Shown here: in pieces, positions 1 through 64,000 of the stretch
Layout: each line of letters starts with the position of its first letter
How positions within the stretch are numbered: the first letter of the stretch is position 1
Assembly (NCBI RefSeq): GCF_020921035.1
Contig: NC_063150.1
Span: 31,543,826 to 31,607,825, forward strand
Reading direction: 5' to 3'
Source: Rhodamnia argentea
Taxonomy: Eukaryota; Streptophyta; Magnoliopsida; Myrtales; Myrtaceae
DNA: 64,000 nucleotides
Translations under genes and position numbers: made by a program
Notes under the pieces: model-generated
What the model was told of the DNA's origin: nothing
Databases searched by the model: none
Seen by the model: only the letters and a program-made list of their open reading frames with translations

Positions 1-2
1 AT

Positions 3-878
3 TTTGGTCCACCTATATCACAAAGCAATGTTGTTCCCTCACAGCCGGAGATGGAGGCAGAAGCTGTGGAAAATGTTGGGCCCTCCCTCATGTATTTCCC
101 CTCTCATTCTACAGAAGAGTGGGACAAACTGCTTGCCGCCACTAAATCTGGGGTTGGACTGGTTGGCAGTGCAGCTATGGGAAAGATGGGACCAGTGGTT
201 GGAGCAGTAGACATTGGAGAATGCGAGGACTCTTACCTGTTTAGGGTCTCCCTTCCTGGAGTCTCAAGGGATGAAAGTATGTATTGGTACCTTGTTACTT
301 ATTAATTTCTTCGCTTCACAGCTTATACTTTACTTTATTTTATTAGGAGAGATTCGTAAATTTGAAATGCTTAAACTTGATTTACTATGTTGGAGCGAAT
401 AAACTTATGTTGCAGCATGATCATATATTTGCTGATGTCGCTGAAAGTTATGAGGATCAGTAGTGAGATCTCTTCAAATTGAAGTTAGCCATATACTCTT
501 GAATTGTGCACTCAGAAGTCACTTGTATAATCTGGATGCTGTGATGTTCTGAGACTTGTTGCAAAGTGAATTTTCTGATTCCGTTTGCTCATGTCATGAA
601 GTTTTCTGTTTTGAAGCTGATCATTTTTTGCTCATGCAGAGGATTTCAGATGTGATGTGGAGCCTGATGGAAAAATATTCATAAAAGGAGTAACAACTAC
701 TGGTGAGAAGACAATTGTGAAGAATTCCCAAATTTTCAAGATGACGCAAAACTTATGCCCACCTGGACACTTCTCGATCTCGTTTCAGCTACCAGGTCCT
801 GTTAATCATCAACAGCTAACTGGTTTTTTTGGTACTAATGGGATTTTAGAAGGTATTGTAAAGAAGAGGCACTACTAG
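3..878 (+). CDS. IDM2/IDM3-like alpha-crystallin (HSP20-like) domain protein, C-terminal part
   Basis: Two exons are visible: 3-276 and 640-878. The donor is AAA|GTATGT and the acceptor CATGCAG|AGG, and the codon split across the junction gives Lys. The frame is open from the window edge, so the 5' end lies outside; the first in-frame Met (51) is probably internal. The N-terminal part carries the segment [18 protein letters not shown] followed by a beta-strand-rich domain ([10 protein letters not shown], then [17 protein letters not shown]), and ends with a LPGPV strand and [14 protein letters not shown]. This is the layout of the plant alpha-crystallin-domain proteins related to Arabidopsis IDM2/IDM3. 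Those work with the histone acetyltransferase IDM1 in the nucleus to protect loci from DNA hypermethylation. Family assignment is from memory; which paralogue it is cannot be told. No frame break is seen. Confidence 0.72.
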
Positions 879-2018
879 AGCTCTCTGTAAGAGCACAGGC
901 AAGAGCATCACACTGTTTTAGCTGTCAATCATGATGCAGATGTAGGTTTCATTGATTTAGAAAGAAGGATAGAAAAGAGTGCTTCGACTTTTAGAGTCTC
1001 CTCGAGGGCATGAGGACTGGCCCTCGAGTGCGTGTGTTCTTCACCGCCTCTCTTTTCACTGCAGAAGTCTGTTCTGCTGTTTTAAGTCTACGCATGGTTT
1101 AGAGAGCTGAGATTGTTTTTCGCTCCTGTCTTAACTTGATGAATGCTAGGAAGAATGCCAATTGCAAGAGCCTTCCATGTAGATAATGTCACATAGCGGA
1201 CCATGGTGTCACGCTTAGGTGGCCTCATTTTCAGAGCATGTTCACGATTGCAGCAAACAACATATGATTAACATGTGACTTCATTGTTTACATCACATTA
1301 TGAGTGTTGCTTTTGAAGTCCTTTTTTCCTGGTTGCAAGTAATGATACTTATCAGTCAGGATAGTCTTTATGATTCCCACTTACGTGTGCTTGGGGTAGC
1401 AGCACATGATAGTTTACGAGCATTCTACTGAACATTTCCAAGACTTGACGGCCAAACTCAAATTCATGGAAGGTTCTCGCCCTCCCTTGGGTTTGTTTTC
1501 CGGGTGATCTGGTTAAAAGGGAAGAGAGTTACAATATGATCACCGTATCCCCAATTTTTTTGTTTTCTTTTACACGATTGTTCGACACTTGATTACAACA
1601 ACTCGTCACATCGTCATAAATCAATGTAATGGCGTACTACGACATTTTAGTACATTTTTACACCCAATTACGATGACACGTTGTGATGATGATGAACGGT
1701 ACATCCGAGATGCCACAAAAATGTCCTGGCACAGCCACGCCCTAGCGATTTCCAGATTTCTAGTAATGATATACGGGATACCAATGTAACTTAGAGACAC
1801 ATTCCCCCTGGATGAGGAGATGATGATTCATAGATCAATACTTTCAGGAAGTTGATTTACTACGGAGGATGCAAATTCGATTCACTACATCGTCGCTTGT
1901 CGCCAATATTTCCCCAAAGGAAAACGCATCGAATTCGCCCAATTCCTGCGTCTTATACATCATATCCGTTCTAGTCCCCCAAATTATGTAAAAAGAAATT
2001 CTCACCAGTATCTCTAAG
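879..2018. other. intergenic, convergent 3' ends
   Basis: About 1.1 kb between two genes that point toward each other. It should hold the 3' UTR of the alpha-crystallin-domain gene and that of the membrane protein gene. The short frame at 1589-1789 has no recognisable domain. I see no repeat or RNA gene. Confidence 0.5.
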
Positions 2019-2708
2019 CTACCAAAATTTTCCTGGTCTTCTTCTCCGTCTCCTCAATGACTTGGACAGTCCTTGAACCCAACTCCTCCGTTGCAGTACC
2101 TCCTCCTTTCTCAGCCCCCAAAACGACACAGCCCCAAGAAAACAAATCCCCAAAATCCAATTTTTAACCACCGTCGGGCCCTTCTTCTTGCTCCACCCCT
2201 CAATCAGGCCAAGCGCCGACAAGCCCAAACCCAAAATCCTGCAAACTGCCAGGCTCTCCATTTCCCTCACAAACATCAAGCTCAGTCCACCCACCACCAA
2301 GATCACCCAAAACCCTAACTTTCGCGCCCCTCCTCGCCTCCGGCCATCAAACCATCCCCACCCAGAGCCTCCCCGGAACCCTAATCCTCCTCCGCTCCCA
2401 TCTCCGCCGCCCAATTCTTCAGCTATCAACTGCAACGGGCGGGGCGACGCATTGAGATTCGAGGCGATAATGGGTACTAATTTGAGCACGAGTCTCGCAA
2501 GTCTCTGCGACCCCGATCCCTTCTTCTTCGTCTTTCTTGAGAAAACGGATCTACTTGAGAAGCGTTTGCGCCTAAGGATCGAACCTTCCGATGGAATAAT
2601 CGGAAGGTTGTTGCTGGGGAAGAAAGTTTTCGACTTGATGACGTGATGCGAGAGGAATGAGTGCCGGAAGTGAAGGCATTGCGACTGGAAGGGAAGTGCC
2701 GTCTGCAT
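2019..2708 (-). CDS. predicted plastid membrane protein, unknown function
   Basis: Single-exon frame of 229 aa from the Met at 2708. The frame stays open upstream to 2828, but that extra stretch is low-complexity Ser/Leu/Lys encoded by a CT-rich tract, so I take it as 5' UTR. The N-terminus (MQTALPFQSQCLHF...) is rich in Ser, His, Arg and Lys and nearly free of acidic residues for about 60 residues, as in chloroplast transit peptides. A Gly-rich linker follows near residues 125-145. Three hydrophobic segments come next, around LGFWVILVVGGLSLMFV, AVCRILGLGLSALGLI and NWILGICFLGAVSFWGL, then a very basic tail (RRRRRPGKFW). I do not recognise the family. The coding character comes from the transit-like start plus ordered membrane segments. 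Antisense frames over the same DNA are proline-rich shadows. Confidence 0.6.
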   Translation of the reverse strand: MQTALPFQSQCLHFRHSFLSHHVIKSKTFFPSNNLPIIPSEGSILRRKRFSSRSVFSRKTKKKGSGSQRLARLVLKLVPIIASNLNASPRPLQLIAEELGGGDGSGGGLGFRGGSGWGWFDGRRRGGARKLGFWVILVVGGLSLMFVREMESLAVCRILGLGLSALGLIEGWSKKKGPTVVKNWILGICFLGAVSFWGLRKEEVLQRRSWVQGLSKSLRRRRRRPGKFW

Positions 2709-2758
2709 TTGGGTTCTGCGTGTTTTCTTCTTCTTCGAGGAAGAGGAAAGATGAAGAA

Positions 2759-2773
2759 GAGAGAGAGAGAGAG
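2759..2773. repeat. GA/CT microsatellite in 5' leader
   Basis: A short (GA)n tract, read as CT on the coding strand, sits about 50 bases upstream of the proposed start of the plastid membrane protein gene. Similar tracts lie in the leaders of three other genes here. Confidence 0.7.
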
Positions 2774-2828
2774 GAGAATGAGATGACCGTTTGTTTGGAA
2801 GGAGTGAAAAATGCTCCTTCCCATTCAA

Positions 2829-4316
2829 AAAAAACTTGGCTTTTAGGCGAAAAGTTTCATGTCTAATGTTTTGAATCGTAGATGTTTAAGCTATATTTTG
2901 TTCTTTTTTTTATAAGTGATATATATAATTATTTTTTAAATTATTTATTTTTTACGAAATAAATAAAGAGTTTAAGTCTACTGAAATTAAGCTCGTAGAT
3001 AGTAATCGGCACAATTTGGCATGTATTGGAAAGCACAAATAATTTAAACCACAAATTTACATGGATCTAAAAAAATTTGATTTTTGGCACTTTTTAAAAG
3101 CAAAAGCTTTTCATTTTGAGTATTTGAGTCCTAAAATTGGTGCCTTTTATTCAGATTGAGTTTTCTATCGAACGAAGGAAAGACTCAAAGTGCCTCTATC
3201 ATTGCAAATTAAGGCTCAAATGCACAAAACAAAGATTTATAACTTAATTGCACGAAGTTTATAGGTTTTAAGACCAAAAGATTACAATTTCCCTAATTCA
3301 AGCACTAAATTTAAGCACTAAGTTTTTGCTCCCCTCTTTTGTCGGGGAGCAGAAATTGTTACTCGTGTAAATTTTGATAACTTAAAATTATTCGACAAAA
3401 AATTCTACTGACTTTTAGTGCCATTTTCCAGTAAAAAGTAAAGTAGCTGAATAAATTAGCGTAAGCACAGGTTTTAGCAATTCATGTCATTATCCAAACC
3501 AAGCGGCTTCTCAGGCATAAAGACGTGCTTTGATACCACATGGACCCTACGAAATCATAATCACTGTATTTTTAAAAAATTACGGTTGATGAAGACGCGA
3601 TTTAATATTAACATTCTTTTTTCACACAGATTCTCTCCATCCAATGTAAAAGCTCTCTATTGTGGGAAATTTTCTCTCATATTTGCTGAAGGATGGCCAT
3701 GTCCAACGTGGATTGAGGTTAACATCTTGACTGAGACAGAAGAGCGCAGTTACCCCCTCTACAAGAGTGGGTGAGAATGAATGTCACAGCTCCAATCTGT
3801 CCACGACCGTCTAAACAGTGACAGAGGGGAGAGCAAAAGGGAACAACCTCTCTTTGTGGCCTAACTACTACTAGTTCGGACTCCTACATCCGCGCTGGAG
3901 TAAGGAGGCTCCTAGAACTTTGCTCATAATATGATGTAATCGAGCTCGAAACAGCTATAAAACAATGTCCTCGGGCTGATAACTTCATTGGTATATGCTC
4001 TATTTCAGCAGACAGTGTCAAAAATGAGTTCTCATCGAATCTGGGATGGCTAAGACAATCATAGGGAGCAAGGAACTTTGACAGGAAATTTCCCGCATAT
4101 GAATCGGTGGTTGGTATGACGGGCTATTGTTCTGCTGATTTTGCATCAGGGACTCTAGTACGGCGAGGCACAAAGTGGAAGTGCTCCTTCGCTTTCTTGC
4201 CCTTCTCTCTCTGTTACAAGGGTCGATGTTCATATGAACGCTCGAATTCCATTGCGATTCGCCTATTTTGTTTGATGCGGCGACAGCAACAACTGATAAC
4301 TAATTGATGCAGGATT
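2829..4316. other. AT-rich intergenic DNA and probable leader of the NPH3 gene
   Basis: 2870-3460 is AT-rich with no recognised element. 3600-4310 is more balanced and probably contains the promoter and leader of the NPH3 gene. A 96-codon frame at 3484-3774 has no recognisable domain, and I do not call it a gene. Confidence 0.4.
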
Positions 4317-6456
4317 ATGCAGACAGGAGCTGCGAGTGATCTTATCATACAATTGGGAAATCTCAGCTTCCACTTGCACAAGGTACAGCCAGTCGTCAGA
4401 ATTATCGTATGTTTTATGCTACTTGAAGTTTGGGATTGCATTAACTCTGATGTCGAAAATGATCCGAGTAGGACTAGTTCAACCTGCATTTTCCCGAGAC
4501 ACGGTCATGGTAACATATCCCGTCGATAGGCAGCTTTTTATTTTGCATGATGTAATTTGATTAGCTCTCATGTTTCTGGAGTCTCGTTGAACTTCTAAAT
4601 GTAGAATGTTGTATTGCCTAGAGCTCAAGCTGTCCTTTCATTTGAATTTCCTTGAAGCAGAAGATGCAATCGCCGGCCACGAATTGAAAATATTCGATTC
4701 TATCTACATATTGGCATTTGGTTTGAACTATCATTGCTTTCTGATGTCCAGCTTCCCATGGTCTCAAGAAGTGGATATATAAATAGATTGGTATTTGAAA
4801 GGAGAAGCAAAGCAGAAAGCGAGAGTTCCAAGCCTATTAACTTAGAAGACAATGTTCCTGCCGGAGCGGAAACTTTTGAGTTGGTGGTGAGATTCTGTTA
4901 CGGTCTGAAGCTTGATCTAACAGCATCGAACATCGCCCCTCTGTACTGTGCTGCGCATTTCTTGGAAATGAGCGGTGATTATCATGAATCGAACCTCGTT
5001 CCCCAAACCGAGGCATTCTTGAGTTTTGTGCTGTTCTCATCTTGGGAAGACATATTCCATGTGCTTAGAAGTTGCAAGACCATATCTCCTTGGGCCAAGG
5101 AGATGAAAATTTTGATCCGGTGCTCAGAGGCCGTAGCTTGGAAAGCCTGCAGCAATCGTAAAGCACTCAACTTCAGTACTTGCGGTGCAAACCTCTTTGG
5201 TATTCCAGGGAATAGGTCGACATACTCGAAAATTGAAGGTTCTGTTGATCAATGGTGGCTTGAGGAGGTCACGCTGCTGCGGATAGATCATTTCATAGAA
5301 GAGGTAGATGCGTGCAAAAGAAAAGGGATGAAACCCAACCTCATCGGCGAATCTATAGCCGTGTGGACAAGAAAATGGCTTTCAAGAGTGACGCTGCTCG
5401 ATAATCTGACAGCTCAGAAGCTAAACTTACCAGATGCAACGAGTTGCGATCGAGAGCTTGATGAGGGTACTTCCATCGGAGGAAGATTCTGTCTCTTGCA
5501 AGTTTCTTCTTAACCTTCTCAAAGTGGGTCTACTAATGGAGACCGACTCTGATCTGATAAAAAGGCTGGAGAGAAGAATAGCTGTCATGTTGGAGAAATC
5601 CCGCGTGCTCGATCTCTTGGTCGAGAATCGCGTAGACGGCGATACTACTTCCGACATTGGAATTGTCATTAGAGTGGTGCAATGCTATGTTTCCGTTGTC
5701 TGGACAAATCATTCGCCAAAACTATTAGCTGTAGGACGACTGGTGGATGGGTACCTTGCCTTCGTGGCAAGGGAGGAGAGACTCGCGGTCAAGGACTTCC
5801 GGTTCCTTGCAGAGGCATTGCCGAAAGATGCTCGGTTTTGCGACGGCAACATCTATAGGGCTATAGATATGTACATCAAGGTACTGTAATGTTTCTACCG
5901 CTTTTTAGACGCTGCAATTCGATCACGTAGTAGCGCGAGATACTTAATTATGTCGCTGAAGTCCTACGGCGAGCTGAGTATTCTTGGCAGTCTACTAGCT
6001 CAAGAACTGACTTGCACGGAGAGCACATACGGGTTAGAAAAAAGTGTTTCCATGTCTAATCTGACATATTTGTATTGAATCGTCATCAAGGCACATCCCA
6101 ACATAACAGAGGCGGAGAGAATGGGAATCTGCAAGGCAATGGACTACCACAAGCTGTCGAAAGAAGCGCGCGAGCACACGTTGATGAACGACCGGTTGCC
6201 CCTGAACACGGTGACGAGATTCATTCTGATGGAGCAAGTGAACATGACGAGGTCGGCGACTAACTCCGGATCAGGTTATTGCAGAACGGCCACGCAGGCG
6301 ATCCTCAGAACCAGCACCGGCTCGAGCCACGGCCGGCCGGGCTCACGAAAGGAGGTGAGAATGATGAAGCAAGAGGTGGACGCGATGCAGGCGCAGATAA
6401 GGCAGCTGCAGCCGTGTAAACTGAAGCTTCAGACACAAATGAGAGGATCCAAATAG
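4317..6456 (+). CDS. NPH3/RPT2-family BTB protein, reading frame disrupted
   Basis: Exons 4317-4382, 4752-5880 and 6091-6456. Exon 1 ends LSFHLHK and joins LPMVSRSGYINRLVFE, the usual BTB start of NPH3 proteins. The NPH3 domain follows (VDQWWLEEVTLLRIDHF, then KPNLIGESIAVWTRKWL), then SVSCKFLLNLLKVG, IYRAIDMYIK|AHPNITEAER, the typical CHKLS-like DYHKLSKEAREH and a C-terminal coiled coil. NPH3 proteins act as plasma-membrane adaptors, often of CUL3 ligases, in phototropic and auxin responses. Between about 5387 and 5434 the conserved sequence passes from one frame to the next. The first frame runs to a stop at 5511-5513 and the second starts near 5425. Either one base has been gained or two lost, or a 46-base GT-AG intron (5388-5433, phases fit) is used, which would be unusually short. 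The short N-terminus before the BTB strand is also unusual, and an upstream exon may be missing. Closest Arabidopsis paralogue not determined. Confidence 0.8.
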
Positions 6457-6564
6457 AAAGGGGGAGAAAATCTGATAAGCCGTGACACCATGTCAACACG
6501 TCAACTAGTGTATGGATTAGACGCTACTTTTTCTTCTCTATTTGACTTTATTTCACGGAAAATA

Positions 6565-7342
6565 AGGGTCTGTATAGTAAGGGTCTTAATGGTAATACTC
6601 CAGAAAAAATATTTCCGTTCCCAAAGTGCTTCCAGAACACTTTGAAAACAGAAACGCGTATGGTAAAAAATTATTCCAAAAGTGTTCTTGAGAAACAAAA
6701 ACACTTTTAGAGCAAAAATGAGAAAAAAAAAACACTTGTTTCTAGATTTTGGAACACTTTTTAGAAATAACTTGAGGGCGAGCTTGTGCAAGCCACCATC
6801 GCTTACCATCGTTGACGAGGAGTTGAAGAGGCCGCTGCCCGCCGATTGTAGATCCTTCCTTTTGGTGAAAAAAGTATTTTTTTTTGTACTTGCTAAACAC
6901 GTTTACGTTCCCGAAAATCGTAGCCGAGAACAGAAACACAAAAAAATATTTTTGTTCCAAATATGTTCCCAAAAATAGAAATGTTACCATACGGACCCTA
7001 AGTGCAAGCCACCACCGCCCACCATCATTGGCGAGGAGTTGAAGCGACTACTGCCGCTCGTCGCAGGTCACCGACCGCCGCCCGCCCGCCGTCCCTCCTC
7101 GGCCATTGCCCTCACCGCCCCCCCACGGGCCTCCTTGCTTTGCCGCCCGCCCGCCGCCTCGCGGCCATTGCGTCGCCCACGGCTTGGTTGCGAGATTCTT
7201 CCTTTTGGTAAAAAAAGTATTTTTTTTGTACTTGTCAAACGTGTTTATGTTCTCGAAAATTGTAATCGGGAACGGAAATATAAAAAAATATTTCTGTTCC
7301 AAATATGTTCTCGGGAAAGTAAACGTTACCATACATGACCCT
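6565..7342. mobile_element. non-autonomous TIR element (MITE) with internally duplicated end
   Basis: The left end reads AGGGTCTGTATAGTAAGG. The right end, reverse complemented, gives AGGGTCATGTATGGTAAC at 7342 and AGGGTCCGTATGGTAAC at about 7000, so there is one left terminus and two right termini. The DNA inside is dominated by AAAAATATTT/TTCCGTTCCC-type sequence and carries no coding capacity. GC-rich blocks (7005-7200) give spurious proline/arginine-rich frames. Superfamily is uncertain; hAT-like is a guess from the ends. No clean target-site duplication was found. Confidence 0.6.
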
Positions 7343-7441
7343 AGAAGAACAGGAAAACGTTTTTTAAATTTTTCGATATTTGGTTCGCGAAAAATAAACT
7401 AATCTAGAAGAACATTTTTCACCTATGAAAATATTCCCACT

Positions 7442-7647
7442 CCTTTCAACTTGTGTTCCCGAGAAGCATTGAATTTCGACGGGATAATAAATGGGTGTTG
7501 AATTTTTGTCAATGTTCAATGTGACGATTTTACTTTATTTTTGTCCTTTCAACTTTTGTTCCCGAAAAGCATTGAATTTCAACGGGATAATAAATGGGTG
7601 CTGAATTTTTGTCAATGGTCAATGTGACTATTTTACTTTATTTTTGT
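7442..7647. repeat. 103-bp tandem duplication
   Basis: Two head-to-tail units, 7442-7544 and 7545-7647, begin CCTTTCAACTT and end TTTACTTTATTTTTGT. They differ at only a handful of positions by eye. AT-rich, no coding potential. Confidence 0.85.
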
Positions 7648-8468
7648 GCAATCTAGTCTTTAAATTTTCAAATCCACTCAAAATTCTAACATCCGAAGCT
7701 GACATTCCCATAATCTCTTAAATTGACTTAGTTTTGTCATGATATAGGGTCAGCATGACTTCCTTGATCCACATTATATCTCTCCTATAATGTAGGCCCA
7801 AAAAGAAAGGAAAAATTATTTTTAAGCTGGGTAAGTCACTAGAATTGTTTGGTGACTAAGTTTGACAAATGTTGATAAATCAATCAAATAAAGAGACATG
7901 ATATCATATAAAGGTTAGTAACTTCAACACACTGGTAAGTAAGTAAAAAAAAAACTATCGATAAATTATTAAAGTAGATAGTAATTTTGGAGAAACAAAA
8001 TGTTGGTATTTTTTAGAATCAGGTGACTAAAATTAGTTAGTATCCGAACGTAACAAATATCGAGGCATCGGTCAAATTGAGGTCGGTAATTTTCGAACGG
8101 TAACTTTGATATCGAGTGAGTAGGGAACATTATTGTTGGTTATTTAGTATAGTAGTGGGTGATTTTCGCAATGTAAATAAATTTTATTATTTTTCGGGTC
8201 GAAACAAGCTAAAAAGTTGGTAAACGATTAACTCGGTCTAAACTTAATGTAAAGAATGTTGGCACCTTAGTCAAATTAAGTTTGTTGGCTTCTTACTGAG
8301 TTAATCTGGTGCTCCACGAAAATAAATATTGAATAGTCGGTAATTTTGAAAATATTAGCACAAATTGATGTTTGTCGAAACCTATTGGTAAGTTAATAAT
8401 AGGCCAAACAAGTTGTTAGCCACTGTTTTTGTTACCTAAGTGATTAAGATTTAACCCCATGTAACGTT
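7648..8468. other. AT-rich intergenic DNA
   Basis: No gene or recognised repeat. It precedes the RING gene, so its last few hundred bases should contain that gene's promoter. Confidence 0.4.
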
Positions 8469-8495
8469 TTGAATGAGGTGAGCTTGAGTTGGGAG

Positions 8496-11400
8496 ATGGA
8501 AGGAGAGCAAGGAAGGAGTATGAGCGAGAGCCACGAGCAGGCCGACAGCGAGAGCTTTCCTTCTTCATCTTCTAGCTCTCGCCCATGTCCGATCTGTCTC
8601 TCCCCCACTCCCCACCTCCAAGAATCCTACTTAGATCGCTGTTTCCGTACGTCTCCCTCTCCCTCCCTCTCTCTCTCCCTCTCTGATTTATGATTTCGTT
8701 GTTCTTTCACCAATTGCATATGGGTAAGTTTCTAGCCCGTCAATCCGACCAAAAAGCTACGAAATTTGCGGACAGCTATTGCTTTTGCTTGGAGTATGCC
8801 GAATTGGAGGGGTCCCTCTTATCAATTTGCAATGAAAATTGCATGACTAAGCTGAATCCCTGTTCGGAGATATTCCGGAGATGACTGGATTCTCCGACTG
8901 AAGTTCTTCTGCAACTGTTGTTGGCTGAGATTAATGATTGTTCGTTTTCTGTTGTATGAACCCCAGGTGGTTTCGTAGTAGATTAATGGCCCCGTTCTTG
9001 CTTGGAAGAAATTCTCTTTAGTAACAGAGGGGCTTATGGATGTGAAGGTCCGATAGCTAAAAGAAAGTTCGTTATTAGCAATGGCGAAGAGAAAGTGTTT
9101 GACAATAAATCATGACGCTTCTGGCTTCAAGCACAATATTGTTGTTGTTGTTGATGTTTTATTGCCGAATTATGCCACTCCATATTAGAAAGACCCTAGT
9201 CCTGCATTACATGATGAATGACAATGGTGATTGTTAAGTTGGCATCCTCTCACTCTCTCATTGTTGACATGAACGTGGGTCACGTTGTTTCAAATGGTAC
9301 TGGAACTTATATACTGTTGCGGCGTATCATTTGAGCGTGCGACCTTAGCTTGCATACAGACACTGAATGTGCTGCCAGATTATGCGTACACAAGAAGTGG
9401 TTATTTGCCTCGGTGATGATAGCTTGAGCAGGGTGTGTCTTCCAAGAATGCTTCGGAAGAAGGGAGATAACTAGATAGCCTGTTCAAAAGTTGCTCCTTT
9501 GTAGTCTAAGTGAAAATAAGGAATTTCCTCTGCATAAGCTAACATAAACGAATCTTAGAGTTCTTTCTTTGGCGATAAACCAGTTATGCCGTGTTGTAGA
9601 GTAAGAAATGTTACGCAATTTCCTCTGCTCCCAATAGACCATCGAAATGTATTTCTAATACATAAGTGTGTCATGCTGCAGATAAATTCTGCTACAAATG
9701 CATTGTGCAGTGGACTAAAGTGGTTGCTAGCAAGCACTCTGAAGCTCCAAGTTCTTTACTGTGTCCCTTTTGTAAGGTTGTCAACCATTTCTTGCACCCA
9801 TCCATTTTGAGAGAAATCCCTTTCATTTTATTCATTTTTATCATCATAGAAACCCACATTAGGGGTTTAAGGATTGGGTTTGGCTTGCAGTCGTAGTATT
9901 ACTTTTGAGGCCTTTTCGGTCCACATGATTTTATAGTATTGAAACTTAAGCTGTTGACGCCAGTTCCTTATTCCATAATATTCAAAATTTTAACATCTTA
10001 CAATGGTGAGTCACCTTTACTGATCGAAATGGAATAATTTTGCTCACGCAGACTGAAAACTTTTCGATTATCCATGGATATGATGGAAGTAAGTTTGAAC
10101 GGCATTATGTTGGTCAAATATTTTCTGATAGGTAAAATTATGTCAAAAATTTCTTGTCTACACTTTTCAAAAAATTGACTTATGTCCTCATTAATCTCAC
10201 TGTTATTCGCAGTGTTTTCTTCACAGAAGCACATTGGTATAGGCTACGGTGCTATTATGTTGAACCAGGTAATTTATATGCTTATAATCAGGATCTTTGA
10301 CCCAACTTATGATTCTGTCTTGTTGCTACAATGTTTTGCCGATAAAATATGTTATAGATCCATGCTTTTCAGTAAATAGTGTGTTCAATCAGGGATCTTA
10401 GGTGATGCATTTGATGTAAAGCGGTTTTGGAAGCTTCGGAAATATCTTGAGTCAAATCGATGGCTTTATAGTTGGTTGAAGAGGGAAATTCAAGCTCTAA
10501 TGCAGGTTGGTATTCCATAGCAGTTATTCAACTTGGCTAATCCACTTTCTTGATGAAATGTACATCGAGCAAAATCGAAACTGCTCTCTTTGAGAACTCT
10601 CTCTGTGGTTGGAAACCCATATAAGTGAATGCGGTTGTTCCGCCCGATATGTATGGATCTATTTCTTGGATTACCTCTTTCTGCATCATGCTATTTGAGA
10701 ACTCTCTCTGTGGTTGGAAACCCATATAAGTGAATGCGGTTGTTCCGCCTGATATGTATGGATCTATATCATGTTCTTGGATTACCTCTTTCTGCATCAT
10801 GCTAGTGTTTAAGAAGCCTCATAACTCTTTAAACTCTACCCAGAACTCTCCCCCCTGTTTGATTATTGTGATCTTTAGAAACTTGGTACTTAAAGAAAGA
10901 GCTTGCCAATGCCATATGGTAAATAACATTGCCAAAAGAATAGGAGAAAATGAGGAATACATTCAACCTGGTCAAAGCTCTCTTCCTTTCTTTGCTGGAT
11001 AGTAATTCCTGTTTAAGATTATTTCATGCCTACTAGCGACTTTTCAGCCTATTTCTGGCCAAGCAGTTAAAGCCAGGATGAATTTTCCTCATTATCAGAT
11101 TCTTCATTCTTGCCTCCGTTCAAGCATTCTATGCTTCAATTATGTGGTAGTTGATCTGTGCTCACTGCCGTTTCCTTTAGCCTGCTTTTATTAACAACCG
11201 ACATGATCCAGTCATAAGTCATGTAGAATTTAGGCGCCAAGAAATTACCAAACCTCATGCTTATAGGTAGTTACTTCAATGTCACTCTTAGTACGGCACT
11301 GGTTGAAAAAGCGGTGAAGTTCTAGTTTAATGATTGACATCATGCTCTCATACATGGAACTCTAAAGCCTTCATCTTTTGTTTTGTTATGTCCAGGAAGA

Positions 11401-11875
11401 AGATGTCGATGTCGTGGTGCACCATATGCTTGGTACAATCGAGTCATCCTTGAGAAGGTAATCTTTGATGAACCTCACGGTACCCATTGTTTGATTCGGT
11501 AAGAGTTCTATGGGTCATCCCTTACAGCTTTTATCAGAACTCAAAACCTGTCCTTACAGGTATGACCAAAGGAAGCTGAAGGCACCTGAAGAGAGACAAA
11601 TGGAGTTCAAAATGCTGTTACTTGATGCCGCGAGGCCTTTCCTAACAGGAAGGACAGACAGATTCGTGGACGAGGCAGAACTGTTCCTTGCATCGGGCTT
11701 GAACCTGGAAGCTTATGATGATGTTTACATGCGAGGCCTCGGTTGGGAGAACCCCGGAATCGATTCTCAGATCGATTCTCTCGAGGAATCTCTCAAGGAA
11801 CCAACTGACGATAGCACAGTGGCTCTTCAGTCGAAATTGTTCGATTTTGACGAGGACCTGGATGGAGCACAGTAA
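8496..11875 (+). CDS. RING-type E3 ubiquitin ligase, Topors-like
   Basis: Exons 8496-8646, 9682-9776, 10052-10131, 10213-10268, 10393-10505, 11396-11457 and 11560-11875; all phases agree. An in-frame Met at 8469 is an alternative start. The RING finger spans the first intron: CPICLS, then DRCF joined to HKFCYKCIVQW, with the His built from both exons, then LLCPFCK. The last RING pair is followed by TENFSIIHGYDG, then FFTEAHWYRLRCYYVEPG, a WKLRKYLESNRWLYSWLKREIQ segment and an acidic C-terminus ending DFDEDLDGAQ. The long CxHxFC-YxC-I-QW core resembles Topors/ICP0-type RINGs, which transfer ubiquitin from E2 enzymes to nuclear targets. From memory the Arabidopsis counterpart is near At3g05250. 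Substrate unknown. The gene appears intact; one intron contains a tandem duplication. Confidence 0.82.
10589..10802. repeat. 105-bp tandem duplication in an intron of the RING gene
   Basis: Units start at 10589 and 10694 (TTTGAGAACTCTCTCTGTGG) and end CTCTTTCTGCATCATGCTA. The second copy carries a few extra bases. Because 105 is a multiple of three, an antisense open frame (10537-10800) holds two near-identical 35-residue blocks. Confidence 0.85.
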
Positions 11876-12605
11876 ATCTTCTCTTTGCCTAGGGGAAGTC
11901 TCTCATCTGCACGGCCGCGTTTTAGATTGGCTGTATCAGGATCCTAGAGATTACTGGATTGATTCCACCTGTGTCTATTTGTCTGTATTGTCTACTGAGA
12001 CAAACATTCAGGACCCAAATGTAAGCATAAATACTATTGATCGGTCAACAGGGTATTAAGCTTCGTTCAAGTTTTCGGCTTGGTTGCAGAAAACCAATTC
12101 TAAGAGTTTGTCAGTCCGAGCCACTGGAATTGCCGAGGCTGGCGATGTCAGCCAGTTTTCTGGAAGAGAAAAGGAAGTCTTACTATCCTCATTATGAGAG
12201 AGATTACTGCCATTTTTGGGCACCGATCAGAGTCTTCCGCATTGCTTTTGTGCCTTTTCCTCTGGCAAAGAACCATGCCACAACACAGGCGAAACCTCAG
12301 AGAACTGGCGTAACAAAGTACCAGGTGAACATATTGTAGGTCTGTACAGCGAAAAGGTTCACATTTCCGCAGAAGGGACTCCCAAGTTCCATGTGACATC
12401 CATAGACACTGAGGCTACACAAACCCCATCATACCACTCCAACAAACCAGGCGTATTCTTTGTACACAAAACAGACCCACCAAACAAAAAACGTGCAAAA
12501 TGTAGTCTTGCCATTGCCAATCTTCATGCATTCACTATTGTTCCACCTGCAATAGAGGCCAAAAACGCAGCACAAGTACACGATCATTTACTTCATTCTC
12601 ACTTG
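11876..12605. other. convergent 3' region between RING and SDR genes
   Basis: Contains both 3' UTRs. Frames at 12037-12641 are unremarkable and show no domain. No repeat recognised. Confidence 0.45.
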
Positions 12606-14080
12606 AAAAAGGAAAAGTACAGCATATTTCTTAGGGTTTGAGACTAAGCACTCGCCATTAGGATCGAGGACCTGCCCGGTCATGTAGGACGAGCAATGGT
12701 TGCACGCCAGGAACACGAAGGACGGCGCGACCTCTGCGGGCTGACCGGCCCTCTTCATGGGCACTTCCTTCCCGAAGTTCCTGGTCTCCTCCTCGCTGAA
12801 GGATACCGGGATCAGTGGAGTCCAAATCGGGCCCGGCACGACCCCGTTGACCCTTATGCCTCTGCTCAAGAGTTGGAGCGCGAGGCCCCTCGTGAAGGCC
12901 ACAACCACGCCTTTGGTGGACGTGTAGTCGAGGAGCTTGGCATTGCCCTTGTAGGCGTTCACCGACGTGGTGTTGATGATCGAGCTGCCTTCCTGTGCTT
13001 CAGCGCATGCCTGCTCAGACAATGCCATATGTGCCAAGAGTGATCTATACAACACTGGAAATTACTAAAACTGAAAATTACTAGATTGACGTGAACACCT
13101 AATAACAGTCTATCCCCGGAGACAATGTGTAAGAGATGATCGCTTCCTCCTCTATTAATGATGATAAAGTAGTGGAATCCCTACCTAACCATGAAAAAGT
13201 AAGAGAAGATGTTACTCCTGAACACCCTCTCAAGCCTCGCCTCGTCGATCCCCTTGACCGTGCTGCATTTGTATTGCTCGGCCGCATTGTTCACCAGGAC
13301 GTCTATCCGGCCGTAGGCGTTCACGACCTTATCGACCACCCTCTTGCAGTTCTCGTCAAACCTGAGGTCAGCCGCCACAGCCATCGGTTTCTCGGCATAG
13401 GGTGTCTTCGCCTGCATCAGCATCTGGATTGTGTCCTGCGCGTCCTTGTCCTCCTGCCCCTTTTCGTACGTGAATGCGACCGTGGCGCCATCCTGCGCGA
13501 AGGAGTGGCACACTGTTCTACCAATCCCGGAGTCGCCTCCGGTCACGAGTGCCACCCTCCCCTGAAGGGGGGTAAATGACATAAATAATATGGCGATGCT
13601 AAGCGCACGAATTTCTCTAACGATGGATGTCTACAATGATCTTTGATCTAAGATAGAGCCGAATCTCGACAATAACATGTACCTGGTGATCCCGTGACAG
13701 AGATACTTTAGGCAACACTTACGGTATAATCGTGGTACCCGGAGCTTGTCGGAAGGCTTGTGGTCGGGGCAGCTGAACTGAGGAGTGGGATCCATGACGT
13801 GCTCCTTTCCGGGCTGCCTCTCCTGCCTCTGCGGCGGAAACTGGTCTCCCCCCGAAGCCATCGATCTCCAGGAAACCCGACGGCTCGCCGGAAAAAACGC
13901 TGTCGGGAGCTGAGTCCTCTGGCGGTGATGGCAGCGACGGCAGCCGAGTTTAGCCGCGGATGACAGTCTGAATGAGATAAGAGTAGTGCAAGCGACACAG
14001 CAATCGGACAAGTCAAGGGGGATGGACGAGATTGAATCGGCGACGCGAGGGGATTGTATAGTTGGTTGGATTGCTGCCAC
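12588..14080 (-). CDS. SDR aldehyde reductase (glucose/ribitol dehydrogenase homologue), plastid-type, damaged
   Basis: Exon 1 is 14080-13739 and exon 2 starts at 13561, joining KPSDKLR|GRVALVTGG. Family features: TGGDSGIGR cofactor loop, NNAAEQ motif, active-site Ser (SIINTTSV) and the YTSTK Tyr/Lys pair, then PGPIWTPLIP. The 73 residues before MASGGDQF (13861) are Ser/Arg-rich and transit-like, matching plastid NADPH-dependent aldehyde reductases that detoxify reactive carbonyls (Arabidopsis At1g54870 type, from memory). Exon 2 ends near 13186-13194. The next exon begins GCATGCGCTGAAGCACAG where relatives encode RHALKHMK. Four bases are absent after CAC, which breaks the frame. Using the GTTAGG donor and the GCACAG acceptor would restore frame but drop about nine residues of a core helix. 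The C-terminus also lacks the usual stop after PNGG..VN and runs on to 12588. Likely a pseudogene or reduced-function allele. Confidence 0.72.
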
Positions 14081-14365
14081 GTCATGCTGAGTGGCAGTGG
14101 GAGTGGGACCACGTGGAGGATTATTCTCATTTGGTGGACACGTGTGTAGGATCGCACCTCGGAGGGAAAAAAATAATAATTTGACGTTAGAAAAATTGGA
14201 GGAAAAGGAACATAAATGGCATCACATTCTTCTCGATTTTCTTAAGGAGAGATTAGTAATAAACTTTTTCTAATAACATACATAGAAATGAAAAAGGATT
14301 TTCATGAGTACTACTCGTGAGTGCTGATATGATTTAAGATGTTATGATCATATAAATTTGACAAA
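14081..14365. promoter_or_regulatory. promoter/leader region of the SDR gene
   Basis: The DNA immediately upstream of the SDR start contains the core CCACGTGG (14110-14117), a G-box palindrome (CACGTG), and a second ACACGTGT at 14139-14146. G-box/ABRE-like cores bind bZIP and bHLH factors and fit the abscisic acid or seed-maturation control known for this SDR class. Function is inferred from motif only. Confidence 0.5.
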
Positions 14366-14744
14366 ATAACATAAATGGTCCCTGAATTGTGGCCCAATAT
14401 ACAATATGGTCAATAAACTTTTAATTTGTTCAATGTAGTCCATGAACTTTAATCCATTATGCAATATGATTCCTAACCTTTTGATTTATTTAACGTGGTC
14501 TCTAAACTCTTGGGACATGTTTAATTTCATTTCTAGACTACATAAAAATATTCAATGTTGTCCCCGATCTTGAAGTAATGAAATTGCAACATTATACATT
14601 TTCATTTAGTTTAACGACTACATTTAACATTACCGAAAGTTTATAGGCCAAATTACACATTTGTTAAAGTTCGGGAATCATATTGAACAAACTAAAATTT
14701 TAGGAACCACATTGCACATCCGATCAACGACCATTTATGTTATT
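14366..14744. mobile_element. fold-back MITE
   Basis: Ends are inverted copies: ATAACATAAATGGTCCCTGA on the left, and the reverse complement of the right end begins ATAACATAAATGGTCGTTGA. Inside, the motifs 'caatatggt' and 'aaactttta' recur in both orientations, so the roughly 380-base unit could fold into a long hairpin. No coding capacity. This type is common in dicot genomes. Confidence 0.7.
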
Positions 14745-15066
14745 ATCAATATTAATTTTTGCATATGCTCTTGCATGCATCACATCTCATCGTATATTCT
14801 TTGAAGGTCAATAGTTTCCGTTAATTATGATTTTTGATAAACGAATCGAGTAAAGGTTTGAAATATTAATTCTTGAAAGATTCTTTTTCACTGAAATAAA
14901 TTACCCTTGTAAATTTTCTCTATTTTCCTCCGTCCGTTGCTTTATCGATCAATTTTAGAAGTTGATTGCATTGCCAAGAGTTTTGGCATTCAATGGTACT
15001 CAACAGTTGGACCCAAAAAAAAAAAAATGGCACTTAATAGCAAATTTCAATGGGACAAAAAAAAAA

Positions 15067-15580
15067 GTTAATACCACAAAAAATTCTAAATTGATACACA
15101 TATGATAAATTTACCATAAATTATTTTTTTATCATGAAAAGCCATAAATTGGTACACCTGTGACATATTTACCCATAACTTTTTTTTTACCATAAAAAAT
15201 CCTAAACTTGTATATATATGATAAATTACTCTAAACTAATTTTTTTCCCCATAAAAAATCTCAAACTGGTATACCTTTATCAAATTTGCTCTTTGTTAAA
15301 TTATGTTAACACCATGAAAAATCTCAAATTGATACACTTGTGATAAATAGAGGGTAAAAATCCTAAATTGATACACCCCTCAACTGCTACGTGTTATTTA
15401 ACTCGGGAATTTGACTAATAGATTAAACGAAAATTAATATATGGTAAATTTGTTATAGGTGTACCAATTTAGGGTAAATTTGTCACAAATGTACTAATTT
15501 AAGATTTTTGGTGGTCAAAAAAATAATTTGAGGTAAATTTATCAAAGATATACTAGTTTGAGGGTTTTTGTGGTATTAAC
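15067..15580. mobile_element. fold-back repeat element, copy 1
   Basis: Left end GTTAATACCACAAAAAATTC; the right end reversed begins GTTAATACCACAAAAACCC. The left arm repeats a degenerate unit of about 60 bases (aaattggtacacctgtgataaattta) several times in one orientation and the right arm holds it in the other. A related copy lies at 47403-47846. No coding capacity. Confidence 0.72.
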
Positions 15581-15846
15581 GAAATAAAAATAAAAACCGA
15601 CCAAAAAAAGGATAAAAAAATAGCAAATTTCAGAATTACAAAAAAAATAAAGGAGGAAAGGAAACGCTTCACAATGCTTGGCCCCAAAGTCCAGGTCAGC
15701 ATGCGCACAAGCACGGCGCACTCGCTGGCCACCACCATAAACCACGCGCGCAATCGAAAACGTCGAAAGCACGTCCGTAATCGCCCCCAGCGAGCGATCG
15801 CTCGGGAGCTTCCAAGCCCAATCCTTTTCGCTCTTCGGGTTCGCCC

Positions 15847-18800
15847 ATGGCAGCTGGCATCCACGTCGAGGAAGACGACGACGAGGGCTTCGGGGACTTT
15901 GCCTTCGCCACCAGCTCCGTGGCCGCCGCCTCCGTTTCCAGCAACGGCCGAGTCTCCGCCTCTCAGAACGACGACGACTGGTCCGATTTTGTCAGCTTTG
16001 GTCCGATCTCTTCTTCTAAACCCATCACCGATCCTTCGAGCAACTCGAGATCGTCGGCGAAAATGCCCGATTTCTTCGCAGATCGATCGGTAGAACCGCA
16101 GGCCTGTGCTCCGGCGCCAAGTAGCACGAATTCACCGGATGCCCAGTGGCTGAAGCTTAAGCGAGCTATACCGTTGTCGATATTCGGGGAAGAGGAGGAG
16201 AATGAGGGAGAACCTGACGCAGCCGATCCTTCAGTGGCCGATGCTAGTCACGCGTCAAAGCTTGCAAATGGTCATTCGGTGAAGAGGGGTTCCGATTTGA
16301 ACGTCGGTGTCGGATTGAACGAATTATTATCTAATCTGTATGATCGGAGCCCGAAAGTCGGTAATCAAAATGGAACGGAGACGGACCATAACGCAAACTC
16401 GGTGGTAAACGGTCAGGATCTGAACGTTGAAGCTCAAAGTGGGTCGAATCTGAAGTTGAGTTCGAACGGAATAGACTCCTCTGTGCTTAACGGAAATGGT
16501 GAGTTAGCTGATGATGAAGAGTGGGAATTTAAGTTTGTGGATGCGGAAAGCGTGTCTGACGACCAGAACATTAAGGTAATGGCTTGACATATTTGTTTGT
16601 TTTGGTTTTTCATTTTAAGTTTGAAGTCTTGATGGAGTTTACGAGTCATCAGAAGTGGTAGAATTCGAAAGATGTATTTAAAGTTAAGAAAAAGGAAATG
16701 ATCCTAAAGTGGCTCAACTGCTCACAGGAAAAATGCAAGTTGTCTCCTTTTGGTTGAGATTGTGTATAGGATATTTGTATCAAACAGTTCTGGGGGGGAA
16801 CCGACACTGTCCACAACTGGCCTTGTGATGTTTGAAATCATACATTCTGTCCACTTAGACTCAGGAACCATTGCTGGCTGAGGGTGCATTGTTGTGCTTC
16901 ACAAATTTGGAGATGAAGAACGTCCGCACCTTTTGGGGCCACCACTATTCTGATAAGCGTGTCCAATTGAAGCTTCGGTTGCATGGACCATTAATATCTA
17001 GAAGATGTTGCATTTTATTACCTGTGCCTGCCTATTGCAATCACTGCACAACCTCTACGCATCATTATCATACACGTGCTCTATGTGCCCCTTTTCCTCT
17101 TGTTCTTCCCTTGAGAATTCTAGTCTTTGGCAGTGCCTAATCATATTGGCTAAGTAGATTCCACTTTTCCTCCTTTTGTCTTCCGGATGCTAATACACCC
17201 ACATCTCTGCCATCTGTTTAACCAGGAAAAGCAGAACAAAGTTGAGAATGATGCAGCTGAGAATGTGAACGTGTCCATTTCGAGTGGCAATGGTTGGAAT
17301 TTTTTACATGTTTCCACTCCGAACTTCGACATGCTGAAGTCAGGCATTAATGGGCTTGTTATTGATTCTGTTAGAAAAGAGGAGGATATAGGCAACGATT
17401 TTGGTTGGGAATTCAAAGGTGCAGAATTTGGAACTCAATTTAATCAGGAGAACTGTAAGGTAACTCTAGAAGTTCTCTAATCTCGTGTATTAGTGTATGT
17501 GCTATTTATTTCGTAGTTGACTGCACATCATTCAACTTTGAATGGGTAAAGAAGAAAGTAACGTGGTTAGAATTCCTCTTCACATGGGCGATTTGTATCT
17601 TGATACATTAGAATTGAGATATTTGCAGAAAAGTCAGAAAGATCATCATTTCTCGCTGACTGTACAAAAATTTGGCATTAGCTGTAGGTGTTCTTTTTGT
17701 GGATATAACTTGATTTGGTTCCAGTCCAAATAAGCGGATCATGAAGTTTGAGTGGTCAATGAATGTCAATCAAGTGGAACTCAATATGGAATTTATGGCT
17801 TGATAGTTTTATTTCATTTCTCCCTGCATTGCAAACAAAGATCTCTACCAGAGTTGTAAGATTCTGCATTCACAAATTTTCCATAGAAACATGATAATAT
17901 CTGCTGAAATCCCGGATTTTCTTTTTCCGAAGGGTAATGGGGCAACATTCAGAAGTTCGCAGACGATTGAAGCCGCTTTTGATTTTAGCAACAGTGCACA
18001 CGGACAATCCGATCTGTTTGTCTCATCAAAGCAGATTGCTGATAAATTTGTCATGTCAAATTCTGTGTATGACTTGAGCCCAAGTCCCAAGATTGACCTG
18101 AAAGGCACCAATCATGAAGTTAATTTCAATAAATTTGATGGAGTTGCCGAAACTGAGGAAAACGATTGGGACTTTAGGTGTGCATCTTCAGAAACTGGTT
18201 CAAGTTCTCAGGTACTGCATCACTTATATGAGTCATATGAATGTGGAATTCATTAAATTCTTTGGTGGCTCTCTTTATCTATTCCACTTGCCACTGCAAA
18301 ATGCATGTTTAGAAATCAAATTTACTTTTGAATATGTTTGTTAGATTCCGTTGAATTTGAGACAGATTTGATTGCGATTATATTCAATGTATTGTATCAT
18401 GATTGTCTATGAAAGAGAAATGATCCTGTGACAGAATTATTTTCAGAAAGCTAGCAGAATGACAATTACAACTCTGGGGAGTAGAATTAACTAAATCAAA
18501 CCAAGTGTTAAACTTTGTCAAGAATGTCTGGAAATCTATGGACGTGTTCTCAATGAAATCACATCCGCAAGTAAGTTCACACATTGCTCCTTAAGACACT
18601 AAATTTTTTGTTTTCTGAAATTTTTATGCCAGGATGATCTGAAGCTCGCTGATAACGGAGCAAAGACAATTACAATGGAGAGGAGTGCTAACTCTGCTGA
18701 AAATCTTCGGGAATTTAAGGACACCTTATCAGAAGCTGCATCAAAGCATGAGGTATTTGTCTCTTTTGGTGATTTAATCAATTTTTACTAGGTATGCCGT

Positions 18801-21800
18801 GCGCATAAAGTTAGTAGGATAGCGGGGAATGCATGATTTCTCCCATGAAATCAATTGATATAAATGTGCAGTTGATGAAATTGCCTACGGTAATATTCAT
18901 TATTTAGGACTTAATCGTGCATTTTAAGGAACTAAATCAAATTATTGAAGCATGCTGTCACCAAAGTCATTATTTTTCTACGCCTTTTTTTGCATCTCAG
19001 AGTGTCCCCTGTCAATTGTGAGTTATCAGTGACTCGAAGAATAATGTCTCGAGATATTCGCTGACATTTTACTATTGTGACCCTTATAATGTATGTGGAT
19101 CTGGTTGTTCCAACCTAAATGCTCAATAGTCGACCTGTCTCTAGACTTCCAGCTGACATTGAATTCCTAGGTTCTGCAGCAGATATCATTCTTTAGCTGT
19201 TCCTCTTGTTTTCTGTCTGATATTAGATGCCACAATGTATTATACAACACAGAGCTACAAATTGAAATGTACACATATAAATGAAATGGCAGCAATTTCT
19301 CACGAGTTTTTGCTTTGGCGGAAAGAATGCCCTTCAATGGAGGTTAAATCCTTGGTATCAGTTGTAGCTGGGAAGTATCGTTTTGAAGATTTAAATTTTG
19401 GATTCTTTCACATGATACTTCTGTTGGTTGACTTTTCGTCATTTACTTCCTAGAAAAATGAGAAACATCAAGGGAATGGGAAAAAGGAAGCCCTGCCACT
19501 GTCTCTTTTTGGTGATGAAGATTTGGAGAAAGAAGATACAATTGTTCCTGGAGACGCTTTTATCAAAGAACCTGCACCTGATACAAGAGATAGGACTAAG
19601 CTAACTCCAGGAACATCCATCAATGATCTCATATCCAGTCTGTACAGTGAATCCATGCCGAATGCTCCTGCAGCTGATGTTAAAAAGCTGAGTGAGGGTG
19701 CACTGAATACCACCTGGACAAATTTGGAACCAGATTCAGCAATCCAAGAGGACGACTTTGGTGATTGGGATTTTCAGGATGCCTATACACCAAGAGGAGA
19801 TGAACCTCAGAGCCTTGGCACAAGTACTCAATGGCTAAGTATCGATGGGTCGAATCCAAGCCACACTGTGCCAGTGTCCAGATTAAATAATAATTTAAAC
19901 GTCTTAGAAGATATTTCTTGGGAGCATGAGGATGTCTATTGTGGGACCAAATCTGCAGAAATCTCTATGACCAGTCCCATGGATTCACTTCAAAGTTTTC
20001 GCATTGAATTAAAACCTGATGATCTTGTTCAATTCTATGGCAATTTGAAGGATGAGTTGTGCCTTGTTGCTCGCCGCCGTCTAAATCAGCTGAAGGTCTG
20101 TTCATGCAATGACTTGCTTGTTTTGTTATGAAGTTGCTCGAACCCTGAACGTTGAGAATATGCTATTGTCAGGAGGCACAGGGCCCTGTTGATCTTGCTG
20201 GTGAAAATGCGAAGGCAAAAGCTCATGATGAGGAAATTCAGGTTTTGTGTCTACTAAATTAATCATTTTAGTTTCTTCCTTACCATTATATCAATTCTAT
20301 TCGCATTTCAATTCGTAAAATTGTTTCAGTTCTTTTGTTGCGGTTGCTTCAACACATGTGGAGTAACTCTTATTCAACCTTCTTGTTACAGGAGCTTCAT
20401 GATGAGCTGCTTTCAAACAACTCTTTCTTGCAACTGCCCTCAGATAATATATCTGAGAGAGATATCAGCATCAGTACATTTCTTGAAGTCTTATCTGGTG
20501 AAAAGTTCCATGTGATTGAGGCAGAGTATAGCTTGTCGAGTAGATTGTCATCGGTATGACTTTCTTGTCTGTGCTTGATAGAAGATCACATGCATTGGCT
20601 AATTGTAATCAACTCGAATCAGAAATCTATTTGCAACTGAGATACTTGTAAGATAGTGATTATTGCACACTCTATGATCTATCTTTTCTTTGGGTCAATC
20701 CTGCCTGAACATTTTTGTTGCCTTGCAAGTAATCCGAGATAGAATCCCTGTTACGAGATCTGTGTACCAGGCTGCCAATGCAATTGTTCTGTAAATGTAG
20801 TGGTTAAAAATGGATAAACTTCTCCCTTTTTTCTTTGCTTATTTGTGTGTCTGAACAGTTAGCTTAATTTTAAAGTTAAAAATCAGTATCATAAGTTGGT
20901 TCTGCGATGAAAAGTTAACCTCTGACTGGGTCGTTGTTTGGGTCTTGAACTTAACAGCAGCAGTATCTTGTTTGTCTGCAGGTAGAGAGAGATTTAAAGT
21001 CACTGGTTGAACTCTTAAGGCATGTAGCCTTGGTACTCAAAATCTTGAAATTCGGATCAGCTGAGGAGCAATCTAAATATGTTTCCACATGGTCTAAGAT
21101 GATCTCTGCTTGTGCTCGAGAGCTAAAGCATGGAGCCTTAATATGGAAGCAAGCTCTGGGGAAGAATGTTTCCCATCAAATTTTATCTGACAAAGAAGGT
21201 ACATTATAGCTATACCGAGAACGATAAAGATAGTGACAACTAGAGTTTCTTTGGGCCTCGAATTTTATGTGCTGTTGTTTTGATTTCATTTAGGCAAGCA
21301 GCATATACTTGCACTTGGAGAAGTTTACAGAGCCGTCGGAGTTCTTGGGGCCTCAGCCATGTTATACAAACCATGGATTCTTCTTAATTATAGAGATTTC
21401 TCTGGCATGTCTGCTCTTTTAGATGAATGTACTACTATATGGTCCAGTTCAGGCCTCGAAGAAGCTCTTCAAAGCATATCCGATCCTCTGGAGTTCCAAT
21501 ATGAGGAGACCGTCAAGGCTTTATTGGAGTCCATCAAACATGTTTACACTCTCGATGTAGGTGTACTTCAGAAGGCTATTTTTTCTTGCGAAGAACCTGT
21601 TTGCCGTTTGTCCCTGTTGAATCCAGGAACAGTGCCAGGTATGTGAATACTACACGTCAATCTATTCTTTATCCATCAGGGGGTTTGGTCTGGTCCAAGA
21701 TCACTGTTATCACTGAGTACTGCCACTTATAGCGTGCAAGTACTTGATCTGCAAAGATTATCTATTGCATCCGATTGCTGTTTTGAAAGTAAAAGTTCTC

Positions 21801-22150
21801 GAATGGGATTCCCATGCATTTTCGTGCAAGTACTTGACCTGCTAAGATTATCTGTTGCATCTGAATGCTGTTTTGAAAGTAAAAGTTCTCGAATGGGATT
21901 CCCATGCATTTTCCCTATTGTTAGGTTGTCTCTTTTTCATTTTCTTTTCCTTTGGCTGGCTAAGTACGTTGAATCTTCTTCTTGAAACCTTAATTTTGGT
22001 TCTAAAATGCTACTTGCTGTTGTTGAGCCAGGTATGAAAATGATCGTCTGGGACGAGGAGCAATATTTTCTCAAACTTGCTAATCTATGGGCAAATTTGA
22101 TCAGCCGTGATCCTCCAGAATTGCCGTGTATCAAGATTCATGGATCATGA
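15847..22150 (+). CDS. synergin-gamma-like clathrin/AP-1 accessory protein
   Basis: Ten exons, all in phase: 15847-16575, 17226-17459, 17933-18211, 18633-18752, 19454-20095, 20173-20241, 20392-20553, 20982-21198, 21294-21638 and 22032-22150, giving about 970 aa. The N-terminal two-thirds is acidic and disordered and contains repeated aromatic-acidic motifs: DEGFGDFAF, DDWSDF, DEEWEFKF, NDFGWEFK, NDWDFR and DFGDWDFQ. These resemble the DFxxF/WxxF adaptor-binding motifs of gamma-synergin and other clathrin accessory proteins. The C-terminal third is a helical domain (FYGNLKDELCLVARRRLNQL, then SLVELLRHVALVLKILKFGS, then KMIVWDEEQYFLKLANLWAN) like the synergin-gamma C-terminal region. Probable role: trans-Golgi/endosome sorting. 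Older plant annotations call such proteins dentin-sialophosphoprotein-like. From memory a counterpart is near At1g54920. Confidence 0.75.
21733..21912. repeat. 90-bp tandem duplication in last intron of the synergin-like gene
   Basis: Units start CGTGCAAGTACTTGA at 21733 and CGTGCAAGTACTTGA at 21823 and end CCCATGCATTTTC. They match except for a few positions. Entirely intronic. Confidence 0.88.
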
Positions 22151-22538
22151 CGCGACGGTTGCCGGTCCGTCATTCTGATTCCCCACAAACAAGGCATCAA
22201 TGGCAAAAACCATAAATGCTCCGAGAAAGTACGCACTATACGGCGTCTTAGTGTGGCCGAAATTCATTCCCATTCTTTCTCTCTTAGGCCCATAATTAGG
22301 GTGGAGGAGAGTCTTCTCCAAAGTAAATTCTTTTTGGTCATGAGTGTTGTAGCATTGGTCGGAATTGTTGTAGCATAGTCGGCTTGAATAGTTGCCACAT
22401 TCTCCGTATAACAATACAAGTGCTTCGAGTGAAAATGAGATGGGGATTGCACCACTTTCAGTGCATTGTGTATTTCCCTTGTGTTGGAGACATTTGATGA
22501 TTCTGATCTCCAAAAATCTGTCTAGTTCTTTATAATTA
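22151..22538. other. 3' flank of the synergin-like gene
   Basis: Probable 3' UTR. A 122-codon antisense frame (22145-22513) has no signal peptide or recognised domain, and I do not call it. Confidence 0.4.
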
Positions 22539-22539
22539 G

Positions 22540-22808
22540 GTCTGTTTATTTCACGAAAAAAATCAATATTTTAGAAAACATTTTTGAAAAATGATTGCTT
22601 GTATCTCTTTCGAAAATGTATGAACGAAAACTATTTTCATCGCTCACGAAAATATTTAAGCATATTCTAGAGTTGATAATGAAAATATTTTGTTAATTAA
22701 TTCTTACAAGCAATTTAATCAATTATTTTTAGGAAAATATTTTTCAATCTGTTTTTTTTTTTTGTAAAGAATATTTTTTAATCCGTTCATCTTTCAAGAA
22801 GCAAACAG
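22540..22808. mobile_element. possible AT-rich MITE
   Basis: Left end GTCTGTTTATTTCACGAAAA. The right end, reversed, begins CACTGTTTGCTTCTTGAAAG. The interior is rich in AAAATATTTT blocks in both orientations. Termini are diverged, so the call is tentative. Confidence 0.4.
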
Positions 22809-24223
22809 TGGAGTTGTCGCGATCTAAAAATTCCATTCGGACTAATGAATTACTAAGTTGTTAAACCTAGCTCGGACTCTTTGGAGTCCATATCAATTCA
22901 TGACTTATGGTTCAAGTATTTCATGCAAAAAAATTTTATGTAAAGTCGCTACTAATCTATTTACGGTATATCGATTAGAAACATAAATAAAAGTATCGGG
23001 AGAAATACTTTATTACTACGAGCAGATTATGAGTTTAGAGATTTGATTACGCTAGATTACTCTAAAACTTTGCAGTACTTTTCTCTTTCATTTTTTAAAA
23101 TTATTTTTGTAGGCAACTTGGGTTAATTTTACCCTAACTTACTAACATACAAAGGGTGGTCATGTGGGTGCGCAATTAATAACATTAATACCAAATAAAT
23201 CAAGACAAATAAATATGCCAAAACAAGGGGTCATTTTGGGATTTTGATTCTATTAATGATGCAATGCATGAAACGCAAACTTTACACTAAATGCAACTAT
23301 TGTAACGGGGTTCATGCCATGCAAAATCGTAACCATAAAAGCATGCAATTTTAACTAAACTAAACTAACATGAAAATTATATACACATGTGAATTAACTT
23401 AACTTTTATACTACATGTCAAGATGACGACGCCTAGTCTTTTCCTAGGCCGAACCCTTTTCTTTTCCCAACATGCAATTCTAATTAAATGAACCTAGCAT
23501 GCGAACTATGTGTCGTCGCGAGTCAAAGTAACTTAACATGCACACCACCGGTGAGGGCGTTGACGAAGGGTGGCGATCCTAGCCTGAACTAGGAGAGAGT
23601 CGAGCCCGACCCCTCTCTCGATTCGGGCAAGGGCCTATCGGCCCTGGCCTCTGGTCGACGGGGTCACCGACCCTCGCCAAGGCGCCGGTGACCTCGCCGG
23701 CCTTTGCCGACACCCCCCCAAGCGGTGGGGCCGCGGCCACAAACGGGAGGGCTCCGCTTGTGTATGTTCCTTTTTTTTGTTCAATTTCTTTTTTAATTTG
23801 TATATAAAAAAAGATAATAGATAAAAGCAAAAGAAAAAGGTCAAAAAATAAAGAAGGTAAAATGACGAAAAAACCCTTTAGATCGGGTCTTTATTTTAGT
23901 CTCCACGGCCACTTCGGATCATTATCTAAAACTGTCATGTTACTTAAGATCCTTATTTGAAATAAAAATTCAAATCATGCCCTTTTTGAGAAAATGTGAT
24001 TACTTTATACCCTTATTTGGAATTTCCGTTCAATCTATTCATATAAGGAAACATTATCTAGTCAACTTGATGTTTTCGCAAAATAAAGCCAGTATCCTAA
24101 GCGTAACCTCCACGTAGGGTTTTAGACAACTTTGGTTTCGCTACAGCGGAGAAGCTTTCCTGCCCTTCATTTCACACTTCGTCTTCATCCCTAGAGAGAG
24201 AGAGAGAGAGAGAGAGGGTGAAA
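22809..24223. other. repeat-rich intergenic DNA with a GC-rich block
   Basis: 22820-23110 looks like an old interspersed repeat I cannot name. 23540-23760 is strongly GC-rich and flanked by AT-rich DNA, giving artificial Pro/Arg/Gly frames. The last 150 bases should hold the seryl-tRNA synthetase promoter and leader. Confidence 0.4.
24193..24216. repeat. (AG)n microsatellite in SerRS 5' leader
   Basis: A pure AG tract of about 24 bases ends eight bases before the seryl-tRNA synthetase start codon. Confidence 0.85.
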
Positions 24224-27028
<2,805 letters not shown>

Positions 27029-28611
27029 CTTTCATTTTCTAGACAATGTTGACAAGAATTTTATGAGCCATATTCTATTGGAATTCACAACTGAAATACT
27101 TAGGTGGCCCCTGTTCCTGGGGATCACCGAGGAAGCTGAGCTTCAAAATTTAAACGTGCTTAAATGTTCCATGAACTAGATAGCTTCAGTCCTGTTAGTA
27201 TTATCACTAAATTTGATAGTCATTCTATGTCGGATGTGGATTCTGGTTTGTCTTTTGATGGATGTGAATGTTCTCTCATGTGATTGGTCATATGGTTAAT
27301 GTCCAAGCCGAAATGCTTCATGCTGGTTAGGTTTTATAGTTCCTTGTATAGGCTTTAGGACGCCTGCACAATCATTTTGGTGTACTTCTTCTGTCCAAGC
27401 CGAAATGCTTCAAGTTCCTGCATAGCCCATTTCAGTTCTTAGTCCAAACCTGCAATAACTATACTGAATACTGATGCCGAGCCTGTTTAGAGGGCGTGAT
27501 CCGACCACTTCTAAATCCTAGAGATTCAGAGAATAAGTGCCTTGTTGGCTAATTTTTTGAGTTAAATTTTTAATGTTACATAGAGAAAGGGTTCACTCTG
27601 GATAGGAACCGGAATAAGCTGCTTTGTTTGAGAATCGAGAGTATAGACCTGCTTCAGGAAATTCAACTGCAACAACATGAACGTTCTTGGACTTGCTATG
27701 GCGGCATCTGTAGCGTTTGGAGAAGTGTTCAATTGTGATGCCTTGCATAGTGTTTTGATAGGGAAAAGGATGCTTAGCATTTGTTACGTGGCAGCATAAA
27801 ATCAGTTCGCTTAAATTGAAAAGGTACCTTTTTGAAGTGTGCCAAAGAGGCTTGAGGGAATTGCCGACAATATAAGGTTGGATGATGATGATAAGATACC
27901 GTGGTAAACAGAGAGTCCTTACAACCTCAGACCAATTTGATTCGTTTGCTACTTGAAAATTTTACGGTAGTGACTGTCTTAGATCCATCGAATAGCAAAC
28001 AGCAAATGTGGCCCTGGTAAAATTGTTTCAATGTTTTGAAGCAAAAGAAGGCGCTTCTTCGTTCAATCGTAGAATGACTCAGGCTTGAGTATACAAATGG
28101 GCAATTTGATAGCACTTACTAGCAAATTGTATTTGATTTTGTACATCTTGATACTTATTTCTTGAACCTTGAACCTGCTATAGTTAATTAACAGATGATA
28201 TACAGATATATATAAAAAAATAAAATAAAGACAGATACTGTCGTTATTGAGTTCACAGTATTCTGCTCTGTGCAGCAGAAAAAGAAAATGAAGAATTCAG
28301 AGAGAGAGAGTTCTCAATAATCAACTAGTCGGACCACTCTCTAATCTTCAAAAAATCATGGAAGGCATTCATCTTCGCATCTTGCTTAATACTATGCAAC
28401 AAAAATGATATCCAGATTAGAAAACTTTTCTTGTCGTGTGAAATTCTGAACCTGAGGTAGCAACAAAATTGCTTATGAACCAACCATTCAAGAAAGGCCA
28501 GAAGAAGAACAAGAAGCTCTTCTACTTGGTGCATCAGATGCCTTGTATCCCCACCTTTGCAAGGTATGGCTTTATCCGAGATCCATAAAAGGCGTCGTTT
28601 ACGCCAATCTA
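27029..28611. other. intergenic, SerRS 3' end to CLE gene
   Basis: 3' UTR of the synthetase followed by unassigned DNA. The 20-mer GTCCAAGCCGAAATGCTTCA occurs twice (27301 and 27393). AT-rich stretch near 28190-28240. No gene recognised. Confidence 0.45.
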
Positions 28612-28860
28612 CTAATTGTGCAGTGGATCAGGTGACGAGGGTACTTTTCTCTTTTCGGCAGCAAGGAATTCATCTCCAACTTGTGTCGTTGCAGTAGCTG
28701 GGATCGTCGTCGTCGTCATCTTCCTTGTATGGACAGTATCTTTGCCTCTTACGCTCGCCTTCACATGCCGAGTCCCAAAACACAATTCGGTGCTCAAAGC
28801 CGAAGTGGTTAAGAAAATCAACAGCAGGCAGCACACTTGGAACTTGGAATCGTCGGGCAT
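28612..28860 (-). CDS. CLE: CLE peptide precursor with serine at position 6 of the ligand
   Basis: Single-exon frame of 82 aa. It has the three parts of a CLE prepropeptide: a hydrophobic signal segment near residues 8-24 (FQVCCLLLIFLTTSALST), a variable Thr/Lys-rich middle, and a C-terminal CLE box immediately before the stop, RKVPSSPDPLHN, preceded by the usual acidic/basic processing context (LAAEKRK). The dodecapeptide matches the CLE pattern at Arg1, Val3, Pro4, Pro7, Asp8, Pro9, His11 and Asn12 and is closest to CLE25/CLE26-type ligands (RKVPxGPDPIHN). The exception is Gly6, nearly invariant in the family, which is Ser. CLE peptides are secreted, hydroxylated on prolines and sensed by CLV1/BAM-type receptor kinases controlling meristem and vascular development. 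A pseudogene is possible, but the frame is intact throughout. The opposite-strand frame is a shadow. Confidence 0.85.
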   Translation of the reverse strand: MPDDSKFQVCCLLLIFLTTSALSTELCFGTRHVKASVRGKDTVHTRKMTTTTIPATATTQVGDEFLAAEKRKVPSSPDPLHN

Positions 28861-30632
28861 GGTGATTCTGAATGTGCTCTGTGTTTACGCCTCAAAAGCA
28901 AAGTCAGAAAGGGTGTCAGGTTAATGACAAGGCTTAGGGTCCTATATTGTTTGTGGAAGCAAGAAGTTTTTTAAGGGAGGATGAACAAGAATTGTCAACT
29001 GCTCCTGTTGCATTGTCCAGGGGAATGAAATTTCTTAATAGAATAATGACACCCATTGCTGCTTCATTTGTTGACAATTCAATTCACAAGTGCTTGGTTT
29101 TTTCTCCTCAATTTACTCATTATGTCTGATAATGTTCCATGATCTGACAAATATGTCTATGCCGTCTAGAGTCATTGAATGCCAAACAGGTCCGGCCAAA
29201 AAGTCGTCAAATCTTTCTAAAAGCTAAACCAATCACCGCCTGGACAAATTGGTCATAGAAGGGACCTCAATTTCAGGTCCTGTTTTGACTCTCCCCGTTA
29301 CTCTCCAATCCCCCCTCTGGCTAAAGTCCAACATGCTTAAGTCCAGTCAGTGCAGACACTATGGGGCTACATGTCTTTTTCTCTCCATCACTTTGTCATC
29401 CCACTTTCGACTTTGAAGAGGAAAACGAGCGTGTTTGGTGGTCGTTTGCTTCAGCAAGGGGCACCTAACCATATGACATGTCGCGTCATCGTTGGGTTAA
29501 TGCGTCACAAATGTTTGTCCTCTTTATTGTGTAGGATTTGGTAATTCCCACATTGCATATCTCCTTTCTAACCAAGATGTTTGATACCTGTTACCTCTTT
29601 TTTCCTTGTTACCATGCTTAATGAGCTACCGAAACAAGTTTCGATAACTTCAAGGGCTTCAGTAGCTTCAACTCCAAACCCCAATAAAAGTCGGGTAGCT
29701 TTTCAGTTTGCACTGACCTGATGGATTGACAAAAAAAGGACGAGTGCATGAAAAAGTCACTTCACCAAACCAAACCAAACCTGCCTCCCAGAAGAAGGAA
29801 ATTCTTAAAAAGCGCAAAAAAAGAAAGAATGGGCCGAAGATCTAAAACCTGTTATCAGTTTGGAGAGCGTGCAAATGGTGAAATAACTTTCGAAGTCAGC
29901 ATGCTATGAGAATCCGGTCGACAGGATTTCAATAAACGCAATCATTAAGAGCGCTAGAAACAGCCTCCTGAATATGACCTTTCGGATGGTAATTCTAATG
30001 ACAAGATGATAGCACTACTTGAAGCAGAAATTCATCTCAAGATCTCACTGCATGGAGCACGCAGAATATTGCAAGATCAATCTCGCCAACAGTTTCTCAT
30101 ATTGTTTGCTTGAAACATCTATAAAGTCATCGATACCACCATTAGAGCATAAAAAAAGAGTGGGGCTTCTTCTAGATGCTGTGCCCATATAGAACGTAGA
30201 CTCCTCGATCGAATAAGGGGGATGAACCTGCTCAATCTTCAGAAACTCCGGCAAGAGCCAAAAAAGAAGAGAGGTGAACTACAAAAATTCCGAAATGCGA
30301 AAATTCAAAACAATTAAACATCACAACTCTCTAGAGGTTAAGAATTATTGAATCTTGTCTTATATTTACCAAAATTGAGTATCCATTCAAACTCCCAGGA
30401 ACCCCAGGTCCCCCACACATCATCTAGATCACCTCTCGACTGGACAATGGTTAGAGAAAGAGGCTCACAACCTTATGACGCATAAACAATCGAGTATGGT
30501 ATCGTCACAAATGAACAAATACAGTTGCTTTCACATGATGTATAAAACCGCTAGTCGACAGATGTTATGTCCCAAGGACAGAGATGTATGCCTGTGATCT
30601 ACAATTTCTTCAAGGTTCCTTGTGGATTTATG
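28861..30632. other. intergenic, no gene recognised
   Basis: 1.8 kb between the CLE start and the 3' end of the YIPF gene. The part near 28861-29400 should contain the CLE promoter. Short frames (28947-29129, 29350-29544, 30045-30254) lack any domain. Confidence 0.45.
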
Positions 30633-33600
30633 CTATACTTCGACAGTGAACAGATAAATCTTCAGGACAACGGCAAGAGCCAGCTGCAACAGGAAGATTG
30701 CGGCCACTATCAAAAACCACCTCTCCCCTGCAGACTTAATGTGGGCTCGGAGATTAAGAGCCACAAAGGTCGCAGACATGAAACCGGCCACTCCAGCCAC
30801 CACCCATCTGAATATATCCAGAGGCACAACGGAGAGACACTGAATCCAAAATATAGTGACGATTCAGATTCTAAAAAAAATTGGGAAGAAGCTATAGCAA
30901 ATCGTAGAAAAGGGACCCTGACCCTCATCCAAACTCCGAATTCTCAGCATCATTGTATTCACTTTTATGTACGAATAACAAAACATGGCAGTTGACACTA
31001 TTATCACTGGGAATGCATTTTTGATAGCCATGAAGACATGGCAATGAAATCGAAAGACGAATCGATACCAAACTGACTCTAGCATTGACTTCCCCTTCTC
31101 CTACACTGAAATCATTTTGTTTAAGTCAATTGAAAAAGTCAAAGAAATGATTGGGAGGAATTGATACCAAACAAAGAACAAGAGCTCCCATATTAATCTC
31201 AGAACAATATTAATGTAAAAGCACGTGGTAGACTATGCTCAAAGTAAAATCAGTGTGGAATGTCTTAATTGGACTTGTGTGAACATGAGAAGAATTAATC
31301 ACCCGTAATGTCCTTGTATTCTCCATATATAACCCCAACAAGTTTTTGTTGTTTACTTCAAGTACATAAGACCACCAGTGCTCTCTCTCAAATAAGACCA
31401 AAAAACTTACCAATGCTGGAATGAAGACAAAAAGGGAGTATCCATAAAGGCAAAGCAGCTGAACAAGGCCTGACGGTGCTGAGAAGTACTTCAAGATGAT
31501 GTATAATCCGAGAGGTACAACAGTAACATAGCCATAAAATAATCCGGCAGACCATGTGACAAGATTTATGTCATAGTTCCATTGTTCTTTCTTCAGCTTG
31601 TGAGCTATATATGTGACAAAAGTACCAATTGAAGCTGCAACAAAAATGAGGGTGGTGCATATCCAGAATGGTCCATACCTGCGTATTCACATATAATTAC
31701 CTAAAGCAAGATTGAAAACAAAAGGACGACATTATACAAAACTTTCTCCTTAGAGCCTATCCATCTATGCCTGGAAGTGCAGATCAAATAAACCCTGAGA
31801 TACAGACAAGTGTGCTAATCGGTAAAGAAACATGCACCTTAAGAAGCTTTTAAGGAACTAATAGAATATAAAAAGTGCTGATGTCTCAATCAACTAGTTT
31901 GAAGCTGCTTTTTTCCATGAAGATGAAGGCATTCACCTGCTAGTACATTGTTTGCATGCAATGGCAATTAAGTGTAAAGCTCATCATGCGCATTTCAGTT
32001 TCAAATAAGCTGACTGGATTATATTTTAGGGATATTTCAAAAGCATTGCACCATGGCGATAAAGCTCCACAGCTAAATCCCTATCAGAGTTAAATTCTGT
32101 GGATCAAAGCTAAATACTTAAAGCATTGCTGATGCTAAAATTCACGATGAATTTTCATGAAATCTAGCACCTTTTTAAAAGTATCGTATGATACAAAAGC
32201 AAGGATTTACCAATGTCATTCCCCTAGTAGTTGCAAAGAGTGTTATCATTCCATAGTTGCACGTTTCAGAAATGAATTCACAGCACTATTTGGCAACTCC
32301 ATGAATTTAGTACCACTCAAATATCACAGGTGCCAATGCTGAGGACAACTTACAGATCTGGGTTGCCGGAGGTTTTCTCATTAAAGCTTCCTCTAAATGG
32401 GAATAGTGAATCTTTAATTCTCTCAAGCACGTCTGAAGTGTCGACATCAAAATATGGTTTATAGGAGGCAACTGAGAACATACTAAACCAACCACTTGGC
32501 TGAGAGTCGTCTGGTCCAAGTGCAGATTTTGAAAATGTATCTGCATCATAATCAAGATAATGTACATAAATTAGCGAAATATGTAATTTGCAACAGAACT
32601 TCAATCCGCTTTAAGATTTAGACCTGACAATAGGATATTCAGTAACTTTTGGTCCAGTTAAATACGAAACAGCAAAAGCGAGAAAATATGTAATTGCAGG
32701 AACAGAAGCTGAGATATAAATTTCCAAGCACGTACTGCCTTTTCTCTTCGAACACTCCATAGATCAACAAGATTGTGTCTCATTAAACAGAGCTCGTTTA
32801 GCTGTGAACAAAAGCTAGACGAATGGAATCTAACATTAAGCTTGCCTCATTTTGCCTTTCACAAGGATGAAAATCAAAAAGGCAATAGCAAGACGAAATA
32901 ATTATCATAAGTCCCAAAAATACACAAAATAAAGTATGATGATGTCTTGCATACCATCAGCATCTCGAGGAGGACCAGAGCCACCAACTATCTTCCCTTT
33001 TGCATCGGATGGAGGGAAAGTCTGGAGATGGGAATCTGAGAAAAGATCAATTCTATTGAATTCCAAAGAAAACAAAATGATGTTGATGACAAACAGTAGA
33101 GACATCAATTGCAATGAGATAATCTCAACGAAGGCTGAGTGGGCTTTGAATTCAGAACTGGACAAGCTGAACTGATCCTTTGATCAAACCTATGCAGCAA
33201 ATCATGGACTTGAACAACAGAACTATCCTCCCGCAAGAGTTACCCAAGTCAGGCTTTCCCACGTTTTCTCTACCCATAAAAGACAACCCAAATCTCACGA
33301 ACAGCTAAAACACTAAGTATGACGAACACCACAGGATTGGCTTTGGAAAAAGGCAAATTCTACAGATAACAGACTCGAATTATCCACTATTCCTCTTCCT
33401 AATCGTGCTTGATTCATGATATAGCTATTCGCGCATGTCAAAAGCGGACCTCGTACCAAACTCAAAGCATAGACAGCCTCAGCTTAGACAAATCCACATT
33501 CAACCTCGTTTTCGGCAATCAAGCGCAGAGCAGAAGGCAAAACTCTAAGAAATTCCTCAAATCACAGCACATTCTCATTCGCATAAACAACCAAGACTCC

Positions 33601-33843
33601 ACAATTCCACACCGGTACCTGAGAATTTGACAGCTACGTGTCCTGGATCTGGGACGGCCTGCAAAGATCGAGCAAACCGAAGCTAAGATCCGAACGCATA
33701 CAGCGAAACAAAATCGCCCACGCACGCAGCACCCAAAATCGAGAATCGAGAAGTGATGAACAGTTTGCGCTCGAGGAGTGACTCACCGGAACAGATCCTG
33801 ACACCTTCTGGTTGTCGAGGCTCGTGTAATTCCCGGACATCAT
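30633..33843 (-). CDS. YIPF1/YIP1-family Golgi membrane protein
   Basis: Six exons on the minus strand, all in phase: 33843-33787, 33658-33619, 33035-32955, 32540-32354, 31678-31411 and 30839-30633, giving 279 aa. The N-terminal 90 residues are cytosolic (MMSGNYTSLDNQKVSGSVP, LQTFPPSDAKGKIVGGS). The Yip domain follows: YKPYFDVDTSDVLERIKDSLFP, NPDLYGPFWICTTLIFVAA, YGYSLFVFIPA and LDIFRWVVAGVAGFMSATFV, about five membrane helices, ending with a short luminal tail. YIPF proteins bind Rab/Ypt GTPases and act in ER-Golgi vesicle traffic and Golgi structure. Length and every motif match plant YIPF1 homologues (At3g05280/At5g27490 from memory). Confidence 0.93.
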
Positions 33844-35532
33844 CTTGCCTCCTCCTCCTCCTCCTCCTCCTTCTTCTTCTGCCGCTTCGCGACTCTGATT
33901 GTCTTCTTCGCAGATCTCTCGCGCCTCGCAAAAATGGCGTGTCCCTTCACAGCGTGGATTTTGGTTTCTCTTTTGGCTTTTTCCTTTTTTCTGTCAATTA
34001 TTGTTTCTTCATTTGCGTGTTTCGCTCCACTTTTGTTCGTTTGTGGCAGGAGACAAAAAGAGAGGTCAAAGTTGGGCTGCGCCGATTACCAGAATCCTGA
34101 AAACAGTTCCGAAATGGGCCAAGCCCGGTCTTACTTTGGCGGGTTTTTTTTTAGATACGCGCATGGCGACACTTTTACTCTAGAATAACTTCTCGTCAAA
34201 AGTTAATTTTAAGTAATTTTTTTCTACTTCTTCAAGTGGCTTCAAAATTAGTTCTGGAGCAAAAAAATTACTTCAAAAGTAGAAAAAATAAAGTTGTGTA
34301 ATTAAATAGATTTCTGCTCTAAAAGTAAAAATTATTCTCCATAAATATTGTGATGCATGCTCCTATTTTCAAGTTTTCTCGAGTTTCGAAAAAATGGTAT
34401 CGGCCAGTCTCTAAACCACGTCATGAGCCGACATGGCAAGTGATGTCCAACAGCGAAAAAAAGAGGCTACATGGACACCATGGAGTCTAGTTCATAGTAA
34501 ATGTCTAGAGATGTGACAGCGAGTGATTACCATACATGACATGTTATAATTGAACGCCGCACACCAAATCAGCTGATGACAGTGATACGAGTACCATGGA
34601 GCTTGACGAGATTTCAAAAAATATGACAAATGAACAATTTGGTTTTATTTTCAGCTGCTTTTACGCTCTTGGAGGCCGAAGTAGTAGGACTATTTCAAGA
34701 GAGAAAGTAGTTAACGCATTGAAAGTAAGACAGTCGAGGTTGCCTCGATGCAATTGAGTCGTAAATTATCTAATTTTTCTTCACATCCCACCATTGAATT
34801 TACAAACATCCTGCGTTAGCCACATGCAGCGTGTTCTCGTGATTACTACATACCAACTCAAAAACCAAAATTTTGATCGAGAACAAGCATTCGAACAATT
34901 AGAGTGATGTAAATGAAGTCCCTCTATTGTAACATCGAATGCACCATAAGTTGCCACCAACATTCATCACCAGAAGCCTATCATCGATCCCTGATCATCT
35001 GGGTGGACCGCTCAGAACTCAGCAGTTCCTGCCAGGTAAATAGCCGAACCTGCTTTTGACACCATTAAGTCGAGATGAAGCCTTTTGCTGAGGAAGTTCA
35101 ACATTCAACCCATTAGACGACCGATCACGCTAACAGAAAAACTATCATCAACTCAAGTATAACTTCTACAGGGGGCACTTAATTTGTCCCTTCAAGAGAC
35201 CAAAACCACATCGATACATAGCGACACCCTCACAGCCACTGAGTTCGCACCATCATGATGCCAACATGCGGCAGGGCATATGCTTTATTTGCAGCAAGAT
35301 CAGGATCAGCATATTCTTATTGCTCAAGATTTCGGAGTTCTCAGATGAAAGTACAGTCTGCTTGTATAATGCGCCCATGTATGGAGTCCAAAATCAGGCC
35401 ACTCCACACGAATATTGATTCCATCATCACCTGTGACAGTCTCGACAACTGCAATTCTGAATCTGGCTATGTACTTTCCCTGCCTACAACCTCATTTTAA
35501 ATAGGTCCACGGGTATTCCAAAATATTCTCTC
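33844..35532. other. intergenic, promoter of YIPF gene and 3' flank of carrier gene
   Basis: 33844-33950 holds the leader of the YIPF gene with a GGA/TCC-rich run (33845-33885). 34180-34380 is AT-rich with repeated 'aagtagaaaaa'-type words and may be a decayed MITE. Frames at 33753-34188 are leader shadows. Nothing else recognised. Confidence 0.45.
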
Positions 35533-38444
35533 TCAAGCACTTTTTAGTCTGCCCCTCGTGAGCAGCAGAGATCTCCTTAATGCAAGAATAAGAACCCATG
35601 TGGTTGCACTAATCTTTTCCTTAATCATCAAAAGCAAAGCAGAGCTCAACACGGTTTTCAAAATTTGAGCTCGCAATCCCTTGAAAAAGCCCAGCAAGCC
35701 TTCTCTATTCCATATGGCGAACACGACTCCCATAAGTGTTTTACGAGGTTTCTTCTGAGCTTTTTCTGTTCCGTTGTCACCGGAATCAGCAGCTTGAATC
35801 ATGACCTTACACCTTCATGCAACAAATTGTCAATTAGTTCTTAGTTCTGCAAACAAAGCTCATAGAATAGGTAGATTTATTGGAAAGAGAGGTACACCTT
35901 ATCGCAGGATAGGTCAAAATAGTGGCGATGCTCTTTGATAGTGCACCCAACGCGAAAGCTGAGAATGCAGAAAGCGATTCGGGGGACGAATCCTTGTCTG
36001 TTTTGTTTTGTTTACTTTTCAAGAGTCTTTGTTTGAGCTGATCGAAAACTGTGTACTGAAGGAAAGAAAAGGTCAGTCTCATGAAAATTCTCACTTTAAC
36101 AGTCCTTGACCACAGTGAATTAACAACAACAGTCCTCACAATGCTTATGCCACTCGAAAAGTATATACCTGAATTGCAGGGTTGGAAGTCAGCAAAAGGG
36201 AGATCCCCAGACCATCAAACACATGGCTCCAATCACCCTCAGTAAGAGTCTGCCAAAGGCCCTTGGATTTCCCAAAGGCACTTGTTTGCATCCTCGCAGC
36301 GGCTGTATCCAGGGGCTACACAACAATATACCAAACTCCCTCAAGATCACATACAAATATCACTTCTTCATGAAAAAATAAAGGCGAAAAATAAACAAAT
36401 GATTGGAAAAAAAAATATTACTTGCTATTTTGCATATTATTTGATAAAAGATTATTTATTTTCTAGATCTCATACAGACATAGCATATTCAAATGCCAAT
36501 GATAATGCTCTAAGGTATTGAGTTCTTAACCTGAATCAGTTTAATTATGTTTTTCAATCCAAATTTCCAATGGAGAGAGTCACATGGTGCATGTACCATG
36601 TACTTCCGAATGAAGCTTGAATTTATTATCTGTATGTTTATATATGTAAAAGGAGAACACTGGCAAGGCAGAACTTTTTTAGAGAGGATTCACCTGAGTA
36701 AGAATGGCAGTGCAAGCACCAGCTGCAGCAGCCAGAACCAAATTAGCTTTTGTTCCAACTGACTTATAACCACTCCTTTCTATGTATAATCTTTTAAAGT
36801 AGCTGTATCCATAGAAGTAAACAAACTGAGCAACGAAAGATTGCAGGTTTTTGGTCCCTAAGCCCTGGTACAGTGAGAGCACCTGGCGGTTAGATATTGC
36901 CTCCCAGAGAACATCTGACAGATGCCTGTGCAGACAGAGAAAAACAAAATGGATTAATTATCAAAAATATCCAGAGAGCAGCTTACAAGAGAGATGACAT
37001 AGATCCACTAAATTCTATCAGAGATTTGCGCCCCAAAGAAAAAGGCTACAAATTGCCACTGCAAACAAAGATTGCAAATAGAGATGGTCTCAATATATCT
37101 AGGAAGCACTGAGAGAACGATGTTTGAACATCATTTTACACCTCTTGAAATGTAAATTTCATGCCATGTTAGCACTTCAGAGAGAGTTTGAGTCAGAAAG
37201 ATAATATGAAAAAATGGCATTGAGCGAAAAGACTCCAAATAAATAAAGAAAAAGAATCATATAAGCTGTGAGCACAAATTAACTTCAAAGAGATAACGAG
37301 GAGAAATATTCAGGTTTATGAACCAGCAGTAAACGCAAACTATTGCCAAATAATCCAAAATATCACCCTCTCAGAAAGAATACAAACTACAAGCAGTTTA
37401 TGTTCACTTCATTCAACTCCAACATATATTAACCAAAATCTAGTACTCTGTTTTTTTTTTTGGTCCAAAAATCTAGTACTCTGTTTGACAGTATATTAAT
37501 CATGAAAGTCACACAAAGATCAACAATGAAAAGAGAAACTTGTAAGAAGAGATGGCAGAGAGAAGTTATAAGCTGGTATCCGAGGGAACCAAAATAGGGG
37601 CAGAATATCTCCGAATTTGCCGTATTGGCAGCAACAGATGCAATGAATGAAACGTGCTTGCACAAGAGGAAGCCATTGCACAAGAGTGCCAAAGCTAAAT
37701 TTTCACTTTTCAGGACCATGCGAATGGGGAATGAACCATAACTCTCCTCCCAGGATGTAATTACTTGTCAGGCACAGAAGACTCCGTGATTCAATTATAA
37801 AACCCTTTTATCAAAGCTTAGCAGCAGCGACAACCGGTCTCATCTCAAATGGTCAATTCTAATAACAGCCGCTCAAACCAAGATCGAGACACTCCTGCAG
37901 AATCAAAGCCGCTGAAAAATGGAGGCACGAACAACAATGTCTCGATGACAAAAACACGACCCTTCTCAGCCAAAAAAACAAGAGCTAATTTCGGAATCAT
38001 CAACCCCTACGACAGCACTGCGAGGAAAATATTCACTGCACAAAACCGAGAGATCACTCTCTTCAATCCGCTAGTACTCAATGCAACAAACTAAATCCGT
38101 CGGGAAAGAGAAAACGAAGCCGCACCAACGATCTCAACGCCCGCGAAAACACGATCATCCTACACAGCAGGACAGGAGCACGGTTCGAAGGATCAGACCC
38201 TTTCACAGCGCACTCCGAAATTCACCACCACGAAACCGACAGGATCATGATCTCGAACGACAGAAATCATACAAAGCGAAACGAAGATCTCAAGAACCGA
38301 CCTGTATTTCTGTTGACCGTGGGCCTGAACCTCGGCTTGGTACTTGGTCTTGCAGGTGTCGAGAGGGTACAAGATGGTGGTGCTGAGCAGCGATCCCACG
38401 GCGCCCGACGTCGCGTCCGACAGAGATTCCAGATCAAGGGCCAT
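35533..38444 (-). CDS. PNC: peroxisomal adenine nucleotide carrier (PNC1/PNC2 type)
   Basis: Five exons, minus strand, all in phase: 38444-38302, 36925-36694, 36315-36169, 36055-35898 and 35812-35533, giving 319 aa. It is a three-repeat mitochondrial-carrier-family protein. Each repeat has its signature: [22 protein letters not shown], and YPAIRCKVMIQ. Diagnostic stretches shared with plant PNC are [53 protein letters not shown] and [16 protein letters not shown]. PNCs exchange cytosolic ATP for peroxisomal AMP, feeding acyl-CoA activation for beta-oxidation in seedlings. The true start is MALDLES at 38444; the frame open farther upstream is leader sequence. An (GA)n tract lies in the 5' leader. 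First intron is about 1.4 kb. From memory it corresponds to At3g05290/At5g27520. Confidence 0.95.
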
Positions 38445-38700
38445 GATTCCGAAGACGACGAGGTCACCTACTCGCAAAGGCCTGCGCGCATTATATACAC
38501 GGAGAGAGAGAGAGAGAGAGGAGAACAAGAAGAAGAAGTGTAAATGAAATTGGTTTAGCTGGAATGTGGAAAACGACGGAGCCGAGGGAGACGCCGAACA
38601 CAGAGAGAGAGAAGATCCCACGGGATGGCGTTTTCCTTGGGAAGTGAGAAGCGAGGGGATGTGGACGATTTCCGTCCAAATTGAACGGTCGCGTTGACGG
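38445..38700 (-). promoter_or_regulatory. 5' leader/promoter of the PNC gene with GA/CT tract
   Basis: Coding-strand CT tract at 38502-38523, followed by TATATAAT around 38490-38497 nearer the start codon. The position of the TATA-like word so close to the ATG suggests it may not be the functional TATA box. Confidence 0.4.
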
Positions 38701-40962
38701 ATCAAACCAAACCCAAAGGCCCGCGCGGCCGCATTTATTGTTAACGACGTTGACGCGGTTAGGTGCAGGCGGGTTCGGCGTGGGGGGTCTCTATCCCGGT
38801 CAACAGCAGGTGTAATCGAGTCAACGTGTCCGGTCCCGACGTGTGAAAAACATGATGGACAACAGGTAAGAGTTTCCAAAGCCGAATGTAAAATACTAGT
38901 TGCGATTCGTGACAAATGGATAATGTAATTTCCCTGATTACCCTACGTCGGTGTTGTAACTAATGCATAAGATTTCTCTCTTTTTTCCATATGAATTGAT
39001 AAAATGGGACACGATACGATACGGCTATATGTCGCAGCACAATAAAACTCTAATTTATTTGTTGCTATGAATTGACGCTTGAAGGGTTTTTTAAACAAAC
39101 AAAAAATTGGCCTGAGTGATGCAAATTTAAAACGCAATATATCTCATGACGATATCACGGTAAATGCTTGCACAACGTTTGCAAATGAAATCACTTGACG
39201 TAGGGTTTTTAAAATCGAGTCAAAAAATCTAATCATAATTCCAATTGGGGTAAAGGGGGAAAAAACAACCTTTCTTTTTTTGTATATTGACTCGATTCGG
39301 TTCAGTTCCTCATCTCCTTCGCATCGTTCCTCCTCACGTCATTCGTTGAAGCCCTGTGAAATCCGCCATTGAATGAGAAGACCTAGGTAAATACATCACA
39401 TCCTCTCTCTCTCTCTCCCTTATTACTTATTCTCTTCAAAGTAAATGCACACCCCCGAACAGTTACGCTTCAGGTTTTTAAAAATTTTGAACCGAACCAA
39501 TGACAACCCTACTTAAAGTTATATTTGATAGATCGAATATAACTCTGGATAAGATATAATATATTTCGGTGATCTGAATTTTGAATTTCTTTGGATATCA
39601 TCCGTGTAAAAAAAAATCCGATCTAATAGGTGGGACATATCAAGATATGATGAAGATCATAAAAATGAAAAGAAAATAAAATAGAGAGATGATGAAGGAG
39701 GAGAGGACACTCTGTACTGAAATCGCAAGAGATTCTTCCGTGGAGAAGAAAAAGAACGAGAGCGCATCAAGCTACGATCCCATCCATGGCGATCTTATCA
39801 TATCATCAAGCGCCGCGGTAGAAGGCCAGCGTGCGAGCTCCACCATCATTCGATACAGGAGCGTCGCTCAGCAATCGTCCCCATATGTCTTTCCCTCTCT
39901 CTATCTAAACCCCGTCATATCGACGTGATCCAACGCTCTAGAACTCGGATCAGAGACTTGCGACCTCGGATTAGAGGTTGTCGGCCTTTGGGGTCCTGAG
40001 GATGGGGCTCGCACTCGGTGTCGGCCACGACCAAAGAAAGAGGTAGCAACCGCAAGCTCGCGTTCATCATCGAAACTAGAGTGTTCGTGACCAACGCTTG
40101 GAGGTCGCCTGAGGCTGGACCTCGTCATTGCGTCAGTCATGGCCTTTGTGTCTCTGCCGGTGGCCGTAAAGGTGACCGTCTAGCTAAGAAACACTCAGAA
40201 ACGTTTCCCCCATCAACGTGTAGCGAGAGTTAAGCAACGCGACAAGGTCTGAGAAAGTGAGAAAGAAATAGAGCCACTTTTTTTTTTTTTTTGTGGGCGG
40301 GAGGGATTGCAAGAAGGGAGAAGATTGTGTTTTAGACTTGAAAACAGAGGAAGGACGAGGGACGCGACGAGGGCTTTGGGGCACTCACCTGGTGGCCGGG
40401 AAGCTCCGATGATCCTTGCCTTGCCGGCTATGATGCGTTTAAAAAAAAAAAGTCAAGAAGGAAGGAAAAAAATAAATAACTAAAAATTTGAAAAGAAATA
40501 TTAAACTATTAAAAATTGTTAACGCCAGAGCCAATCGTATTAGGTAAGATGTCTGAAGATTTATGACTACATTGGCGAAAAAAAAATTATGACTGAATTA
40601 AAATAATTACAATAAGTTTAGAAGTTTTTTGATAATTTTCCCGATCTCTATCTACACACGTCAATTACTTGACATTTTTTTCGTTTATGTATATGAAAAC
40701 TCTTTCCTAGGGGATATAGAAAATAAAATGCACAAGCAAGAGGTCGTGAATTTTTTTTGATAATGTCCCACTTTCTGCATCGGATATGTAGTAATTGGAG
40801 TCGATGGAAAAATGTAGAATTTTGAATTATTTTGTTTTGAAAGACAGAAGATGATAGACAAATCCTTTTTTTTTTTTTTACTCACACAGAAAACAAAAAA
40901 ACTTGGATTGGGTAGAAAATTACATTTCACGTGAGGAAAATTGAAGACACGAGTTAATCGAT
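38701..40962. other. gene-poor intergenic DNA with a GC-rich block
   Basis: No gene recognised. 39930-40440 is GC-rich within AT-rich flanks and holds a long T-run (40279-40292). A frame at 39689-39928 shows no domain. (CT)n at 39402-39418. Confidence 0.4.
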
Positions 40963-41604
40963 TAACACTTTTTCTACTCTCGCTATGGCTAAAACACTCC
41001 TAGCACATTATTTTTGACAATATTAACCTTTGTGGATCCCACATTTTTTAAGCAGTCTTCATTTGCTTTTCTTCTTTTTCTTTTTCATGCCACTTCCTTT
41101 CTCATCATTTATTTATATGTTCTTTCTTTCTAGAACAACCTTATCATGCCAATAATACACAAGTTTTTAACACCCCAACATTTATCACCAGATTTGACAA
41201 ACAAACAAATGCCCTTCACCGACATAAGCAATTGTCGTAGTGGAAGCCTAGATTGGTTGAAACCTATTGCTTACCCAACTAGTCCTTTTCCATATCCACT
41301 TCCTCAATTCAAAACTATCGTAAGTGAAAGATCCATCTCATATCTATTTACTATTCACCCTACTCCATCCCTTTCGCTCTTTGTTATCATTTTCCCATTT
41401 TACATCAAATACTTTGCTTGATTGATCACCAAGACAAGAAAACCTCCTTGAAGATTCAAATCTAGGAGATGAACCACTTGCCTAAATCCTCACCAAGCTC
41501 ATCAATAATATCTGCTTCTCCGTCTTCCTCTTCTTATTCTTATCGTCACCGCCGGTTCATCATTACCCGCCCGCCTCTATATCCATGGCAGGAATTTGTC
41601 CCTA

Positions 41605-42462
41605 TTAAAATATGTCTCGAGTTTGAGCCCGAAGCGAAAATATAAAATTGCAGCGATAAATAAATGAATAAGGAAATTGTTTGTTGGGTGAGGATTAGCT
41701 TTGATAATTCTTGCGTTGAGAATCCAAGATGGAAGACTTTAACATAAAAGGATAATTAAAAAAAAGATCAAGATCAAGAAAGTCCCAATTTGAATATTTG
41801 TGGACATCGGGACTGCATGTTGTGGAATATCTTCTGTTAGGTGACATCTTGGAGATCTCCTTCTTGAAGTCGGCAAAGAAAAAAAAAGGAGATAAGTCGA
41901 AAAGTGAAGACAACAACAAAAGGACAAGTCCAACCGTGGACTTGAATAGTTCGGTCAAACTTGGATGTAGATGTTATTAATCAATATGTGTAGAGCGACT
42001 TTTGCTGGCTTTGCTATATCTATAAAAGCAACGAACGTCACGGATGGCATGGGTTGAACACAAGAAGTCTTGAAGCGCCGGTTTATGATCGAGTGTTTGG
42101 CAAGGGTTTTCTTCGTGGGTTTTGTTTGCGGAATTGCATCAAGAATTCAAGTGTCGAAGTCGATTAAATCTTGAGGTTAGATTTATGTAATTCCTTTGTG
42201 AGATTGAGAAATTATTTCGTTAGGAATTGTGGACTAAACATTGTATGCGTTCTTGAATGTAATTGAGGCTTGGGAAACACCATGAGTGTTTGAGTTACTC
42301 GAGTTTAGTCTGTAATCTCCGTGTATCGCTTGCTCTATAGTGGAATTCGTTGTTGTTCTTCCCGTGGACGTAGGTCTCTACGATCGAACCACGTACATCC
42401 GGTATCCAATTTATTTTCTTATTATGTCTATTTTATCGTTCGATCCCTTGTTCCACGCAACA
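41605..42462 (+). repeat. left LTR of the copia element
   Basis: Begins TTAAAATATGTCTCGAG and ends TTCCACGCAACA, just before the primer-binding site. Confidence 0.85.
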
Positions 42463-44803
42463 ATTGGTATCAGAGCCAGGTTTGTCTAGTTGAAGCGAAT
42501 CAATGGCCACAAAAGAAGTAAAAGTGAAAATCGATAGATTTGAGGGGAAGGACTTTGATTTTTGGAAGATACAGATTGAAAACTATCTCTATCAAATGAA
42601 GCTGCATTTGCCCCTATCCGAGGAGAAACCGGAGACGATGAAGCAAGCCGATTGGGAATTGTTGGATAGACGAGCGCTGGGTGTTATTCGAGCGACGTTC
42701 GCTCGTAACGTCGCGTTTAATATTATTAAAAAGAAGACCACTGCGGGTTTGATGAAAGCCCCGTCGGATATGTATGAGAAGCCATCTGCGATCAACAATG
42801 TCTATTTGATGCGACGTCTGTTTAATTTGAAGATGAGCGAAGGTGCATTAATTGCTAATCATATCAATGAATTCAATGTGATTGTTAGTCAATTAAGTTC
42901 AGTTGATATTGACTTTGAAGATGATGTATGTGCTTTGATTCTATTATCCTCATTGCACGATAGCCGGAATACTACTCATATCGCTGTTAGTAATTCCTCC
43001 GGGTTAACAAGTTTGACGTTTGATGGTATTCGAGATTTGATTTTAAGTGAGGACATTCGTAGAAGAGAATCTGACGAATATGTATCTACCGCTTTAGTAG
43101 GTGAAAGTAGAGGAAGAACCGATACTCGTAGTAGTAGAAGTAGTATGAGCTCGAATAGACGCAATCGGTCTAGGATTGGCGGTCTTGTCTGTTGGAATTG
43201 TGGCAAGAGAGGACATTTTAGAAGGAATTACTTAAAGTTGAAAAACGAAACGGGTAAGGGAATTAGAGTTGAATCTACAGATGATGTTGCAGCTATAGGC
43301 GATAATTCCGATGGTGTCGATAGGGTCTTGTCTGTCACAAAAAATTCGTCATTTGATGGATGTACTATGGATTCTGGTTGTTCTTTTCATACTACACCAA
43401 ATAGGAACTGGTTTGCTTCTTATCGGTGCACGGATAGTAGTAAAGTGCGGTTGGGGAATAACGCTGAATGCAATGTTGTGGGTGTTGATGATGTTAAAAT
43501 CGGGATGCACGATGGTATTGTGAGGACATTAGCTGGAGTAAGACACGTTCCAGCATTGAAAAAGAACTTAATTTCCTTGGGTGCCATAGATTCAGTTGGA
43601 TGCGGGTATTCTTCACAAGGTGGAGTTCTGAAGGTTGTTCAAGATGCCTTAGTGATAATGAAAGGAATAAAGCATGATGACCTGTATGAACTTTAAGGTG
43701 AGACATGGACAGGTTTCGCCCCGGAGACGTTGGTATCTGTTCGAGAGTCTAATGACCGCTCGAGGAACACTTGGGTGATTGTGCCGAAGCACAAGTTTGA
43801 TGTTGTTGTCGGGAATACGCGATTGAGAGCTTTGATTGAGACGGAGGCTGGTAAGTCGATCAAGCATGTGTGAACCGACAGTAGCATAGAGTTCTGCTTG
43901 AAGCTGGTAAATAAATTCTGCATGATAAAGGGTATAGTGAAACACCGCACTAGTGCTAGTAGACCACAACAATTTGCGGAATTGATGAGCAGAACATTAC
44001 TAAAGACAACCCATAAAATAATTTCAAGTGCTGGTATGGCTAGAAGAGTTCTAGCGGATGCGCTTAGTATGATGACCTACCCGGTGAATAGATCTCCATC
44101 GATTGCGATCAGATATCGGACTCCCAAAGAAGTGTGGTTAGGTAACGTTGCTGATTATTCTATTTTTAGAATGTTTGATTGCGCGTGTTATTATCGAGTA
44201 AGTGATTGTAAGTTCAATGTGAGGGCAAAATGCATATTACGTGGCTATGCACGAGGTGAGTGGCGTTATCAATAGTGGTTTCCAAATATAAATTCACCTG
44301 TTTGCGGTAGAAAAGTTATCTTTGACGAGTCTCCCGTACTTCGGGGTAAGAGTGATTATAGCAGTGTTCATACGGATCCGGACGGTGTTCGACTTGAGGT
44401 GGAGTTGCAACCGGAAACTCCTAAGGTAGCGGATACTAATGTAGTAATCGACACAGATGATGCTTTTAGGGAGGTGGAGCCAGTAGAGCCAACGGTTGCT
44501 GTCACTGCTGATATTAACAAGGTACGTATTCGGTATCCTAACGTATATGGATGCAATGGTGGTTTTGCTTTATCCGTGGTTAAGGAGCTTGTGTCGGAAA
44601 GTTCTTGTGGAGCGCTTAAAAGTGCATGTGGAGTTTGTATTCTGATTAGGTCCACGGTTATGACGAAGTTCAAGTGCGGCTTGAACTTGGAAAGCGGCTG
44701 TGGCGGTTGAGCTTATTATGGCTGTGGGAGAGTAGCAGGTGAAATTCGGATTATCGCCGAAGCGAGTGTGACTTGGCTCAAACGTCGAGCCAAGTGGAGA
44801 TTG

Positions 44804-45672
44804 TTAAAATATGTCTCGAGTTTGAGCCCGAAGCGAAAATATAAAATTGCAGCAATAAATAAATGAATAAGGAAATTGTTTGTTGGGTGAGGATTAGCTT
44901 TGATAATTCTCGCGTTGAGAATCCAAGATGGAAGACTTTAACGTAAAAGGATAATTGAAGAAAAAGATAAATATCAAGAAAGTCCCAATTTGAATATTCG
45001 TGGACATCGAAACTGCATGTTGTGGAATATCTTCTGTTAGGTGATATCTTGGAGATCTCCTTCTTGAAGTCGGCAAAAAAAAAAAAAAAAAAAAAGGAGA
45101 TAAGTCCAAAAGTGAAGATAACAACAAAAGGACAAGTCCAACCGTGGATTTGAATAGTTCGGTCAAATTTGGATGTTGATGTTATTGACCAATATGTGCA
45201 AAACGACTTTTGCTGGCTTTGCTCTATCTATAAAAGCAACGAGCGTCGCGGATGGCATGGGTTGAACGCACGAAGTCTTGAAGAGCCGGTTTATGATCGG
45301 GTGCTTGGCAAGGGTTTTCTTCGTGGGTTTTGTTGGCAGAATTTGTATCAATAATTCAAGTGTCGAAGCCGATTAAATCTTGAGGTTAGATTTGTATAAT
45401 TCCTTTGCGAGATTGAGAAATTATTTCGTTAGGAATTTGGGCTAAACACTGTATGCGTTCTTGAATGTAATTGGGGCTTGGGAAACATTGTGAGTGTTTG
45501 AGTTACTCGAGTTTGATCTGTAATCTCCGTATATCGCTTGTTCTATAGTGGAATTCGTTGCTACTCTCCTCGTAGACGTAGGTCTCTACGATCAAACCAC
45601 GTACATCTGGTGTCCAATTTATTTTCTTATTCTGTCTATTTTATCCTTGGATCACTTGTTCCATGCAACAAC
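44804..45672 (+). repeat. right LTR of the copia element
   Basis: Collinear with the left repeat from TTAAAATATGTCTCGAG to TTCCATGCAACA. It contains a longer A-run near 45077-45097. Confidence 0.85.
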
Positions 45673-46280
45673 CCCTACTCTCACTAACTTATTTACGCAA
45701 ACAAAAAATGCCACCTTCAAGAATGTCAATCCTCTAGATCCGTGAGGATTCCGCGGTCTCTCCTTCTTCCGTGCCAATCTCGATCATCGAGCTGCCATTG
45801 CAAGCAATTGAGAAGGATGAAGAGGTGATTGTGAACTCGACCCTCATGTCCATTTGATGAGGAGAGGCTTCTTTATTTGTCAATTGTTCGAATCTCCATG
45901 CTCCGATCGCCGTAAAGAAGTTCAATGATCAAACTCCGATTAGAGATTAAAAAATTAATGAGTGCGGTGTGGCCTCGATGACAAGTGACGGAGGCAACCA
46001 CAAAGAAGAATGTTCGTTTTTTTTATTTTTTATTGGTCAAACTACTAAGGCTTGAGCCATGGTCGGATTAAAAGGGAAGAAAAGAAGAAAAAAGAAATAG
46101 GAGGAAAATGGGACCCACGACAAAAGATTGAAGAATAGAAACGTGACACCATAACCAAATAAAAAGGATGCTTATAAAAAGATGGAACCCACATTGGTTA
46201 AATGGTTAATATTGTCAAAATATTGTAATTGTGAGTGTTTTAGCTATGACATGAGTGGAAAAAGTGCAACCTTAATTGAA

Positions 46281-47402
46281 ATACTTGAATTCTTTTAACC
46301 ACATCTCTTGCATTTTCCCCTTGAACCGGAGAGAATAAGTAAAACGGGTCTTTTGAAGTTTATTGGTTCATAAACTTCATTTATTTCGTTGAAAACTTGA
46401 TACCCTCGAAACATATTCTCGAAGAAGCTATCTTCGAGGAAAACGACAAATCCGTTTTCAATTGTTTGGAGTGGAAATCTGCTTTTTTGCTAGAAGATTT
46501 ACACCGGTCGTTTTCTCAGAACCCGCTTTGGGCTAATAACTGAAGTAACTGAGTAACGGGAGCATCTTACTTCGTTCGTGACTTAGAGAAAGAGCTGTGG
46601 AAAGAGTAGAGAATTGACTCAAAACACTTCTCCGAAACAGTTTTCAGGAAACTGTCTTGTCCATTTTTAAGGTAGTGCAGTTTTAGACGAATATATTATA
46701 AAAAAAACAACTTACAACAATTCGCAACACGTTACAATTTACAATATAAGATGACTAAAGTCGAGACTCGGCTATATCAAACTGGCCAATTTTGAAATTT
46801 TAGTTTATATGCCCGCACTACTATTACACCCCCATAATTAAACTTTAATCTATATTCGCAGAGTGGCCGAGGAGCAATGGTGGCTTTTGCAGATTTACGG
46901 CGCAGACTCTAATTCTTGGACAACGAAGGTCGAGATAAAATAGGAGACGTAGAAAACCGTTTCTCATTTCGTGCCTCGTTAAATTAAATTGATAAAAAGG
47001 CTCCTGAAGACGCACAAGTAATATTGATTTAGAAATCTCGCAGGCACACAGTTCATGTATGAAGACTAGTTACGTTTAGTGAAAATTTTTGCTAGAGGGT
47101 AAGAAACGAAATCTTGTGAATAATTTAGTGTAAGAAATATCTACCTTGTATATAGGTTTAAAGTAAAAAAAAAAAACAAATAGTCTTTAATATTAAATCC
47201 CAAATGCTCAAAGAGAAGGTCCTGTTATATTGATCTAAATTTTACGGATCACATTATTTGACTTTTTGTAATATTTCAAATTCTGCATTCGGGAAACTTT
47301 CAAAATGCTCAAGTGTTGACACATAAGTCAACAGATATTCTATAATTTTCTCATATTGAGCACTATTTCATACATTAGTGGAGAAGCGAGAAAAAAAAAT
47401 GC
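46281..47402. other. intergenic, no gene or recognised repeat
   Basis: AT-rich DNA. A short palindromic stretch occurs near 46410-46445 (CTCGAA...TTCGAGG). Nothing else supported. Confidence 0.4.
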
Positions 47403-47846
47403 GTTAATACAACGAAAAACCTCAAATTGATATACATATAATAAATTTATATCAAAATTAATTTTTTGATCACTAAAAATCCCAAACTAATACACATGTG
47501 ACTAATTTATCATAAAATAATTTTTTGACTACAAAAAATTCTAAATTGGTATACTTGTGATAATTTTATTCTCTATTAATGTCCGTCAAATTAGATTAAT
47601 ATTACAAAAAAATCTCAAACTGATACATCTATGGTTGTGAGAAATGGAGAGTAAAATCTCAAACAGTACACTTGTTAACCGCCATGCATCATCCAACTCA
47701 ATAGTTTGTTTGTCAAAATTTAACGGAAACTAACAAAGGATAAATTTTTCATAGGCGTACTAGTTCGGGGTTTTTGAATGTCAAAAAATTAGTTTAGGGT
47801 AAATTTATCACGTAAGTAATAGTTTGAAATTTTTCACTTTGTTAAC
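47403..47846. mobile_element. fold-back repeat element, copy 2
   Basis: Left end GTTAATACAACGAAAAACCTC; the reversed right end begins GTTAACAAAGTGAAAAATTTC. The arms repeat the same degenerate 'aaactgatacacatgtgataaattta' unit as the element at 15067-15580. The central loop (around the CATCCAACTCAATAGTTTG segment) also aligns. Same family, independently diverged. Confidence 0.68.
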
Positions 47847-48149
47847 CCCCCCAAAAAAAAACCCTTTTACTTTTGCATAAATGAAAACACACATGCCCAA
47901 AAATTCATCTGTTTGGAAGGTGAAAAAGAAAGTACTTATTTTTTCCTAGGATATGTGCAACAGTAAATTTGCCTGTATTTGTAATTTTGCGTGGGGGAAG
48001 CAGTGTAAAGTGAAAAGTGAAAAATTGTAGAATCATGAGGGGGAGCAATATTTTTCACTATTTGCATCGATGGGCGTCATGTTCCTTAATTTTGTTTTTT
48101 TCCCCTAAAAAAGATTGTTTGAATTTGAATTGGAATCTCCCCGCACCTT

Positions 48150-48154
<5 letters not shown>

Positions 48155-48190
<36 letters not shown>
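48155..48190. repeat. (CT)n microsatellite in the MAPKKK 5' leader
   Basis: Pure CT tract of about 36 bases, followed at 48279-48308 by a GATCTC/GATC iteration, both upstream of the start at 48334. Confidence 0.88.
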
Positions 48191-48192
<2 letters not shown>

Positions 48193-48333
48193 CCCATTTT
48201 CGCCGTCCGAAATGAAATGAAAATGGTAATGAAACCACAACGTCACTAAAACCCCTCCGGGCCCTCCCCTCCCCCCTCTCTCGATCTCGATCTCGATCGA
48301 TCGATCGATTCAGCGACACTGCAAGTACAAGGC

Positions 48334-51300
48334 ATGTTCGAGTCGCTCCGCCGATCGATCGTGTTCCGCCCGTCGTCGGCCCCCGACGCCGATGAAGCGC
48401 CGGGGCCGGTGGCTTCCACCTCGACGCCGACGACGCCGGTGCCGACGACGACGAGAGCGATAGTGGAGAAGTTCAACTCGTGCATCCGCAAGTCGATCGC
48501 CTTCTCCAAGGTGTCGCCGTCCGCCCCCAAGGACAACGCGCCCGCGATCCGGTGGAGGAAAGGCGAGTTGATCGGCTGCGGGGCTTTCGGTAGGGTTTAC
48601 ATGGGCATGAACCTCGATTCCGGCGAGCTTCTGGCCGTCAAGCAGGTACTCTTCTCGGCCTCGAGGGTTTGGCTGTTTTGGCGGATTCTGCTTCCACTTG
48701 TTCGAGCGTGATTCGATGATTTGGCTCTGAATATTAACCGATTCTGCTCAGTTTCAGTTCGAGAAGAGCAACTTTTATGACGTCGGTGGTAAATTTAGTG
48801 GAACTTTGGGCTCTGAAGTTGTGCCTGATCTGTTCAATTGAAGGATCCTTGGTCTACTTCTGGCTAATTTTGCTTTTCATCACGAGCCTTTTGCTCATGC
48901 TTTAATTTTGTTTGTGTTTTTTTCTGCACTCATTCTATTGTCTATTATTTGCTTGAGCTGAATCTTGATTAGGTATTTTCCAACGTTGGACTTTTTTTCC
49001 TGAGTTCAGTCTTAGTTCCAGTTGTTGTCTAATTAGATTTACTCAATGGACTTTATCCGCTTCGGTTTCTAGTTGATTTTGCTTAAGAGTTCCATGTTGT
49101 TCTTTGTGCTTCCCCTTAACCGCTTGCCTTCATCTGCTGATTTCATGAGAAGTTCATACCCCATATTTGATTCTTGCTGTTAGTAGATTTTTCCTGGGCT
49201 GATCTTTTCAGTTTTATTAATGGCGTATCCATTTCCTTAAATTGGGTTCATGGAAGGAGTTTATAATGGATGTCGCGTCTTGTAATGGTTTGCTTTCCTC
49301 CAGGTTTTGATTGCAGCAAACAGTGCATCAAAAGAGAAAGCACAGGTTCGAGTTTTACAAAAACTTGTCTAATATTACTGCATGTGCTGGGGTTCCATGA
49401 TCTGTGGATCCTTTGTATTTTGGTTGATTTTATATGACTTACTTAGTATTGTAACTAGGCTCATATTAGGGGCCTTGAGGAGGAAGTGAAGTTGCTGAAG
49501 AATCTCTCGCATCCAAATATAGTTGTAAGTGGCTTTCAATTTCGTTTTGAAATATGCAAGCTTTGGGCTTAAAATAGAAGTAAATAGTAGCGTTAGCTAA
49601 TTTTTGGTCTTCTGATTGCTACCTCTGTCTGTCAGAGATATTTAGGAACAGTAAGGGAGGAAGACTCTTTAAACATTTTGTTGGAGTTTGTACCTGGTGG
49701 ATCTATATCATCATTGTTGGGGAAATTTGGACCATTTCCTGAAACGGTGAGACACTGCCTGCCTAAGGAAGTTTTTTCTTGGGTGTTTCAAGTTCGGTCT
49801 TATGTGCCAATATGTTGAACAGGTTATAAGAACTTACACCAAGCAACTTTTATTGGGCCTTGAGTATCTACACAAGAATGGAATTATGCACAGGGACATC
49901 AAGGTGCATTGCTTCTTTTATATTGCCATTGGCATTTTTAATACTTTGCTCTCACTCACTCCTCCCCTCCCCCTGCTCTCTCTCAGTTTGTAATGCAAGT
50001 TATGACTCCATTTACAGGGAGCTAATATTTTAGTCGATAATAAAGGATGCATCAAACTTGCAGATTTTGGTGCCTCAAAACAAGTAGTTGAGCTGGTATA
50101 CCTGATATCGATATTCTCAGCACTTCAATTTTTCATAGTTCTTGCTTTCCGCTTGGTCAATTAACTTAACACTATCTATGTTTTTATACAGGCTACCATT
50201 TCAGGTGCCAAATCAATGAAGGGCACTCCGTATTGGATGGCTCCAGAAGTCATTCTCCAGACAGGCCATAGCTTGTAAGTATTATAGAAGGTTGCTATTA
50301 TATTTGTGAACGAGTTCTTTTCTTTTGTTGTTTATCTCTTAAAAAAGGATGAGATGATTAGAGCCAAATACTTCTATTGGTCGCATTTCTTCTCACATGT
50401 CATAACATAGAGTTCAAATATTATGGGAGATGTATGAACAAAAAATACATGATTTAGTTTAGTTCAGATATAAAACTACAACTCTAATATGCAATCTGGG
50501 AATGAATATCTTTAAAAATTGTTTTGCTAGTAATTTAATTTTGGTGCACACAAATGAAATGGTTCTCTGTCTCTTTCCTTTCTGGGTTGAATAAAGACGA
50601 ATATGTTATTGTTACTAGCATTACACCTGACATTGAAATGCCCACCTGTGGAATTTGCCTTTTCAAGTAAGAGACTAGCTGAAAAACTGCAGAAAATATC
50701 TTAGTTGGTGACAAGTTATTAAACTCATTAACACATATCTACTGAGAATTTTGCCGCAACTTGTGACCTTATTCCAGCTAAAGTTTCAAACCATGAACTT
50801 CCATAAATTATTAAGTCTAGGAGCTGATCAAACTATTTAGAGTTTTCAAGTTGGATAAAACTCTTTATCTGCTTCTTATTTTTTGTTTTCATAAAATAAG
50901 TAAGTTAACTTGAGGGATCTTAGGGAGGTTAAATGGCAAATTGAAATTAAAGTGCGGTGCATTGCAGTAGAGTTTGATGCACTTTAGCAAGGGCGACCAG
51001 CCTTTTCCTTCAATTCTTGCCTGTTGCATCTGTCATGTTCTTTTATGCTGAAAATACTTTGTTTTTCTTAGTCTCTGTATCAGTTGCATTTTGTTGAGAT
51101 AGTTGAAATTCCTCACAGCTCTGCTGATGTATGGAGTGTTGGATGCACTGTTATTGAGATGGCAACCGGAAAGCCTCCATGGAGCGATCAATACCAAGAG
51201 GTATTCTCACTGAAATACGAGTTTTGTACAATAGTCAATGTTAAATTCTGTCATATTAGTCACCAAGCTTGTCCTTCAGGTTGCCGCTCTCTTCTACATA

Positions 51301-53761
51301 GGAACAACAAAATCTCATCCTCCAATACCAGATCATCTCTCAGAGGAGGCAAAAGATTTTCTGCTACAGTGTTTGCAGAAGTATGATCATATTCCTTTCC
51401 ACACTTCTTGTTGTCCTTTTCTTTCTTCTTTCAAAATTTAAATCCTAGAGAAACTTTTACATGCAAAGTTCTCTGGCTTTGCATTGAAAGGTAATTTTTG
51501 GGAGTAAATCTGTTACAATATGCTTGAAGAGAGTCTTTCCAGTCCTTTGCTTAATTGTGCAATATGTGTGATTTGATTTCAGGGAACCCCATGCAAGGCG
51601 AACAGCATCTCAGCTGCTGCAGGTAATTATAGTTATTGGTAGCATTTGAGTGGCATACAATAATTTCTTCAATATGTCTGAAGTCTCTTGTCCTTTAATA
51701 GTACTCCTTCCATCTGCAGAACTACACGTTACAGTTCTCATGTCTCTATATAATATGCAGCATCACTTTGTCACGGGAGAACACGAGGATTCTCATTCGG
51801 GTTTTTCTACCCTTGCCATGGTTTGTATACTCGATAATCCAGGGAGGCATGCCCATATCATACACATCGGAAGCTTTTTCCAGCTTAAATAAATTGAATT
51901 CTTTTTTCTATTAATCAGGAGAAGTCTGACATTCCTTCAGCATCTTCTATGGCAAACGGGAAAACCATGTAAGCTCATTCATGGATATGTCCTTCAGTTT
52001 TTTCATTTTGCTGGTTCAGTAGTGGTAATGTTTTCTGATGATGTAGCTTTCACTTTTTGCTAGTCAAATGTCAATGAACTTGGGAGCAGATATTGCTAAC
52101 ATGGATTCTATGAGCTGCTCAACATTCCGTCAACAAAGGTTGACAGCAAATGGTGATTGCTGGGGGGCACATGGAAGCGACGATGATATGTGTCTGATTG
52201 ATGATGAGATTGACTCCATAGGCAAATCTCCTGCTGATATTCACAAGGTAAATTGCTTGACTTCTATGAGTTACCTTTCAACAAAAAGCAAGATGGCTTA
52301 CATGTTGCACATGATCAATGATATTATTTTGGCAGAGCTTGAACCCCATAAGTGAACCTTCTATCGATTGGACGGGCAAATTTGATGTTACTCCAGTACC
52401 TCAGCCGCCAGGAATGGGCATCAACCCTGATCGAACAGTTATTAGTCCCACTGGTCCATCTGGATCTTTGAGTGAGGGGGGAAAAGACTTTTCATTTCCA
52501 TCTGGACCATCAATACTTGAGGAGGACGATGAACTCACAGAGTCCAAAATCACAGCTTTTCTACACGAAAAGGTACAATTGGCAATTAAATGTAAAAATT
52601 GCAATTGAACAGTTGCAGTGTTAAGTCGATTTTTTGACTGTCGGTTGTTACATTCTTGGGGTATTTATAACTCCAGGCCATGGAACTGAAGAAACTGCAA
52701 ACTCCACTTTATGAAGAGTTCTTCAACAGTTTAAATACACCTTGCTCTCCTGCTTTTGGTGAGAGCAAATGTGATGAAAATGCACCAAGTTACTTGAGAT
52801 TACCTCCTAAAAGCAGGTCACCTAGCCGGGCTGCGGCTGGAACTTCAACAACAGCCACAGATGGAGTTGGCTCTGGAAGCCCTGGGAGTAATAATAGCAG
52901 ACGTATATCCAATGTTGGCAATGCCAGCAATCAATCTTCACCGGATGTAGGATTGCCTCAGTCCAATGATTTGAAAGGTCTTGCAAATGGTGGTCTACAG
53001 GACTCAAGTAGCCCAAGGTTGGTTTCACTAGAGTTATCTTCGAAAAAATTCATTTACGTATGTTTATTTGTAAGCTACTCAGCTATAGTCTTAACCTCCC
53101 TAAAACTTTTATCGCTATGTTAGCTTCTCTGAGAGACAAAAGATATGGAAAGAAGAACTTGACCAAGAGCTTAAGACAAAACGAGGTAGATTTTCTTTTC
53201 CCAGTTTAACTCGTGCGGTTCTCTCTTTCCTTTTATGAATTCTTTTGTTTCTTTTCCTGGCAAATACTCGTGCAGTGCAATTTATGTTCCATCAAATATA
53301 ACTTGCATAACGAATTGGTTTCTTTCCCTACATTATGTATGAGAAACATGTGACCAGTATCATGAGTCAGACTGGTGCACTGCATCACAAGTTGACGTCC
53401 ATAATCTTCATGTGCGAAGTAAACAAATTAGCCATTTTTTGGAGAATTAAATGCCTTTTACTTTAACTGATTTTTACCGAAGCAGACAGATTGAATACTG
53501 TCCTAATTGCACCGAAGAAGGTTTGAACTCTCATTCAGGGACTCCTTTTTTGAATAAATACATAGTTGAAATATGGCCAGCAGAAATCGACATTTATCAA
53601 CTACAGCACTTGTGTCACTGGGAAGCTTGGCTAAATTATGTGGTTTGTTTGCAGAGATGATGCGTCAAGCAGGTGTGGGAGCAACTAATACACCATCCCC
53701 AAGAGATCGAACTATTACTCGACAAAGGGAGCGAACAAGGTTTGCATCACCTGGCAAATAA
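48334..53761 (+). CDS. ANP: ANP/NPK1-type MAP kinase kinase kinase
   Basis: Seventeen exons, all in phase: 48334-48645, 49304-49345, 49459-49524, 49636-49746, 49823-49903, 50018-50095, 50192-50274, 51119-51200, 51280-51380, 51583-51622, 51761-51820, 51919-51968, 52064-52247, 52336-52572, 52677-53017, 53124-53185 and 53655-53761, giving 678 aa (NPK1/ANP are about 650-690). The start [15 protein letters not shown] is diagnostic. Kinase domain: P-loop GCGAFGRV (81-88), Lys103 in AVK, catalytic HRDIK (200-204), DFG (220-222), activation segment GTPYWMAPE. The C-terminal half has SRSPSRAA and a [11 protein letters not shown] helix like the NPK1 region that binds NACK kinesins. These MAPKKKs act in the NACK-PQR pathway of phragmoplast expansion at cytokinesis and in oxidative-stress signalling. 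From memory, Arabidopsis ANP1 (At1g09000) sits next to EBM, as it nearly does here. Confidence 0.95.
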
Positions 53762-55368
53762 GTAGCCTCTACACATGTTTTGCGTGTGTCAATGGTTTTG
53801 ATTTTCTGCTCCTGCCCTAGATAGTAGAGGATTGAGTTCCGGTATAAGGTTCTTATCGATATTGCATAGCAAACAGTTTCGGAGAGCACCAAGAATTCAT
53901 GTTGTGGTCACGACTCAGGTAATGCTCTAAAGTGGAGGGGTAGCGGCTGTATAAGCTCGCAAATTATGTATTTTAGAGAGACGATCAGAAATCTGTCGCT
54001 GAATGTTTCTTTCAGAGACAGGATGTGATTGGAGTCTTGGATATACATACCATTTTAGACATGATGTTTGGAAAAGAAATGTCATGCTTTCTTCTTTTTC
54101 TTCTTCTTCTTCCCCCCCTTTTTGTTTCAAAAAGACTCTTTCCTCACTTTGAGTTCAGTGGGGAAGGGCAGGTTAATGAATATATATTGAGTGTGCGTCT
54201 TAGAACATTTATGGCACGTATATGAAGACGTGACTTGTTATAACTCGATCGCTATGGTGATTCAGTTTCTTTAACATGTTGCAAAGACCTTCAAACTCTA
54301 AGCAGGAATCCTCATAAGCCTCGAAAGGCCTAAGTCATATGGAGATTCGATTGTAGGTCCAAACAAACGATCCCCTCCATTCCAACCCATGAACTCAACT
54401 GGCCACAGACAATATCTCTCTCTCCATCGAAGTATGTGATTCTTGGCAGTCCTATTTAGAAAATCTACTCCAAAACAGTGAATTGCGATATCTTCAGAAG
54501 AAGGAATCTACACATTGCCTCAACTTAGTTGATGCTGGGCAACCCACTGAAAAGAATGATCTCTCAAGCAGGAAGTGATCCAGATTCCAACTGATCATTG
54601 AACCTCCAGAGTACCAAATCTAATGAATCGAGAATTCGCTGTGAAATCCTCCAGCATTATGCCCCATTTTCAATATACCAAATCTGAATTGATGAGATTC
54701 TTCACAGATTTATACAAGCTACCTATGATCGCGAAATGGAAGAGGTCCAATGTATTTCTAGTTCCTGGTATCCAAACCATCAACACCTTAAAAGCTGATT
54801 TTTCCATGCATTGGTTCTTCGGAATCAAAGCTCCATCACTGTCATCACCGCAGCTGATTCTAGGACTAGCAGTATCTCAGTAAATTCACCTACAAAATTG
54901 AGAAATTCTTCACAACCACCCTTGAAACTGCATCAGATGGATTCAAACCCACTTCATGTTCGAGAGAGAGTGCCCTTGGTGGATCTGTATCCACTTCAGG
55001 ATACAAGTGAGTGTTACATCAGATCAAACATGGTGGAAACCATCATTCTGCAGAACTGACAGCTCACAATTTCTCATCCGACGATTTATCCATCCATGTG
55101 TATAAGGCGGACTTTCAAACATTCAAATATATCTACATAAAAGCTACCCCAGCAGAAACTATGATAAGACCAAAAAAATGTTTCCACTTAATTTGCTGTC
55201 TGTCATAGATGGTTGAGCAGACTCACGTTACGAAGTTCATCAAGTCACCTCTTCTGATATACTTTGTTCCAGTCCGCATATCTTTCTAACTCAAGTAACA
55301 TTCTAATCCTATTTTCTTTTCATCACAAGACTGAATCCAAATGGTCAGTAACTACACTTGCTTCTGCT
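53762..55368. other. convergent 3' region between MAPKKK and PPR genes
   Basis: Both 3' UTRs and spacer. Short frames (54623-54883, 54811-55059) show no domain. No repeat recognised. Confidence 0.45.
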
Positions 55369-57336
55369 CTAATCTGCGTCCAAGAATAGAGAGCGAATCT
55401 TGTCAGGTGTATATCCTTCATCTGTCATCAAAGGAAACAGCTCCTTTATAACTTCAAAAATGATTTCACTTTGCGTGTGCATCCTGTCCCTAACAACAAA
55501 GCTATGGACTTTCTTCTCAATCTCAATCGAACTAATGCCCGTTTCTTTAGTCACCCCAGCCTCTTTCATTCTTTTTATAGTCCTTGCTCTCTCTTTCCAA
55601 TCACCTTCAGCAGAATATATATTGGCCAGCGAAATGTATGGCGCAGGGGTCTCGGGTGCAGCAGAAATCAGCTGCTCGGCAGCATACCTTCCTATCTCAG
55701 AATCACTATGCATGCTACAAGCACCAAGCAAGGCTTGCCAAACTAGAACACCAGGTTCCGTGGGCATTCCCTCTATGAAACTCTTCGCTTCAGCAAGGCG
55801 ACCAGCCCGTCCCAACATGTCGACAACACAAGCATAGTGCTCTGTCCTTGGACTAATTCCATACTCCCTTTCCATTGAATCTAAAACCTCCATTCCCTCC
55901 TTGACTAAGCCAATATGGCTACAAGCATGAAGCAAAGAGAGAAACGTAACGTCTGTCGGCTTTACACCTTCCATTTTCATTTCTTCGTACAACTGTAGAG
56001 CTCCATAGCCACCTCCGTGACATGCAAAAGCATTAACCATGGAATTCCATGAGATCAAATTTCTTGAAGGCAACCGACTAAAGACTTTGAGTGACTCCAC
56101 GATATCTCCACACTTCGCATACATGTTTATTAATCCATTGCTGACGAAGGGAATATGCGAAAAGCTTCTTTTGATAATCAAAGAGTGAATTTGTTTACCT
56201 AAACCTAGAGAAGTATCGACACCAAAAACCCCAAGAACAGCAGAAACCACATTAGAATCAATCTCCAACCCTTCCTTTACCATTTTCAGAAACATTTGTA
56301 TAGCTTGTTCTTCAAACCCATTTTGTGCAAAACCTACAAGTATTACAGTCATAGAAACCTCATCTATAGTCTCTGCAGACTCGAATAAATCCAGTGCATC
56401 TTCTAGACTTCCACATTTTGCATACATATCCATCAGTGCACTCTCTACCAATAAATCTGACTGAATACCCAATTTCCAGGTGATGCTGTGCAACTGGCGC
56501 CCCACGTTTATTGCTTGTAGACCTGAACACGACATGATGGAGCTCAAGTATGTGAGAGTATTCGGATTGAGTGATCCGCTACGCATACTCATAAATAACT
56601 TTAAACTATCCTCAAAAAACTCATTCTGTTGAAGGCCAAAGATAACAGCCGTCCAACTAATTACATTCCTCTCGAACATTTCATTAAAAACCTGCAATCC
56701 CCAATCAATGCCACCACATTTGAAATACGATGTGATCAGAGCATTCCCAATCGTAACTTCCCTTTGAAATCCACCCCTGAAGACTATGCCATGCACCAAC
56801 TCAACTACACGAGAAAGCTCACGGGTATCACAACCAGACAGAATCGTCGTTACCGTGGCTTTATCCACACCCTGAACACCCCCTTCCCACATTCTTTTGA
56901 ACGTCCTACAGCACATCTCAAACTCCCCATTCCTCAAGAACCCAAATAGCGCAGTGTTCCAGGAAATAGTGTCTTTCGCGGGCATTTCATCAAACAGCTT
57001 AACGACATCCAGCATGTCTCCGCACTTCGCGTACATCGAGAGCAGAGAGTTCCAAACAACAAGACCATTTCGAAAGAGGTCCTCATTTCCTAGGTCGTGT
57101 AGTTCAGGGTTCTTGATAATGGATGCGTGAAGAGAAGAGCCCAGAAGGAAACGCCCTTCTCTGCCGCAAGTGGACAGAAGGCGGCTCACGTGTACGTTGT
57201 CGAGAACAAAAGTAGAAGCTTGCGATGAAGCGTCTGGAAAGGTCTGAGCTCGGAGCGGAGGAGCGAGAGAAGACCGAGGAGAGACATGGGAGCTCAGTCT
57301 CCGAAAGACCCACTTCGAATTCATCCATAAAATCAA
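55369..57336 (-). CDS. PLS-class pentatricopeptide repeat protein with E/E+ tail
   Basis: Intronless frame of 655 aa, as usual for plant PPR genes. The N-terminus (MILWMNSKWVFRRLSSHVSPRSSLAPPLRAQ when read in two parts) is basic and Ser-rich, like an organelle targeting signal; a second start at MNSKWVF is possible. From about residue 90 there are repeated P, L and S motifs with the standard phrases VWNSLLSMYAKCGDM, DTISWNTALFGFLRNG, NVISWTAVIFGLQQN, ESALMDMYAKCGSLEDA, NGLINMYAKCGDIVES and LISWNSMVNAFACHG. The C-terminus is an E/E+ domain (YACVVDMLGRAGRLAEA, VWQALLGACSMHSD, SLANIYSAEGDWKERA, GISSIEIEKKVHSF) without a DYW deaminase. Such proteins bind organelle RNA and usually specify C-to-U editing sites, with a partner supplying the deaminase. 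Similar to At3g05340 from memory; RNA target unknown. Confidence 0.95.
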   Translation of the reverse strand: MILWMNSKWVFRRLSSHVSPRSSLAPPLRAQTFPDASSQASTFVLDNVHVSRLLSTCGREGRFLLGSSLHASIIKNPELHDLGNEDLFRNGLVVWNSLLSMYAKCGDMLDVVKLFDEMPAKDTISWNTALFGFLRNGEFEMCCRTFKRMWEGGVQGVDKATVTTILSGCDTRELSRVVELVHGIVFRGGFQREVTIGNALITSYFKCGGIDWGLQVFNEMFERNVISWTAVIFGLQQNEFFEDSLKLFMSMRSGSLNPNTLTYLSSIMSCSGLQAINVGRQLHSITWKLGIQSDLLVESALMDMYAKCGSLEDALDLFESAETIDEVSMTVILVGFAQNGFEEQAIQMFLKMVKEGLEIDSNVVSAVLGVFGVDTSLGLGKQIHSLIIKRSFSHIPFVSNGLINMYAKCGDIVESLKVFSRLPSRNLISWNSMVNAFACHGGGYGALQLYEEMKMEGVKPTDVTFLSLLHACSHIGLVKEGMEVLDSMEREYGISPRTEHYACVVDMLGRAGRLAEAKSFIEGMPTEPGVLVWQALLGACSMHSDSEIGRYAAEQLISAAPETPAPYISLANIYSAEGDWKERARTIKRMKEAGVTKETGISSIEIEKKVHSFVVRDRMHTQSEIIFEVIKELFPLMTDEGYTPDKIRSLFLDAD

Positions 57337-58984
57337 AGTCGCAGAAACACAGTGACGGCGATTACCACAGAGAAGGCGAGGTTCTTTCCTTAGGCTAGTC
57401 TATCAAGCTTCGCAAACTGCGATTGTAGACTACAGAACTTTGACCTCCTCGGCGCTTTTCTGCCGAGAGGTGGAGCCGGGCGGGCTTGTGACGGCGGAAA
57501 AGCGAGTGCAATTCACGAGTCATGACTAATTGACTATGGCCATGCCCTACTTAAGTTCAGATATGCATGTAGGTAATGAAAGTATTAAAGCTTATCATTT
57601 TTTATATCGACAAATTGACAAATTTAAATTATATATCAAAATGACATCGTTCCAGCTACATTAGCGCTACATAAAATAAAGAAAATAATAGAAAAAATCA
57701 CATTAATATTTTTCGTTAGCCAAATTGAACGGAATTAATGAAAAGACTCGACTATACCAATTTGATAAGTTTTAGCGCTTTATATTTTTTGCAAGTTTAT
57801 GCCTCGATTGCACTTTCGCACGGAATTTTAAGACTTCTATCCCTTGAAACTTTACAAACTACTCAATTCAATTTAAAATGAAAGATAGTTATCACATGTC
57901 ATCTTTTGACCATTCTATCGAGAGTCAACGGAGCCGAGGAAGCTTAATTTTGACTCGCTTTAATGTTGTTTGTTCACGCCTTTCTATCCCTTCCAGTCAG
58001 AGCAAGAGACAAATGGGTTTTGTACTTGACAACAGAAAACCAAATGCGCAAATGCAGCTAGCCTGTGCATAATTGCATTTGCACAAGGGATGCAACATGA
58101 TATTAGGCAGACTTTTGTGTGCTTGTATGCAATTCACCGAAGCAGGGGCAAGAAAGCAAAAGCAGCCATATCGAAGCTATACTTCTAAATATTCAGAGGA
58201 CATTATGTCTATCAGATTTCCCTCGTTAATTTCTGGAGGAATTATGGCCACTACAGGAACTCGCAACACTTGCGGTTGGAAGTCATGAACAAGCTACTTT
58301 TTCCGACAGAAGCATAATTAGGTAGACCCATAGCATGAATTGAAATGTATGGATCAGAATTCTCAATCAAATTCCATTTTGCTGATCAACAGGTATATCC
58401 TGGTTTGAAGTGGGCCATCAAGAGATTCATTAAGATAAACATCAGGATGGCACCATCCAACTTAAGACTTATATTATCAGGGGAACGTAGGTATCTTCGG
58501 GGCTTTTGAGAAGGGGAAGGATATCCACTTGTCATTTCTAAAAAGGGGCGAAACATCCGGGAATAAGAAAAGTAAAAAGGTTGTTTTCCTCCCTGTCTAT
58601 TCTCTCACAGATCACTATACAGACAATTAAGATTCCTGTAACGAGTGTAGCACGGAGAAAGCACACATGCTCACAAATACATTTGCTTCGACAATTGACA
58701 CTGTTAAGGATTCAAGACAGACTGATATTGTTAGAGCATCCAGCGGCATCCCACAAGATACTCCAGAGTGTGCGAAGAGGCAAAAGTGCTGAGACTCCTG
58801 CCCAGTGATGCTTTCTTACTTCCGGCCGGATGGTGAGAGACTGCTGATAAAGATGTAACCAAAGGAACTGATACACAAAATAAACACAGCCAGGACAAGG
58901 ATTTAAGGGCAGTTATATCGATCTGAAGAGCACGTTCCCTCCACAGAATTGTAATATCAGACAGGACTTTGACCATTTCTCACC
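57337..58984. other. intergenic, no gene recognised
   Basis: PPR promoter (near 57337-57540) and the 3' flank of the mannosidase gene. 57560-57860 is AT-rich. Short frames at 57878-58288 have no domain. Confidence 0.45.
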
Positions 58985-61900
58985 TCAGTGGACAGTATGC
59001 CCACCATGGTAATTCCAGCCATTCAGCGTGACTCGAGGAGTAACGCCAGTTGGAACTTCGAAAGAGACATTGATGGTCATAATTTCGCCCGGTACTAAAG
59101 AGAAGTAATTATCCGAGTAATGAACAGGAAGGATTCTTGTGTCTTCTCCTTCCTTGCGGTCTGCCTTCATAGCATGAACAGAGAAATGAAGGAAGAAAGC
59201 AACTCCAACTTCGGTTCCATTGATAATCGTGACGCTTGGACTATTAGCCTCCTTCGAAAAGCATTTGCCCGCTCTCTGAAGTAAACCGGATCGGCATTTT
59301 ACCTCCTTAGCAGCTTGGTCAGAATCGAAAGAGGCCAAGTCAATGTCTCCCCCACTATGCCTTGTACTGAAAACATTCCGGTACGTTAAATTTTGATAGT
59401 CTGGCTTTTTAGATGTGTTTTGCACATGCATGTCAATTTCGTATGTGGAACCTCTGACATAAGCCCTAGATGTGATCCTGAGAGGTACTTTCTTCTTCCT
59501 GTATGCTTCCAACAGCTTGTAGTTACCACCAGACACATGTAACCAGTAAAAGTTCCTAGATATGATACCAAAATCGGACATGTGGTAGAGTTTAAGAAGA
59601 AGGAAGTAGACAGGCTTCGGACTTTGCGATTTGGGATATTTCATCTCAACAATGGAAACAGTCTTTTTGGGTGGCACTGAAAGTTTGTCAAAAACCTTGT
59701 AGTATGGACATGCTCCCTCCAAATCCCAGACTGAGGCTTCTATTGCTACGCCAGAGAGCGCATCTGATGTGGTATTAACAACCTGTAGAACCAGACCGGA
59801 AAAGGCTATTATCAAGTTCTACTATTTCACAGGAAAAATTATGAGTTCATATTTAGGCTATACTGAAGAATGTGTGACTGCATAACTTAATAGCGTTGCT
59901 CCCCAACAAAGATGTGCATCGAGTCTATTGAAAGAATAATAATGCTCTGAGCTCTTACTGGGATTCTATGGCAAGATGTACCTCAATAGAATAGGTGGCT
60001 AGATTAAGTTGAACATGGATCGGCTCTGCAGCTGAACGGCAGCCGTAGAACCCTGCCGTTTGATCAAGTAGGTGATCATAAAATTGACCTCTAAGACCAG
60101 TCCAAGGATTCTGTGTCTTCCATATGAGAACCCCCGTGAATTTTCTCCACATATAAGAAGTCCAGCCTTCCAATAAAGCTCTATACTGTATGTAGTTTAC
60201 GAGCTGAGCCTGATGAGTCAAAAAAATAATATGTACTCAATGGTTGAACAGAAGAAACAGACTAATGGCAACACCCTTCATTGAGTCTTACCTTCAAACA
60301 GAAGTCATCAAGATCCTTGGGGGTACCATAGAGTTCGATTTGATCATGAACCTTGTCTGGTTTTGAGTATGGTATGTACTTATGGTATTCCCATATAGGA
60401 TTTGGAACTTCTTCTGTGTAACCATTTGAAAGTTTCTTGAAGATTGGAATTTGCCATCCTTCTGGAGGCATTGTTGCTCTGATGGTAGCTGCAACAGGCA
60501 TACCCACAGAACCCACTTCTGGATTGAATCCATAACTGTAGAAGTCATCCTTAAAGAAGCTTTCAGGATACTGGATCTCGTAAGGGCCATCGGTCCAACC
60601 ACCTTTGCTGTCAGCAAACCCATCCCACATGGACCCTTGAACATAGATGCGTGTTCCATCGAGATAGAGGCTGGGATCTTTCTCCTCTTTATTCAAATCT
60701 TCTAAAGTTTTGTCATCTTCACCCACCTTTTCAAAATAGGGATGAAGTTTGAGGTAATTCTTTAGAGCAGTGTTGAGGTCATCTGGTGGAACTTGTTCGT
60801 TTCCACCTACCCAAAGAGCCAGACTTGCATGATTCCTTATAAGCTTGACAGTGTCTTTTGCACACAGAAGAAATAGGTCATGATCCAGCGGGCCATCTGG
60901 ATTGGATACCGGGTCTCCACGTCCATCAACGTCACCAGTAATCCAAAATTCTTGCCAGACCTACAAAAGCTTTATAAGCGATTGGATAGCAGGACAAATT
61001 GATTTTGCTAACATACAGACAAAAATGACACCAAGCATCTGAAAAGAAGGTTGGCCGAGTTGTGTTCAAAACTTGACAATAAACCGTACAAGTTATGTAG
61101 AGGTCATTTACAAACTCTTAACATGTCATCATGAAGCAGGTGACTGAGTATTTATTCTGCAGCAACTTCTGTGAGTCAACAAATACTTTAGTATAAAAAA
61201 GGTTCCGTACATCCGGCACACATATTATTCTGTGTCCTATCCATGTTCTACCCGACTTCATCATCCAACATAGTATACAATGTCCCAAACAAGCTCCTAC
61301 GACAGTGCCATCTCAACAGAGAGAGAGAGAGAGAGAGAGTTACCAGAAGACCATACATATCACAATAATGGTAAAATTCCGGCCTTTCCGATAATCCGCC
61401 AGCCCAACAGCGGATCATGTTGAAATTCATATCAGCATGGAATTTGATATCGGTCCTGTAGCGTTTCTCTGAAAGTCGCAGTAATCCGTCTGATAAAATC
61501 CAATTACCCCCACGAATAAAGATGGGCTGCCCATTAACCTTGAACAACCTAAAGGCACAAGTACATCGACAATAAAAAATGCAATTCAAATTTCTAATTC
61601 TCCGTAAATTATGAATTACCTCACCTTCCACCAGTTGCACTATCAATATGGCTCTCAATTTTGCGGAATCCAAATAGATGTCTCCACAAATCAGACTCTC
61701 CAAATCCTTTCACTTCAATGCTGACAGCAACATGGTAAAGGGACTGCTTTCCCATGCCATTTGGCCACCATAGATTCGGCTTATAGAAAAATAGCTGCCG
61801 GTTGATACCAAGAATCAATTAATTAGGATCATCTTGATTTTTTCTATATCCAACTTTCCACTTCAACTTTTCTGTAGATATTAAATAATATTGGCCAAAC

Positions 61901-63920
61901 TCATCAATGCTAGGATATAGAAGAAGTAAAATCAGGAAGTCTTTTCCTGGGTGATTTTTCTTCTTCAAAAGAAAGAACAGTTATTCTGAAGACATTTTCT
62001 CTTTGACACTTGAGATACATCAATATTACTGACCTCCGTAAATGTATGTTTACTCCGAGCTCCAGGCAAAATTGACAGATGTTCAGTCCGAAGATGCTCT
62101 ATTGAAGTGGTATTGCCCTCAAGTTCTGCAGTCACTTCGATGCTCAAAGAGCATTCAGCAACCCATGTACTTCTATTTTCCAACTCAGTCGTACAATGCA
62201 AGTATACTCTCTTATAGTTGTCGAAAAATGATGACACCAAGTGGGGATCAATTAACTTTACAGGCTGAACCAATTATGACATATCAGATTGGAAATAAAA
62301 GAAAACACAAACTATAGTCATCTTGAATTAACTGATAAATGAAAAATTGCAGAACACGGTTTTACCCCAACAGCACTATTCAAAAGCGACTGTGACTTGC
62401 ATGCTAATTAATAGTTCCAGACAATTAACAGACAGAAAAGTTCTCCAGAAGCAGAGACAAAAGCTTAAGCCATAATATGGCAGCAGCGTTTTATCATGAT
62501 CACCATTAGAGCCCCAGGTTATTGAACAAGGGTTGTCCTATTTTATTAGAATGTTCAACCAAGCTACAAATCAACTGGCGCATCAACCCCAGGGACTGAA
62601 ACCATTCAATTGCAGGACTTATACAAACAAAAAACAGTGACTGTGCACTCACCCCAGTGACGGTAACTGATACTTCATCCCATATGCCAGTATTACGATC
62701 CCTATATGAACATAGATGCTAATCAATCAGAAAGTAAGCATGTAGTATGATGTCTTCTAAATGGTTTTACAACAAATAAACAGATAAGCGAAAAATTACA
62801 GAAATTCAACCACATTCCACGAAATAAGACAACTGCATCAGCAAATGGCAGTTACGATTTTGCCAATTAAACATAAAAAGCCAAAGAAATCCATAGATGA
62901 CACATATATTATAAAAGTATGGCGCAGCAACAAAACATCACATCTTGCTAGGAGCCGTCCCGTCCCCATCCTATCTCCACCTTTATCCTAGGATCGATAG
63001 ATGCATTTGCTACTCCAGCTTCTCACCCAACATAATCCGAACTGCTAGTATTATGATTTATTGAGATTATCTAATCACAAATGCTTTAGTTTAAAAATAC
63101 CAATATAATGGGCAAAAATAGGAGCATACACAATATGAACTTCAAAAGTAGTTTAACTAATCCTTGCAACGATCCACTCTTTCCCATCTAACGAAGCTTA
63201 TTAGCTTGTCCCTTCAAATCTCATGAATAAAAAAAAGTCAGTTTCTGAAGGACCAATGTGTGTGGAAGCTGCAAGATTTTGTGGGACCACCGCCAACTGT
63301 TCTAAAAGTTTAAGTTGTGAGGTTGTTGAACAGTTAGCGATCTAATATTTACATATTTTAACATTCCCCCTCGCGCTTAGCCTGGTCTTTTTGCCTAGTA
63401 CTAAGCATGAAAATATTTAATTGGGGAGACAAATAGGGAAAGTTGTTAGATGAAGGCGTGGTTTAATATTTACATATTCTAACACTCCCCCTCACGCTTA
63501 GTCTGGTTTTTTTGTCTAGTACTAAGCGTCAAAATATTTAATTGGGGAGACAAATAGGGGCTTGAAAAGATTTGAACTCGGGACCATCCGTTACGATACC
63601 ATATGAGATTCCAACTGTTCTAAAAACTTAAGCTATCGGATGAAGGCGCAGTTTAATATTTATTTATTCTAACAGAAGCTGAAGAAGCACATGTACGAAT
63701 TACAACGGCTAAGCAATTTATGGAGAATAAAGCTGCTCAAAATCTGCTTTCGACTTCAGAAGCATTCAAATAGAAGCTAAATTACTAGAAGATAGCAACA
63801 TTGCTCAGTCAAAAAAAGCAGAACTTATCATGTATTACTTCTCCAATGACGAGTTGATTACCTTATAGGAGCAATCCAGTCCCAACCCTCAACATATTGT
63901 GTTGCGACATCCTTTCCGAT
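58985..63920 (-). CDS. EBM: mannosylglycoprotein endo-beta-mannosidase (GH2), C-terminal ~800 residues
   Basis: Eight exons, minus strand, all in phase: 63920-63862, 62701-62653, 62264-62034, 61794-61625, 61548-61344, 60960-60292, 60209-59982 and 59782-58985. They encode about 802 aa; roughly the first 140 residues of the usual ~944 lie beyond the window. Order: jelly-roll end ([29 protein letters not shown]), Ig-like domain ([16 protein letters not shown]), then the GH2 barrel with [27 protein letters not shown] and [18 protein letters not shown] carries the likely acid/base Glu after Asn, and [11 protein letters not shown] the likely nucleophile Glu. C-terminal beta domains end [14 protein letters not shown] cleaves the Man-beta-1,4-GlcNAc bond in the core of plant N-glycans, a step in glycan turnover. 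No break seen in the visible part. Confidence 0.94.
61318..61339. repeat. (AG)n microsatellite at an EBM exon-intron junction
   Basis: The tract ends about five bases from the donor of exon 61548-61344, so it lies at the very start of that intron on the coding strand. Confidence 0.8.
63270..63674 (-). mobile_element. TRIM-like miniature LTR retroelement with three terminal repeats, in an EBM intron
   Basis: Read on the minus strand, the unit TGTTAGAATA...AATATTAAAC...GAACAGTTGG occurs at 63674-63604, is partly present at 63484-63442, and recurs at 63363-63270, which ends TTGCA. A primer-site-like TGGTATCGTAACGG follows the first repeat, and a polypurine tract (GTGAGGGGGAGTG) stands directly before the second; a similar GAGGGGGAATG stands before the third. 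The pentamer GAAGC flanks the array (63265-63269 and 63675-63679), a clean target duplication. The whole array is about 0.4 kb with no coding capacity, matching TRIM/SMART-type elements, here in a tandem form sharing the middle repeat. It looks old and decayed. Confidence 0.72.
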
Positions 63921-64000
63921 CTAATAAAACAAAAATCCTACATGAACGTTTCGCAGTTCTGATAGGAATCACACTATTAATTAAGCTAGACTGGGACAAT

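Follow-up and report, generated by a model that had tools for sequence, protein, structure and literature searches.

The window analysed here, 64,000 nucleotides of the genome of Rhodamnia argentea, carries a CLE peptide gene whose ligand has Ser at position 6 in place of the usual Gly. All in all, it reads with good confidence as an ordinary single-copy plant CLE gene, the product of which would be secreted and act as an agonist of a CLV1/BAM-type receptor, perhaps a weaker or more selective one. Ser6 itself is a known, recurrent minority state of CLE ligands.

The open reading frame lies on the minus strand, which the original prediction had left unstated, from 28860 down to 28612, and runs from ATG to TAG through 82 codons in one uninterrupted frame. 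The translated precursor, 82 amino acids in length (MPDDSKFQVCCLLLIFLTTSALSTELCFGTRHVKASVRGKDTVHTRKMTTTTIPATATTQVGDEFLAAEKRKVPSSPDPLHN; computed pI 8.57), ends in KRKVPSSPDPLHN, with the stop codon TAG next. Upstream of the ATG the frame extends just 8 codons, none of them an alternative ATG, and the start is preceded by ATCACC, giving A at -3. Residues 1-23 (28792-28860, minus strand) form a putative signal peptide: hydropathy, the one property considered, reaches its maximum of 2.29 across residues 9-23, while MPDDSK, the n-region, is acidic, which is atypical of signal peptides. The predicted cleavage site agrees, through the sequence A-L-S/T, with the -3/-1 rule for signal cleavage. There follows a variable region, residues 24-70 (28651-28791, minus strand), whose last residue, Lys70, abuts the ligand. 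The ligand, the CLE dodecapeptide RKVPSSPDPLHN, occupies residues 71-82 (28615-28650, minus strand), with Ser5 encoded by TCG and Ser6 by TCA. A precursor of this design would enter the secretory pathway, and cleavage before Arg1 would release the dodecapeptide. Pro4 and Pro7 would probably be hydroxylated and Hyp7 arabinosylated, and the released peptide would then bind an LRR receptor kinase of the CLV1/BAM type as an agonist, its agonism perhaps weakened or made more selective by Ser6 standing for Gly6.

The six hallmark residues of CLE ligands (R/H1, P4, P7, P9, H11, and N/H12) are all present and abut the stop; agreement with the CLE consensus extends over R1, V3, P4, P7, D8, P9, L10, H11, and N12. 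A CLE matrix was made from 28 motifs picked from the 50 poplar rows of Table 1 of PMC4776436. One of the 28 is a Cys6 motif, KRRVPSCPDPLHN, and both motifs of the R. argentea genome were excluded. On this matrix the motif scores 37.1 bits, while the runner-up 13-mer within the whole window scores 8.6 bits. The top score in 60 windows simulated by a first-order Markov process was 18.8 bits, or 12.6 bits when a following stop was required. The motif is well beyond chance, and it and the translation of the frame bear out the original prediction of a CLE-type precursor gene with Ser6, the ligand being the last 12 residues before the stop. The serine is not readily dismissed as an artefact. Its codon, TCA, is two base changes from the nearest of any Gly codon, so neither a single base-call error nor a one-step change from Gly explains it, and sequencing error was rejected on this ground.

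Searches of general collections returned little. The precursor had no match at gathering level in Pfam, the sole match being a chance-level one to TAP35_44 (E 0.12; 12.8 bits, below the cut-off of 25), and no match in NCBIfam or PDB; the doubled dodecapeptide matched no chain in PDB. These blanks carry little weight, because the precursor is so short. An Rfam scan of 20-42 kb of the window gave nothing. A scan for bacterial promoters and terminators was set aside as irrelevant for a plant gene, with counts close to those of shuffled controls.

The original prediction had taken Gly6 to be near-invariant; neither this nor the idea of Ser6 as a novel departure is supported by the published ligands. 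The tomato table of PMC9670457 lists 52 motifs, with 46 Gly at position 6, 2 Ser, 2 Glu, 1 Cys, and 1 Val (6/52 non-Gly), and the 50 poplar motifs in Table 1 of PMC4776436 have 46 Gly, 3 Cys, and 1 Ala (4/50 non-Gly). Ligands with Ser6 are on record as SlCLE2 (REVPSSPDPLHN) and SlCLE9 in tomato (PMC9670457) and as CLE68 in Medicago (PMC2254619). Cys6 occurs in Medicago CLE67 (RKVPSCPDPLHN; PMC2254619), tomato CLE28 (PMC9670457), and poplar CLE22, CLE30, and CLE42 (PMC4776436), and the Cys6 of Arabidopsis CLE27 has been noted to deviate from the norm at a residue of key importance (PMC6095548). Since some published CLEs also lack Gly6, Ser6 does not bar the window gene from membership. In the main texts of open-licence articles searched, the exact dodecapeptide did not occur, and PSSPDPLHN, in any context, occurred in PMC9670457 only. 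The sequence of the dodecapeptide may thus be unreported, but its kind is already known.

Among 104 motifs (52 tomato, 50 poplar, 2 Medicago), those matching the window ligand at 11 of 12 residues are SlCLE2, Medicago CLE68 domain 1, and Medicago CLE67. The likeness to SlCLE2 (Solyc01g098890) takes in Ser6 and a short precursor, 81 amino acids from 246 bp (PMC4195864) compared with 82 here; the ligands differ at position 2 alone (Glu2 in SlCLE2, Lys2 here), though the listed pI of the tomato protein is 4.78 (PMC4195864) compared with 8.57. Expression of SlCLE2 was fairly uniform across the tissues examined (PMC4195864). Domain 1 of Medicago CLE68 (RKVPSSPDPIHN) shares Ser6 and differs at position 10 alone, but it belongs to a 181-amino-acid protein with three motifs and is not C-terminal, unlike the ligand here. 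CLE67 differs at position 6 alone (Cys6). Tomato CLE28 and poplar CLE22 and CLE30 match at 10 of 12 residues but have Cys6. Tomato SlCLE9 (REAPMSPDPLHH) shares a natural Ser6 in a peptide that is weakened yet works; it is, however, a CLV3 paralogue with His12, and it differs from the window ligand at positions 2, 3, and 5 as well. Having Ser6, the window gene falls outside the CLE27 type, whose ligand has PSCPDPLHN. The ligand of Arabidopsis CLE43 (AT1G25425) is presumably RRIPSSPDRLHN, with Ser5-Ser6 as in the window ligand but Arg9 where the latter has Pro9.

Because its unusual serine is common to known CLEs of tomato and Medicago, the window gene looks like another member of the minority type. 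Ser6 may well have been inherited as the state of that minority (SlCLE2, Medicago CLE68), beside the Cys6 ligands of the CLE27 type, and a separate origin in this gene is possible. The window adds one more intact short CLE gene and one more natural variant at position 6. This variant, SlCLE2, and the ligands with Cys6 give a small natural series (Gly, Ser, Cys, Glu at position 6) with which to test how far receptors tolerate a side chain at the Gly turn.

That position 6 matters, as had been claimed from the sequence, agrees with published work. In the structure of TDIF bound to TDR, Gly6 contacts a Phe of the receptor and permits the peptide to turn, and TDIF binds TDR 13.9 times more weakly with G6A and 20.1 times more weakly with G6T (PMC5383425). 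The natural Gly-to-Ser change in SlCLE9 made a weaker peptide, which still compensated partly for the loss of SlCLV3; the weakness is not wholly that of Ser6, because the promoter of SlCLE9 is degraded too (PMC12661658). A closer comparison is offered by the 14-mer of Medicago CLE67, which differs from the corresponding 14-mer of the window only at position 6 and in the residue preceding Lys. At 10 uM, a high dose, it halted root growth, and a randomised version did not (PMC2254619). Position-6 variants of CLE27 proved no guide: at 10 nM they behaved the same as the CLE27 peptide, and they are uninformative because the unmodified peptide had itself no effect at that concentration (PMC4526918). 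The available portions of PMC8213210, PMC6612224, PMC9028419, PMC4526924, PMC7552357, and PMC13259593 hold nothing decisive on Ser6.

With the CLE67 14-mer active, and with synthetic G6T forms of CLV3 and CLE40 not behaving as antagonists, a Ser6 ligand is most simply read as an agonist, perhaps a weak or selective one, and the window ligand is probably of this sort. What counts towards the whole reading, an ordinary CLE gene with an agonist ligand, is the intact frame, the motif well beyond chance, the lack of a second copy, the three published ligands matching at 11 of 12 residues, the activity of CLE67, the partial compensation by SlCLE9, and a Cys6 CLE27-like gene elsewhere in the genome. 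Against it count the acidic n-region, the far weaker binding of TDIF G6A and G6T, the high dose at which the CLE67 14-mer was given, and, if CLE43 carries Ser6, the reported lack of a root effect of its peptide. One might go further and suppose that Ser6 marks a conserved subclass (the window gene, SlCLE2, Medicago CLE68, and perhaps Arabidopsis CLE43) selected for tuned low affinity or for a distinct receptor, not a worn-down Gly6; this seems doubtful to us.

The original prediction had offered three options for such a ligand: a weak agonist, an antagonist, or a peptide with changed receptor choice. Under the last, CLEs with Ser6 or Cys6 would be a group of their own that acts apart from CLV3-CLV1 signalling, through another receptor or another site on a receptor. 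This would fit the suggestion that the CLV3 receptor complexes do not perceive CLE16, CLE17, or the Cys6 peptide CLE27 (PMC6095548), and also, if CLE43 carries Ser6, the CLE43 peptide, which reportedly left root growth unaffected (PMC6749341); CLE43 is said as well to suppress xylem differentiation (PMC4195864). However, Medicago CLE67, with Cys6, arrests the root meristem like the Gly6 peptide tested alongside it (PMC2254619), and the Phe that packs against Gly6 is reported to be invariant in BAM1-3 and CLV1 (PMC5383425), so that no specially fitted receptor is known. Such an altered receptor choice is rather improbable, although the idea overlaps with that of a selective agonist, and the likelihoods given to the two are not exclusive.

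Antagonism, in which the Ser6 peptide would sit in a CLE receptor but leave it inactive and so damp Gly6 ligands, appears the weakest of the three options and, overall, very unlikely. The antagonism of Gly6-to-Thr on which it drew was indeed reported for CLV3 (Song et al. 2013, as summarised in PMC4526918), but it was not reproduced with the synthetic peptides put to a new test. In PMC4526918, CLE40 and CLV3 with G6T gave a response in the distal root comparable to that of wild type, and position-6 variants of CLE26 and CLE45 looked like weak agonists; these are other peptides than ours, and the same article, citing also Xu et al. 2015, still grants that the antagonist approach is useful for some CLE genes (PMC4526918). 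It is because synthetic position-6 variants resemble wild type or weak agonists, and because activity is seen in the Cys6 peptide that is the nearest relative with an assay (PMC2254619; a different peptide), that we rank antagonism last, and Ser6 SlCLE9, likewise a different peptide, still compensates in part (PMC12661658). That the gene is instead decaying or silent, Ser6 being drift in a disused copy, is also very unlikely, for although Ser6 weakens one CLE, SlCLE9 (PMC12661658), the frame here is intact, a basic residue stands ahead of the ligand, the other conserved ligand positions are retained, the serine is common to tomato and Medicago genes, and it lies two base changes away from Gly.

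The genome searched for further copies comprises 346.7 Mb in 74 contigs, and the eleven long contigs that were met span 23.9-37.3 Mb. No second copy was found genome-wide, whether the search used the protein (E 0.001) or an 801-base stretch of DNA (E 1e-5), and at these thresholds the gene is single-copy. When the protein search was relaxed to E up to 10, it gave another CLE precursor (L015, RRVPTGSNPLHN, E 0.33) and a locus without a CLE motif (L016). The Cys6 CLE27-like precursor of this genome, which was absent from the three candidates scored in that search, lies at G000:C6:27424013-27424375 (L008, 1500-1862, minus strand) and ends in KRTVPSCPDPLHN. CLE motifs above 14 bits were found at eight distinct places within 35 loci (L001-L035), a number that is not a count of the family; six have Gly6, one has Cys6 (L008), and one, the window gene, has Ser6. 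At two of the eight places (L006 and L024), the open frames are just 34 and 42 amino acids long.

A gene for a seryl-tRNA synthetase of cytosolic type flanks the CLE gene on one side; its matched exons lie at 24910-25089, 25344-25706, and 25940-26215 (plus strand), and 6gir and 8p1y tie as its best matches in PDB. On the other side lies a Yip1-domain gene (match at 31213-31686, minus strand) and beyond it a carrier gene spanning 35533-38942 (minus strand), with a Mito_carr match at 38196-38942. With further exons discerned by eye at 35.5-37 kb, its product resembles a peroxisomal adenine nucleotide carrier. Presumably the Arabidopsis counterparts of the synthetase, Yip1, and carrier neighbours are AT5G27470, AT5G27490, and AT5G27520, and no CLE gene is known in that region. 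Since the flanks seem to resemble AT5G27470-AT5G27520 and not AT1G25425, positional orthology to CLE43 is unsupported. The Yip1-domain gene has one further match in the genome (44% identical, on contig C5), as does the carrier exon (63% identical, on contig C6). A duplicated block bearing a Gly6 sister gene was sought around these matches, but the 18 kb and 40 kb covered there hold no CLE motif that scores above 14 bits.

The remainder of the window includes a BTB/NPH3 gene (4656-5889, plus strand), a tandem duplication at 21733-21913 (2.0 copies of a 90-bp unit, 94% matches), and a retroelement fragment with Copia-type gag/pol (Retrotran_gag_2, Pol_BBD; 42494-43696, plus strand). Farther on are a PPR protein with an E motif (55369-57399, minus strand) and a stretch with an exo-beta-D-glucosaminidase Ig-fold domain (58985-59818, minus strand).
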